In this document: positions 1-64,000 of the stretch, piece after piece
Layout: each line of letters starts with the position of its first letter
Numbering within the stretch: the first letter of the stretch is position 1
Assembly: GCA_002786025.1 (NCBI GenBank)
Contig: NHNW01000010.1
Span: 496,001 to 560,000 of the forward strand
Origin: Zasmidium citrigriseum
Lineage: Eukaryota; Ascomycota; Dothideomycetes; Mycosphaerellales; Mycosphaerellaceae
Direction: 5' to 3'
DNA: 64,000 nt
Translations under genes and position numbers: made by a program
Notes under the pieces: model-generated
The model's database searches: none
The model's input: the letters and a program-made list of their open reading frames with translations, nothing else
Told to the model about the DNA's origin: nothing

Positions 1-840
1 TTGACCGCGAGTGAGTAGGAACCGCAGCGACACGTGGACGTGGCATGCAGGTAATTGAATACCCTACCAACCTACTTAATTTGCGAAGGACCTGGCACAT
101 ATATGGAGGTGTGGTTCAACCAGGCAGGCCGGTGCACCGCGGTTCGGCGACCTGTCTTTGTCGAAGATCCGCGAGTGTACTCAAGGGTCCGGCAGCCAGC
201 CACAGACAGAGAGTACGCCAAGGGCTGGTTATCTCTTGCAATTTGTGGCATCAAGTGATGTTCTTGTTCCTCGCTGAGGTTGTCGATCTCCAGAGTTACC
301 GCAAACTCATGCGAAGATCCGAGGTGCTTATTGGATAATCAGCTGCGAGCTGCCGATCATCTGCATCTTCACCCTGCTCGAAGGACTAGATCAAAGCAAG
401 ACTTGCTCCGATGCAGAGGGCGCAGACAGAGCAGCGGCGCATCTTGCAACACATATGGCCAAGGATAGGACATAGCGAGTTTGCAAAGCATCAGTGCAGC
501 GGCAGTGTAGCAAGTGTGGTTGGTGCAAGGATCTCCTTCCGAGACATCGGATCGCGCCGAGTAGAGAAGCCGTCGGGCTTGTCGCAGCCTCACCAGACAC
601 CGCAAATGCGATGGGCATCTTATTTTCGGTGTCCAGCCTGTTTCGGAGGTTCTGACTGTTTGAGGTAGGTAGGTTCTGCTTGATCGTGGCTTCGAAGCAT
701 AGCGTAGCAGTGTCCAGTATCGGTTCTTGTTCAAGTTCCAGGACACTAGATATCCAGATTTCGATCTTACGTTGGCGTGGTCTTCCTTTGGTGCTAAACA
801 AGTCTGGTAATGCAAGTACATCGTAATGGAGTGAATGACC
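1..840. other. Left-edge stretch, no supported gene
   Basis: Several overlapping short ORFs occur on both strands, but none has a recognisable domain, signal peptide or convincing splice structure. The right part is the 3' flank of the SUZ-domain gene that ends at 841 on the minus strand. I see no repeat or RNA gene. Confidence 0.5.
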
Positions 841-1666
841 TCAAGTATAAGCCTTGCCGCCACGATTGGCGAATCCAAAGCCGCCTCTGCCACTGTTGTC
901 AGGTCCACGAGGTTGTCTGACAGGTTGGTCTTCTCTAGGGGACTGGGTCATGTCGCGCCTAGGTGCTAGTCTCCTGCTCATGTCCTCCGGGTCGAAGAGC
1001 TGCTTGTCTCCGCTTCCAGGCTGCGGGGTCCTGGCTGGGGATCTCTCTGCAGGCGTGTCAGGTTGACTACGTCTGTTACCGTTCGTCTTGTTTCCGCGGC
1101 CTCGTCGGTTGTTATCTCGTCCCTGCGAGCTTTCTCTCGAATTGGCCGCAGGAGAAGCGTTTGAGGAAGATCCCATAATTCTCTCTCGCGCTTCGGCATA
1201 ACGCCTCTGCTTCTCTTCCCTGTCAGCCTTTGCTTTGCGTTGGCGTTCTTCGAGATCCGCCTCCTGCTTCTTGCGCCTTTCTTCCTCGCTGTCTTCGTCA
1301 TCTTCCAGGCTCAATTTGCCCATGCCATCGACGGCCCCCTTCTTCGCGATCGTTGGCGGTTTGCGGCTGAGCAGTGTCACCTGAGGCTTGAACTCCTGCT
1401 TCAGTGGAACGACGCCTTGCGCCTCCAACCACAGGTTCCTGCCTGGATTCTCGGCCGAATCCCACAACTGCTTTTGCTGCTCAACGTGTTGCGCTCTCCG
1501 CTCGGCTTTGCTCAGTTTCGGCGCGGGCTCTGCAGGCTTGCTCGCCTCTGGTTTCTGAGATACGCATTAGTGAAGATACGCCTCTGAGCCGTCAAGCCCA
1601 GCATACATCGGCAATGTTGACCCAGTCGTCGTCCCATGCGTCCGGGACGCCTGCCTTCCCGCTCAT
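841..1666 (-). CDS. SUZ-domain RNA-associated protein
   Basis: The product is about 257 residues from two exons: 1666-1607 (MSGKAGVPDAWDDDWVNIAD) and 1554-841. The intron is 1606-1555 (52 bases, GTATGC...CAG, phase 0). The first exon matches the W/D-rich start common to fungal SUZ proteins. A basic helix with AERRAQH follows, then an acidic-to-basic charged coiled-coil stretch ending in RRYAEARERIMG, which is the SUZ signature. The C-terminal third is rich in R, G, S and P (RGRGNK, RGGFGFANRGG), as in low-complexity RNA-binding tails. Known SUZ proteins bind RNA or ribosome-associated complexes in the cytoplasm; the exact role here is inferred. It diverges from the hydrolase gene at 3021. Confidence 0.8.
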
Positions 1667-3020
1667 GGTGGGTGGCGGAAGTCGACGCCTGTGATATCGC
1701 GAATGCCAATGCGGCAATGTATTCGTGTCAGTGCACGCGCCGTGTGTGAGAGTAAGAAGCAGGTGACATGGCACGATGAGAGAAGACGATGTTGTGCGGG
1801 CGACATTCACGAAATCCAGCCTGCCGCCCACTTGCCGTCCCCTCGGAATCGGCCCGCGTCTCCACTGCTTCCACGTTCTATTCACCAACATCCATGGGTC
1901 TCCAACAACACCGATTTTCATCACCATTGATGGCCATACGATCCCAGGCTTCAAGATCTGGCAACGGCGAGCTTTCCATCGTTGTAGGCCGGCTTTACCA
2001 AAAGCATGTCGCCAGGCTCCAGCACTTTGACCTCTCCTGACCGTCCTCGCAATATCCCCTCTGCACGACTCGACACTGACAAGCGAGCTGAATTGGACTA
2101 ACGAGAGGAATCTCTACATCCAAATTCATCACCGTCCAGCCTGACAGAGTCTGGGTAACTGGGAGCCTGGCAGACTGAGTCTCTAGAAACCGCTCTACCC
2201 AGAGTCACTGCCCCCGCAAGCCCCGGCGACGAGCACTACCCTTAGGCACATGAATACGAGTCGTTCCTGCACTCCGCACTCTTCTTCCACGAAGGATACA
2301 CAAGAAACTACTGTCTCCGCGGCGCTTTCACTCGTAGCACGATCTTTGGAAGCGTTTCTCTTCAGGCGGTCTTGGCTCCGGACCGGAGGAGCATCACGAG
2401 AACCTCATCCTTCTCAACAGCCTTCTCGCCGCTGCGACTTTGTTCAATCATCATTCCCGGAAACAACCATCACCGACAGACTTCTTGTCAGTTTTGTCAT
2501 ACTCGTCCGCACTTCTCCACACTGCTACCAGTCTCGAGACGGGCCAACAATGACATCAGTACCTGATCTAACGAACCTTAGGCAGATCGTCTTGCGCTTT
2601 ACTTACTTGGGCGTGAGGCTCTTCTGCATGCGGCAACCAGCTTGAAGCTCCTGAGAGCTTTCTGGACTCGCGTTGGAAGATTTCTCGATCATGACCTCCG
2701 CCCTGCATTGTCATCGAACTCAGGCTGCAAAGACGGCCGTTCTGCATCCGCCCAAGGGCCATCAACGTGCAATGCCTGTCCGGCAACTCGTCCGAGACGC
2801 TGCTGGGCTCCTTTGCTGCGCGGAGATCTCATGCTTTTCCAAATCATGCTCTGACGAACTTCACTCTCAATCCAAATAAACATTCCGGTAGGCATATGAA
2901 CGTCATGCATGGTGGCTCACATGGCCGGCATTCCGGGTGAGACCCTCCTATATTACTGCCATTGCACTCCACATCCTTTCGTTCCTCTCGTTCGTGTGTT
3001 GTCTTTGAGTGTTGTTCAAC
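1667..3020. promoter_or_regulatory. Divergent intergenic region
   Basis: This 1.35 kb lies between two divergent genes and should hold both promoters. A TATA-like CTATATTA lies near 2948-2955, about 70 bases before the ATG at 3021, followed by a pyrimidine-rich leader. ORFs in the stretch (for example 2250-2645) look like chance reading frames. Confidence 0.4.
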
Positions 3021-5892
3021 ATGAAGAGCTTTACGACTATTGCTACGGCGGCGGCCTTCGCTGGCCTGGCCTCGGCCAAGACATGTCACAACATGACAGT
3101 CCCTGTCTCCATTTCTGCCAGAAACGGCAAATACGACCAGCAGAAGTTGACTCCAGTGACAAACATTGATGTCACCAACTACGTCCTGCTGCAGTCTCGA
3201 CAGGGTACCAACTACTCCATGGAGGCCCTACAAGGGGTGGGTTATTGCAAGATGTCGGTATTGGGCGCAGCTGATTTGCTCCCGAAAGTACCAAACAGTA
3301 TCCGGCACATACCATATGGCTGCGACCTACTGCGCTCCCGACAGTGGATCCCCAAGTGTTGTCCAAGGTCAGTCATCTCCAAAGGAAAAAGTCACAAAGG
3401 ATATCTGCAAAGAGACGGATGGCATTGCTCCTTTCTCAATAAGGAGTCAAGCATCCAAGCCTCCTCGTAGGAGGAAGAAGAGATATCTGCGGACGGATGG
3501 CACATTGTGACCGAGCTTCATATGCTGACATTTGGAAAGTCCTCACGCACGGTATCGGCTTCGACAGGAGCTATTGGGACAGCCCATTCAACAACTACAA
3601 CTACTCCTATGTCAACAGAGCTACCGAGGCCGGCTACGCGACCTTCGCCTTCGACAGACTAGGGATCGGAATGAGCTCTCACGGCGAGCCAGTCAACGAG
3701 ATTCAAGTTCTCCTGGAAGTCGCTGCGCTGAAGGCTTTAACCGACAAGGTCCGAGCTGGTTCTATCCAAGGCATGCCCAAATTCAGCAAGGTGTTGCACG
3801 TTGGACACAGTTTCGGCTCTGCCCAGACTTATGCCTTGACTGCGATGTACCCCGATGTCTCTGATGGTATCGCTTTGACGGGATTCTCGCAGAATGGAAC
3901 GTTCCTTCCATACTTCCTCCTCGGCGGCAACTTCGTTCAGGCCAACAAGAACCCAGCGCTGGCAAGCTACGTGAATGGATACTTGGCGCCGGCTGATGCC
4001 AGCGCTGTTCAGACGAACTTCTTTGCCCCTGGTGACGTGAGTATACAACAAGCAACTCCATGGTGGTGCCATGACTGACAGAGCTCTAGTTCGACCCGAA
4101 CGTCCTCCAATACGCCACCATGACCGGCCAGCCAGTGACCATCGGTGAGCTCCTCACCATCGGAGGCTCCACCGGATCGAAGAACATGATTAAGGCCCCC
4201 GTCCTGATCGTCACCGGTCAATATGACGTCCCATACTGTGGTGGAAACTGCCTTGCCGCACCTACTGGCTACTCCAGCATCCCAGAGACCTCGAAGATGT
4301 ACTTGCCCAACGCCAGCCCATTCAAGGTCGATATCATCATGGGCGCTGGCCACGGTCTGAACTACCAGTACACTCACCCAACGACCTACACCGACATCCT
4401 CAACTTCTTTGCTCAGAATGGCCTTGCCGCGAGCGGCTCCGGCAAGGGTGCTATGCCACCTGCTGGTAAGCCACCAGGAGGTATGGGCGGCAACTGGGGA
4501 ACGAGCGCTGGAGGTGTCAACCAAATCAAGGATGGTGAGTCTTTAGCGGATGCGTTGAGAAGCATTGCTGATGATAAGAAGGACAAGTCCAAGCCGCTAC
4601 TGCCACTGGTAGTGCTGTCTCTGAGATGGCTGACGGTATTGCTTCCAGCATCCGCTCCAATAAAGACGAATACTGACAAACTCTAGGCCAGCCTAACGCA
4701 CCAACGGGAGTCGTGAGCGAGATCAACGATGGTATGTCTTGATTACACAGCTTGCAGAAAGACAGTAGCTGACGGTATGGAGGTCAACCGCAAGCCCCAA
4801 CTGGCGTGGTCTCTGAGATTGGTGATGGTATGGGTTTGCAAGGCCTTCTGGTCAAGATTGATGCTGATAACGTTCAGGCCAGCCACAAGCTCCTACTGGC
4901 GTCGTTTCGGAAATCTCTGACGGTATGTACTGTACTGAACGCATCGTTCTGGAATGCTTCTAACAGTCCTCCAGGACAGCCGCAAGCTCCTACGGGTGTT
5001 GTGAGCGAGATCAGTGATGGTATGTCTACAATGGATGGCTCATACGTGGGCAAAAACTCAGGAGCGATCAGGTCAACCGCAAGCCCCAACTGGCGTGGTC
5101 TCTGAGATCGCGGACGGTATGACATACCTTTGATTCATTTTGAAGCCCGTAGCTGACTCCTGGTTCTAGGCCAGCCCCAAGCCCCAACAGGTCATCCGAT
5201 CATGCAAATTAGTGATGGTACGTCTTATAGTTGAGCCTTGAAGAAAATGCCCGCTGACTTGAAATTTAAGGCCAGATTCAAAACCAACCTATGCAGACTG
5301 GCAGCCCCGTCCAGCAGATCAGTGCGTCTATCTCCATCAGAATATTCTCTTTCGTGCCACTAACAAGCATCAAAAGATGACGGCCAGCCGCAAGTAGCTA
5401 CGGGAAAGCCGGTCCAGCAGATCACCGATGGCAAGTCTCAAGATTGAGAACGGTGATTCTCGATCGCTAACTCGAGGATTAGGTCAAGTGCAACAACCTA
5501 CGGGACAGCCGATCCAGCAGATCACCGATGGTAGGTCCTGCGATCCACGATGGAGTCCTTCAATCATTGACTTGAATTCAACAGGCCAAATCCAGGCCCA
5601 GCCCATGTCGACTGGCAGCCCAGTTCAGCAAATGAGTATGTACACTGCCGCTCGAAGTCCTGAACGCTCCTGACCTCTTTATCACAGGTGATGGGCAGCC
5701 AATCCAGCAAATTTCCGATGGCCAAATTCAACGCCCTACTGGCTCGCCAGTGCAGCAAATCAGTTCGTCTCCCTCTGTCTTTCGCCCGGAAAGTTCGCTA
5801 ACGTAGGACTAGATGATGGGCAGCCACAGGTCAAGAGCTCCCCAGTTCAGGAGGCGAACGATGGCCAACCACAGGCGACCACGGCCGCATAG
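3021..5892 (+). CDS. Secreted alpha/beta hydrolase with C-terminal PIR-like repeat tail
   Basis: The spliced product is about 640 residues from 17 exons. Residues 1-19 form a signal peptide (MKSFTTIATAAAFAGLASA). The catalytic part is encoded by 3021-3236, 3289-3367, 3540-4036 and 4090-4534. It shows the nucleophile elbow GHSFGS (Ser about 188), an acid in TGQYDVPY (about 309) and the His in GAGHGLNYQ (about 351). A Gly/Pro linker (PPAGKPPGGMGG) leads into a tail from about residue 412 with 15 DGQ motifs, for example GQPQAPTGVVSEISD, ending QPQATTAA. This resembles the yeast PIR motif, in which a Gln in the repeat is linked to beta-1,3-glucan. The protein is therefore probably a wall-tethered or wall-associated esterase; the substrate is unknown. 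Tail exons are 4582-4635, 4687-4731, 4783-4827, 4878-4922, 4975-5019, 5072-5116, 5170-5217, 5271-5321, 5377-5430, 5483-5530, 5585-5635, 5688-5762 and 5813-5892. The total sums to 1923 coding bases with no frame conflict. Confidence 0.82.
4535..5892 (+). repeat. Tandem exon-intron repeat array encoding PIR-like units
   Basis: A roughly 96-base unit recurs: a conserved exon of 45-54 bases plus a divergent intron of 47-55 bases. There are 13 introns, all phase 1. Ten split the Gly codon of DGQ and three (5322, 5636, 5763) sit exactly two codons upstream. Exon 5688-5762 holds two DGQ motifs without an intron between them. The intron at 5431-5482 begins GCAAGT, so it is GC-AG. Exon sequences are close to each other while introns share little beyond splice signals, which implies old duplication with constraint on the protein. 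Confidence 0.85.
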
Positions 5893-6430
5893 TCCTAGCT
5901 CGCAAACGACGAGAGGATGCAAATCCCTATGGAGGAAGGGGATATGAATTGATGACAACCTACTCATGACCAAATTGTACATACCCTCACGACAGATAGT
6001 GCGATACAGAGCACAGAATTGGATAATATAATCCCGACTCGTCTCGATCTTACATTTCCTTGCCTCAATCAGTAATCTCGTAACATCAAACGATGAGAAG
6101 GCTTCTAGTTCGGTCTTGCAGGTCCTTGTCCGACACTCTTCTATCGAGATCGCCTCTAATATTGCGGATTGACCACGTTGTCGTAGATGGCCCAAATGGT
6201 AAGACAATCAAGACTGTGCTCTGTAGACATTGGAACTCTAGGAGATACTGATATGAAAGACTGTAGCGGAAATGGTGGTACCAACGCAATGTGCTTGACA
6301 TTGTAAGCACTATCTACACGTTCGGCAGGTGGTCCTCAATCACCGGAGGTCTGCTTGCCCCCATGCAAACACGAAAAGAGTGGCTCGAAGAAGAGCTCAT
6401 AAGGCAACTTCTGGTAACAGTAGACTGCGT
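5893..6430. other. Convergent 3' flanks
   Basis: This lies between the 3' ends of the PIR-tailed hydrolase and the minus-strand secreted protein. Small ORFs here show no family features. I see no further signal. Confidence 0.5.
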
Positions 6431-7166
6431 CTACCAACGCTTCAAAGCCATGGCCTTCTTCCACCAAGCAAGGCGATCATCGTTGATCGCGGTACCCACA
6501 CACTTAGTCACATACGTGGTGTATGCAGCCTCCGTTCCAGATGCGAGACTCTGCGCGATCGCAGGACACTGAGAGCGCAGGAACCACGCCGCCGAGCCGA
6601 AGCTCACATGGTCGCTGGAGTTGAGGAGATCGACGACAGCGTCCTTGGTCTTGTTTTCGCCGAGAGCGTAGGCTTCGTCGAGTTTTGCTTGCGTGATGCC
6701 GCAGGTGTTGTGTTTGGCGAGATAGGTGGCGTACTGGCTGTTGTATGTCCAGGATTGCATCTAAAGCAGCAAGAACATGGTGTTAGCGGCTGTGAAGGGA
6801 AAGTGGACAGAGGGGGTTTGAAGAGATACTTACATTGCGAGTGCCCTGGCCAGGGTTTGGACTCGGGAAGTGGTGCTTGTTGTACTTGAATTGACCACTC
6901 TCGAGGAGGATGAGCGATACCAATGCCGCCTGCGCGCCAAAGCTGTCGATGTGGTAGTCCTTGAACGAGCGGGCGATATTGGTAGCGGCGACCTCGGCAG
7001 TTGCACATTCCTTGGGATAAGCAGCGTCGGCATTGTCACAGGAAGCGCTGCCAGGGGCAATCTTGATTAGGTCTTGAGCAGTGAGGGTGCCAGCGTTGCG
7101 GGTGGTGGGAGCAGCGGAAATGGCGACCGTCAGGCCGAAGATGGCGAGGAGCGCAGATGCCAGCAT
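6431..7166 (-). CDS. Small secreted protein, possibly lysozyme-like fold
   Basis: Two exons, 7166-6834 and 6760-6431, are joined over an intron at 6833-6761 (GTAAGT...TTTAG) and give about 220 residues. An N-terminal signal peptide (MLASALLAIFGLTVAISAAP) is clear. The mature part has the stretch LILLESGQFKYNKHHFP followed by PGQGTRN, and four Cys after the signal peptide plus one near NTCGIT. The ESGQF-KYNKHHFP region recalls a family of ascomycete secreted proteins for which a lysozyme-like fold has been proposed; I am not certain of that assignment. The Glu in ESGQ would be the candidate catalytic residue. The gene is tail-to-tail with the PIR-tailed hydrolase. Confidence 0.75.
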
Positions 7167-8142
7167 CTTGGGTGCGAGTGTATTCGTGTCGGGTGGTGGA
7201 TTTGCTTTGGAGTTGCTTGATGAAGTTGACGGTGGTCGGGTAACGGCTGTGTTGGATGTCCAGGTGCTGCTTGTTGGAGGTTGGAGGTTGAAGAAGAGGA
7301 GTCGCAGGATAGAGGTCTTAAAAACGGCCTGGTCCGCCCGTGAACAATAGAGCAGCTGGCAGAAATGAATAGAAAAGCCCTGAACCATACAAAAAGCGCA
7401 GTGTCTTTCTTCTGACAGTGAAGGCGAGGTTTTCAGCTGCCAGAGCTGTACCTCGTGTGAACAGAGTAAGACAATAGAGAAGAGAACAAAAGCAGCTGTG
7501 AAGGGAGGGATATGCCAAAGTTAGGCCATCAGCAAGGTCAGCCCAAGCAATCCTACGACTTGGCAGATGTCGCACGAACTACAAACCCTCGAGTCGATGT
7601 CGGTCTGTTGGCCAAGCAATGTCTTCTTTGCAGTGAATAGTGAAGTAGGCGATGTTCTGCGAAGCACGAGGTGAGGTTGAGACAAAGGCGACAAAATCTT
7701 GGCCAATCAGAAGCCCGAAAAGGTGTCGATATCCTGGTGCTTCATACACTCGCACAGCAGCTGCATGAGCTCCGAACACATGCGGCGGCTGGAGCCAAGC
7801 CAGTCGTTTGCGAGTTTGCAGCTTGTCTGAGTGGTGTGCAACAATTCTTGCCGGCTTCTAGCTTTCATCTCTCAGAACGACGTCGAGCTCTTGTGTTTGG
7901 CACTATGCGAAATGAGCGGGTAGGATGGGCCGGTACTGTCAACTATGCAGGAGCATGGCGGTAGTTATTGATCGATAAGTATCGCAGGATGGTTTTCTCT
8001 CGGAAGAACGGCACAGACCATGTGAGAGGATGGTCGAGTTTAGGGCTCGAAGTCCAGGAGTATAGATCCGAGAGTGGCCTTCTCGCCCATTCGACGCTCT
8101 CCCAGAAACCGTCAGCATCTTTCAACTTCGAGTACGGCTCAG
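7167..8142. promoter_or_regulatory. Divergent intergenic region
   Basis: The stretch separates the minus-strand secreted protein from the plus-strand START-like gene and presumably contains both promoters. Short ORFs (for example 7671-7964) have no domain or splice support. I see no repeat. Confidence 0.4.
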
Positions 8143-8697
8143 ATGGCATACAAAGAAATGTGAGAAGAAGAACGTCGAGCTGGCGAACTCTTCTGACCAC
8201 CAGTCAGATTACCAACGCCTTCACTTACATCGAGCCAGGGCGTCTGGACTGCCTTTTGCGAAGTGACGATCCAGAGGCCGGCAAAAGAAGTGTACGACGC
8301 CCTCGTGGACTTTCCATCATACTCCAAATGGAACAAATACATGCCGACAATCACCACACCCTCAGGTAGCAATGCCATTGCCGTTGGTGACCGGATCACA
8401 CTCGCATATCGACCGGAGCCAACGGGCAAGCTGATGGATATTCCATGCAAGATCACCTTTGTATCAGACTCCGACCTGACGCTGAGCTGGCAAGGCCTCG
8501 CCATCCCCACGATGTTGCTGTTCCCGGAGAAAGTCCACAAAGTCATCCCGAAGGGCGACAGTGAGTGTGCCCTTCAGATATGGGAGACGCAGGCTGGTCC
8601 GGTGGCGTATGTAGTGAAGTGGACGATGGACCAGAAATTGTCGAACATGTACAGAGGGATAGCTGATGGATTGAAGGAGTATGTCGAAGGGAGATAG
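8143..8697 (+). CDS. SRPBCC/START-like (polyketide cyclase-type) protein
   Basis: A short first exon, 8143-8159 (encoding MAYKE), joins 8208-8697 over an intron at 8160-8207 (GTGAGA...TCAG, with CTGAC branch-like sequence). This gives about 168 residues. The open frame alone has no ATG near its start, which is why the extra exon is needed. The sequence VTIQRPAKEVYDALVDFPSYSKWNKYMP is the typical N-terminal helix-strand of the SRPBCC fold, and the C-terminus (NMYRGIADGLKEYVE) is the long closing helix. Such proteins bind hydrophobic ligands in a deep pocket; no substrate can be named. No signal peptide is visible. Confidence 0.75.
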
Positions 8698-9569
8698 ACC
8701 GTGGGCTAGGCCTCGAAGAACGCTGCTGCAAGGCACACCAGAAGTCCGGTTCGAATGTGTGCACTCCTCTCCTCTGCTCCCGACATTTCGGCCCCAACTA
8801 CGTGATGCTGATTCCCGATGTTGGTGGTGACGTTTCCTCTTCTCTCCAGGCCGCCGAATTAATTGGTGGTTCAAGACCAGGTGTTTGTTTTGCGCATGGA
8901 AGGTACGAGTTCGCTTACGGAGCGCTTGCCAAGCCAATCCGGAGATCGGGCTAACGGATGTCTCCGACGCCGACTTCAGTCGTCGATATCTTCGTCAATA
9001 CTTTTTCAACCACAGATCACTTCTGCCTTTCAATGTCATAATCCACGTACCTGGCCATGCATGCTCACTAAAACCTTTCAATGCATCGAATGGGTCCACT
9101 TTGACAGACAGCAAAGAGACGCAGACGGGTGGCGTAGAGCGAATCCCAAAGGATCGGCATCCCTGCGATCCCTGCGCGCCGCGGCCAGTCATCAAGCGCG
9201 GCTTCTGACCGGTCAACCTCAGGCAGGCACCTCTTAGGCAGCAGTCCACTACGACCGCAGCTACGGCACAGCCTCTCTCACCACTTCACGCCCGCAACGC
9301 CCTCCATCAATCTGCAATAATCAACCTCTTCTGATCACAAAGCGACCTCCAAAACTCAACCTCAGGACCCCTCCACGTGGCCGCTCAATACTCGCCCTCA
9401 CTCAACACTACTTCGTCCAGATCACCGCCCTCCACCAAACCTGCTGCGAAGGCCACTCATCCCATCCCGATTGCGACGTGGGCCGTGAGTCACTGTGCTA
9501 CTGCGGCAGGTGACCGCCCTCTGCGATCCTCCAGCGTACGATACCGCCTCCAATCCGTTCGCCGCCAAT
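8698..9569. promoter_or_regulatory. Intergenic region and leader of the C2H2 gene
   Basis: This holds the 3' flank of the START-like gene and the pyrimidine-rich 5' leader of the zinc-finger gene. The reading frame of the latter is open upstream of its first ATG at 9570, from a GTG at 9495, but has no ATG there. Nothing else is supported. Confidence 0.4.
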
Positions 9570-12438
9570 ATGTCCTCGGCGGCCTCCAATCCTCGCCGCC
9601 GCGCCGCCAGGCCCAGCGGGGATTCAGACATGACTCCCTCACTCATCGACTCCTTCCAGAACATGTCCATCCGCAAAGGTGACACCTTTCACCCCAACAC
9701 CAACACCAGCAAGAGCAGCTTCTGGGATCCTCTTGAGTCGACATCGTCGTCCAAGAGTGTGACTCGTTCCACAACCTCTCCTCAGGCTCTGGAAGACCTT
9801 CTGATCGGAGCGGGAGAGCGTCGTGTCGCCAACTTGCTCACTCGCGTGGATAAGGCTATCGCTGCTCAGTCCAAGGTCGCTCTGAGCAATGTCCTGAGCG
9901 AGCCCGAGGTCCTTCCCGTCCCAACCTTCACGGTGGATGGACCGGACGCTCATGAGTCCGCCCAGAAGACTCGCACGCGTCATCACAGCCACTCCTCGGA
10001 CAGTGGCCTCGGATCTTCTGTCGCTGACTCTACAGAGTCGGCTGAGTGTTCGTCGACATCCACGGCCAAGAACTCTACTCACACCGGCAAGTACTATTCT
10101 CTTCATTTCAAGCGTTGCGCTGACTGTGTCATAGCTACTGGAAAGTCTGGGAAGGGAAGACATTCGATGTCCACCATCTCGAATGCTTCTGACGAGGAGC
10201 GCGGCTTGAGCAAGTACGCCGCCGATCAGATCCACAAGCACATCGTTCAGCCAATCTTGGACGAGGAGTCACTGAAGGAATTCCACGGTCTTATCAAGAG
10301 TGTCCCATCCCGTATCGGAGACAAGGAGATCAAGACTCTTCGTGAGTTGGAAAAGACTCTCATTTTCCTCGCACCGGTAAGTCAACGCGTCCGTCAAGAT
10401 TCGGATGGCGCATTTACTCATGGGTGTTTTGGCGTAAAGGACTATTCGCGTTCTCCTTCGAAATACCTCCGCTTCTGCGAGCGAACGATCCGCGTTCTCC
10501 ACACGACTGTTACGACTCTTCACGAGTCCGACCAGCGAGCGCCGACCGATCGACCGTACACGCAAGGCTACTTTTTCGAATTGGTTGAGCAGGTTCGTTC
10601 TGGGTTTCTGACGCCTTCAGGCGCCGTGAAGCTTATTAACATCATCGCGCAGATTCGTAGATACGCCACTATTTTGGCTGCTACCCGAGCAAAGCAAGCA
10701 AAGGGCGAGAAATTGGGCCCGATGGATGCAACTGAGTAAGTTTTCCCCTTTGCCAGCAAGCTGTCCTTTCGTTGTGTCCGCATGTCTGGCGAGGTGAAGT
10801 ATGCGTGTCTCACTTCACTCGGACCCGTGCATTGAGTGAAGCGTCGTCTTTCACGCCTCAGGCATTGCTGCAGGGGCGACAATAGCAACGAGATCTATCG
10901 TTGCTATTGTCGGTATCGCAATTCACTCAATAGACAGCTGCATGGCTGCCTGCTGCTTGACGGTACTTAATCCTTTCCCCAACGCAACACTCGCCAGAGA
11001 CTTGCAACACCAGCAGCCATCGACAATGCCATCGACCGACATGCCACCAATGCTTCCGCCACCGTTACCGCCAATGCGAGACATGCAGCACAACACCGGT
11101 GAATCACGTGCTGACCACTTATGCAGGGATGAGCGTGTCTCGATCCATGGAGGCATGAGTCACAATGGCAAGCCGGCTGAGCTTGTTCGACACACCGCGG
11201 ACGGCAAAGTTATATCAGTAGCCACTGGCCAGCCTCTCTCTGAAGAAGAGATCGCATCTTCCTCTGCCGGTCCCATGCAGAAGAGACCAGCAGACGAAAT
11301 CGACGAAGATGACGCCCTCCGCTCCATGGCCCGGCGCAAGAAGAACGCCAAACCAGAGATCCATACCTGCGAGCTCTGCCAGAAGGAGTTCAAGCGCCCA
11401 TGTGACCTGACCAAGCACGTAAAGACGCATGAGCGTCCGTGGAAGTGTCCCCAAGAAGACTGCAAGTACTACGAGTACGGCTGGCCCACCGAGAAAGAGC
11501 GTGATCGCCACGTCAACGATAAGCATTCGTCAACGCCGTCGCTCTATCACTGCCTCTACAAGCCCTGCCCATACACATCGAAGCGTGAGTCGAACTGCAA
11601 GCAGCATATGGAGAAGGCTCACGGCTGGAACTACGTGCGTTCCAAGAGCAACGGCAAGGGTCGCGCCGACAACGGTGTTCGTCTGCAACAAGGCTCCGTT
11701 CCGCCGTCGCCAGCGTCGGCGATGCTCACACCCCTCACTCCCATCGCTCCTTCTCCATCAACCAACTCGATGTCCGAGGCTTCGCGCCGCGGCTCGATGG
11801 CACCACCACCCAGCGTTGGTCCAAGCAATTACGGCACTCCGTCCCTTACCCACCCATCACCTGACTTTGCCGGCCACTTCAACATGAATCTCGACTGGGA
11901 CTTCAATTTCAACGACATGGCTGCCTATCCGCAGTTGCCAATCACGCCAGCCACCAGCGAAGATCGCCGAACCTCAGACTCGCTCTCTTCCCACTCTGGC
12001 GCGTTCTTCGATACCAACTCGTTCGACGACGTCTCACCGAACGACTTCAACTTCGATAACTTCAACTTTGGCAACTTTGGGCTGAACTCATACACGCCAA
12101 ACTCGAGCGTTGCTGGTCCCAGCTCTGCCGCCGCTCCACAAGCTTCGCCCGGCGCCCAGATGGATCAGACGTTCACCAACGATGCCATGAACATCGACGA
12201 TAGCTACGGAGGCTACACCAGCGGTCCGAACCAAGACTTCACCTTGTTCGGTGCTACTGCTCCAGCGACCAGTGGCGACATGTTCCCATCCTTGCCGACC
12301 GAGAGCAGCTGGGGCAATCTCGACAACATGGGCTCCAACTTCGGCTCCCACTTCGACATGAACAACAATACGCCTGCCCTTCCAGTCGGAAGCTCCACTC
12401 TCGACGAGCTCTTTCCAGAGTTGAAGGAGCAGCGCTAA
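9570..12438 (+). CDS. C2H2 zinc-finger transcription factor
   Basis: Five exons (9570-10086, 10135-10376, 10440-10592, 10653-10735, 11127-12438) give about 768 residues. Introns at 10087, 10377 and 10593 are frame-preserving, so without splicing the region looks like one open frame that ends at 10739; the join to the finger exon is what makes it one gene. The N-terminus (MSSAASNPRRRAARP) and SLIDSFQNMSIRKG, the helical middle (LSKYAADQIHKHIVQPIL) and DERVSIHGGMSHNGKPAELV form an order I recall from one conserved ascomycete family. Three Cys2His2 fingers lie at about residues 410-500 (CELCQKEF, CPQEDCKYYEYGW, CLYKPCPY with HMEKAH). The C-terminus is Asn/Phe/Asp-rich and acidic, as in activation regions. 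It should act in the nucleus. The target genes are unknown. Confidence 0.8.
10877..10912. repeat. 15-bp perfect hairpin inside an intron
   Basis: The arms are CGACAATAGCAACGA at 10877-10891 and its exact reverse complement at 10898-10912, with loop GATCTA. It lies in the 391-base intron (10736-11126) of the C2H2 gene. A function is not shown by the sequence. Confidence 0.8.
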
Positions 12439-12950
12439 ATTGCGAAGCGATTGGACGGACATTACGACTTCAAAGAATTGATTATGACAGCACGGTTGAG
12501 ATGCGATTTCACAATCGAGATCCCCGGAATGACGATAAGAAGACTGAGAAGGGAAGTTTGCTTTTTGTAGCCGCTTACGGCACCTACATTGGTGAAGGAC
12601 GGCGCATGGGCAGTAAGCTCTGGACTTTACTCCTTCATAACAGACTGCGAAGGTTATGAGAAGATTGTATCATAGATAGCACGTATGGTCGCGATGCACC
12701 AGAAATGATATGGATGGATGAGCAACTCTGAATCTCTTCTCCGCTTTCTTGATTACTTCGTGAAGCTCGCAGTGGTCGGTAGACCATGTGCGACCATGGC
12801 GCTGGATCTTGTTGACGACTTCCACCTCAACGACTCCCACACTGTCGAAATGGCTCTGAATTTCGACCTTCTTAATCTACGGGCTCTACATCTTGTTATG
12901 CACGACTTGCATCAGTAGCCAAAGTTGTCCCATCGACACCAGCTTCAGCC
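12439..12950. other. Intergenic, same-strand genes
   Basis: This is the 3' flank of the C2H2 gene and the promoter of the next gene. A 66-codon ORF at 12718 has no features. Nothing else is seen. Confidence 0.4.
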
Positions 12951-14462
12951 ATGCTCGCAAGCAATATGACCACTTCCAACAACTCCCCTTTCGGGGACGA
13001 GCACGTCGCAGCCTCACCAGAGTACTCACCACCAAAGTATGAAGAACCCAGAGACCGCCACGCCCTCCCTCCCTCCATCGAAGCCAAGAACAGACGCCAT
13101 ACAACTGGATCCCCTTTGTCGCCCAGCGCTCCCACCATGCCAGCGATGCACCGAAGAGCCACAGTCGACGAAGTCATTGCTCAAGACGCTTCACCACCGC
13201 CTTCGATCCGCGAGGGCGATGTCGAGAGTGTACACTCAGTGGTCGCGACTTGTATCGAGATGGAAATGGCGGAGGTCGATGATGTGAATGAGGGAGAGAA
13301 CTCCCCGTTGTTTCGTATGCCGAATTATGGGGTTTTCGGTGGGGAGCTTGTCAGGGTTAAGGCTAGGGAGGTTGTTCCTGAGCAGAACGATGAGGAGGCG
13401 AGGAAGAAGCGGGAGAGTCGTCGTAAGAGGAAGGCTTCGCAGCGGATGAGCCAGACGTTTGAGACTGTCGTTGGAATTGGTAGGAATTGGAAAAGAAGGA
13501 TGTCGTCGTTGTGGTCGAAGGATGGTGGTGATAAGAGAAAGGATTCGAGATATGTGAATCTTGACAGTGAGGAGCATGAGCAAGCGGCCGCGAGGATGAT
13601 GCCCAACACTTTCGTTGATGATGGTGACGACGAGGGTTCCCGACGGAACAGTGTTGGCCAGCTGAAGTCGACGCCGAATAATCCCTATCCAGGTGCTCCG
13701 TGGTTCCTCGCACAACATCTGCGCAAGCAACGACGATCTAGGCGCACGAGCGCACACTGGACGCCCGTTAGTCACGATGCCAGATCCACAGCCGCGCTTG
13801 TTGATTTCGATATGTCGCAGCAGGCCGTTGCGCATTCGTTCATCGGTGGCGATCAATCTGGTGTTGCGGCTATGACTTCCCTGGACTCTAGACGCTTTCT
13901 TACGGCTCTGGAAGTCGGTGCCTCCGGGGCGATCGATTCTGACGACGAGGATGACGGTACGAGGACTCCAACGGCAGCAAGACCACAAGGCTCCTCTTTG
14001 GCGGACTCGACGTGCAATCTGTCGGACCACCTCAGCAGAGCTATGCACCTTGGAAGATTCGATCCTGACAGAGTGTCACGACGATTCGCTGGCGAAGATC
14101 CTCAGGCAGAGCAAGAGCAGCAAAAAAGCCCATTCGATGATGATGCAGTCTTGGTTGAGACTCCACGGGCTACCAACGATGGTGCTGATGTTGATGACGA
14201 GGATGACAACACCACAATCGGGCCCGACGATTTTCATTCCTGCCACGAGATAATTCCCCCCTCCGGCGAGGAGCAGCGACCGAAGAGATGGTTCTCCTGG
14301 TTTAGGGGCAGCCGATCTTCGCAGCCACGGGAGCCGAGACCAAGTGTTGCCAACGCTCAAGAGGCAGAGCAGGGACAATACAGTGTGTTCGGCACTCAAT
14401 TTGCGCAGGTTGCTGGCGTCGTTGGGCCTTCGACGTACCTGTCTTATCCCTTCATGTTGTGA
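12951..14462 (+). CDS. Hypothetical disordered basic/acidic protein
   Basis: The gene is a single exon of 503 codons starting at an ATG (MLASNMTTSNNSPFG). I do not recognise the family. The first 90 residues are Pro/Ser-rich. A strongly basic block (ARKKRESRRKRKASQ) could be a nuclear localisation signal. Acidic runs (DSDDEDDGT, DVDDEDDNT) and a late motif KRWFSWFRGSRSS follow. No transmembrane segment or signal peptide is present. Codon use looks like its neighbours and the frame is uninterrupted. The stop codon region overlaps the 3' end of the minus-strand gene by 11 bases. Confidence 0.65.
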   Translation: MLASNMTTSNNSPFGDEHVAASPEYSPPKYEEPRDRHALPPSIEAKNRRHTTGSPLSPSAPTMPAMHRRATVDEVIAQDASPPPSIREGDVESVHSVVATCIEMEMAEVDDVNEGENSPLFRMPNYGVFGGELVRVKAREVVPEQNDEEARKKRESRRKRKASQRMSQTFETVVGIGRNWKRRMSSLWSKDGGDKRKDSRYVNLDSEEHEQAAARMMPNTFVDDGDDEGSRRNSVGQLKSTPNNPYPGAPWFLAQHLRKQRRSRRTSAHWTPVSHDARSTAALVDFDMSQQAVAHSFIGGDQSGVAAMTSLDSRRFLTALEVGASGAIDSDDEDDGTRTPTAARPQGSSLADSTCNLSDHLSRAMHLGRFDPDRVSRRFAGEDPQAEQEQQKSPFDDDAVLVETPRATNDGADVDDEDDNTTIGPDDFHSCHEIIPPSGEEQRPKRWFSWFRGSRSSQPREPRPSVANAQEAEQGQYSVFGTQFAQVAGVVGPSTYLSYPFML

Positions 14463-16031
14463 GAGGCGATAATATCTCTTTGTTCTGAAAGTCTGGCACC
14501 TCTGGCAGTATGACCGGTGGACTGGATATCGTCGGCTTTGACTCCACTTCTTCGCCCTTAAAACGCTGCAGGAGTGCCACGTTCCATGATTGAAATTTCC
14601 TTGCACTTTCTGGGAGGAGCTGTGCGCTCTGGACGAGCAACTTTCGGAGAAGATCCATCTCATCAGGTGGAAGCTCGAGCTCGCCTTCTGATAGAGCTTG
14701 TCGATTCAGGTTGCCTGCTGCTTGAGGAGTAACAACGCTATCGACCCAGAGTATCTTGGTGGCTCGAATGGGCTCAGGTTCACTGGCAGCCGAAGAAGAT
14801 ACGTTGATGTCCGGAGTGAAGATCCAGAGCTTGAGAGCGTTCTGGTCGGAAGCGGTATTTGTGATCGAGAATTTGCGGACGCCTTGGCTGTCGATGGAGG
14901 ACAACAGATGGCACGACAGCCACTTCTCGGCCTCGTGTGACACGAAAGGCGAATTTGTTGTGGGTGATAGGGACAGATGTGCCTTTCGAAGCTTGTAGCC
15001 ACCGCTGGAAGAGTGCAGCTGGCCCATGACGGTGTGGCACGAATGACATTGGAGAGCATCATCTTGGTTGGAGGATGAGGAGGAAGATTGTGACTGTAGA
15101 AACAGAAATCAGCTTTGAATTGCGATGCTATACATCTACTGACAATGCTGTAAGTGGTATGTATCAAGCTTAAATCCCGCCTGGTCCATGAGCTCCTAGA
15201 CGTGGCAGTGAAACGCAAGACGGCGACAACGCTTTCAGTCAGGAAAACCGTGAAGGTTAACTCCAACACCCAGACGCGTCTTTTGATCTTGGACATTTGT
15301 ATCCCGAACCTTCCCTGTATACTGACCTTGCGGCCTGGAAGGCCCGGTTCTTGAATGTCCGTAATGTCCGTGGTGATCGAGGTGGAAAAGGAAAGGCAAA
15401 GACAAGAAATAGAGGAAGATGCGCCTACCACAACGTTCTCGCAATCTTCTGCCGCGAGTACCAAGTCGACTGGGTCGACCATACCGACACCAGGCCCAAG
15501 CGCAAGTTTGCTGTCAGCGGAGTAGCCTTTCTGCGGCGCTGAGTGGCCGTGGTCGTGTGGCACATCAGGTCGATGGCAATGCCAGAAGTCCATCATCTCA
15601 GCCCAGTTCTCTGATGGCAGATCCTTCCAGATCTTGACTCGGCCACGGTTTATTACGACCGCATCGCAAGTCTTGCAGGCGATCTCGGTATCAGAAGTCA
15701 GCGCCGTGGCACTCCAAGGTACGACGTGAGTGTCTTCGAGGCTGCCGTTGGTCAAAAGCCCACTAGCACCAGGCTTCTCTTGAAGCGACACTCGGAAGCC
15801 GAGGTCCTTGGTTGGAGCGGCTGGTATGGTCAATGTTGCATTGTTGGGTCCGCCTGGAACTTGGATGGGCAGCTTTATGCTGGCCACTTCGCCCTCGTGC
15901 GCTAAAGTCAGTGAACTGCCGTCGGCGGAAAGAGTGGCGTTGGTCTGCTGGTTGGATACAGTCGACAGCGACGCCTGAATAGACAGAGTGCGGATGTTGA
16001 CGAGGTGCTCCGCGTACAGGTGGATGGTCAT
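14452..16031 (-). CDS. IPA1/UBE3D-like E2-binding protein (HECT_2 family)
   Basis: Exons 16031-15429 and 15093-14452 with an intron at 15428-15094 give about 414 residues. In the family, the protein binds ubiquitin-conjugating enzymes and is linked to mRNA 3'-end processing and to ubiquitylation. Seen here are ACKTCDAVV near residue 117, the family motif SENWAEMMDFWHCHRP near 138-153 and a later CHSCHTVMG cysteine/histidine cluster, consistent with metal binding. The C-terminus has the helix LPPDEMDLLRKLLVQSAQLLPES. The intron is long (335 bases) for this window, so a small internal exon may have been missed. The gene is divergent from the Erg26-like gene and overlaps the neighbouring gene's 3' end. 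Confidence 0.75.
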
Positions 16032-16349
16032 GGTTGAGGGAATGTGGTTGAAGCGAAGAAGGTGAGGTCGAAGTTGGAAAGAACTGGCAAGAGCAGTGGC
16101 AGGGATCATCGCGCGCTAAAAAGTCGGGGTGGTTCGACATTTCGCCGACATTGGCACCAAGCACCAGAGGCCACGAGGAGCAAGAGGAGTTACATCCTTC
16201 GCCCACGCACACGACCACCCGCGCCGCCAGAACGACTGCGACTACCACCGACAGCGACTCACGAAGAGTGCCGAAGCTCTTCTCGTCGAATCGTCGAACA
16301 CCATTTTCAAGGCGATTGCTCCGTCGGACTCCTCTCCTCCACAATCGCC
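16032..16349. promoter_or_regulatory. Shared divergent promoter
   Basis: Only 318 bases separate the ATG of the IPA1/UBE3D-like gene from the ATG of the Erg26-like gene, so both promoters must lie here. The plus-strand frame stays open through this region but the family start is at 16350. Confidence 0.5.
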
Positions 16350-17504
16350 ATGGCAGACAGCGAGAAACAAATCAGGTCACTGGGCCATGTTCTGGTCACC
16401 GGCGGGTCAGGTTTCTTGGGAAATCACATTGTGTCGTTGCTGGCATCACGGAAAGCATGCTCGAAGATCACAGTCCTCGACCTGAAGCAACCAGCAAACC
16501 CTGTCGAGGGAGTCAATTACGAAAAGGGCGACCTGACCGATTACGATGCGATGCTTAAGTTCTTCGGGAAGAATAAGTTCGACGGAATTGTACATACGGC
16601 TAGTCCGCTCATGACGGCCAGCAGTAATAGAGATCTGGCATACAAAGTCAATGTGGAAGGCACGAAGAACCTCGTCAAGGTTGCACAAGAGACTGGAGTC
16701 AAGGCATTTGTCTACACGAGCTCTGCCAGTGTCATTCATGATACCACGAGCGACCTGATCAATGCCAACGAGACGTATCCTCTCATCATGGGCAAGGAGC
16801 AGCCGGAATACTATACCACGACTAAGGCGCAAGCAGAAATGCACGTCCTTGCTGCGAATCGCTCTTCGGCATACCCGAAGTTCCTTACCACCGCCATTCG
16901 ACCCTCGGCTATGTTTGGAGAAGGAGACGTGCAGCTCATCCCACCAGGCTTGAGCGCCTACTACAGAGGCCAGACGAAGTTCCAGATTGGCGACAACGAG
17001 AACCTGTTCGACTTTACCGAGATCACCAACGTTGCTCATGCGCATCACCTTGCGCTCGCAGCGTTGATGGCCACTAGGGAGCGGGAGGACGGCGGCATGG
17101 CAGCGCCACTCGATCATGAGAAGGTTGACGGCGAAGCGTTCTTCATTACCAACGATGCTCCTGTCTACTTCTTCGACTTTGCACGCATGTGCTGGGCAGC
17201 TGCAGGGGATAAAACGACCCCAGAGCAAGTTTGGGTGTTGAGCAAGGACTTTGGTCTATTCATTGCGACGTTGATGGAGTGGATCTTCTTCTTGTTCAGA
17301 CTAGGCAAGCCGAACCTGACCAGACGGGAAGTGAGATACACATGTATGACGAGATACTACAACATCGACAAGGCGAAGAGGAGACTGGGGTACAGGCCGC
17401 TCGTGAAGCTGGACGAAGGAATACGGAAGGGTGTTGCAGATGCGTTGTATCGAGGAGTCGTCGTTGGACAACCGCCGGAGCTCAAAGGGAAGAAAATACA
17501 GTAG
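16350..17504 (+). CDS. ERG26: Sterol C-4 decarboxylase-type 3-beta-hydroxysteroid dehydrogenase (Erg26-like)
   Basis: This is a single exon of 384 codons. In yeast the enzyme oxidises and decarboxylates 4-carboxysterol intermediates with NAD(P) at the ER, working with Erg25 and Erg27 in ergosterol synthesis. The Rossmann motif TGGSGFLG is at residues 17-24 and the catalytic YxxxK (YTTTK) near 154-158, with TSSAS a short way before. The C-terminal hydrophobic helix (FIATLMEWIFFLFRLG) followed by RYYNIDKAKRRLGYRP is typical of this subfamily. The start at 16350 (MADSEKQIRSLG) is chosen because upstream in-frame sequence is 5' leader. Length fits the family. It could instead be a related 3-beta-HSD, but the whole pattern favours Erg26. 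Confidence 0.85.
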   Translation: MADSEKQIRSLGHVLVTGGSGFLGNHIVSLLASRKACSKITVLDLKQPANPVEGVNYEKGDLTDYDAMLKFFGKNKFDGIVHTASPLMTASSNRDLAYKVNVEGTKNLVKVAQETGVKAFVYTSSASVIHDTTSDLINANETYPLIMGKEQPEYYTTTKAQAEMHVLAANRSSAYPKFLTTAIRPSAMFGEGDVQLIPPGLSAYYRGQTKFQIGDNENLFDFTEITNVAHAHHLALAALMATREREDGGMAAPLDHEKVDGEAFFITNDAPVYFFDFARMCWAAAGDKTTPEQVWVLSKDFGLFIATLMEWIFFLFRLGKPNLTRREVRYTCMTRYYNIDKAKRRLGYRPLVKLDEGIRKGVADALYRGVVVGQPPELKGKKIQ

Positions 17505-17719
17505 TGTTGCATCAGAAGGGCAACTGTCATCGATAGTATTTAATTGTACAGCATCATGAAACCTTACTCGGAGACGCTATAGCATGTGATTATTCGAGAA
17601 GCTCTCGGTAAGCTGAGCTGCTAGCCAAATTTCGACATGACGTGCAAGGATGCAAACTCTTCTCACTGGAACATGGTCGTTGGTCAAGTTCAATTCCTTT
17701 CCACATCTGAAGAGCCATT

Positions 17720-18913
17720 ATGGACGATTTGAGCCGACTGCTCCTGCCGGTACTAGAGCGGCGACTCAGCCAACACATCCGCGGCATCGATCTGGGATCG
17801 ATATCTCGCGTTTCAGCGAGCAGACTTCAGAACACTGGTCTCCCCAACATCAGTTCGATCGAGCTTGTTTCCAGCTCTTCATTTGAACAAGAGTACGATG
17901 AGCTATACAAGGCGAACTTCCATGGCGGCGAACGGGAACGATCTGATTTGATCATCACCCGTTTGCAAGACGATGCAGAAGGCCTACGACCAGACCTTGC
18001 CCCTTACCGTATCATCGGCGTTCGAGATCGTTCCGGCCGGGTCGCTGGAGGCGCTCAGTTTTCGGTCCTCTTCCTGAACGATGGCAAGCATGCCGTGCCG
18101 TATCTGCAGTACATCTACGTTCGCCCCGAGAACCGACGACAGGATCTGAGCGAATTGATGCACACGTTGACACTTGCTGTGGCCATGGCAGATGCAGCGA
18201 AAAGAAAATCCGCACAAGGAATCACAGTCCCATTCACCCTTTTCGAGACCGAACCTCCCGTCCACGGCGCGAACGAAGACAAACGTGCAGTAGCGGCCGA
18301 ACGGACAAAGATCCACTCGAAAAGCGGCAGCGTTGCTCTCATGCTTCGACGAAAGGATGATGACCGAGTACTCAGTGCGCATGTCCAGCCGGGCTTGGAG
18401 ATTGGCGATCCGCCGCTCACGTACGTTTGGGCGCTTCGAGCGAATCCAGCACGGCGGCTAGAGCTGCGAGACGACGAGATGGGGAAAGCGGTCGTCGCGG
18501 CGTATTATCAGAGCCTAAGGGATGAAGGCTTTCCGGAGGAGAATATTGCTCTTGCTGAGCGGATGGTGGAGGCAAGGTATAGGGGGAGTGAGTTTCTGCT
18601 TATGCCTTTGGGGGAGGTGACGAGGGAGATGTATGTTGATATAGATAGGACTGATGAAGGAGAGAACTTGAAGACCTACATTCTTTGTACAGTTCATGCC
18701 GACTGTAAGCAGCAGAGGCTCGTTCTAGTCGCCGGAGAGAGATCTCCAGGATGGCGAACTGGCGCTGCATGCAGCACCAAGTTGAGGCTTGATGAATGCG
18801 TGGATGAACGCCCATTTCCGACGCAGACATTCGACGTCTCCTTAAGCTTGAGTTCTGGCTTCATGCACCCAGTCTTCTACCACCGCGCTCGTGTCAAGCC
18901 TCGGCGGCGATGA
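17720..18913 (+). CDS. Uncharacterised protein with GNAT-like segment
   Basis: This single ORF has 397 codons and an ATG start. The stretch GGAQFSVLFL then VPYLQYIYVRPENRRQDLS and a following helix resembles the beta4-alpha3 core of GNAT acyltransferases, which bind acetyl-CoA; the usual R/Q-x-x-G-x-G/A loop is not clear, so the assignment is tentative. It has no signal peptide or membrane segment. The last 80 residues are Cys- and Ser-containing and less protein-like, so a 3' intron or an earlier stop cannot be excluded. It follows the Erg26-like gene by 215 bases on the same strand. Confidence 0.6.
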   Translation: MDDLSRLLLPVLERRLSQHIRGIDLGSISRVSASRLQNTGLPNISSIELVSSSSFEQEYDELYKANFHGGERERSDLIITRLQDDAEGLRPDLAPYRIIGVRDRSGRVAGGAQFSVLFLNDGKHAVPYLQYIYVRPENRRQDLSELMHTLTLAVAMADAAKRKSAQGITVPFTLFETEPPVHGANEDKRAVAAERTKIHSKSGSVALMLRRKDDDRVLSAHVQPGLEIGDPPLTYVWALRANPARRLELRDDEMGKAVVAAYYQSLRDEGFPEENIALAERMVEARYRGSEFLLMPLGEVTREMYVDIDRTDEGENLKTYILCTVHADCKQQRLVLVAGERSPGWRTGAACSTKLRLDECVDERPFPTQTFDVSLSLSSGFMHPVFYHRARVKPRRR

Positions 18914-19407
18914 TTGCGATTCTGCATGGTTCATGGGGTAGTGCGGAATTTATGCTCCATGGTATGCGGCCTGCGGGTTCCTGCATTAGAGAGGGCGGGA
19001 ACACGTGGAGGGCTGGTGATGAAATAGCAACGCATTGAGTGCGACTTCAGGTTCGAGCTGTATGCCAATTGCAAATTGATATGAGTGAAAGATGAGGATG
19101 GGAGTTTTCATGTGAAAGTTGAAGGGTGAAGCGGAGGTTTGACCAGTGAGGTTACAAAATAGAGTTTCATGGATCGCGACTGCCGTGGTGTTTCAAGATC
19201 CTGGTCCTTGCCAACCCAAGCGCCGCTCCCTTCATGCAGGGGCGACGCGAGTGTTTACCTTCTTCTGCTCCTGCGCGCGACATCCTTGCGTGCAACAAGA
19301 ACCTGCTTCTCCTCCGTCTTCACACCCGGCGCAAACAAACAAACAACCCACCTCCGCCTCGACCCCGCTTGCCCACCACGCCGGCCCTCTGAACATCACC
19401 GAACATC
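18914..19407. promoter_or_regulatory. Intergenic, leader of the NTF2-like gene
   Basis: The stretch ends in a C/T-rich leader containing a short CAAA repeat (near 19331-19345) before the ATG at 19408. There is no gene. Confidence 0.4.
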
Positions 19408-21040
19408 ATGGCGGGCCCCTCAGGGACCTACCTGCGCTTCTTGCAGTCTCCTAGTACCGGAGAATTGGCCAGCGATGCATCCATCAACTACATCACCACC
19501 ACGACCACAATCACCGAACCGACTGCCATTCTGAAGCATCTTAGCGCTCAGGCCAAGCAGGTCGAGAAGAAGGAGGAGAAGGTTGTCTTCACCATCGAAA
19601 GCGAGAATGGCTGCTGCGTCGAGACAGTCACCACACTCCAATTCCGCATGGGCGGCGGGGCCTTCCTGCCAGGAATGGACTCCAATATGCTGGACGAGCG
19701 CGAGGTCACTTTCCCGCTCACTCACGTTGTCACCTACTCCGGCGAGGGCAAGATCCAGCAGATTCGCCTCTACTGGGATCAGGGAACTCTGCTCAAGCAA
19801 GTCGAGGCCATTGGCAAGACTGGTCGCAATTGGCCCATTCGTGACGGGAAGGCTCAGATCGAGGCCGTGACTGCTAGTGTCAAGTCAGGCGGAGGTCAGC
19901 CCGCTCAAAGCAATGGCAAGCCATTGGGCGCCCGCAACCCAAACGAAGTTGTCATTCGCGAGCATTCGAAGCGCGACAGCATCTCGGCCACCCGCGATCC
20001 ACACGCCAGCCTGTCACTCTTCGCCGAGCGCGATCCAAACGAAGGTGCTAGCACCTATTCAGGCCCGAAGTACGAGAGGACCAAGTCCGCCAAGCCAGGT
20101 CCTCGTGATCTTGGTGAGCTCTTCGTAGGCGAGGAGTCCGCCTCGGCTGCTGCGTCGACGGTTAGGAGCCCATCGCCGCACAAGTCTGATGGCACGATTC
20201 TCAAGTCTGGAGCTGGCAAGAACTTCTACGGAAACCGCCTCTTCGACGAAAAGTCGGACCCAACTCCGCCCCGATCCCCTGAACGCAAGAAGACCTATGG
20301 CCAGAAGTACGAGCACTTCGCATTTGGCGACGGCGAAGACGCGCCCAAGGAGAACAGACCCATCAGTGGTAAGGGCAAGTCTCAGAACGCGGCCACATTC
20401 AGCTTTGAGGACTTCACCACGCCACCGAAACATGTTGAAAAGATGCGTCCGGACTACGAGCGCCACTGGGGTGCTGGTGTTGATGAGGTACTGTATAAGG
20501 ATGAGAAGACAGTATCGGACTCTGCTTACGATTGAATAGGATGACCCAGGTTCGCCACCAAAGCGTCCCATTGTACATGCTGCTCGCAAAGACGCCGTTC
20601 CTCAATGGGACCTGACAGACGAGTCGCCAGCACCGACGAAGACCAAATCTTTGCAACGCGAGAAAGGCATGGGCTTGTATCAAGATCCACTACAGGACGA
20701 CACAAGAACCTCAAACGGATCCAAGCCAATCGGCACGAATAACACTCGCCGTGGCGATGACTTTGGCGCTCACTACGCAATGACGGACGAATCGCCAGCG
20801 GGTGCTAAGGTTACGCAGAACAAGCGTGCAACACGCTCGGACCTGAATGCAAACTGGGGTTTCGGCAGCCCGATTCAAGAGAAGAAGATTTACAAGACGG
20901 CTGGCGACGGCATGGGCTCGCGCAAGGGTGGCCGATCTTGGAGCTTTGGAGATGAGGAAGAGGAAGCTGACGCTGAGGTTCGCAGCACCGCAAGATCTCG
21001 CGTTCAAGCGCAGGCTGGTGCCGATGACCTCGAGTTTTGA
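19408..21040 (+). CDS. NTF2-like domain protein with long disordered tail
   Basis: Two exons, 19408-20487 and 20540-21040, with an intron at 20488-20539 (GTACTG...ATAG, phase 0), give about 526 residues. Residues 1-150 (GTYLRFLQSP, THVVTYSGEGKIQQIRLYWDQGTLLKQV) fit the NTF2-like cone fold. The rest is low complexity, rich in Ser, Pro, Lys and Asp, with repeated short motifs such as ATFSFEDF and GMGLYQDPL. NTF2-like proteins bind small ligands or partners; no enzyme motif is visible. The unspliced first frame ends at 20535, so splicing is required for the tail ending DDLEF. Confidence 0.75.
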
Positions 21041-21510
21041 TGAGTCTGTGACTGGTTAGCAGCCGTCATGCGATTCAGGCAAGAAGGGAAGATCTTGTGT
21101 GCTCCGAGGCTGCCACGTTTGTTGAGTATAGACGCGGTTTGCTGCGGGCTTGATAAGTCTTGCAGAGTAGATTCTGGATGATGCTGAAGGCTATGAGAGT
21201 GCGACTCTGCTTGACTAGATGTTGGGAAAGCTTTATTGTGCTAGGAAAGATTGATTGATACCCAAGGCATGCCTGGCAAATTTGGTATGCATTAAGGGGT
21301 GTATGAACGAGAAGAGAATGAGCCAGTCGGAGCAGTCCGTTGTCAAATTAGTTGAGCCGTACCTTTCGTACTTTATTCGAACCTTTGAATGCACTTGCGA
21401 TGTTTTCTGCGGACAAGAGTGACATCCTGAGTCTCAGCCCACCGCCAAGGTGACGATGAAGCCAAACCGACTTCCGCCGGACGTTATCCCCCAAACCTCC
21501 AACCTCAATC
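21041..21510. other. Intergenic, same-strand genes
   Basis: This is the 3' flank of the NTF2-like gene and the promoter of palC. I see no gene or repeat. Confidence 0.4.
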
Positions 21511-22950
21511 ATGCCGTTCCCTTTCACACTGCCAACGACCAGCTCAGTGCTTCTATCGGACTTCTTCGATAGTGTAACACATCCATCACTGCCATTGACG
21601 GCCACCACTCGCCGCAGCGTCCTCAAGGATGCCCTGAAGAAGCACAAACGGCTGTCGCCCCAGCAGCGCGACAGCAATCTGCCGACGGTCCAAGACGCCG
21701 CAACCAGCTATCTACCATACCTCCTCGCACTGAATACGGGATCTGGATATCGAGATGTCGGGCCTGAGAAACTGGATGTCGAGGTGAAGAAGCCGGTTGA
21801 AGTGGAATGGCGCAGCACGCTTTCTGTTGCTCTCCCTGGACGTGAGGCCCCTCGACCGAAGCTAGTGGGACTGCATCATGAAATCGCCTTCACGCTATCT
21901 ACTTTGGCGTACGTACATTCATTGCTGGCGCGGTCACAGCTACGGATCTTGTATGGCACGGCGATACTTTCGACGGAGCAGCGGGCGAGCACGATTGCGG
22001 GTGCGATGAAGCATCTACTTGAGGCGCACAGCATTCACAACTATCTGCTTTCTCTGCCGTCTATCTCGGCTGCAAAAGATGCGCCCATTGACATTCAGCC
22101 GTCTACGGTCTCTGCCCTGGCTTCGCTTGCACTGGCTGAGGCCACTATTATCGTGGTGGCCAAGGATGATCCGTATACAGCCGCTGTTGCGGATGACAGG
22201 AACGAGAGCAACAAGGACTGGATGTTCAAGGCTCCTACCATTCCGAAGGTGAGAGCTCATCTGTTTGCAAGAATATGCCTCGCAGCAGCGGAGCACGCTA
22301 CCAATGCGAGTGGATTGCTGGCACGAAGTGGATCGGGCCGTATTGATGAGGACTTGGTCAAATATGCAAACGACTTGAGGCGGACTGCGAGAGGTAAAGC
22401 GGCAAGATTCCTGGGCATCGATGCGGAGCTCTCTGGAAAGACTGGCGAAGGACTGGCATGGCTCAAAGGTGCGAGGAAAGAACTTGGCTTGTCTGTGGAG
22501 CTGGACGATGGCAAGCGCAAAGGCTTGAAAGGGCTCAAGCAGAGCTGGCAGGAACGTCGTGAAGACCGCAAAGTCGAGAAAGGCGGCGAATGGGGAATGG
22601 ACGGGGGTCGTTACGAGGAAGCCAGAGTCGTCGAGATGCTGGAGGCCAAATGGGACAAGGAGAACAGCACGATGAACATCCAGCTCGTGCCGCCCTTCGA
22701 GCCACTTCTGGCGAGCATGCCATCTGGAAGAGAGTACCATTCGCCACAGCCATACAACCCGCCAACGCTATCTCCCGACGTCTTTGCAAGCATGCGAGCG
22801 CCTCCAGAGCCTGAAGAAGCTGTCTTCAGAGGCGAAGAGGAGGATAGCGGAGGTGAAGATGCCTATGTTGGCAGGAGTGAGCCTGTCGGGGCCTTTCCAG
22901 GCACTGCGGACGAGTATGGGCGAAGCACAACCAGCCAGAGCTACTACTGA
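21511..22950 (+). CDS. palC: pH-response regulator PalC (BRO1 domain)
   Basis: This is a single exon of 479 codons. The start MPFPFTLPTTSSVLLSDFF and the following helical BRO1-domain sequence match fungal PalC. In the family, PalC is recruited to the plasma membrane-associated PalH/ESCRT-III complex at alkaline pH and helps activate the PacC zinc-finger factor. The segment LHHEIAFTLSTLAYVHSLLAR is the central BRO1 helix pair. The last 80 residues are Pro-rich and acidic and end in TTSQSYY. Length is close to characterised PalC proteins. The upstream region was not resolved into PacC sites by eye. Confidence 0.88.
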   Translation: MPFPFTLPTTSSVLLSDFFDSVTHPSLPLTATTRRSVLKDALKKHKRLSPQQRDSNLPTVQDAATSYLPYLLALNTGSGYRDVGPEKLDVEVKKPVEVEWRSTLSVALPGREAPRPKLVGLHHEIAFTLSTLAYVHSLLARSQLRILYGTAILSTEQRASTIAGAMKHLLEAHSIHNYLLSLPSISAAKDAPIDIQPSTVSALASLALAEATIIVVAKDDPYTAAVADDRNESNKDWMFKAPTIPKVRAHLFARICLAAAEHATNASGLLARSGSGRIDEDLVKYANDLRRTARGKAARFLGIDAELSGKTGEGLAWLKGARKELGLSVELDDGKRKGLKGLKQSWQERREDRKVEKGGEWGMDGGRYEEARVVEMLEAKWDKENSTMNIQLVPPFEPLLASMPSGREYHSPQPYNPPTLSPDVFASMRAPPEPEEAVFRGEEEDSGGEDAYVGRSEPVGAFPGTADEYGRSTTSQSYY

Positions 22951-23873
22951 AACCGCAAGGGTGGAATCCCTCGCCTTCGGTCCTGGTTGCCGAGCCCCAG
23001 CTTGTTGCACGGAAAGGATCCTGGCCAAACCCGAAAGAGCGCGAACTCGAGGACTTTATTTCGACGTCAAGTCCTACTTCTGCGATTTCTCCATCTCCAT
23101 CCTCGCCTACGCACGCTCCATTCGAAGCAGAAAGTCCTTGCGACTTCAATATGACGACCGAGTATCCTATCATTCCCACGTGGAAGCCTTATCTCTGGGT
23201 CACATCGGATTACGTACCTCGCTAAGACAAGCATTTGAGGGCCTGGAACTGCTGCTGTGAGCAGTTACAGCCGGCCAACAGTCGTCGATAAGCTGCTTGT
23301 TTATCGAGTCCTCCACTCGGCACGCGATCAACGGCCAAGCAATCTGGAGGCTTGGGGCGAAGGGGACCGTGCCGGGCGTTCGACGGTGTTTCACACGAGC
23401 CCCTCATCGATATCACCCTGCATCTGATAGCTACCGCGGCGCTGTGTACCTTTGGACAGCTTCTAACGAACGAAGAGACACCGTTTATTAGAAGGGCTAC
23501 TGGCTTTCAATCTGCTATTTGGTCAAAGAGATGATCTCGTCGTGAGCATTCAGTGCTTGTGGACGTTTCGGAATTGAGGTCCAGGCGTTTTACGATAGGA
23601 CAACGAGCCACGAGATAGGTGTTGTACGCCTCCCAGCTTGTACTTACTGTTCTGGGGCTCGCCTCTTTGATCTGCGTCGAGAGCCACATGGATGTGACGT
23701 TCGCTGGGGTCCCACGACGAGTGGCAGATAAGGTGTGTGTATCGATCTACATTCGTTTCTTATTCTTGCAATTGCGTCTTGAATGCTTTTCCTCTGTCAA
23801 AACCTCGCCAAGAAGGTCCTTATTCTCTTTCAAGCATCTATGATCGATCGCAATCCCAGGTAGTGTTAACAGC
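22951..23873. other. Intergenic, no supported gene
   Basis: Several ORFs of 60-160 codons overlap in different frames, which suggests chance openness. The right end is the promoter of the permease. I see no repeat. Confidence 0.4.
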
Positions 23874-25907
23874 ATGTCGAACCGCAACGCCAGCGTCAGC
23901 TCAGCCGGCGCACGAAAACGAAGCGTAGCAGAAGAACCCGTAACATCGGTCCTCAAAGCCGGCGATATCCCCATCAATGACTCCGGACACGAGTGGGATG
24001 CTGATGAGGAGGTCCTTGCTGCGCTGGGTTACAAGCCGGAGTTCAGGAGAGAGTTCTCGCTATGGACGACGTTTTGCGTCTCGTTTGCTGTGCTTGGACT
24101 GCTACCGTCGTTTGCTACGACGTTGTATTATGGCATGGGGTATGTTCGCACGAGGCTTTCTACTTGAACAAAGGAAAGTGAGGTATTGATTTTGAGGACA
24201 GGTATGCGGGTACAGCTGGTATGACTTGGGGATGGTTGGTCGCGATGATTGGTATTCAATCGGTTGCTGCGTCGATGGCTGAGCTCTGTTCGTCGATGCC
24301 GACGTCTGGTGAGTAGCTCTCCCTTCCGACACTTCGATGAGACGAGTCTGACATTGAGCTTGTTTAGGTGGTCTTTACTACGCTGCCGCCGTCCTCGCAC
24401 CGCCAGGCTGGGGCCCCTTCGCAGCATGGATCACAGGCTGGAGTAACTGGTTCGGCCAGATTTCGGGAGCCCCATCTGTGAACTATGGCACGTCTGCTAT
24501 GATCCTCGCCGCAGCATCGATTGTCAATCCGGACTATGTGCCGACGAACTACCAGACATTCCTCCTGACGGTCTTAATTATGATGATCCACGCCTGCATG
24601 GCGTCGGCGCCCACCCGCTGGATCGCACGGATCAACAGCGCCGGGAGCACCTTTAACATCATCGCTCTTATCGTTGTGATCATCCTCATTCCGGCGGGTA
24701 CGAATCGCGAGTCGCAGGGCTTGCCTAGGTTCTCTCCATCCAGCGAGGTCTGGGGGACGATATACAAGGGGACAGACTATCCTGATGGGGTTGCGATCCT
24801 CATGTCGTTCATTGGTGTCATTTGGACCATGGTGCGTACAAACTGGTGAAGTGGCGTTTGAGCATGGTTGCTGATATTCTTCCGTCTGACAGAGTGGCTA
24901 TGATAGCCCTTTCCACTTGGTAAGTTGTCGATAGTCGGTCGAATGCTGCTCCCGCTAATCGCTATACAGGCTGAGGAGTGCAGCAATGCCAACATCGCCT
25001 CGCCGCGCGCCATCTTTCTGACTTCCGCAGTGGGAGGAACGTTTGGATGGTTCCTGCAATTGGTTGTTGCGTATACCGTGGTCGACATCACAGCTGTACT
25101 GGATTCCGAGCTCGGGCAGCCTTTCGCCGCATATCTGATTCAGGTGTTACCACAGAAGGCCGTGTTGGCCGTTCTGTCCTTGACCATCATTGCTGGCTTC
25201 GCCATGGGGCAGGGATGCATGATCGCAGCCTCGCGGGTAAAGTCCAGAACTTTCAGGGGAGTGATTGCCAAGCTGATTTGTCCCAGGTAACATTCGCGTA
25301 CGCTAGAGACGATTGCTTCCCACTCTCCAAGTTCTGGAAGCGCGTGAACAAGCACACACAGACGCCCGTCAATGCCGTGTGGGTCAACTGCGCCATCGGC
25401 TGCTGTCTCCTGCTCCTCATCTTTGGGGGCGAAGTCACTATTGGAGCCATCTTTAGCATCGGAGCTTGCGCGGCGTTCGTGGCCTTTACCACCCCTATCT
25501 TCATCCGAGTCTTCTTCGTTGGCAATCGATTCCGCCCAGGACCATGGAATTTGGGTCGATTCTCAATCCCAATTGGTGCAATCGCGAGTGCTTTTGTGGC
25601 ACTGATGGTGCCAATCCTCTGCCTGCCAAGCGTGACTGGAAGCGATCTGACCCCTGACGGCATGAACTGGACAGCTGTGGTGTATGGCGGTCCAATGTTT
25701 GCGGTCATCATCTGGTGGTTCGTCTCTGCTCGGAAGTGGTTCAAAGGACCTGTCGTCAATCTCGAGCATGTCATGCATAACCGGCAAGCACCGACAGCAG
25801 ACGGAGATGTCATTGAAGGACAGTCTCCAACAGATGATCGCGGTCCAGCATTGCCGGGCAAGTTGGAAAAAGAGAAGATGTCGAATGTCCAGGAGACAGG
25901 GTTGTGA
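23874..25907 (+). CDS. APC-family amino acid/choline/GABA permease
   Basis: Six exons (23874-24139, 24202-24308, 24368-24831, 24893-24919, 24970-25236, 25287-25907) give about 583 residues. The product is a plasma-membrane secondary transporter of the fungal ACT branch (Uga4/Hnm1-like). Seen are an N-terminal cytoplasmic tail, hydrophobic segments starting at LWTTFCVSFAVLGLLPSF, the GGLYYAAAVL motif, and SGYDSPFHLAEECSNA, a hallmark of this branch encoded partly by a 27-base microexon. Later segments include TVVDITAVLDSELGQPFA and WFVSARKWFKGP. The substrate cannot be read from sequence. The gene is tail-to-tail with the minus-strand regulator. Confidence 0.85.
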
Positions 25908-26052
25908 GTGCCAGACAGGCCAGTGAAGATAGGCAGTGGTGTTGTCGAAACATATACAGTCATGTCGTTTCAACCGCAGTTTTCTCCGGTCCCAGCAGGT
26001 CTTCAAAGGTATGAATCACCACAACATCTTGATATCTTCAAGCATCAGCTCT

Positions 26053-27331
26053 TCATTCTGGTGCTTCTGCATCGGAAGCCTCTTTGCCAGCATAGCCAGG
26101 GTGATCATAGCGTTGTGGAGAGCAATAATTCGTAACATGCATCGCTTCCTGAGGAGTGTAAGATCGTATGGCAATCTGTCGTGGCACGTCGGCGAAATAG
26201 GGTTCGGTTCCTGCTTCAGCAGAAAGTAGAGCATCAGTCCAGACTATGAGCTGAACTGTGGTAGCTGGCAAGCCCATGTTGGCCAGACCTCCACGCATGT
26301 TGACCATTCTTCTCCCAAGTCAGCGTTGACGTGCAGTCAGTAGATGTATAGACTCACCGAAGCTGCGCCGGTCGATGTACTTTGTGAGCAAGTTCGCGGT
26401 CCCCATAAATATGCTCGTGGAGCGCAATACGTCCGACAGCAAGGATTACAGGCGTACTCATGGCACGCTCGGGGTCCGCCAAAGCCTCTTTCATCGCTTC
26501 TATAGTCTTGTATCTGAGCCATAGTGCTGCTTTCAGTGGGAAGAGTCCTTCGGCAACTGGTATGCCACTAGCAAGGTAGAGTGCCGTATAGAATAACGCA
26601 GGCTCCGAGAGCTCTTCTCGCCTTGACCAGGCGGTGTAAGCATCGAGCTCCGATCTCGTGGCCTTCAGGACTCGAGTGCTGCGAGCAAAGATGACGTTGT
26701 ACCACTAAAGACCAGTCAGTGAATCACACTTGCAAGGGCATGGCGCAGAACTTACGAAGTTGATCAATTGGCCAAACCAAGATCTATAGCGAACTGGGTA
26801 AGTTGCAAAAGGATCCCGCATGCTCGCATCCATGGCCAAAGGGTTAGGCAAATAGGTCTCGAAGAGCCCAGGAGAAAGTGATCGATCGCTGCGTACACTC
26901 TCTTGAGAGCCTTCTCGTTTGAATCGTGGCTTTTTCCGCTTGCGGGATATGTTAGCAACACGGGCCGGAGGCGATGGCCCCGGGGAGGGACTGTGCTTCG
27001 GTCTTTTGCGAATGACTTGACTTGTCTTTGACTCGGAAGAACCCGAGGACACTAAAGATGGTCTTCGTGAGGACTCTCCGTCTGAAGATGTTCGCTGAAC
27101 TCGGAGGTTGAGATCTGACTTGGAGGCCCCTCTCGGCGCCACACGGTGGCTATATGCAGTAGCTTGGGATCGAACGGTCCTCTTTGCAACCTGCTTCTGT
27201 CGTTCAGTGTCGCCACTGTCGAAGTTGACAAAGACGAAGCCCTGGTCAGAGGCCTGAGACTGGGCAAGGCGACTCGAGGCTTTGACCTTCTCCTCATCGT
27301 AGTCGGCGTTCGTGAAGATGAAATCTGGCAT
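26053..27331 (-). CDS. Fungal-specific transcription-factor-domain protein lacking a zinc cluster
   Basis: Exons 27331-26756, 26704-26358 and 26308-26053, with introns 26755-26705 and 26357-26309, give about 391 residues. The N-terminus (FVFVNFDSGD then KQVAKRTVRSQATAYSHR) is the conserved start of a class of fungal regulators without a Zn2Cys6 motif. Basic and Ser/Pro-rich sequence follows. The middle (SWFGQLINF, WYNVIFARS, LYLASGIPVAEG) and MVNMRGGLANMGLP match the Fungal_trans_2-like region. The third exon ends in a doubtful stretch: a different frame (MLRIIALHNAMITLAMLAKRLP) looks more like the expected helices. A missed intron or a frameshift there is possible. Confidence 0.65.
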
Positions 27332-28992
27332 TGGTGCTGCTAGGTCTTCCGTTCTCACTCAAACGAGTTCTTGCTGTCTCCTCAATGCTTATGCTGGCCA
27401 GGTCTTGGGCTTCATATCAGGACGTCATCAGGATTGGTTGTTCTCCAAGGCCTCGGACAAGCAAATGATGAGCAAATCGAGAAGCCAAAGCCTCATGCAA
27501 ATTCATCCACATGTTGTGGCCGGGGAGGAAGGCAGGTAATAAGGTCAGGGCGGGCGGTGATGGAGCAGAGTGGTGTGCATTTCGTTCAATCGGCATACTC
27601 CAATGGTGGCTTTTGACTTGACGTAGGGCCGGGCCGTCACATGCATACCATTCCGCTGCAGGTTATCCGTCTGTTATATTGCGCGTCCGGAGGATGAAGA
27701 TCATGTCGGCTTGGCTGGTCGGATGTCACTCCTTCTCTCCAGCCGAGGCAACCACCACCCTCGTTTGGACATCACGCCTTCAATATCACCATCGACAATA
27801 TCATCGCCGCCATCGTGGGAATGCATTCTTCAAGGCGATGTCCGGGCCCACGCAATTCAGCGTCGATTTCGAGCTCTGCCAGTCGTCAATGCCACGAGAA
27901 GCATCGCGCGGTTCCGATGCAGCCCAGCGGGCCTCATTGAACCGGCCAGACACGCGATGCATACTGGCCCTTGTCACACGCCTGTCGTGATTCATGGCCA
28001 GGCCTTCTGCATGGCATTCGATTTCCTGTTGCTCGGAGTTGTTCGGTCGTCGAAGCGACAGGCCAGGAAAATTGGCTTGGATCCATTGCCCAGCTCGCAT
28101 TGAAAGCGATGAAAATGCCCTGTGTTACACAAGGCAGTGCCTCTCGCTTTATGCCATCGCTAGGCATCGGAAGACATACGCCGCTGCAAGCCACCTCTCG
28201 CGCGATCTGGAGCCGCCATCGTCTTTCACAGTATCGCCATCGAGTAACTGCCTATTGCGGATCGACAGTGGGTCTCTTCTTGACTTCACCTGCTGGACTC
28301 CTTACTCTATGGTAGCCATGGCCTATACGCAAGTGCCGAATACGGCTCAAAGTTCTTGATCTGGACAGGCCCTCGCTAAGGGAGCATTTCAGCTCGCCAT
28401 AGATGTCGCACCTCTACATATGACCGGAGATACTGGAGAATGTGGCTTCTCGTGTGACATGTCGGTCCTCGCTGTAAGTGGGTCAAAACAGGTCTATCGC
28501 GTGCTAGACTGGAAAGGAACATCTAGAGCATAATTGTGCAATACTGTTGCAGATTGATGCAAACATCCACGAGTTTGTGCTTCGCTCTGGCAATCTATCC
28601 CAAGCAGCGTTGTTGATTCGGACCAGCTGGGCAATCATCTGCCTATTAGATTCCTTCTGGAGAGTACCAACGAGCTGACTTAACCCCAGTCAGGATCATT
28701 TAGGGCGCTGGAAAGAAATGACATAATGCGTGAAAGGCAGAGGCAGCAAGTGCGGCTGTCTAAGGCATTCAACGGTTTGCTGTAAGTCTCATGCTGAAAG
28801 GATACTACCGCCTTCCACCGCTGTTACTCTGGCCGCGTGAACAATGGCGGCATTATCCTCAGGCAATGTGACATACATTTCGGGCCAGAAAGGCATGGAA
28901 GGGCTCAACAATGCCGACACATACTACAAATACCCATAGATGGCTGCAAGAGATCGACACTCAAACCTCATACATTACAACAGCAATTCAGA
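27332..28992. other. Large gene-poor intergenic stretch
   Basis: This 1.66 kb is the longest gene-free stretch of the window. ORFs up to 130 codons overlap on both strands and show no domains. Base composition looks normal, not AT-rich, so it is not an obvious RIP-mutated repeat. It must include the divergent promoters of the flanking genes. Confidence 0.4.
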
Positions 28993-29481
28993 ATGCCAAT
29001 CACCGACAAGGCCCTCTCGATCATCGACTGCCAACTCCAACACTACCTCCAAGCAACCCCCAAAGACAACTTCGACAGAGACATCTGGGAGAACCTCAAA
29101 ATCGTCTCCGCCTCCATCGACAAGTCGGGCAGAACCGGCAACGTACAATTCTCCATCATCATTCCCAGAAACGCTGGCAACCATCACGGCATCGCGGCAG
29201 GAGGAGCACTGGCAACACTCTTCGATGGCGTCACGGGTTCTGCGATCGGTCTTGTGGCCAAAGACGGGCTATGGAATGGCAGTGAAGTTACGCGGTCTTT
29301 GTCGATGACATACTACCGGCCCGTGGCGTTGGGAGAAGAGGTCAAGATTGACTGTCAGATTGTGGATGTTGGGAAGAGACTTGCTACAGTGAGGGGTGTT
29401 ATGACTAGGGCGGGGGATGACCGTGTGTTGGCTACGTGTCAGCATGAGAAGGTCTGCTTGATGGATAAGGCGAAGTTTTGA
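28993..29481 (+). CDS. Hotdog-fold acyl-CoA thioesterase (PaaI/THEM-like)
   Basis: The gene is a single exon of 162 codons. HHGIAAGGALATLFDGVTG is the hotdog central helix preceded by its loop, and VTRSLSMTYYRPVALGEEVKIDC is the following strand pair. In the family these hydrolyse acyl-CoA thioesters as dimers or tetramers. The start at 28993 (MPITDKALSIIDCQL) is the first ATG consistent with the family; the frame is open upstream to 28837. No mitochondrial or peroxisomal signal is evident (C-terminus DKAKF). The substrate is unknown. Confidence 0.8.
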   Translation: MPITDKALSIIDCQLQHYLQATPKDNFDRDIWENLKIVSASIDKSGRTGNVQFSIIIPRNAGNHHGIAAGGALATLFDGVTGSAIGLVAKDGLWNGSEVTRSLSMTYYRPVALGEEVKIDCQIVDVGKRLATVRGVMTRAGDDRVLATCQHEKVCLMDKAKF

Positions 29482-30058
29482 GGGTGTTATTCACATGATC
29501 CGAAGTATGTGTGTCCATCAAGGTGTTTGAAGCTGGGCAACTTACTGATTCATAGCAGGGGATTGGATAACTTCGATCGACTGGCTTCTTTCAAGGAATG
29601 TTCTGGACTAGAACGACAGCTGGGTACTTTCGGTTTAGCAACATTTGTTCTTGGAGAATCTAGCAACACGTGAAAGTCTCTAGATGCTGACCACAAGACC
29701 GAGAACGAAGATTGAATGGATAGAGACATACTGTATTGAAACAAAAGCCTTTCCAAAACTATATAACGCCCCACCCGCTATCAAACGCATCAACATAGCA
29801 TGGCATATCCACATCTCACGCGTGACGTACAAGTACAGGGCATGTGGCCATGGTGTATGACTACCTAGTCTTCCCTTGAAGGCCAGCAAGCCGCAGCCGC
29901 AAGCAAGGGTAGTCTACCCCTTGACCCTTCTTCATACCCGTTGTCTCTCTGTACGTATCAAGATCCATGAAGCTCGACTTCTTCGACATTGCGGCAGCAA
30001 AAGTTGGCGATCGATCGCCGTCCTCTGCTCGTCTATCAGTAGCCGTGCCGACGCGAGA
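29482..30058. other. Convergent 3' flanks
   Basis: This lies between the thioesterase and the small minus-strand gene. No supported gene or repeat is present. Confidence 0.4.
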
Positions 30059-30292
30059 TCATGGTGACTTGCCAGTCGGAGTGCTCGGCGCGGAAGGGGT
30101 CTTCCTCGAACGGATCTCTTGGTTGAGACGATCGGCCGCGCTCATAGCACCTTCCCGGCACTTGGTCTCGAGCTCTTCGTTGTAGTCGGTCGTACGGGCA
30201 TCGGAGAGCCATGAGGAGCGCTTGTCGGGCTGCTGTGTCTTAGCATCTTGCTCTGGGGTTGTCAGGAAGTGGTGGCGGAAACCTACCGACAT
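30059..30292 (-). CDS. Small conserved-looking protein, 77 residues
   Basis: The ORF begins with MSVGFRHHFLTTPEQDAKTQ and ends TPTGKSP. The frame is open further upstream to 30469, but that part is Thr/Ser/His-rich and looks like leader. The protein is hydrophilic with a helical, charged middle (DYNEELETKCREGAMSAADRLNQEIRSRK) and has no signal peptide or membrane segment. I do not recognise a family. Codon pattern and helix pattern make it more likely than not a real gene. Confidence 0.55.
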   Translation of the reverse strand: MSVGFRHHFLTTPEQDAKTQQPDKRSSWLSDARTTDYNEELETKCREGAMSAADRLNQEIRSRKTPSAPSTPTGKSP

Positions 30293-31069
30293 GGTGGAGT
30301 GAGTGGATGGGCTGCTGGGATGGGGTTGTGTCTGAAGATCGATGGTTGTTTCAGAAAGAGTGATGTGAGCACAGCTCAAGTCGCGGTGGGTGTTGTTAGG
30401 GATCGATGGTGAATGAATGGAGTCCTTGCAAAGGAGCAGGTAACGACAGTGAGTTATACGATAAATCAACGAGAGTGTTGTGTGTTGAGGATCAATGGCA
30501 TTGTCCCGCTTGGAACGAGAACAACGACCTGAAACAAAGAGAACAGGTCGGGTGTCTTTAATGCGGATTTGTGGTTGAATGGGCCGTGCCGTCGGTATAG
30601 GAGGTAGATGAACGCCGACGGTCGCCGTTCTATAGGCCTTGTCAGGAGGCCTGAAGTCTAAAAGCCATGTCTCTAAAAGTACTCCACCCAGTGAAATTAG
30701 CGCGATTCATTCGCCCTAGTCTTCGATTGCTGAAGGCAGTGAATCCAATTGGAGCGATCGGCTAGTCTGGTCAGTAGTATGCTATCGGCTGTAGACATGC
30801 GACATGGGCAACAGGGAGCATAAGGCTGGGTTGCCGAAGCTCGATCCAAATTCTGTTGGTCGCGCTATTAAGTTCGTGATTGTAAAGAAAGCCGCTAGGG
30901 CAGGCAAAGTGCCATGATTCAGGATCGACCGGACCGCTCCACAGGTTTGTGATATAGGCATGCGCGGTAGTCACTGCGCGGAAGGCATCGAGTCAAGGAC
31001 TAATCGGACACTTACGTGATGTGTCAAGACAACGAAAAGAGCCCCAATGGCAGCTGTGCGAATCCAGGT
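30293..31069. other. Intergenic, no supported gene
   Basis: This should contain the promoter of the 77-residue gene and the 3' flank of EMC3. A short ORF at 30771-30974 is unsupported. Confidence 0.4.
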
Positions 31070-32014
31070 CTACACAGTCGTGCCGGCAAGCTTGGCCAGC
31101 AATCTATCTTCTACGCCATCGAGGATGTATCGGTGATCGATGACTTCGAGGTTCTCAACTTCGTTGTTGAAGATCTTGTCTGGATCTTCCTGGCCGCCCA
31201 TGGGGTTCTGACCCATTTGAGCCTGGGCCATCTGTTGGGTCGCCATTGATGCGGCTGTTCATGCGTTAGCTGGGATAGCGACTGGGGGACAATGTCAAGA
31301 ACTACTCACCATTGTTGTTGCCCAAGATGAAATTGTAGACTGGCTGCAGTCCAAACAAGGTCAAGAAGTACCAACTTAAGCTGGAGACCCATCTGACATC
31401 CAGATCCCGAGTTCCAACACCAGCCTGGAGCATCTGCTTGAACTGGGGTGTAAGGGGGAATGGTAGTTTCACTAAGAGGCCGTCAGCTACCTGCCCGCTC
31501 CAAACGTTTTGTGAAATACTCACTGATGACATATCCGGAGAAGAAGGCGTTGATCCAGCCCATGATCAAGCTCTGCGGCACCATCATGGCTACATTGCCC
31601 TTCATCATGCCCATCATTCCCTCCATCATGGCAGGGTCTGACATCGGATTTGGTCTTCCTTTTCCCCTGTTCTCTGGGTCGGCAAGGAACTTGCCCTCTT
31701 TCGCGCCTTCGATGAAGGCATCTTTCCGTCGCTCAAATGAAGACTTCGAGATCTGCTGGTGGTTCGCGCGAAGGTTCTGGGCCCTCATGAGGGAGCGCTG
31801 TTCGCGGATCTTGGCGAGAGGCTGCTTCTTTGGCATCGTTTGAAGGAGAGTGCTCAAGTAGTGTCGCAGGATACCGGTGAGGATCATGACTACGGTGATG
31901 GGGAGGAGGATCCAGTAGCTGGCGGATGTTAGCATTTGTCGACTCGGATGTTCAGGGCGATTCGTACAAAAGAGCAGGATCCCGATGGATCTGCTGTTCC
32001 ACTGGGCCGGCCAT
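31070..32014 (-). CDS. EMC3: ER membrane protein complex subunit 3
   Basis: Four exons (32014-31968, 31918-31524, 31471-31310, 31254-31070) give 262 residues, the usual EMC3 length. Introns are 31967-31919, 31523-31472 and 31309-31255. EMC3 is an Oxa1-superfamily core subunit of the EMC insertase, which places tail-anchored and multipass proteins in the ER membrane. Seen are the first transmembrane segment (FYWILLPITVVMILTGILR), the cytosolic basic loop, the Met-rich MMEGMMGMMKGNVAMM region, IMGWINAFFSGYVI and KLPFPLTPQFKQMLQ, which is diagnostic. It is head-to-head with the signal peptidase subunit gene. Confidence 0.92.
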
Positions 32015-32266
32015 GGCGAGGATGAACAGCTGGATGCAGCTGATGTGTGTATTTGCTCGTGGATGAGGCAGATGAAGGTCCGTCAGTCAAGGTTCACATG
32101 CGCGGAGCTTGGGAGCGCCAAGCCCGATGCGGCTCAAGCAGTTAATAGGACAACTAGCTTCACTTTCAATCCAGCAACCATTTGTCTTCTGTCACGAACA
32201 TCGCCATGCTATGAACAGTGCAAGAGGAGCTGAATCGAGACGATAATCAAGCAACAAACCAAAAAT
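32015..32266. promoter_or_regulatory. Bidirectional promoter of EMC3 and SPC2
   Basis: Only 252 bases separate the two start codons. Both products are ER membrane translocation or maturation factors, so shared control is plausible but not shown. Confidence 0.5.
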
Positions 32267-32986
32267 ATGGCCGAATCACGCATCTCCCCCTACTCCTTAA
32301 ACGACCTCAAGAACACCACCGACGACGCGCTGGGCAACTACCTCCGTGGACTTGGCTTCGAACAGGACAATTCAAAGCTCGACGTTCGCCTAGCGCTCGG
32401 GTATGTGGCTGTCATCATCGCTGGAGCAACATTCGCTGCCGACTATAAGCTGGGCTGGGAGGCCACGAAGCACTGGACCGCTCTCGCAGTTCTCGTATAC
32501 ACAATCCTGAACTCGGGCCTCACATACTGGATATGGGCGGTTGAGCAAGGCCTCGTGTTTGAAGGCAGCCGGCATGGGATCAAGGTGGGCATAGTGCAAT
32601 GATTTTGGTGGAGCCGCTTGTCCGGATGCTTACTCTCTTGACAGGTCTCGATTGCCTCGAAGACGAAGAAGCACGACCCCACATACTACCTCACTGTGAC
32701 TGTGACCAAGGGAAGTCTGACACCAAGCACGTGGCAAATCAAGGCACCCTTCACAACCTGGTTCACCGCGGACGGCTTCTTCGTCGCGAAGCCGTTCCAA
32801 CAATGGCTGGCAACGAGCATTGAGGCTGTAGGCGATGCGGATTTGAAGAATGCGAATAGAGACGAAAGAGACGAGCTTGCTTCACCCACCGCCAAGGTGA
32901 AGGTTCTTGATCAAGCGGATGGCCAAGCAGACACGACCGGAGCAGACAAGAGCAAAGGCAGCAAGAAGGCGAAGAGGAAGGGTTAG
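32267..32986 (+). CDS. SPC2: Signal peptidase complex subunit 2 (SPC25)
   Basis: Exons 32267-32584 and 32645-32986, with an intron at 32585-32644 (GTGGGC...ACAG, phase 0), give about 219 residues. The protein is a non-catalytic ER subunit of signal peptidase that links it to the Sec61 channel. Seen are the N-terminal conserved stretch (ISPYSLNDLKNTTDDALGNYL), two adjacent transmembrane segments (LGYVAVIIAGATFAADY and WTALAVLVYTILNSGLTYWIW) and the cytosolic part with YYLTVTVTKGS and a Lys-rich end (KGSKKAKRKG). All fit the family. Confidence 0.88.
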
Positions 32987-33813
32987 CAAGGTCGATACCA
33001 TCGAGATAGTGTCTACCGGGCGTTGGGGAAATCAAAAGATTCGACTTCGTGTGAAGCACGGTCGGGGTCAGGCGTTCGACGAATATTTCAAGTCCAGCCT
33101 GGCATGTAACATATTCTCCGAAACCCTGGAACCATCTTTCCCTTCTTGCAAGATGTTTCGATCGAATGAGCATGGAACCAACCTCGGAAAGACTCGATCC
33201 AGGCCTATCGAGTGAGCAAGTGTTGGACTGAAGGAACGCCGGTCAATTGCTTTCCTGCAGCGCAATTCTCAGACACAACTGAGCACATGCAAGCGGGCAG
33301 GCCTGGTAGCCAAAAACCCAACACGAATCGATCTTCGATCACATTTGAAGTGTCGACCGACATACGTATAGCTTCTACAACCCTATGTCGATGTCGGATT
33401 GAGAACTGGATGTCTTAGATCTCATTCTCGAATTATAGTGAATGTTTTGAGGGCTAGCTTTGTAAGTCATGCAACTGAACATATCGAAAGTATAGTGTTC
33501 GAGCCTTTTCGGACCGCATGATCTAGATTCAATGTGTGTAATGAACGATATATTCGGGTCACGTGTGGTACGTGAATCCACCGAAGTTCAAACTTTGTGC
33601 TTGTCACCACCTCGGCTCTAGATCTCTCAACTACATCAACCTTCCATCCTACTCACACACCTAATTTCTGCATTTGCATTTGTTTGTTCTGCAGCGTATC
33701 ACAGAAGCTGCTGCCACGGTCAACTTGCATTTACACGGCGTTTGGTTCTGACTTTGCTCTGTACTTCGGCATTGGCTCTTTGCCTGGACGAACCTCTGGA
33801 GTAACGCATCAAA
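32987..33813. promoter_or_regulatory. Intergenic with an E-box
   Basis: This is the 3' flank of SPC2 and the promoter of the FAH-family gene. A CACGTG lies at 33560-33565, about 250 bases before the ATG. There is no gene. Confidence 0.4.
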
Positions 33814-34818
33814 ATGATCTCTTCCTTGCGTGCGAGGCTACCTCGTAGCTCATGGGCATTCGTACCCCGGCAATGCATGCAGACGCCGATTCAGCGACGG
33901 TGCTACGCAGAGGCCAACGACATCGAGGGCATGCTCCAAGAAAAGTCACTTTGGGAGAAGGTGGATCCATCTATCAGGAAACTGGCCGTCTTCGCAGAGC
34001 ATGCCAGAGCCCACAACTACCAGATCCCGATTCTCTCGAAATCACAACATGGAGCATTCGACCAAGCAAGGGCCTACCGCATTGCTGCCGCCATCCGACA
34101 ACTACGGGAGATGAACGGGGATGTCGTGGCAGGCCGCAAACTAGGCTTTACCAACAAGTCGATCTGGCCAGAATATGGTGTCACCGAAAGCATCTGGTCT
34201 TACATGTACGAAAATACCGTCGTGGATCTACCGGAGAAGGGAGAGATCAGCGAGGGCAAAGTCGTCCTCGCAGACATTAGCCATCTCTCTGCTGTGGAGC
34301 CTCGGATTGAGCCAGAGATTGTGTTTGGACTCAAGAAGGAGATCGACGTAAGCATGAGTGACTTGGAGATCATCGAATGCGTGGACTGGGTTGCTCATGG
34401 GTTCGAGATTGTCATCTCAGTGTTTCCCCATTGGCGATTCACGGCTGCCGATGCCACGGCTGCCTTCGCTCTACATGGCTTGCTTCTTGTTGGTCCACGA
34501 AGCTGGCTTCACAAGCAGGCTTTGCCGCAAGAACAACTTCTGGAGAATCTCAAGAACTTCACTGTGGAGCTTTACCAGAATGGTGAGAAAGTCGACTCTG
34601 GAAAAGGTACCAACGTGCTGGGCAGTCCTGTCAGCGCACTTCGACACCTGGCAGAGATGCTGGCGAAAGACGAAGTCAACAAGCCGTTGGGCGCTGGAGA
34701 AATCGTCACTACTGGTACTTTGACTCGAGCCCTGCCCATCAACAACAACGATCATTGGTCAACAAAGATAGAAGGAATCGATTTGCCAGGCCTGGATGTG
34801 AGCTTCAAAGTACAGTGA
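33814..34818 (+). CDS. FAH-superfamily 2-keto-4-pentenoate hydratase-like enzyme
   Basis: The gene is a single exon of 334 codons. In the family, metal-dependent enzymes hydrate or decarboxylate 2-oxo-dienoates in aromatic compound breakdown. Seen are GRKLGFTNKSIWPEYGV, the metal ligand motif RIEPEIVFGL, the DWVAHGFEIV helix and GAGEIVTTGTLTRALPI near the end, all family hallmarks. The first 30 residues (MISSLRARLPRSSWAFVPRQ) are basic and free of acids, consistent with mitochondrial import. The exact substrate is unknown. It is convergent with the secreted-protein gene. Confidence 0.82.
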   Translation: MISSLRARLPRSSWAFVPRQCMQTPIQRRCYAEANDIEGMLQEKSLWEKVDPSIRKLAVFAEHARAHNYQIPILSKSQHGAFDQARAYRIAAAIRQLREMNGDVVAGRKLGFTNKSIWPEYGVTESIWSYMYENTVVDLPEKGEISEGKVVLADISHLSAVEPRIEPEIVFGLKKEIDVSMSDLEIIECVDWVAHGFEIVISVFPHWRFTAADATAAFALHGLLLVGPRSWLHKQALPQEQLLENLKNFTVELYQNGEKVDSGKGTNVLGSPVSALRHLAEMLAKDEVNKPLGAGEIVTTGTLTRALPINNNDHWSTKIEGIDLPGLDVSFKVQ

Positions 34819-34968
34819 TGGAACTCCAGTGATGGCTTTGACTCAATCACTCACTCGACATCTCGAGAAACTCGACCGAAGGATTAAATCGCCAACCCGC
34901 CAAACAACGTAACAAGTGCAGCCCATCAGCACACCAACGAGATAGCCCGATTGCAGTCCCATTTCGAT

Positions 34969-35726
34969 CTAATACGCATCCGCCTCACGCAAGTCAAACT
35001 CGAGACGGCCGATGCAAAGCTCCCAAGGCTTCCTCTCTTGCGTGTACGCAGTGACTTCCAAAACATTGATACCCTCTCCCCACCCGGGAAAAAAGGCTGG
35101 GAAGTTTCCAACGATCGGATTCACATAACCTTTTTGGCCCCATACTGCAAACACGGTGTAAAGTTTGAGAGCAGTCCCATTCGCAATTCTCCAACCATGG
35201 ATCTCGGCCACAATGAACCGGGGGACAGGTCCGATAGGCTTCAAAGTAATGCCTTTGAAGTCGAAGAACTCAGAGACGTTGTGCGTCTCAGGAAACTCTG
35301 GGTCAAAGGTGATGCGCGCCGGGTTGCCGAACTTGTCGGGAACGGTGAGAATGGCATTGGTGCCTTTGATTGCGCAGTTGGTGTCGTTCTTTGAGATGAC
35401 ATCCTCCTCGACTGCCAGAGAGGTGTTCAGAGCATCCACGCGCAGGAAGTCGAATGGTGCAAGATGGTCGAGATGCTTCTTTGGCTTCTTGGTCATATCG
35501 ATCTCGCCAAACTACCTCCTGGTCTCAGCAGATGTTGAAAACGCCGAACGAGAGAACTTACCGTCATGTTGTAATGCATGTGCGGCTTGGACATTGGCTC
35601 AACGCCATCGACGAACGACTTCTCATCGAAGCTCAGGACTGTTTGGTCGATATATCTCAGCGGAGATGCTGTGCACATCTGGATGCCACAGAAGACGAAC
35701 AAAAGCTGCCATTGAATGGTATGCAT
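34969..35726 (-). CDS. Secreted protein of unknown function
   Basis: Exons 35726-35562 and 35511-34969, with an intron at 35561-35512 (GTAAGT...GTAG, phase 0), give about 235 residues. The N-terminus (MHTIQWQLLFVFCGIQMCTA) is a signal peptide. The mature part has several N-glycosylation sequons (NTS, NVS, NGT), only two cysteines (one in NDTNCAIKG) and aromatic strands (FTVFAVWGQKGYVNP-like). I do not recognise the family. It is probably extracellular or wall-associated. Confidence 0.7.
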
Positions 35727-36370
35727 GATTGACTCGAGGCTCAGACGGCAGTCGTTACTTGAGGATAGCAACAACGACAGAAAGGCGGCGTTCACAGCAG
35801 AAGTTCACATCACCAGCTTGTGCCGCAGAGCAGCATAACAGTTGCCTGCTCGACCCCACTTGCGATTCGTATTGGCAAAGGATTGGGGATGGAGGTAGAG
35901 TTCCAGGCTACTGCGAAGCCCAGCCTTCAATGCCGCTTGATCCTGCTGGCATTTGTATTATTGTGGCCTCAGGTTATAGCGGTGTCCTGCAATTGGCAAT
36001 AGGCACGACCGTTACGAGCATCATGCTGTTTGAAGGACCGGGTGGCGGACTTGCTTCAAAGCTGGATAGCCAGTGAAGGACACATCGGCTTAGTTGATGG
36101 AAGCTTCACAGAATAGGATAACGAGCAATGGATCATTCAATTAGAGGTCGAATACAATGTCATCAATCAGGCTACAAGATAATGGATCGCGAATGATGAT
36201 GAGTGTGATAGCAAGGTCAAAAGTATTTGTATCAGATCGCGACTTCTGCAATCCACGATAAGCTTCGAGGTGAGGTCGTACAGCTTCAGGCAGCTCCAGT
36301 GAATGCCAGGCCACAACTTTCATGTGATTTGATTGATTAGCTTATCTCTCACTCGCCGCCGCCATTCACC
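35727..36370. promoter_or_regulatory. Divergent intergenic region
   Basis: This separates the minus-strand secreted protein from the plus-strand three-exon gene. No repeats or extra genes are supported. Confidence 0.4.
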
Positions 36371-36951
36371 ATGCCCGCCGACCCCGAAGGCGACAGCCAA
36401 ATGGTCTCTTCCCCCGAAGAAGACTCCGACGACGTCAAACGCACCATCACCGCCGCCGCTTCGACCCTCCAATCCCCGCCCGACTCACAACACCGCGAAC
36501 GAGGCATGCCGACGTCGGCCTCCGGTGCGAATTCCAACGGCAAGCGCCCGATTCAGACTATCAGTAACGGGAACGACGACGTAGAAGGTGGGTCATCATA
36601 TGCTTGAGGCTGAATGGTTGATGGGAGGTGTGCTGATTTTGGGGATAGAACTCGCGGCCATGGCCAACGGAAAGGCGAGACAGGACCAGCCGGTCAAGAC
36701 GCATCAACTCAGTGGATACACTTGGACTCGTGCGGAGGATGAGCCGGGCTATTCCTGGACAAATAAGAAGGCTCAGGATGAGTACACCCGCGCCTGGGAG
36801 GGGCTGCAGCACAGGGACGCTATGGTTAAGAGTGAGTCTTGGAGGGAAATGTGATAAGGATACGTGACTGACGCACATAGACCGATATGGCGACCCTTTC
36901 GAGGCTGTTGAGCGCGAGCAGGCCATTCTGGCTAGTCTGAAGCAGCAGTGA
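36371..36951 (+). CDS. Conserved ascomycete protein of unknown function
   Basis: Three exons (36371-36587, 36649-36831, 36881-36951) with introns 36588-36648 and 36832-36880 give about 156 residues. The first third is acidic and Ser/Pro-rich. The conserved core reads SGYTWTRAEDEPGYSW then KKAQDEYTRAWEGL, and after the last intron NRYGDPFEAVEREQAIL. This order recurs in ascomycete proteins I recall only as hypothetical. No membrane or secretion signal is seen. The splice joins restore all three codons cleanly, which supports the model. Confidence 0.75.
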
Positions 36952-37131
36952 ACTGCGAACGAGGCATCACCAGCATCAGCACGAATCGAGGATTGCATGG
37001 CATGGCATGGAGTATAAGGCGAAATGAACACTAGCTCGAGGTTGAGCGAAAGAAGAATATGATACCCAAATGAAGAACCACGAATGCACTGTCTATCAAC
37101 ATCATGAACGAAGGCTGAACACCGCCCTCTT

Positions 37132-38139
37132 TTACACCTCTTCCGCGATGTCCTCGAGGTCATCCAGCTCGCCCAGATCGTCCAGCTCGTCCAGATCGTA
37201 CAGCTCATCCAGCTCATCCATACCGTCCAGACCGCCCATCCTGGAATCCTCTCGATCACGACCGAGCAGCAGTCGACGGTCGTTTTCGACTTCTCCAGAC
37301 TGTTTGCGTCGTTTAACGATGTCAGTCCCTCTTAGCAAGGGGCCCATTAGGCAATCACGATGGCAGGACTGCGCGGCCAAAATGTCGTACACCACTTCTC
37401 CTTTTTGGTCCACGCACCGAAGCATCACCATGACTTGTGCGATGCCGCGCGCACAACCACCCAAGTTCAGCAGGAATAGCAGCTCTTCCTCTGGTGCCCA
37501 GGTGCCGATTTGATGAACGCCGCCAAGGAAACGTACTGAGCCGTCCAGCTGATGTTCGAAGCGATTTTTTGCGAAGTCAATCATCTCGGGCACGAGCTCG
37601 TATTTTGCGTTGCTGTCACCAAAAGCTTTCGCCGATTCACTTGTCCTGAGGAAAGCCTTCGCAGCCAAGCCAGCAATCTTTTCCTCCGTGGGTGCTTCCG
37701 CCGGATTTCGGGCAATGTATTCGAACCTCTCGTAGACATCAGGGTCTCTGATCAGATGTTGCTCCTAAGCTTCCACGAATGGGGTCTTGTTCTTGATCTG
37801 TTCACTCAGGATCTTGCCGTACGCGTTGTGACATTTGCCAAGATTCCTGCTGCTGCACGAGGGGTCATGGCGATGACATGTGGCCGCAGCCAGGCGGTCC
37901 ATTGCGTTGAACATGGCAAAGTCCGTCTCGATGAGGCGTTGTCTTTGGCTGATCGAAAGGACTGGCGCTGCGTTGCTGCTCTCTGACAGCCCTGCGGGCG
38001 CACGCACATTGGCATATGAGTCTGAAACTTCTGTGTTGAGATTGTCCTGGGTGTGGTTTGCACTGTGGCCCGTGGCTGTGGTCCCTGAAGGCTCTTGCTC
38101 GATCATCTGCCGATACGATGGGAGGTCGTGACGTTTCAT
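37132..38139 (-). CDS. Unknown protein split by an in-frame TAG
   Basis: The reading frame from the ATG at 38139 runs 124 codons (MKRHDLPSYRQMIEQEPSG ... NKTPFVEA), meets TAG at 37767-37765, then continues in the same frame (EQHLIRDPDVYERFEY) for about 210 codons to 37132. Both halves look protein-like, so they probably belong together. A weak intron (GTACGG...ATCAG, about 75 bases, phase 2) could remove the stop. Otherwise this is a broken gene, a read-through case or a base error. The C-terminus is a run of short acidic units (DELDELYDLDELDDLGELDD). The family is unknown. Confidence 0.5.
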
Positions 38140-38494
38140 CTCGGAGTCTTTTGTAGTGATCTTTGTGACAAGATGGCATGAGCAAATAATTCACATGGTG
38201 GTTCAGAAAGGATGGAATACTGACGGTCTGCCTTCGCGATTGAATGTCTGCCCTTGAAATGTAGTTTGTGCGAACGAATAGAGAGAATCGAAGGTGATGC
38301 GGGAGGTGAACGATGTCTGCAGTATGATACGATGGTGCTTGTTGAGGACTCACAGTTCTGCGGACCCATGAGGCTGGATATTTGGTTCTGTCTCTGGGAG
38401 TGCTTGCTTCCCTCGCTCTGACTGACTCCTTCTTCACTTGCCAGAGAGGCAAGAGCAGGCCTCATGCGGCAACAACGACAGGGCTCTGCTCTGC
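38140..38494. other. Intergenic, same-strand genes
   Basis: This is the 5' flank of the TAG-split gene and the 3' flank of the SANT-like repeat gene. Nothing further is seen. Confidence 0.4.
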
Positions 38495-39709
38495 TTAGTG
38501 ACGGCCCAATTCAGCCATCTGATCGAACTTGTCACGGATATCATCTGGATGGACACGACGTCCAGTCTTGTCATGGAAGCGACTCGCAACCTTGAGCCAC
38601 GACTGACCAGTGTCCTTCATGATGATCTCCGAGAGTAACTGAAGCTCTCCGAAAGTGAACAGCTCATCCTCCTGCAAGATCCTCCACTCCTCCATCGTGA
38701 ACCTGGCCTCGCTGCGGTGCGAGGGAGCATTACTGGCGGCTTTCTTGGGCTTGGAGTCATCCTTCTTGGGGTTCTCCTTCTCCCTGTCTTTTTCTTTCTT
38801 CTCCTTCTTCCCACCTTCATCTCCGCCCTTGTTCTTGTCCTTCTTTCCACCGTCATCTTTCTTCTTGCCACCATCTTTGCCTCCCTGCTCAGCTTTGATC
38901 TTGTTGATCTCTTCCTTGAGCGCATCGTCTAGCGGCTTGCCCAATTCGTCTGCAATCTTCTTGTAGCCTGTGTTGGACTCAAGCAGCTCTCTGATCTTCT
39001 GCTTGTCCTTCTTGGAGAATCCACCGCCACCACCACCTCCTCCGCCTTCCTTCTTCTCATCCTTTCCCTTGTTGTCGTTTCCACCAATCTCGCCTTTGAG
39101 CTTGTTGAGGTGATCCTTAAGCGGCGTATCCAGAGTACGGCCGAGCTCGGTCGCGATCTTCTTGAAGCCGGTATTCGAGGCCAGAAGCTTCTTGATCTTC
39201 TCATCGTCCTCGGCGCTAAAGTCACCACCGCCTGCGTTTGCATCATTTCCGCCGCTGTCGTTCTTCTGATCACCGCCTGCGGCCGGCTTACCCTCGATCT
39301 CCTTCCAGCGCGACTTGAGCTCGTGCTGGACACGACCCATCTCCTGGGAAATTTCTTTCCAGGACTTGCCACCCTCCTTGAGCTCTCTCAACTTAGCGTC
39401 CTCGTCCGCGGTGAAGGCTCCACCAGCTTCGGCCTTGTCGCCATTGCCATTCTTCCCCTTATCTCCACCATTGTCATTCTTGTTCTTCTTGACGTCCTTG
39501 AAAGTCACCTTCTCGTTATCGTTTGCCACGCTCCCATTCTTGGAGCGGTGGCGCACCATGACCATGTTGCCATGCTTGTCTCTCTTGACATCAGTGTGAA
39601 CACTGGATGGAGGCGCTTTCGCGTTTGGATCTAGAGGCTGCCCGGTGTTAGAATCGATCAACCATGCTTTCAACTTCGGCATGACGAAGCCGTTCATTGG
39701 GGACCACAT
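38495..39709 (-). CDS. Protein with repeated SANT/Myb-like units
   Basis: From MWSPMNGFVMPKLKAW the product is 404 residues. Three helical units follow one another: FTADEDAKLRELKEGGKSW, FSAEDDEKIKKLLASNTGF and FSKKDKQKIRELLESNTGY, each followed by an ..I..ELG-type helix; a fourth, less similar unit (FTMEEWRILQ) closes the protein. The linkers are extreme: a nine-glycine run and a Lys/Asp/Gly-rich region with many KKD and GGK steps. SANT/Myb domains bind DNA or histone tails, but the Trp pattern is incomplete here, so the function is open. The frame is open to an ATG at 40039, and CAG/GTAAGT near 39898 offers an alternative first exon. Confidence 0.65.
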   Translation of the reverse strand: MWSPMNGFVMPKLKAWLIDSNTGQPLDPNAKAPPSSVHTDVKRDKHGNMVMVRHRSKNGSVANDNEKVTFKDVKKNKNDNGGDKGKNGNGDKAEAGGAFTADEDAKLRELKEGGKSWKEISQEMGRVQHELKSRWKEIEGKPAAGGDQKNDSGGNDANAGGGDFSAEDDEKIKKLLASNTGFKKIATELGRTLDTPLKDHLNKLKGEIGGNDNKGKDEKKEGGGGGGGGGFSKKDKQKIRELLESNTGYKKIADELGKPLDDALKEEINKIKAEQGGKDGGKKKDDGGKKDKNKGGDEGGKKEKKEKDREKENPKKDDSKPKKAASNAPSHRSEARFTMEEWRILQEDELFTFGELQLLSEIIMKDTGQSWLKVASRFHDKTGRRVHPDDIRDKFDQMAELGRH

Positions 39710-40725
39710 GGCGACGGCGCCTGGCAGGGGGCGGGACTTGGTATGACAAACTTCCACGTGGTAGACGTGATAGTTCTTGAAGTAGGTGAAGTTTGACGGC
39801 GTGAAAGCGAAAGCCGAAAGACATCGCGGCAAGTGAAGTGAAGAGCGGGGAGCGCATGTGATATCCTTGAAGTGAAGAAAAGTGAAACCGCAACTTACCT
39901 GCTTCCGACTCGAGCCGGTCACGCTCCAGCTTTTGGGAAGGAGCGCATCAATGAGTGAAACCGAGGGCAGCTTTTCCGACGGTGGAATGTTGTCTGCGAA
40001 CACCCCATGTGCAGCGACGTGAGTAGCAAGGCGGCCCATGGTGGCAGTCGAACCGATAATCGACGCGGCGCAGGCAGTGAACTGTTGCTTCTCAGAATGG
40101 AGCGCTGACAGACTTCATATTCAAAGAGGCCGAGATGGTGAATTTTCGTGTACGATGGGCCTCCTTGGTCCTTCGAAGCCTCGAAAGTTGACGACGAGCG
40201 CTGCGACCGAAGAGCATAGGGTTGAAAGTGACTCGCGACTTCAACTCTTGCCCATAGAAGGTTGCCACGGTGACCAGCTGGTTCTCAACTTCTCATGCGA
40301 ATGCAAACGACGGCACAAAGGAAACATCAGGAAATCGTACTTACAGATATTCCATGGTTCAACACGTCGTCACCTTGATCCTTCCAGAGTCTATCTCTTG
40401 CAAAGTGTCAAGTTCGAGGCACATTCGAACTCATGGCCTCCGGATGGCAAAACGATAAGCTCGCGCCGACCGTTCACCCTGCAAGAACGAGTACTCTGCC
40501 ACCCACCGAGACTCGAACTCAACCCAACCAACCACAACACCAGCAAAAAGAGAAACCTCGCGTACCTGTTATGCGCTCTTTTCCTAATAGTGGCTATTCC
40601 TTTTTCCCAAGTACGCGGAGGAAGAGAAAGTTGGTATTCTGAAGAGCGCATTTCAGAATTGTCCCTAGGTGACAGATCGCTAGACCATATCACCCAGCCC
40701 ACCAGTTTTCTCATTTGTTGGTGGC
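39710..40725. other. Upstream region with open frames on both strands
   Basis: The stretch contains the possible 5' exon of the SANT-like gene (ATG at 40039 on the minus strand) and a 236-codon plus-strand ORF (40038-40748). Their ATGs overlap in the palindrome CATG. The plus ORF has no recognisable domain and I do not call it a gene. Confidence 0.35.
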
Positions 40726-41218
40726 TCAGCTTTGCAACGGACTTATAATACTTAGACTAGGCACCCGTTGCCTTGGCGACTTCGGGATTTTGGCGAGGGG
40801 AGGTGCGCATAGCGATAGAAAAGCTTTACTTTGGCTCCCTTCCATTCTTTTCGGAACAGCCTCTTTGGCGATGGAACGCATGTTTTTACAGCCTAAACAG
40901 GCTAATGAATCTTCGCGCACTGTACACTTGGGCATGCTGTCGCTGCACATGGAGTGGATGGCTTTCTCCAAGGTGGTCGCCGGTTCATCGAAGGTGGTCA
41001 CGAATGCGTCAATCTTCATGCAAGTTCCTGCCTGCGGAATGTGACTAGTATCTGAAATAATGGTCAGCTGTACGCACTGGAAGATATTCCTTGATCGTTG
41101 TTTACTACTCACTTGCTGCAATGACATCTTCTCTCACCCTTTCTAGGCGAGGGATCTGGCCAGCACAGAACCAATGCATGATCTCGGGCATGCGTACATG
41201 CTCAATGCAAGGGCTCAT
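40726..41218 (-). CDS. Small cysteine-containing protein of unknown function
   Basis: Exons 41218-41113 and 41051-40726, with an intron at 41112-41052 (GTGAGT, CTGACC branch, TTTCAG, phase 1), give about 143 residues. The sequence MSPCIEHVRMPEIMHWFCAG and later KCTVREDSLACLGCKNMRS place seven cysteines before residue 100, including CLGC. No signal peptide is visible, so a metal-binding intracellular protein is possible. The family is not recognised. The intron signals are strong, which is the main reason for the call. It is divergent from the p24 gene with about 250 bases between starts. Confidence 0.55.
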
Positions 41219-41469
41219 GTGATTGAACGAACATTCACAGAATCATGAAATTGATGAGGAGAACATGTGAAAGACGAAGCGTGTAGGTGAAGTTGGTCTG
41301 CCAAGCCGCTAATATCCTGCCCCTTTGATGAATCTGGGAAGGGCCCTGAACTTTGGAAGTCGCGTTGCGGCCAACTGGAACAAGTGGAATCTCCAGGAAC
41401 TTGCACTGCCAACTACACCACCGCCCGCATCCATTGCGCTCGAATCTTCCATTCGACACTCCGCCCACC

Positions 41470-42293
41470 ATGGCGCTTCTTTTTGGATTGCTGTTCTCGC
41501 TCCTCTCCCTCTTCACCCTCGGCGATGCACACAACATCCTCCTCCGCGCCCACTCCCGCGAGTGCTTCCACGAGTCGCTGCACAAGGACGACCGGATGAC
41601 TGTCACATTCCAGGTTGGCGACAGAGAGTTTGGTGGAAGCGGGAATCTGGACATTGACTTCTGGGTACGCAAAAGAAACACTTCCGTCTGGTCCATGTGA
41701 GCACCTTCCAGAAGATCTGGAATGGTCGATCATGGAACGGCTGGGCTTGTGGGCGCAAGAGGATGTGAATATGGCTGATATTCGATCAATAGATCCAATC
41801 GCCAAATGGCAACAACCTCATCGATCAGCGGACCGTGAGCTCAGGAGACCACTCATTCGAGGCGAAAGAGGATGGCAGATACACGTACTGTTTCAGCAAC
41901 GAGCACTGGTCAGCCAACACGAAGGAGGTCAGCTTCAACGTTCATGGCATAGTCTATGTACCGGAAAGCGAGGCTCCATCCGACCCATTGGAGAAAGAAG
42001 GTTCGTAGAGGGAGAGCGATAACCTGCGCGCCTGGTCAAGTTGCTGATACAAAACAGTACGCCAATTGGCGGAACTCTTGGCTCAGGTCAAGGACGAGCA
42101 ATCCTACATCGTCGTTCGAGAACGTACCCACCGCAACACGGCCGAGAGCACCAACGCCCGAGTCAAGTGGTGGAGCATCTTCCAGCTCGGTGTTCTCATC
42201 GGCGAGGGTGTCTTCCAAGTGTGGTGGTTGAGGCGTTTCTTCGAGGTGAAGTCGCCCGGTCGACCTTCTTTCAACAGAGGTGCCTTAGGCTAA
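41470..42293 (+). CDS. p24/EMP24 family cargo receptor
   Basis: Exons 41470-41664, 41793-42000 and 42058-42293, with introns 41665-41792 and 42001-42057, give 212 residues. The protein is a type I membrane protein cycling between ER and Golgi in COPII/COPI vesicles. Seen are the signal peptide (MALLFGLLFSLLSLFTLGDA), the GOLD domain (RECFHESLHKDDRMTVTFQVG and GRYTYCFSNEHWSANTKEV) with its Cys pair, a coiled coil (LAELLAQVKDEQSY), the transmembrane segment (WWSIFQLGVLIGEGVFQVWWL) and the cytosolic RRFFEV sorting motif with a longer tail. RRFFEV suggests the beta (Emp24) branch. Confidence 0.9.
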
Positions 42294-43017
42294 TCTGCGT
42301 GAAACAGGTTAAGCATGTAGTATAGATTTCACCAAAAGCGAGACGCAAGCATGCCGGCAATGAATGCAACGAGTTTCGGACGAACACTCCAACACGAGAA
42401 TCTCTTCACATCCGCCCAGAATGCCTCTGTTCGAGCCAACTGCCGAATCTCAGCTCTGCCACATTCTGGGACTCTAGTGTCAGGTTTCTCTTCAGCTTTT
42501 ACCACCGGTGCATGTCTCGCGGATGGTCTGGTCGGAAGACAGGTAAGCTCCTGGTGCGAGAAATGATCCCAACCGTCATGGACGCCTCTATTATCAGTCA
42601 GCAGCTAAGGAAGACATGGCATTCGTACGAACAGGGGTCATTGGAGGCCTAGTGTATGATCGTGGAAGGTGGTCTTTTAGCCTCTGCGGACATAAGCGCT
42701 TAAAGCCCATGGCAGTCGGTGTTGATGACCCTCCGGACTGTCTGCCACCAGCTTAGCTATCTGTGTAACATGAGTTAAACGAGCTCGTTGCAGTATGTTC
42801 ACCGTTGTTGGTCGGTACTCTTGGGGTGGCGGTTGGTTCGCATTGACGACTTTATTAGGTGGACGGCCGAAAGCTCGGTAGGATCAACGAGAGCTGGCTC
42901 CGGCAATGAGCTGGAGGCGTCGTTCTCCACTTACTAACATCTGTCAACAATCGAGGCAGGATATATAAGCCAGACAACGACGACTCCACATAACCAAACA
43001 CAGGCAATCAGAGCGTC
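42294..43017. promoter_or_regulatory. Intergenic, promoter of the beta-lactamase-fold gene
   Basis: TATATAAGC at 42961-42969, about 50 bases before the ATG at 43018, is a good TATA-like element. No gene is supported. Confidence 0.45.
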
Positions 43018-44145
43018 ATGGCAGCACAACCCAAAGCAAACCTTTCCAACTGGCGCGAAGCCCCGCACAATCAATGGGCCTTTGTCAATGTGGACCAAGT
43101 CTTGAAGACCGAGGAGATTAAGAAACCAGCAAAGACTCAGCAGCTCGAAAACGAGTTGCGAGAGCTCGACGACTTCAAGATTCAACTCAAGGATAAGACA
43201 TTCGACCTTCCTACCTTCCTGGCTGCGTCCGAAACGGATGGCCTCATCGTTCTGCAAAATGGCAAGATCGTGCATGAGCAGTACGCGCGAGGAAACGACC
43301 AAGCTTCTAAGCACATCATGATGTCGATGACCAAGTCTGTGACAGGACTCATCGTCGGCATTCTTGAGGGCCAGGGAAAGCTGAACGTGAATGATCTGGT
43401 CACGAAATACGTACCCGAGGTGTCTGGAACCTTTTACAAGGACGTCACGATTCGGCAGTGCCTCGACATGCGCTCAGGCGCTGTCTATCCCGATGGAAAT
43501 CACGACTATCGATGTGCAGCTGGTTGGAACCCAGAGAATGGCAGCGAGGCGCACAAAGATTTGCACGACTTTATAACCCACTTCGAGCCGGAGATGGCGA
43601 AGGATGGTCGATTCGAATATGTGAGTGTCAACACCGACCTCATCGGCTGGGTGGTTGAGCGTGTCACGGGGAACACGTTCGCAAAGGCTGTGCAAGATCT
43701 CCTCTGGCAACCCATGGGTGCCGAAAGCGATGCTCTGATGGCCGTCGACAAAAAGGGCCACGCTCGTGCCGCCGGAGGCATGTGTGCTACCCTTCGAGAC
43801 ATCGCCCGCATTGGCCAGCTCATCGTCGACGGCGGACGAGGAGTGATCCCCTCCAGCTGGCTCGACGACATGATCTTCGGCGGCAGCAAAGAAGCCTTCA
43901 GTCAGGGTGCCTGGGCCAGGGGAATGACTGAGTTCACGGGACTTGCGTATCGGTCTTACTTCCTGTGCGACGAGCCATATGATCTCGCCATGGGCTTGGG
44001 AATCCACGGACAGATGTTGTTTGCCGATCGCAAGACTGGCATCGTGGTTGCGAAGACGGCGTCGCAGCCAGATTCGATTGATTTTGTCAAGGTCAAGATG
44101 ACTGTGTTGGCCTTCAAGGAGATTCAGAGGATCTTGACTACGTGA
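43018..44145 (+). CDS. Beta-lactamase-fold serine hydrolase (class C/EstB/NylB-like)
   Basis: The gene is a single exon of 375 codons. The SxxK motif SMTK lies near residue 103-106, the Tyr of FEYVSVN near 200, and GIHGQ near the C-terminus takes the place of the KTG-like triad. These match the penicillin-binding/6-aminohexanoate-dimer hydrolase group, whose members cleave esters or amides. It has no signal peptide, so it is probably cytosolic. The natural substrate is unknown. GAGCTGG-rich flanks show nothing further. Confidence 0.83.
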   Translation: MAAQPKANLSNWREAPHNQWAFVNVDQVLKTEEIKKPAKTQQLENELRELDDFKIQLKDKTFDLPTFLAASETDGLIVLQNGKIVHEQYARGNDQASKHIMMSMTKSVTGLIVGILEGQGKLNVNDLVTKYVPEVSGTFYKDVTIRQCLDMRSGAVYPDGNHDYRCAAGWNPENGSEAHKDLHDFITHFEPEMAKDGRFEYVSVNTDLIGWVVERVTGNTFAKAVQDLLWQPMGAESDALMAVDKKGHARAAGGMCATLRDIARIGQLIVDGGRGVIPSSWLDDMIFGGSKEAFSQGAWARGMTEFTGLAYRSYFLCDEPYDLAMGLGIHGQMLFADRKTGIVVAKTASQPDSIDFVKVKMTVLAFKEIQRILTT

Positions 44146-45419
44146 GGTCGAGGGGATGGAGGTGGCTGTTTCATGTTGATTGCCCCAGATATTTAGGATG
44201 GTCTCGAACGTTTTGCTGGTATTGACCCGAGATTTCCTCTGGTTGGGTTGTTGTTCCATTCTTGTGCTGGTGAGATGTGACTTCCGTTTGGCAGAAGTAT
44301 ATCGGACGGCACTTCCTAACATGTGCCTGCCACGCGAGGATTGAGTCGGTTGAGCCAGCATGCATCCTTGGAAGGAAGCAGCGATTGCTGTTTGAGAAGG
44401 CAAGACTGCCTGGATATCCATGAGAGCTGCATCGAGTACAACCCAACATCAACCACTTCAACGCAACAGATTGCACGCACATTGATCTTCCAGCCTTCAT
44501 CACATGCAAACCGCTGATTGGCGTATCTCATCTATCTTCAGAGGCGTCAACGTTCCCAAACGGGCTCCGCTTGTGGCGCCGTGTGGCCCACCATCCCTGC
44601 GACGAGGCGGCAGACGCAGGGGTCAAGTGAGAAAAAGGCAACGCAAGCCGCTGTACAAGTTTGCGAAGAAAGAGTTGTGAAAGTTCAGGCACGCCGCGAC
44701 GGGAGGAACGCAGCCGACGTTTCGCAGCTGGGCGCATCTGCCATAGGAGCGTGTCTGAAAGATACGAGGGGCTGCAGCCAGACGCAGTGAATCGAGTGTT
44801 GAAACGCGCTTCTGCTCGGGGATGAAGGGCTCGCTCAGCGCATCACGATCCAAGCCGAAGAGCGCCCGACATCATTGGTGAGAAGATCGCTGGGGAACAC
44901 GAACACCTCGACCTTGTCGCCACACAGCGCGTGTACCTGCGCACCTGTGCTCCTATCGCGAGAACTCTGCCGGCTTGGCTCTGCTGCTCTATTTTCTGTT
45001 CCCCAACGTCTCTTGCGACTGTTGCCCTACTTACTCCCAGTCGCCCGCCCGCTGGAGGTGGTGGTGGAGCAAACAACGCACCGCCTTTATCTCTCTCGTC
45101 GCCACACTCGTTCCAAGCACCTGGTTTCCTTGCTTGCGCTCCAACCCCACCGCGGAGCATTGGAATCCATTCACGCGTTTTGGGGACTTTTTGCCTTCTG
45201 CAGCCACCAAACTCTAAAACTTGCCCCGACGTCACTTGGTGGACCCTACTGCATCGTCCTCACGCCCGAGGAAGCCAACAGTTGTTGCAGGTCTAGGCGG
45301 ACGACACACGACACTACTTGGACCGGCCTCCGCCCACATTCTTTCTCCAACCATCACCACTACAGGACTACTCTCCAGATCACTCGCTTTCTGGAGAGCT
45401 CCATCTAATAATCGCCAAC
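44146..45419. promoter_or_regulatory. Intergenic, leader of the MscS gene
   Basis: The last 400 bases are C/T-rich, typical of a long fungal 5' leader. ORFs here (for example 44875-45408) read leader sequence. No gene is supported. Confidence 0.4.
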
Positions 45420-48400
45420 ATGACTACTCCAAACGACGAACGGCCGGAGCCAACATACATTCAACCTTCCTATCACATGAGCAACCCCGGCGATGCTCAG
45501 GGACGGCCGAGTCAAGAACGGCCGTCACTCCCTTCTTATAATGTCAACAACCAACATCGAAATAATAGCTCAGACGAGGGCACGGTAGTTGGCGAAGCCG
45601 AGCAGGACCATCTTCACCCGCGTGCTTCAGGAGACTATCGCGAGAATCTTCCACCAAATCGTCCGCGATCCGGCAGTCACCTCACCGTGGAGACTCAGTA
45701 CGAACCTGGCGACCCACTGCGAAATATTACCTCCCGATCTCAGACCCGTGAGCAGGCTCACAGGCTCGACGATGACCTCGAGTTGCTCAAAGTCGAAAGA
45801 CAGGTTTCGAGAATCGAAGAGGAGGATTTGGCCAACTCCCGCACCAACGACACATATCGCTCCAAATCGCGGAAACGCGATGAGCATGTCGACGAGTTCG
45901 ATATTGCCACGAACCCTGTCCACGAGAAGGCGCAAGTCTACAAACCCGTGGAGAACCCGGCGACTGGATTTGCCAAGTTCTTCAAGAAGGTCCATCAGTC
46001 GAATTTCCTGGTCAGATGGTTTACATACATCGTTCCGGTCACACTCATTCTCTTGATTCCTCTACTCCTTGGAGCGCTGCTGTTCGACCACGCCGTTGTT
46101 GGCGGCGTGTATTTGATGTGGTTCATGATCTGGCTTGAGATCGTCTGGCTCACGTAAGTCCTTCTCACAACGCGCGCATATGCAATTGGTTTACTAACGT
46201 CCATCTTCTCAGTTTGTGGGCTGGCCGCTTACTCGCCAAGTGTTTACCGATACCCATTGGATTGGTCGCGAGCTTCTTCACCAACAATGCGAAGAAATGG
46301 CGAGACATGGGTAAACAACTGGAGCTGCCCGCGACAATCTTCTTCTGGTGGCTGGCCATCGAAGTATCATTCCTTCCGACAATGACCTACCACCAGCGCG
46401 ATCATCCCCATACATACACTGCACCGTGGATGGGCACGATGAACAAGGTTCTCGTCTCCTTTTTTGTCGGCGCGATCTTGAACTTTGTTGAGAAGATCAT
46501 CATCCAATTGATCGCTATCAGTTTCCACTTGCGAACATACGCTGATCGCATCGAGATCAACAAGTTTCAGATAGGTTCACTAACGAAGTTGTACACATTC
46601 TCGAAGGCCAAGATCGCAATGGAGGATTCCGAATTCGAACAGCACGAGGGCGATCCGGGATCGGGAGCTCGTACACCCGGACAAGTGCTTGCGGAAGCAG
46701 CCAAGACTGGAAAGCAGGCACTTTCTAAGTTCGGCGATGTGGCTGGAAAGGTTGCGGGAGACTTCACTGGAAAGAAGGTGGTCAAGAGCACGCACCCTCA
46801 GCAAGTTGTGCTGACGCTGTTGGCCTCGACTGGCGGCGCACAAGTCCTCGCACGCCGTCTTTATCGAACTTTCGCCCGAGAAGAGACAGAGACCGTTGTG
46901 GCCGACGACCTCCGTCCGGCTTTCGAGAACGACGATGAGGCCAACGCCGCTTTCACCATGTTTGACAAGGACATGAATGGCGACATCTCCATGGAGGAAC
47001 TGGAAGCAGTGTGCGTCGAGATTGGCCGAGAGAGGAAGTCGATTACGGCGTCACTGAAGGACCTTGACAGCGTTGTGGGACGCTTGGACGACGTGTTCAT
47101 GTTCATAGTGTTCGTGATCGTTATCCTGGTTTTCATTTCGCTCATCTCGACCTCCGCAGCCGGTGTGCTGACCTCGGCCGGATCCACCGTTTTGGCATTG
47201 TCCTGGCTCTTCAGCGCCACGGCCCAGGAATTCCTTCAGTCCCTCATTTTCGTGTTCGTCAAGCATCCCTTCGACGTTGGAGACCGAGTGGGCATTTACG
47301 GCAGCACTGGATCGCAGTTGAAGGGAGACGACTACTTTGTCAAGGAAATCTCTTTGCTTTACACCGAGTTCAAGAAGATGGAAGGACACATCGTGCAAGC
47401 ACCCAACAGCTATTTGAACACACTGTTTATTCTCAACCAACGACGATCGGGCGGATTGGCCGAGGCTGTCAGCATCACGATCAAGTTTGGCACCACGCTC
47501 GAGCAGATTGACGGTCTCCGAACCAAGCTTCTGGAATTCGTCAGGGCCGAGAAGCGCGAATACCAGGGTAACATCCTCACCGAGCTGAGAGATATCGTCG
47601 ATGTCCACTCGATGAACCTGAACGTGGTCTTCTTCTACAAGTCCAACTGGCAGAACGAAGGTCTGCGTCTGGCTCGTCGCAACAAGTTCATCTGCGCTAT
47701 GATGGTTACCATGCAGGAGCTCGGCATCGAAGGCCCATACATGCGTCTTCCTGGCATGCGCGAGACCTTCCCGATGTACCTGTCCCAGGTGCCACACGTC
47801 GGAACTCAAGGTGCTGGCCATGGCGGTACACCAGATCACCCGATGGGCTACGGTCCTGATGACAACAACCCAGAGGATCCCCCATTTGTTGCACCAGAGG
47901 ATGGAAGCGCACCGCCGACATCGAGAATGCGCAGTGGGTCTGTACTGAAAGGCCCTCGAACTCGCGGCGAGTCCCTCTCACAGATGACCAAACGTGTCGA
48001 TTTCAGCTTGGGCATGAGGAGCATGGCAGCGGGCGACATGTCTGGTGACGTGTACGAGGACCGTAACCCAAGCCGTTTCCAAATGGATATCATCGAAGCG
48101 TCTCGCGAGCGCTCGAAATCCCGAGATGCACATCAGCGAGCAAGTGCCGACACGGCTCGCTCTACTGGACGTGATAATGTCTTCGTCCCTGGCAACCTCG
48201 CTCGACGGTCAACCGACAGCCGGTGGAGAAGCTCACAGTCTGTCCACCGCAACCGTTTCTTTGGCCGACACCAACATGGTGGAGATGACAGCATGCTGGA
48301 GAGCGGAATGGCCGACATCCCTGAGGAGAATGGTCGCAGTGGCACGAACACTGCTAGGATCGACCCACGCTCCGGCATGGTCAGCCCCCAAGCTGCCAGG

Positions 48401-48568
48401 CTCAATACGAACGAGAGCAATATCCGACCACCTGGACCGCCGACCCTGCCATCCCAAGTTAGCGGGAGCGGTGCCCTGGGTGACATAACAAATATTCCCG
48501 CAGGTCATCGACCTATCGGACGGAGCCAGACGGAGGATTTCGAGATGAGGAGAATGCATCCACGATAA
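45420..48568 (+). CDS. Mechanosensitive MscS-type channel with EF-hand
   Basis: Exons 45420-46153 and 46213-48568, with an intron at 46154-46212 (GTAAGT...CTCAG, phase 2), give about 1029 residues. Fission yeast relatives Msy1 and Msy2 sit in the ER and regulate calcium after hypo-osmotic shock. The first 190 residues are disordered. Membrane segments follow ([66 protein letters not shown]). A complete EF-hand loop ([12 protein letters not shown]) is near 495. The pore helix [17 protein letters not shown] and [11 protein letters not shown] define the MscS core. The Arg/Ser-rich tail is about 270 residues long. Confidence 0.88.
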
Positions 48569-48814
48569 GAATAGAGACAGAACGCGAAAAGCGAACGGCA
48601 GCGAAGATAGAAGTAGAGACGAAAAGTTGTTACGACTAGCGGGGAGATTCGCGCATTGAGCGTGCTACCTACTTACAAGTACATACCCCGTCGCTATGGA
48701 TGCGATGTGATTTTCGGGTCTGATCAGTCATTCTATGCCTTCCATCTTCTCTTCTCGCAAGTACGACTGAAGTGATCAGATCGTAGCCTTATCGATACGC
48801 AGTGGTCCTCGACC

Positions 48815-50356
48815 TCACGGAGGCCCATACTCTGCTCTCCTTCTCTCACGCCAGTAGTACGCCTGGGGTGACCCGTAAGGCCTGCCCTCCGTGAAATGAT
48901 AGGTGATCGGTCGTCTTGCGTCCTCGCCTTTCCTCTCCAATGTATTTGTGCCCGTGGAACCGCCCAGGGAGGGGAACTTGGGCGAACCTGGCTCATCGAA
49001 GTATACAAGACGGCTTTTTTCGAAGAGATCGTCGAAGAAGAGTGTGGTCATGGCGGGGGCTTTGGTTGTGCAGTGGGTGAAGATGGAGGTGAAGCTTCCT
49101 GTGGTGTTGTCGTCATTGTCGTCCTTTGCGTCTTCGGAATCCGCATTCTCGGTTGCGGTGAGCATCATGTTGTCGAGCGTGAGGATCTCGAGATCAGGGG
49201 AGTGTTGAACCAAGGAAAGAAGATCTTCCTCCCAGACGTGGAAGCCTCGAAGACGGAGTTTCTTGAGCTTGTTCAGTTGGCCTTTAGTCACTTGAACGAG
49301 GCGCTGTAGCACGATCTCATCTTTGGCATCGGCGGATGTGAGGACACGAATGGGCATGTGGAAGTAATGCAGGTCCAGCTCCTCAAGGTTGGAGCAAAGA
49401 GAGACGAGCTTGGCGAGACCAAGGAAGTTGGCTTCGTCTGATGCTTCTGCCCTCAACTCCTCGATGGGTCGAGGTTTAGGGGCGACAGACCAATTGATCT
49501 CGTCGCCTGGATCTCCTGTTCTCTTGGCATCGAGATCCGTCTCATCGATGACTCGGTCGGAGAGGCTGATCGATACGGTTTTGATCGATTGGAGACACGT
49601 CTGGAGGCCTAGGTCTTCGAAGTTGAGAGCGCTTAATTCGTTGGAGCCGATGCTGCAGCGGATGAAGTCGTCGCTGTTGAACAGGTTGAGGCTGTCGATG
49701 CAGAGGCCACTTCCCGCCAGAGCAGGCATCACGGTCTGGTAGGCGTCTGCTGCTGCCTGCCAGACGAATTTCCAACCCATACCACTTGTGGGCCGCTTGG
49801 GCTGGTCGGCATCGTCTCGATACATGGCGACCTCGAGCGAGATTGAATTCAGAGTGCCATCCTTCTTGTTGGCCGCCAGGTTTGCAAAAGCTTCCTTCAG
49901 AAGAGCAACGTCTCGTCCCGTACGCTGCAGCTCCTGGTGCTCCTCACGACGTCGATTGATCGTTGCCAGATCTTGTTCAGCCTTAGCAAGCTCTTCATCA
50001 GAGCACCGCTCTTCAGTCGACATGAACATGGGTCCATTCCGCTCGACGACTGGCCTGGTTTTCTTTCGTAGTATCGCCTCGAGGCCCTTTGGGTTGTCTG
50101 CGATGCCCACAAGTGTGATGTCTTCGACGAGACATCCCAAAAGGCCAGGCTGAGTCACAGCAACTAAGGTTTCCAGCGAATGTTCGGTCAAGTCAACTTT
50201 CTTAGAGGGCCCGAAGAAAGACTTGAAATGATCTTGTGTTGTCTTTGAAGCGAGCAGACGATTTGTGAGGCGTAGGTTGCAGATATCTGGTAGGTCTAGC
50301 AACACCACAATGCTTTCAATGATCTCGTTCGCGAGGTCTTCCAGTTTCGTAGCCAT
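48815..50356 (-). CDS. F-box protein
   Basis: The product is 513 residues from MATKLEDLANEIIESIVV; a TTG-started extension upstream is not used. The N-terminal LANEIIESIVVLLDLPDICNLRLTNRLL pattern is an F-box, which binds Skp1 in SCF ubiquitin ligases. The middle and C-terminal parts contain leucine-rich spaced strands (LEELDLHYFHMPIRVL, LNKLKKLRLRGFHVWEEDL, PDLEILTLDNMML) that would form the substrate-recognition surface. The single exon is intact. The substrate is unknown. Confidence 0.78.
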   Translation of the reverse strand: MATKLEDLANEIIESIVVLLDLPDICNLRLTNRLLASKTTQDHFKSFFGPSKKVDLTEHSLETLVAVTQPGLLGCLVEDITLVGIADNPKGLEAILRKKTRPVVERNGPMFMSTEERCSDEELAKAEQDLATINRRREEHQELQRTGRDVALLKEAFANLAANKKDGTLNSISLEVAMYRDDADQPKRPTSGMGWKFVWQAAADAYQTVMPALAGSGLCIDSLNLFNSDDFIRCSIGSNELSALNFEDLGLQTCLQSIKTVSISLSDRVIDETDLDAKRTGDPGDEINWSVAPKPRPIEELRAEASDEANFLGLAKLVSLCSNLEELDLHYFHMPIRVLTSADAKDEIVLQRLVQVTKGQLNKLKKLRLRGFHVWEEDLLSLVQHSPDLEILTLDNMMLTATENADSEDAKDDNDDNTTGSFTSIFTHCTTKAPAMTTLFFDDLFEKSRLVYFDEPGSPKFPSLGGSTGTNTLERKGEDARRPITYHFTEGRPYGSPQAYYWRERRRAEYGPP

Positions 50357-50519
50357 GGTTTGACCGTTCAACTAAGAGACCTCCGTGCAGAAAGGTCTAG
50401 CGAGAGAAGAGGAAATGTGGACGCATGTGAAAGGTAAGAGGTGTCTTTTATATTGGGGGCTGTACAAGCTTACTATCGATAAAGGCAGGCAGAAGCAGGT
50501 CATGTGACAAGTCTGCAGT

Positions 50520-51983
50520 TCACAAGAATCCAGCCAATGCCTCCATGAACGCTTCATGGTTCTCCAAGAACGGCAAATGACCAGCCTTTGGTATCGATTT
50601 GAAAGTCGTATTTGGAATCCCAAACTTCTGCATCGCCTCAGGTAGTTTGCCGTCACCCTCGCCGGCGATCAAGAGTCCTGGAGCCTTGATGTTTGCTACC
50701 TTTGGTTTCAGGTCGTAGTTGCTCAATGCTGATGTGTTCTGCTCGAAGCCATCGAAGTTGGCCTGCTCGGCCATGGGAAGGACCTTCTTGGCGTTGGGTG
50801 AGTCATGGTTGTCTGGCGTGAACCAGCGAGATACTGTTGCCTTGGCCAGTTCGGCCATTCCTTTGGACTTTGCAAGCTCTACACGTTCTGCCCATGCTTG
50901 ACTGTTGGCTGGGCTTGAGGCTACGTTGCAATCGCAGGCAACGAACTTCTCGAGCATGTCAGGGTGCTTGATGGCAAAGTTGATGGCAGTGACGCCGCCC
51001 ATGCTGACGCCCATCACAGCGTAGACCTTCTCCAGGTTGAGTCGCTGGAGCAGATACTCCAAATCATCAGCGAGAAGATCGAAGTTGGTATGGTTGCTCT
51101 TCTCGGCTTGCTGCGAGTATCCTCGAGAGTTGTACCTCAAGACTCTGAACGTCTTGCCATTGATGCCTTTGATCAGATCCTTGGCCACCTCGTCCCAGAT
51201 GTGCAAGTTGGTCATGATCGAGTTCACACATACGACGACAGGATCCGCTGGGTTGCCTTCCAGTTGATAACGCAGCTCAGCGCCATCGGTCGTCGTCACA
51301 GTTGAAGGCGGCTCCACGTACTTGTCAAAAGAAAGGTGGTAACCCCACGTCCTCGATTCCTTCCAAATGACTTTGCTCATCAACTGGTTTCTCCTGGGCG
51401 TGTCCATAGCTGCCTGGTGCTCTGGGCCGTTCAACCCATTTTTCGCCTGGAAGTCGTGAACCGCAAGAATCTCGACCTGACCTGCAGGCGGCATGCCCTG
51501 AATGCCTCCGACCTGCATTCGAAAGCGCCTAGTACGGAGCCAGCCCGGGATTTTCGAAAGCATATCGGTATGCTCCTCTTCGTACCACTTGTTAAATTCG
51601 GCCAAATCAGACTCATTGATCCTCATAGACACCGCGCGGGTCACGAGAGGCGCTCCGTTAAATTCGCCTCGAACAGAGATCAGACTGTAGATTTTGCGAT
51701 CCAGTGACTCAAACGTTCCCATAATAGCCTTCTCTCGCAGTGACCGCTCCTCCCGAAGGCGGGTGTAGATTCTTTTGTCCAGCCAGGAAAGATCGGAGAC
51801 ATCATAAACTGCTGACCATTGAGGTTTCTGGCCATCTACTGCTTTGTAGCGGTCTCCAGACTCGATGAATGGTAGCCGAAGTCGCAGGGGTCCATGCTCG
51901 GTATTGTACCAGTCGTGGAAGATGGCCTCGTCGGTATTCCAGCCCGGTTGGATCGCAACGGCAAGATATCCAGGGCCATTCAT
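50520..51983 (-). CDS. EthD-like repeat/alpha-beta hydrolase fusion
   Basis: The gene is a single exon of 487 codons. Residues 1-110 and 110-215 each look like an EthD/dimeric alpha-beta barrel unit (FHDWYNTEHGPLRL and FNKWYEEEHTDMLSKIPGW). From about 225 an alpha/beta hydrolase follows, similar to 3-oxoadipate enol-lactonase: VCVNSIMTNLHIWDE, the elbow GVSMGG (Ser near 326), and the His in AGHLPFLENHEAF near 467. Such hydrolases open lactones in the beta-ketoadipate pathway; the EthD-like part may bind a ring compound. The combination is what is unusual. It has no signal peptide. Confidence 0.8.
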   Translation of the reverse strand: MNGPGYLAVAIQPGWNTDEAIFHDWYNTEHGPLRLRLPFIESGDRYKAVDGQKPQWSAVYDVSDLSWLDKRIYTRLREERSLREKAIMGTFESLDRKIYSLISVRGEFNGAPLVTRAVSMRINESDLAEFNKWYEEEHTDMLSKIPGWLRTRRFRMQVGGIQGMPPAGQVEILAVHDFQAKNGLNGPEHQAAMDTPRRNQLMSKVIWKESRTWGYHLSFDKYVEPPSTVTTTDGAELRYQLEGNPADPVVVCVNSIMTNLHIWDEVAKDLIKGINGKTFRVLRYNSRGYSQQAEKSNHTNFDLLADDLEYLLQRLNLEKVYAVMGVSMGGVTAINFAIKHPDMLEKFVACDCNVASSPANSQAWAERVELAKSKGMAELAKATVSRWFTPDNHDSPNAKKVLPMAEQANFDGFEQNTSALSNYDLKPKVANIKAPGLLIAGEGDGKLPEAMQKFGIPNTTFKSIPKAGHLPFLENHEAFMEALAGFL

Positions 51984-52514
51984 TGTGAATTTTCCGCTTT
52001 AGAAGACGTTTCGAAGATGGATGCTTAATAACTCTGCATGTGCATTGAAAAGTGCAGTGTAGTCCAGACTTGGCCCGGGTGCAAGCAGAGAGGAGTCGGA
52101 AGCTTCGATCGGCATCTGGTAGAGGGGGAACAATATTTAAGCCCTCCTGATCAGGGGGGAGGATCCATTTGCCCTCGCAGGGCCATCCTTTTTGAGGCGA
52201 CTTTGCAAGATCCAGGCATGGCGGATTGATACGCCTTCGTCTTGGATGGATTGTTGATGACAAGAGTGCTGAGGAAGGCGCTTCATGTTCCTGCGAAGTG
52301 AGGCGTCACAGCATGTTTCGAGATTGGCGCAACTGCCGATCCTCGAGCTCCCTCTCACCTTCCCATCCCACCTATGCTAGGTAGGTACGCAACGACGTCG
52401 AGTCTCACAACGTTCAAGAAGAATTGCACATAGCACTTCCACAGCCAACTCTCCAACAACCACTGCAGCTTGAGTCAACAGCACAGCGCCCAAAAATCCA
52501 ACCGAGACAACACA
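51984..52514. promoter_or_regulatory. Divergent intergenic region
   Basis: This holds promoters of the fusion hydrolase (minus) and the small 75-residue protein (plus). No other feature is supported. Confidence 0.4.
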
Positions 52515-52798
52515 ATGTCCGTCCAAGCCCCCGCCTTCACCACTCCACCTTCCGACAAAGAGACGCCCAGCCAAGACCGTGGCATCTTCAATCACGAGGC
52601 CAACAAGCACCAGTCTCACCACTACCTTCGCATGTACGGAGGACAAGCAGTACAGGCTGCCATGTGGGGATTTGGAGCAACTCTAGGCGCACAGGCTGCC
52701 AATGCTGCCGTGGGAGAAGTCAAAGTAGGTCGGACTCTGGTCGATGTGCGTTGTAGCAGTTGCTAATCTGTAATGCATAGGAGTGGTGGCGCCATTGA
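52515..52798 (+). CDS. Small conserved-looking protein, 75 residues
   Basis: Exon 52515-52724 joins a tiny exon 52781-52798 (encoding EWWRH and the stop) over an intron at 52725-52780 (GTAGGT...CATAG, phase 0). The sequence contains SHHYLRMYGGQAVQAAMWGFGATLGAQAANAAVGE, a Gly/Ala-rich helix that could be amphipathic or membrane-inserting. The family is not recognised. The clean phase-0 join and the typical Trp-Trp end support the last exon. Confidence 0.6.
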
Positions 52799-53378
52799 TG
52801 TCCTGGCACCAAGGACGATGACACCGATGATTCGCTGCTGTGACGATAATGAGATACACGAGATATGGTTATGAGCAAAAGCATGGGCTTCGAAATGCAG
52901 ATGAACATGAGAAAGGGATACGGCGTACTGGAAGCAAGGGTGGATAGACTGTACGGAATGAATAGACTTATGCGTGGGCAATGATGTGAAGAGAACATGT
53001 GTACGATGGAGTAAAGAGACCAGCAGATGTGAACTGTGTGTCGACTCAAGAAGCATGTAGTTCACAAGAACGAGATGCAGTCACATCAGCAGGAATGTTG
53101 CCTACGCGAAGGTGGTACAATGCGTGCTGCTGACCCATGTCCGCCAAGCAGACATCAGTTGAGACTTCAGATGTAGAAGAGGTGCAAATGTCTTGATGGC
53201 GTTTACTCGTCACGAATGAATGAGGAAGCCGTTTCCCGTTCCATTTCACCATAGACAACAAACAATGATAAACCTTAGTTGAGAAGTAGGAGGCCAAAAA
53301 GCCAACCCAGAAGCACCACCGCCGCCGATTCCCCTGTCGCGATGCAAGACGTTCATATCAAATTCATTCCTTTCGTCG
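52799..53378. other. Convergent 3' flanks
   Basis: This lies between the small protein and the CK2 beta gene. ORFs on the minus strand (for example 52720-53049) are hydrophobic and Ser/His-rich and probably not real. No repeats are seen. Confidence 0.4.
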
Positions 53379-54686
53379 TCATCCTCCATCGCCCACTCTC
53401 ACGGCACTTCTTGCCGTATCGCCGTTGACCATAGCCCCTGGTTCTGTCTGATGATGTCTTCGCCCGTTAGGCTTCTTCCGCTGTGCCACTTCCACGTGCT
53501 GTCCGTTAGACCTCACTGCCGATGATGATGCCTCCATGTCTTGGTCCTCCATCTCTCCTTGCTCGATTTCTTCGTTGTCGTCGGCCATCTCTGAGTCGGC
53601 CATTTCGGCTTCTGCCGCAGCAGCTGCTGCATCTTGCATGACTGCTTCCTGGTTCTCAGCCCATATCCTGCACTCGTCGAGGTCGTTGACATCGGTCGGT
53701 CGACTTCGAAGCCACTTCATCCTAGGGCCAGTCTTCGCGATTTCGCTGACCCGGAAGCCGTATATGCGCGGTTCGTAGATGTTGCCCGGCCCCAAACCGG
53801 GTGCGAGATTCTTCGGCGAGACGCCATTGATCTGATCAGGCTGTTTTGGAGCCTTATCCAGAGGCGGTGGCGGTAGAGTGGGTTGTTGTGAGGTTACCGA
53901 AGACGACAGCGAGCCTCGAGAGGCTTTCTCTGCACTGTTGCTTTGCGCCACGGCCGTGCTGCCAGATAGAGGTGACGATGCAGATATCGAGGGCTCGGCC
54001 TGCGGCTGAGGCGGTCTCTGCCCGCCAACGTCAAGTTCCGGAAAGGTCATGAAGAATAAACATCCAAAGGTGGTGCCAAAGAACGCCCCGTCCACTGTCT
54101 GGAAGCGGCTGTTGGGCGGGCTGTAGACGTCCAAACAGCTAGGACAGAAGAGCTTCACCGTCTCTTGCCCTGGTATATCGGAGCATCCCACGGGCAAAAC
54201 TTTTGCGCCGTGGCAGAACACTCGAGGGCAATGGCCAAAATGGCCCAGCTCATACTTCTCGGCCATCTGTTGTATCCCCGGCCGACTTGTTATGAACCGC
54301 TGGTGTATCAGGCCGTAAAGCATCTCTGCCGAGCTCTCAATGACACTCAAGTCACTGGCCATCCTCAAATGTCTCCTCTCCGCAGCTGCGGCCGCAGCAT
54401 CTGCCGCTCTTCGATATCCTCCCCTCGCCAGCTCACCATCCTGCATCTCGTCCTCGTCTTCGTCCTCATCTTCCTCTTCCTCTTCTTCCTCCTCGCTTGC
54501 ATCTTCTGGCTCCACATCCAGTATCATCTCCAGCGCCTCCTTGTACATGGGTACTTGGCTCTGCAGGCCCGTGAGATTGAAGTCATCCTCGATGAAGTCT
54601 TCCGATACCTCGGCGAAATATTCGTGTCCAACCAGAGAGCAAAAGGCCGAGATCCAGCTCTCTGGCGCTTGACTAGAGGACGACAT
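53379..54686 (-). CDS. CKB1: Casein kinase II regulatory subunit beta
   Basis: From MSSSSQAPESWISAFCSLVGHEY the product is 435 residues, longer than animal CK2 beta (about 215) because of inserts. The subunit dimerises and regulates the CK2 holoenzyme in nucleus and cytoplasm. The conserved parts are EDFIEDDFNLTGLQSQVP, an acidic run of Glu and Asp, YGLIHQRFI, and the zinc ribbon CPRVFC ... CPSC, then VYSPPNSRFQTVDGAFFGTTF and the late RIYGFRV. The insert after FPELDVGG and the tail are Ser/Pro/Glu-rich, as in other filamentous fungi. The same frame stays open upstream to 54920 without an ATG. Confidence 0.9.
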   Translation of the reverse strand: MSSSSQAPESWISAFCSLVGHEYFAEVSEDFIEDDFNLTGLQSQVPMYKEALEMILDVEPEDASEEEEEEEEDEDEDEDEMQDGELARGGYRRAADAAAAAAERRHLRMASDLSVIESSAEMLYGLIHQRFITSRPGIQQMAEKYELGHFGHCPRVFCHGAKVLPVGCSDIPGQETVKLFCPSCLDVYSPPNSRFQTVDGAFFGTTFGCLFFMTFPELDVGGQRPPQPQAEPSISASSPLSGSTAVAQSNSAEKASRGSLSSSVTSQQPTLPPPPLDKAPKQPDQINGVSPKNLAPGLGPGNIYEPRIYGFRVSEIAKTGPRMKWLRSRPTDVNDLDECRIWAENQEAVMQDAAAAAAEAEMADSEMADDNEEIEQGEMEDQDMEASSSAVRSNGQHVEVAQRKKPNGRRHHQTEPGAMVNGDTARSAVRVGDGG

Positions 54687-55647
54687 GTGGTCGTTGTCGC
54701 TGTCGAGCTCGTCCAAGGCCACGTGGTGGATGGTGCAGGCCTTCTCAAACGCCGAACTGAGCCCGCGTTCGTGCAAGTCGGGGCGGACCAGTGCCTCCCC
54801 ACGAGGTAGTGTGGGCGAGGAGTCCTGTCGGTGGTGCTCGATTGGCGGCAGTTCCGACGATGATGGGGATTCGCTGGTGAGCGCAGCGTCGACGAGTCGC
54901 TGAGCCACTTTCGCGGGCAAGAATGGGCGATCGGGGTATGCTGTCTGTTCTTTCTGTGATCGGTATCGATTCGAGCGCGGTGAGCGGTGGTGGTGTTGGC
55001 GGCGGGCTGGCGGCCTAGGTGCGATGCCGGCTCCTGCCTTCTGATATTGTCCTGCTGTCCTTCACTCGCGCGTTGCCGCTGCACATGCTCTTCTGCGATC
55101 GTCCGTGGTGGTCGGTGCTTCTCCCGTGCGGCGCAGAGTTTCTCATTCACTCATTCCAAGACTAATCGAGCATCGCAAAGGTTGTCGTCAAGACGTGAAG
55201 TCCGGACTCGTCTTCACCGCTGCGGCGGTCTGGCGGGCTGTCAGTCAGTCACTGCAGTCGCCACGGCACGGCCTCGTTGGGGTTAGATAGGGCTGTGCGA
55301 CGTGCGCGTGGATTGTATGCACAACGGTAGCTGGAGTGAGCGATCCGTTGGGTGACTTCAGGCTTTGTTGCTCAGACGGCGGGGGAGGTTGACCCGCAAT
55401 TCTAGCGGATTTACATGACTTCGCTACTACATTATAGATCGCCCTGCACTCTTCAATGTACATTTCTACGAAGACGTACACCTACGAAACGACAGGGGCC
55501 GTCCTCATACTGCGCTTGAATGTGATCGGAACCCCTCGCTGTTGTAGATAAAACAGGTGGGAAGACGTGAGAGCCGCGGAACGTTTATTGAGCACGCAAT
55601 ACCGTTGCGAGGAGAATGTCTGCTTGCAAGTATGTACATATAGAAGC
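54687..55647. promoter_or_regulatory. Upstream region of CK2 beta
   Basis: The CK2 beta frame remains open to 54920, probably as leader. The rest is promoter and the 3' flank of the Zn2Cys6 gene. No other gene is supported. Confidence 0.4.
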
Positions 55648-58112
55648 CTAGAACAGCTCCTTCAATATGTTGTTCAATCCATCATCACCAGAGTACGCCT
55701 CCATGGACTCTGATTGCAACATCCCGCTCGGGTAGGCTCCGTCTTGACTACCGTTCATGCCCATGTTCTGGTAACCGCCGGCCGCCTCAAAAAGGCTCGT
55801 CAAGTCGTGTACCATGCCCTCGGGACTGCTGCTCGATCCTGGCGGCGCCGTCCAGTGTTGCTGCTGCGGAGTCCCGTTGTACAAGGACATCTCGTCGACG
55901 TTGTGTCCAGCGAGTCCGGCCATTGCAACGGCTGCAGATCGGCTCGACTCGAGATCGTCCTTTGCTGATCTATCGTTCGATTGCCCATTGCTCAGATCTT
56001 TCACAGGCAGGCCAAGCTTGGGTCCGACCTCCTTCAGCACACGAATGGTCTTCCACAACCGCTTGCTCACCCAGCTGCCTTTACTGAAGCCCCGCACCAG
56101 TTCCAACGCCATGTAGAACTCTTCGCGCACGTCGTCTGCGAAGACCGCCGGCGCGTGGCTCACAGCTAGGAACAGTACGGCTAGGGCCGATGTCAGGAAC
56201 GCATTAAAGAGAACTTGCTGCGTCCGATACAGATCTGAGGTCTGATTGATATGCGTCAACACTCGCACAGTATCCTTGGCTAGGTTGACTGCATTCTGCG
56301 CCTGCTCTCGATGCTGCATAGTCGAGGTGGCCGAGTGCAGGACTGGCCGGAAGATCAGAATTCGCATCTGGTTGGCGCGCAGGTACAGTATGATCCGCAG
56401 ACGATGCCCTGCACGAGATGGTACGGGTCCGATTGGAGTAGACGATCTGGCGCCGTCAGCGGGGTGTTCAAAGCGAAGGTGTGCCGGTATGTTCTTGTGC
56501 CACTGGACTAGCTGATAGTCGAGGTAGCCCATCTCATCAGTGTTGATAGGTAGCCCATCACGAGAAGGCGAGTTCGGTGCCGCGACCGACTTCCAGACTT
56601 TGCTGCTGAGCGCAGAGTACTGTATCATGGCGCTGAGATATGGCGACCTCTCCTCAGGTTTCGGCAACTGAGGGTCGATATCGGAGTCTTGGAGGGCAAA
56701 TGGCATACCTGTGCCAAAGCTCCACCGACGATCGAGCACGTAAATAGCCCAGAAGAGCAGGACTGTGTCAGGTCGCTCCGACTCGTCCTTCATGGCATCA
56801 TAGGTCTCTCGCCGATGAAGCCCAAGCTCGATGCAAAGTCGTGCTGTTAGGCCTATAATGCGCCACGACGTCCCTTCATTATCACGGTGAAACTCATACA
56901 TTGCCTGGCGAAGGAAATTAGCCGTGAGATCGCCGCGACAAAAGACAAACGCACCGTCATTGTCAGTAAGCGAATAGCTTTGGTCCCCACATTGCTGAGG
57001 AGCATTTGATCAACTGCTGGCTGGACATACTCGAACAGTCGTTGGCCCAAGTCGCTTCTGCCGCACGCCTCCACTGTCAATGCAGTCGCTAGTACCATCT
57101 TCAAGATGTTGGTGTCTTCGTCATCGATCGAATCGGCTCCTGGTAGGCCCTGCTGCATGAGACCAGTGCGATGGGCAGCCTCCATGAAGCGATAAAGCTT
57201 CGTAGCGTAGTCGATGACTTTGTTGATGTCCAAGACCGGATACATCAGACCCATTTCATCCTCATACACCCTACAAAGTCTCAGCGCTTCTTCCTGAGAA
57301 ATGCTCCAGATCGGGTCCTTTTGCGCATGTATGCTCTGCACAAGCTGCATATTGCTCTTGAGTGGAGACCTGTCCGGTGTTGCATCCGCCGTAACGGCTC
57401 CACCGCTTCCACTTACATCCTCTTCGCCCTGGCTTGTGATGCCCATGGTCTCCAGACTGCTCTTAGCTACTCCGAAGTTGAACGCCGAACTCGTGGGTCC
57501 TCGAAAGCTGGCTTGCTTACTGTGCGATTGCGTACGAGGTCGAGTCGAGTTTGGAGACATGCCTGAAGCACCTGGCGAAGCCTGCACACCGGGATATGAT
57601 CCGCGATGTGAGGGATACGGCGCAGACTGCAGCGAAGGGTCGATCGGGGTCGGTTGCTGTCCCACTGCTCCGCCGTGCCCGATCTGCGCGCGCAAGGTGT
57701 TGAGGCCATCGTAGAGCGCATTCACCTGATCCTGCAACATGGCGATCTGGTTGGCCATATCCTTGTACTCTTGCGAATCCTTGAAGCCATTGCAGCAATT
57801 CGGTGCGTATACGCATTCGAGATTCAGGTTACCACACCGCTGGCATGGAGTTTGGCCATTGCACTTGATTTTGCGTCGCTTGCACTCATTGCTGGGGGTT
57901 CAACTTAAGTCAAATCATCTGGCACTCCTAGGTAAGCCTGTGGAGACTCACCACGCGATCGAAACGTATCGGTTGCGGCGGGCTCGTTGAGGGCCGCCGC
58001 CATCGTCGGCCTTGCGCTTGAGGCCTCCATTCGCGTTCTGGGTGTCGTCGGGCGGCTGCTGTTGGAGTTGGTGCGCAAGGCTGGCAATGGACTGCACGTC
58101 CGGGTTGTTCAT
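55648..58112 (-). CDS. Zn2Cys6 transcription factor with fungal TF domain
   Basis: Exons 58112-57952, 57891-56955 and 56904-55648, with introns 57951-57892 (phase 2) and 56954-56905 (phase 0), give about 784 residues. The first intron lies inside the zinc cluster: the first Cys codon is split and the join gives CNECKRRKIKC then PCQRCGNLNLEC (about residues 54-80), followed by a coiled coil (MANQIAMLQDQVNALYDGL). The fungal transcription factor domain spans about 250-550 (YEDEMGLMYPVLDINK; WRIIGLTARLCIELGLHRR). The tail is Ser/Gly-rich with acidic end DDGLNNILKELF. It should act in the nucleus; its targets are unknown. Confidence 0.87.
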
Positions 58113-58494
58113 GGTGCTGGGTGCGCGGGTGGGTGCTTGAGTGCGGTCGAGTTCCGATGAGGGCGAGGAGAACGGGATTATAGCCGTGCTGAGTGGAGAG
58201 GCAGGTGCGAAGCGGGGAAAAAAGCTCGGGGCGTGGAACGGTATCAGCGTTGGCAAACATTCACTTGCCGGCCGATTCCCAATGCAGTTTCAGGACAGCG
58301 AAATGAGGGTGTCGATGAGGAGCATCGGTGCGTGTTTGAGGTGCTTAGGGTGACATCTACGAGAAGATTCAGGTCATTCTGATTCGTGTCTCTTAGACTT
58401 AAGGTAAGCCACCGATACCGAGAAATTGAAATTGGTCATTGAAATGTTGAAGACTTGAACTATTCATCTCGATGTTCGAGGCCGACTCTCGGCT
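58113..58494. other. Upstream flank of the Zn2Cys6 gene
   Basis: This is the 5' leader and promoter of the regulator. Open reading upstream of the ATG at 58112 is Pro/Ser-rich leader. Nothing else is seen. Confidence 0.4.
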
Positions 58495-58881
58495 CTAGAG
58501 GAACACGATACCAGGTAGTATCCACTCGTGTGCATCGACAGCAGTAGTTTGCACGATGCCGAGAACAGTCGGAGGGACAATTGCGATTGCGACTGCTTGC
58601 ACATCGTCGGCCACCCGCTTCCACGACGCAGTATCCCGTAGTTGTGCGCGGGTACGTGTGAAGACACTGTTCTCATGGCCCACAGGCCTAGTGTCGGGAT
58701 AGCTTGTGGCTTTGCCTTCTGGAAGAGGTTCTCGACCCGCGCACTCGACAAGTCTTTTATCCCTCAGGATATGACTCCACGAGTCATCGTCGTTTGAGCG
58801 CTGCGAGATCTTCATCCAATGGCCCTGACCATGGCCAGCCGGTAGATGCGTCATATCTGCCATCTTGTTCAACTCGTTCAT
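58495..58881 (-). CDS. Possible small ORF overlapping the prefoldin stop codon
   Basis: The ORF has 128 codons (MNELNKMADMTHLPAGHG ...) and its ATG overlaps the TGA of the prefoldin gene as ATGA. It ends in a hydrophobic stretch (VAIAIVPPTVLGIVQTT). No domain is recognised, and the position in a 3' flank makes a chance ORF quite possible. Confidence 0.25.
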   Translation of the reverse strand: MNELNKMADMTHLPAGHGQGHWMKISQRSNDDDSWSHILRDKRLVECAGREPLPEGKATSYPDTRPVGHENSVFTRTRAQLRDTASWKRVADDVQAVAIAIVPPTVLGIVQTTAVDAHEWILPGIVFL

Positions 58882-59457
58882 GATGCACCAGCCGCGGCTT
58901 GCCCTCCCTTTTGTTCAGCAAGCATCTTCTGTCTCAGCACTTCCTCCACCAATCTTAGGTTGTTCGCTTTGCCATTGACAATGTTCTCCAGGTCCTTGAT
59001 GTTCTTTCCAAGCTCTTCAATCTTGCCGTTGTAAAACTTCTGCGCATCTCCCGTCGTCTTCTCCACGTAGAAGCCAGTCCCTATGTCCACGAGCACGTGC
59101 TCTTCATCTGCGAGTTTGCCTGGAACGTAGAGCGAGGAGGTCAACGGCACGAGTAGAGGTTTGTCTAAAGCAACGTCAGTCTCAAGCCTGAAGCCTGTCG
59201 TTGAGCTTGTTCCAACAGACCTTTGACGCTATTGGCGACGCCATTTTGTATGCTCGTGTTGCAGTCGCGGAACTTCTGCTGTGCTCCGCGCAGATTTTGG
59301 TACGAGTTGGTCAAGTGTTGGACCTCATCGTCAAGCTGCTTCTTAACTTGTGACAGCTGCTGGACTGGCAGTGTCGCCAAATCGACTGAGGAAAGTATTA
59401 GTCAAATCAATGTGCATGAGAGCCCGTAGAAAGGTGCTCACTCTGTTGGCCGGCCAT
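58878..59457 (-). CDS. GIM5: Prefoldin subunit 5
   Basis: Three exons (59457-59442 of only 16 bases, 59385-59221, 59164-58878) with introns 59441-59386 and 59220-59165 give 155 residues. Prefoldin is the cytosolic hexamer that passes nascent actin and tubulin to the CCT chaperonin. The first helix (LPVQQLSQVKKQLDDEVQHLTNS), the beta-hairpin KPLLVPLTSSLYVPG and DEEHVLVDIGTGFYVEKT and the second long helix (GKIEELGKNIKDLENIV) are diagnostic of alpha-type subunit 5. The splice joins are all phase 1 and the length fits. Confidence 0.9.
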
Positions 59458-60319
59458 GCTTTTGCGACATGAAATGGATGTCGTTGCTCGGAAGGTCGAT
59501 CATCTACAGATGCGTGCCAATGCACGGACATCAATGCCAAGCCGATTGGCAGGGATCCCTCAACTTCACCTCACAAGATGTTCTCCAGGACACTCATTGC
59601 GCAGATGCTATGCAGGCCTCAATGGATGGCTCTTTCAATACCGTGGCCATTCATTACTTGCTATTATCGCAAGATGTCGTCCTGAGAGGCCTGTCACAAG
59701 CAAAGCTGACAAGCACGCTTCTCACCGGAGTTCGGCGTTAACACGCCCAGGATTCGAAATCCTGCGTCGCGAATGCGAACAACTTTCTCAGAGGAGGCCA
59801 CGGGTCTTCACGGGACAAGAGATGAGAGGACCGCCGATACGGCATGGCTTACTGCTGCCTTGGTCATAGTACGAACAAGCCACCAAGCATTGAAGCGAGG
59901 CACGAGCAACAAGACTGCGAGAAAGCACCTCACGAGCGGCACTGAATTTCCGTACCGGTGAAGACGCATCTGCAGAGTGAAAGTGCTGCGCCCTACGAGC
60001 GGCCTGCAATCCTCTCCACAATCGCCAGGCTGTGCAGTCGGTGTCCCAAGCAAGTACAGCGGTACAGTCGCCGGTGCGGCTTCACGCTAGGCCCGAAAAG
60101 ACGCTGCGACGATTGCGCGGGTAAGATGTCGAGCGGGAATGGGAGACATGTTTGTGCGATTTGGAAGCGGAAAGTTCATGCAAAGGCATCGACGTCGAAT
60201 GAGGCGCATGAGCATTTGATCGCGGTTGTAGAGAAAGTGGCGTGAAATGTGAAGACATTGCGAAGGTGCGATTATCGATTAAGGTTGCCTTAGCGTGGCC
60301 GCGAGGCGCGCACTCGGAG

Positions 60320-60326
60320 TGACTCA
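60320..60326 (+). promoter_or_regulatory. TGACTCA Gcn4/CpcA-type binding site
   Basis: TGACTCA is the known binding site of Gcn4, CPC1 and CpcA. It lies 118 bases upstream of the first upstream ATG, consistent with autoregulation reported for this gene family. Confidence 0.6.
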
Positions 60327-60437
60327 CATTTCTGCCTGGCGGCCGTACTTGAGAAAGCCCTCCCCGCCAAATCTCCCTCTTCTTTCCCTCAACCTTCCAC
60401 GAACACATCAATACACAACACAAAGGCAACCAAGAAA

Positions 60438-60455
60438 ATGGCTGCCTCCGCTTGA
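60438..60455 (+). promoter_or_regulatory. Upstream ORF 1 (MAASA-stop)
   Basis: ATG at 60438 is followed by four codons and TGA. It is in the same frame as the bZIP ORF and has a favourable AAAATGG context. Short upstream ORFs control translation of GCN4 and cpcA in other fungi. Confidence 0.6.
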
Positions 60456-60602
60456 GCGTCGTCGCCCACCATACCACCCAGACCCATTACCGACTTTCTC
60501 TCCACTTTCGAAGCGTCTCCGGACCTTCACAACAACGCGCACCGTCGTCACGACATTCGCCTTGTGAAAACCCACCCGCCGTCCACAACGGCTTCACAAC
60601 AG

Positions 60603-61715
60603 CAAACATGGCATCCTCCATCAGCACCGCCCAGGCAAACGCCGCAGCCCGTGTTCACGCAAGACTTCGACCTGTTCCAGCCGACACCTACGTCGACCCG
60701 CCCTCCTCAGGCTCCCTCTCGTCGGGCTCCCTCGCTCGATCAGACGCTGATTCCTTCGTTTAACACCGCCAACCAAGCGGCGTTCCACGCGAACGGACAA
60801 GTACACTCAGCTCATAGCCAGGACATCGACTTTCAGCTCAACCGGCCTACCCGACCACCTGTTCCTCTCTTCCATTCCAACTCGACCGGCAATCTGGACG
60901 ACCAGAACTTCCAGCAGTTTCAGCAAGTAAACGACATTACATCTTTCGCGATGGGTGGCGGAGGTAATACAACACCTTCCTCTTCATCATCCTCACAGTC
61001 TCTAACTATGGATGCAGAAATTAACGTTGCCTATGACGGCACGTTCGGCGACCTCAGCTCTGCTGGGGACGCCGGACTGTTCACGTACGACAGCAAGTTC
61101 GACTTCGAGTTGATGCCCACTGGCGACAACAGCTTCACTGCCATCAACGGCGGCGCTGTCAACGCTGGCACCATCTCGCCAAAGGACCTTCTAAACGACT
61201 CGGTCCCACCATCCACATCTTTTACCAACCTGACGACTCCTGGTTCTACTGTTCTTGAGACTCCGGACGACTATCAGACCTCTCCTCTCTTTACCGACAG
61301 CATGACTGCCGACAACGGCTGGTTCTCTCTGTTCCCTGAGGAGTCCATGACTGACGCTGCCCCTATGGAGCGCACCTCGTCAAACCAGATCATGGTTCAC
61401 CCTGGCGGCGAGAGCAACCGCAAGCGCAGCTCTACCAACACATCACCAACACCTTTCAGCCCAGCGGTCAAGCACTCTACCATCGCTGGCGTTGGTGCTC
61501 GCAAGCGTGACAAGCCATTGCCACCCATTCTCGTGGATGAGTCTGACCCAGTGGCCTTGAAGCGTGCGCGAAACACTGCTGCCGCTCGTAAGTCTCGAGC
61601 AAAGAAGGTTCAGGAGCGTGATGAGCTTGAGGCTCTGATCGCCGAACACAAGGCAGATGTCGAATTCTGGAAGCAGAGGGCGCTGGCTGCGGAGGCCAAA
61701 CTGGCCAACCAGTAA
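60603..61715 (+). CDS. cpcA: Gcn4/CpcA-like bZIP transcription factor
   Basis: The C-terminal bZIP is clear: basic region LKRARNTAAARKSRAKK followed by a leucine-zipper-like helix (ERDELEALIAEHKADVEFW), matching Gcn4, CPC1 and CpcA, which activate amino acid biosynthesis genes in the nucleus. The start is uncertain. In-frame sequence from 60603 (QPVFTQDFDLFQP; RPPVPLFHSNSTGNL) looks coding but has no ATG until 60951 (MGGGGNTTP), which would give 254 residues, close to known family lengths. Open questions are a spliced first exon, a frameshift near 60640, or a non-AUG start. I start the feature at 60603 because the acceptor-like CAACAG ends at 60602. Confidence 0.7.
   Translation, partial: QTWHPPSAPPRQTPQPVFTQDFDLFQPTPTSTRPPQAPSRRAPSLDQTLIPSFNTANQAAFHANGQVHSAHSQDIDFQLNRPTRPPVPLFHSNSTGNLDDQNFQQFQQVNDITSFAMGGGGNTTPSSSSSSQSLTMDAEINVAYDGTFGDLSSAGDAGLFTYDSKFDFELMPTGDNSFTAINGGAVNAGTISPKDLLNDSVPPSTSFTNLTTPGSTVLETPDDYQTSPLFTDSMTADNGWFSLFPEESMTDAAPMERTSSNQIMVHPGGESNRKRSSTNTSPTPFSPAVKHSTIAGVGARKRDKPLPPILVDESDPVALKRARNTAAARKSRAKKVQERDELEALIAEHKADVEFWKQRALAAEAKLANQ
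60608..60763 (+). promoter_or_regulatory. Upstream ORF 2, overlapping the bZIP frame
   Basis: ATG at 60608 (MASSISTAQANAAARVH ...) opens a 51-codon ORF in another frame that ends at 60763 inside the bZIP-frame sequence. It may be an inhibitory overlapping upstream ORF, or mark a frame problem at the protein's true start. Confidence 0.4.
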
Positions 61716-62300
61716 GCGGCCCGAAGTAATTGTATGAAGGGGAAGTGGCGTCTGCTCAAGGCAGTCGCTGGTGGAGGATGACTTCTCATGTTTTGGAGAG
61801 AGTGCAATCGGCGCCTTGTCGCCACTGGCCTTTTGATGGCCGCTCTCGAGTTTCCTTGCCGCGGCTCTCGTCTCGTCGTCTTCGCGACACTTGACGTTGG
61901 CATGATTTGATTTTTCGACGGCTCTCTGATGTCTCCTGCCCTGGGCAGTTGATGGACTCGTGGCCTGTTTTCCATTTCATGGTTTTGGAACAGAATGATG
62001 GTTCGCAGTGTTCGCAGAAAAGCAAAAGCAATTCAGTCTTTACAATACCTCTTCGTGCCACTTCTCACCTTCACCATGGTCGCTTTTCGTCCATCCTCAC
62101 AAGCTAGTGCCACAAGCGCGAATGTCAACATGTCTCAAGTGTTTGTTATAATGTACCTTCGCGTAATCGTCCAATATTCACGTGCGTGTGGCTAATATTC
62201 TCGGCCTGAAGCCTATCGATTTCGGCTTTTAAAAGCCCAAAGTTCCTCCTCACACTTCTTCCTCTCGTCTCAACATCGAGTCCACGGAAACGCTTTCACC
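61716..62300. other. Intergenic, 3' flank of cpcA and promoter of DPH3
   Basis: No gene is supported. The ORFs on the minus strand are shadows of leader sequence. Confidence 0.4.
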
Positions 62301-62627
62301 ATGTCTGAAGACAACATCTACGATGAGATCGAGATCGAGGTAATTCCTAGTCTCCATGTATACAACCCAACTGCCGCTGACCCCACTTTGCTTGTACAGG
62401 ATATGACCTACGACGAAACCCTCCAAATCTACCACTACCCATGCCCCTGCGGCGACCGCTTCGAAATCAACATCGACGACTTACGCGACGGTGAAGAGAT
62501 TGCTGTATGTCCGAGCTGTAGTCTGCAGATACGAGTCATCTTTGATGTGGATGATTTGCCGAAGCCGGATGGTGGTGGCGAGGGGGCAAAGGTGCAGGCG
62601 GCGCCGCAGCAGGTTGTAGCGACTTGA
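62301..62627 (+). CDS. DPH3: Diphthamide biosynthesis protein 3 (CSL zinc finger)
   Basis: Exons 62301-62339 ([13 protein letters not shown]) and 62400-62627 with an intron at 62340-62399 (GTAATT...TACAG, phase 0) give 88 residues. Dph3/Kti11 is an iron-sulfur/zinc protein that donates electrons for diphthamide formation on eEF2 and for Elongator. The Cys motifs are [10 protein letters not shown] and [14 protein letters not shown], exactly the CSL pattern. The C-terminal 25 residues are Gly/Ala-rich. The intron is 60 bases with no in-frame stop, so retention would insert 20 residues. Confidence 0.9.
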
Positions 62628-63251
62628 AGAGGTGTTGATGATGAGGGTGTAGAAGAAGCAAGGGATAGGAGACGTTTCCGTATGGTGAGCGCATGGGGAG
62701 GCTCATGAGGTGATGGAAGAGCAGGGAAGATGCGAGTGGATATGCTCGGGCGAGTGAAGCCGATTTCGTCCCAGTGCGTGTTGTTGTGCCTGCTTGCAAA
62801 ATAGTCCGCCGGTGTCATCAAAGGACACAGTGCGGCTCCGGAGGATGCTGCACACCACTGTCCTCGCTCCGACTGAGCGAAGGGTTGAGACAGTTTGAAC
62901 ACGCGCATTACGGAAGCGTTCTGTATGGCCTCTGGGTTCAAAGGCTTAAAGACGTTGGTGAAGATGCATGGCACTCAGCTCGACAAGGAGCGCGGAAAAG
63001 ACATGAGCAAGAGCCCATGAGAGAAACGGGCGGAGTTCCGAATAAGTTATTTGAGCTTCGTGAGATATAGCGGAGAGCATTCGACAGAACAAACATCATG
63101 CAAAGCCTGCCAGCGGCTCACATGACCGCTACAGCATATCCACTGAAGCCCGCTCCCGATTTCATTCATCTGCTTCATGGCGCAGGACCACCTGCGAACA
63201 TCCACAATCAGCCTGTACATTCTCCAGAAAACTTGTAGTCTACTCAGTCGT
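62628..63251. other. Convergent 3' flanks
   Basis: This lies between DPH3 and frataxin. The 179-codon minus-strand ORF at 62435-62974 is antisense to DPH3 and rejected. Nothing else is seen. Confidence 0.4.
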
Positions 63252-63970
63252 CTACTCGGTGGGATCCATACTAGGTGTCGCCTCTTCGTGATGCGGGTCC
63301 AGGATCAGGCCGAGCTCTGATGCCAGTAGCGAGGTGAGAGTGCTGTTGTCGCGAAGGTAGACCCACTCGCCCACGCCTCCGCCTTCTTTCTGATGCATGC
63401 CCTCGCCAGTCACCACCCAGTCGTAGCGCTTGGGTCCAGACAGGGGCGATGAGAGCCAGATCTGCTTGTTTGGTGGCTGCTTATTGATCACGTAGGTGCC
63501 ATTGGGAGGGAACGTGATCGTCAGCACGCCGGCCTAGATATCCGGTGTCAGTACTTTTGCATTTGTATTCCAATCTTTCATGCAGCTCCCGGGACGCATA
63601 CGCTGTATTCTACCTCCACGTCCTCTCTACCTTCTTGCAGCTGCTCCGCCTTCTCATTCAATGCATCCATGAACTCCTCTGAGCGGTCGTGGTACTCCTC
63701 ATCAGTGACCTCGGTCGGCTGGCTTGCGCGAGTAGCTTCTGATGCGTCCTCCTTCGGTGGTTGAGGCTCTTCGGTGTCTGGCATCAAACCAGCATGCGAG
63801 CTCCTCGTCGACGAAATCCATCGTGACTGCGATGCTTGTACTCTGACGACTCCAAGACGGCCAGCTGGTGCATTGAATTGGCGAACATTGGAGGGACGGA
63901 TGAGGACTCTGGTCCTTGATGCATTGGTGACGGTTTGGCGGATCAGGCGCCCTGCGGTTGGTGTCGACAT
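63252..63970 (-). CDS. YFH1: Mitochondrial frataxin
   Basis: Exons 63970-63602 and 63533-63252, with an intron at 63601-63534 (GTATGC...TCTAG, phase 0), give about 216 residues. Frataxin acts in the mitochondrial matrix, promoting iron-sulfur cluster assembly on the Nfs1/Isu complex. The first 60 residues are Arg-rich and Ser/Thr-rich, as expected for an import signal. The acidic ridge is in [21 protein letters not shown] and [10 protein letters not shown], and the strands [28 protein letters not shown] and RYDWV follow. The length is typical for fungi. Confidence 0.9.
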
Positions 63971-64000
63971 CTTCGCTGGATGCCGTGAACAAGGTGGTGG

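What the first reader, a model, noticed from the sequence alone, without database searches (positions are those of the whole stretch)
3021..5892. Secreted hydrolase fused to a PIR-like cell-wall repeat tail
An intact Ser-Asp-His alpha/beta hydrolase with a signal peptide runs into 15 DGQ repeats (GQPQAPTGVVSEISD and variants, then GSPVQQITD forms, ending QPQATTAA). Yeast PIR proteins carry such repeats to bond to beta-1,3-glucan, but I know no hydrolase of this type with them. It suggests an enzyme displayed on the wall through a Gln-rich tether.
Basis: partly seen in the sequence, partly recalled or inferred. Interest (0 to 1): 0.9.

Follow-up and report, generated by a model that had tools for sequence, protein, structure and literature searches.

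The report
Fungal esterase with wall-anchor repeat tail
A secreted-looking fungal enzyme carries a tail of 15 Pir-type repeats, the kind that yeasts use to bond proteins to cell-wall glucan, written almost one repeat per tiny exon, so the enzyme is probably fixed in the fungus's own wall; similar tails occur on several unrelated fungal enzymes.

Summary

It is not a classical Pir protein: no Kex2-type site, no four-cysteine domain. Seven of 15 repeats have Glu where yeast Pir needs Gln. No transcript or wall evidence exists here. Verdict: new variant of a known kind.

The parts
3021..3236 (+). Exon 1: signal-like start MKSFTTIATAAAFAGLASA and N-terminal part of the hydrolase
   Evidence: signal peptide by inspection only
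3289..3367 (+). Exon 2 (hydrolase)
   Evidence: the junction GYQTVSGTY agrees with P0001
3540..4036 (+). Exon 3: hydrolase core with nucleophile motif GHSFG (Ser189)
4090..4534 (+). Exon 4: catalytic Asp310 and His352, Gly/Pro linker (about 4427-4522) and the start of the first Pir repeat (QIKD); ends in phase 1
4582..5217 (+). Tail block 1, exons 5-11 (4582-4635, 4687-4731, 4783-4827, 4878-4922, 4975-5019, 5072-5116, 5170-5217): six of its seven exons end in SE[IM]xD, with Glu at the first Gln position; the units are nearer to those of the genome's other PIR gene than to the Z. cellare tail
5271..5892 (+). Tail block 2, exons 12-17 (5271-5321, 5377-5430, 5483-5530, 5585-5635, 5688-5762, 5813-5892): QQI-type units; full Q[IV]xDGQ[IVP]Q motif in 6 of 8 DGQ, counting the one across the exon 11/12 junction; nearer to the Z. 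cellare tail; stop codon 5890-5892
4535..5812 (+). Span holding introns 4-16, thirteen introns of 47-55 nt, all in phase 1, one with a GC donor (5431); introns 5-16 are the 12 tail introns

Best explanation
A secreted alpha/beta hydrolase, probably an esterase of the StnA fold, is held in the fungus's own cell wall by a C-terminal array of Pir repeats. After secretion, a Gln in repeats of the form Q[IV]xDGQ[IVP]Q becomes ester-linked to beta-1,3-glucan, as reported for yeast Pir4/Cis3. Block 2 would do most of the bonding; block 1, where Glu replaces the first Gln, may act mainly as spacer. The tail was gained once in the lineage of Z. cellare and the window species. Exons 5-16 are all multiples of three and phase 1-1, so gain, loss or skipping of an exon changes tail length in frame. 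Shown here: gene anatomy, PIR identity, selection on the repeats, shared fusion, StnA-like fold of the Z. cellare protein. Inferred: secretion, splicing in vivo, wall linkage, block roles, esterase substrate.
For: PIR 171.7 bits with 11 stretches, Abhydrolase_6 39.9 bits. Seven repeats carry the full motif. The same fusion is in Z. cellare P0001, 762 aa, 76% identity over 100% of the query, 22 DGQ, and it is sister to the window with support 100/100. Repeat exons 6-10: pS 0.80, pN 0.11. CTRAY branch motif in 10 of 12 tail introns; shuffle mean 1.7, 0 of 2000 reach 10. The tail has no Cys and, by eye, no GPI-like end, so the repeats are the only visible anchor. The genome's other PIR gene also has intron-split repeats, 8 of 9 modelled introns in phase 1. 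Pir arrays occur with other enzyme domains. Literature: one repeat plus signal peptide displays beta-lactamase, covalently and non-covalently bound (PMC10483737, passages); two repeats are needed and suffice in C. albicans Pir1 (PMC12359137, passages).
Against: No RNA or wall-proteome data. Of 120 listed relatives only P0001 carries the array and P0002 a stump of it. Seven of 15 repeats have Glu at the first Gln and one repeat (DGQPIQQ) is irregular; in C. albicans Pir1, changing the first Gln of the first repeat abolished incorporation (PMC12359137, passages). The four-cysteine Pir domain and a Kex2-type site are missing. The tail fold is undecided: pLDDT about 55-68 over residues 431-660 and lower beyond in P0001, disordered in the poor P0123 model.
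Confidence: 0.77

Rival explanations
1. The tail is translated but acts as a flexible or beta-helical spacer, or binds glucan without a covalent bond; the enzyme is released or only loosely held.
For: Seven of 15 repeats lack the first Gln. Several relatives have other low-complexity tails (Ser/Ala-rich, Gly/His-rich) at the same place, so some C-terminal extension may be enough. In PMC10483737 (passages) a construct bound only non-covalently kept significant activity.
Against: Seven repeats keep the complete bonding motif, and selection holds the repeat sequence, which a plain spacer would hardly need.
Confidence: 0.17
2. The repeat exons are a decayed remnant or are not joined to the hydrolase; the real product ends after the hydrolase, near 4540-4690.
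For: 116 of 120 listed relatives hold no DGQ. If intron 4 is not removed, the frame stays open to 4686.
Against: Exon 4 itself ends in the first part of a repeat (QIKD) in the right phase; all tail junctions keep phase 1; branch motifs are present; pS far exceeds pN; and Z. cellare is annotated with the joined protein.
Confidence: 0.06

Closest known systems
Z. cellare PRZ48_001467 (P0001), a record called hypothetical protein
   Same: Same hydrolase (86% over 378 columns), same linker, same kind of tail.
   Different: 22 DGQ instead of 15, all preceded by Gln at the first position; no function given in the record.
GH3 beta-glucosidases with terminal Pir repeats in Chaetothyriales (PMC5872309, section 15 read; examples P0139 and P0253)
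   Same: Hydrolase followed by a C-terminal Pir array with DGQPQAPTG-type units.
   Different: Unrelated catalytic fold; other fungi; the exon layout of those genes was not seen.
Yeast Pir cell-wall proteins (PF00399 repeats)
   Same: Repeats match PF00399 and, in seven cases, the consensus Q[IV]xDGQ[IVP]Q quoted in PMC12359137.
   Different: No Kex2-type dibasic site and no PIR1-like_C domain (PF22799); the array sits at the C-terminus of a hydrolase.
StnA, streptonigrin methylesterase (PDB 5hdf, 5hdp; PMC5225493, abstract and passages)
   Different: 26% identity in that alignment; bacterial biosynthetic enzyme; the solved chains show no Pir match here; substrate of the fungal enzyme unknown.

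Membership tests
Pir cell-wall protein family | Pir repeats Q[IV]xDGQ[IVP]Q | tested here: met
   171.7 bits to PF00399; full motif in 7 of 15 repeats
Pir cell-wall protein family | Kex2 (KR) processing site | tested here: not met
   no KR or RR in the 640 aa protein
Pir cell-wall protein family | four-cysteine domain (PF22799 PIR1-like_C) | tested here: not met
   absent at E up to 0.1; found as control in P0123 and in the genome's other PIR gene
Pir cell-wall protein family | mild-alkali-sensitive link to beta-1,3-glucan | not testable with these tools
   needs wall extraction
Pir cell-wall protein family | N-terminal signal peptide | tested here: inconclusive
   seen by eye; no predictor was run
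alpha/beta hydrolase (Abhydrolase_6) | domain score over curated cut-off | tested here: met
   39.9 bits against 26.3
alpha/beta hydrolase (Abhydrolase_6) | Ser-Asp-His triad | tested here: met
   S189, D310, H352 line up with StnA S185, D308, H349 (StnA triad from PMC5225493 passages)
StnA-like methylesterase | same overall fold | tested here: met
StnA-like methylesterase | methyl ester hydrolysis | not testable with these tools
   needs assay
Pir-tethered enzymes (architecture as in GH3-Pir) | catalytic domain plus Pir array without the PIR1-like_C domain | tested here: met
   window protein; GH3 example P0139; precomputed domains

The most novel reading that the evidence does not exclude
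Filamentous ascomycetes use the Pir array as a portable, covalent wall tether that was joined several times to unrelated secreted enzymes (alpha/beta hydrolase, GH3, carboxylesterase, sedolisin, GH35, lactonase-like) and to ferritin-like proteins, at either end or inside. In this lineage nearly every repeat is its own phase 1-1 micro-exon, so repeats can be shuffled, duplicated or skipped in frame, and tether length could be set by splicing.
Probability: 0.45. Interest if true: 0.75.

Novelty: new variant of a known kind. Interest (0 to 1): 0.6.

Why it matters
Pir repeats are usually treated as structural wall cross-linkers. If fungi use them as a general way to keep secreted enzymes in their own wall, many enzymes predicted as 'secreted' are really surface-bound, which bears on nutrition, wall remodelling and secretome predictions. 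Such genes are easily missed: the six-frame PF00399 search of this genome did not list the window gene, probably because exon borders cut the motif, and one Z. cellare model (P0002) stops inside the tail. Natural fusions are also ready-made designs for enzyme display.

Tried and rejected
But codon identity to that gene is no higher than for random synonymous recoding in any of 14 units (lowest p 0.092). So no recent gene conversion is claimed.

Tail introns as copies of one element: trimmed introns are only slightly more alike than shuffled ones (mean score -2.7 against -5.0, sd 3.4). Not pursued.

Fold of the tail: the P0001 model shows short strands at pLDDT about 55-68 over residues 431-660; the P0123 model is poor, mean 50, its repeats modelled without strands. 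PMC10483737 (section 15) proposes a two-faced beta-helix from AlphaFold. Left open.

Other Pir fusions in this genome: the pattern and family searches showed arrays only in the window gene and at C138. The other nine hydrolase matches in the genome (13 matches, 4 of them in the window gene) have no Pir hit beside them in those searches. The ferritin-like gene at C46 has a Gly/His spacer. The searches are capped and blind to split motifs other than the one tried, so others could be missed.

MFS rows with PIR (P0240, P0279, P0313) were set aside as probable merged gene models; I did not test that.

Literature: no title or abstract start listed describes an alpha/beta hydrolase with Pir repeats. 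The library holds only open-licence papers, and I opened seven: PMC8975586 (outline, passages), PMC5872309 (passages, section 15), PMC12359137, PMC12560822, PMC5225493 and PMC10700024 (passages), PMC10483737 (outline, passages, section 15).

Full report
What is there. The window lies on contig C2 of a 44.4 Mb genome, G000, which is fungal by its genes and relatives. The gene at 3021-5892 reads as 17 exons giving 640 aa. Exons 1-4 encode a signal-like start, an alpha/beta hydrolase and a Gly/Pro linker. Exons 5-17 encode the tail. All 13 tail exons are entered in phase 1; 11 of them are 45-54 nt, the last two 75 and 80 nt. Introns 4-16 are 47-55 nt, one with a GC donor. The tail holds 15 DGQ motifs; the last 240 residues hold 48 Gln and no Cys.

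Is the tail real? Four lines say so. First, the joined protein scores 171.7 bits against PIR (cut-off 20.9) and 39.9 bits against Abhydrolase_6. Second, five repeat exons (6-10) differ at 0.80 of synonymous sites but 0.11 of non-synonymous sites, summed over ten pairs, so selection has kept the protein repeat. The pairs are not independent and the exons are short, so this is a direction and not a rate. Third, a branch-point motif CTRAY lies 10-14 nt before the 3' splice site in 10 of 12 tail introns; shuffled introns average 1.7 and none of 2000 shuffled sets reached 10; reverse complements give 1; random window slices average 0.9. I had placed the introns by frame and splice signals, not by branch point. 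Fourth, a pattern for a splice-joined D-G-Q, fitted to this tail, hits 11 times on the + strand, 10 of them here, and 0 times on the - strand. There is no transcript evidence.

Relatives. A protein search returned 601 relatives at E <= 0.001, 120 of them listed, from a capped candidate set. Of these 120, four hold any DGQ: P0001 (Z. cellare, 22), P0002 (Z. cellare ATCC 36951, 1; a model that ends in what looks like unspliced intron), and P0034 and P0037 (Hortaea, one each in a Gln/Gly-rich stretch, not Pir). I printed the ends of the first 60 (one had no match to the end motif): nearly all stop soon after the hydrolase or run into other low-complexity tails. In a 32-row tree the window is sister to the two Z. 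cellare proteins (100/100), 86% identical to P0001 over 378 columns, inside a supported group of ten whose other seven rows (Lecanosticta, Zymoseptoria, Ramularia, Dothistroma, Pseudocercospora, Septoria, Cercospora) hold no DGQ. The linker before the tail is shared with P0001. One gain in this lineage is the simplest reading. Gene models can miss such tails, so absence elsewhere is not proven.

How the tail would work. In S. cerevisiae the repeat Q[IV]xDGQ[IVP]Q forms an ester link to beta-1,3-glucan, shown only for Cis3/Pir4 (PMC12359137, passages, citing Ecker 2006, which I did not see). In a two-repeat C. albicans Pir1, changing the first Gln or the Asp of the first repeat, or the last Gln of the second, abolished incorporation (same passages). 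In yeast a signal peptide plus a single Pir repeat displayed beta-lactamase, bound both covalently and non-covalently (PMC10483737, passages). Here 7 of 15 repeats have the full motif; 7 have Glu at the first Gln, six of these in block 1; one repeat is irregular. In 120 other Pir proteins (119 plus P0001) the first position was Gln 1109 times and Glu 44 times, and 92 of the 120 have no Glu there. Block 1 is therefore unusual and may be a spacer; that is inference.

Wider pattern. The genome has one other PIR gene that I found, at C138. There the PIR1-like_C domain comes first, 16 DGQ follow, 8 of the 9 introns that I modelled are in phase 1, and the end looks GPI-like by eye. A search with the Z. 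cellare tail returned 103 proteins, from a capped candidate set. From the precomputed domains printed there I count: 33 Pir with PIR1-like_C, 31 with GH3 domains, 14 with Ferritin_2, 12 with PIR only, 3 with MFS domains (set aside), one each of alpha/beta hydrolase (P0001 itself), type-B carboxylesterase (P0277), sedolisin (P0298), GH35 (P0302), HsbA (P0315) and lactonase-like (P0321), and 4 without PIR. In the sequences that I read, arrays are C-terminal in GH3, sedolisin and lactonase-like proteins, N-terminal in ferritin-like and carboxylesterase proteins, and internal in GH35. Rows are 90% clusters, many of them metagenomic, and their gene models were not checked, so these are not counts of fusion events. 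[quoted passage not shown] PMC12560822 (passages) reports many PIR-repeat proteins in rock-inhabiting fungi (32 and 21 copies in two species) without naming fusions in the passages I saw.

Verdict. The protein is not a member of the classical Pir family (no Kex2-type site, no PF22799), but its tail probably works like one. It is a new variant of a known kind: a Pir-tethered enzyme with a catalytic fold that none of the listings describes, and with an almost one-repeat-per-exon layout.

Noticed in passing
L007, about 4765-6901 (G000 C138): Second PIR gene: PIR1-like_C domain N-terminal, 16 DGQ in intron-split repeats (8 of 9 modelled introns in phase 1), GPI-like hydrophobic end by eye; domain order reversed relative to yeast Pir.
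   Followed up: partly
L022:1372-2529 (G000 C46): Ferritin-like protein with a Gly/His-rich spacer where its relative P0129 of Septoria linicola has a Pir array.
   Followed up: partly
window 50520-51998 (-): Second alpha/beta hydrolase (Abhydrolase_1, 72.9 bits) whose N-terminal half is weakly like EthD (21.7 bits, just under the cut-off of 22); a possible fusion.
   Followed up: no
window 5431-5482: Intron 13 has a GC donor (GCAAGT) in place of GT.
   Followed up: no
window 4822/4828, 5014/5020 and 5212/5218: Pairs of possible donors six bases apart after exons 7, 9 and 11 (GTGATG|GT); use of the first would drop two residues in frame.
   Followed up: no
P0001 tail: The Pir array also scores with Pfam Bflower_2 (75.9 bits) and DUF3659 (67.4 bits), hinting at a beta-repeat fold.
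   Followed up: partly
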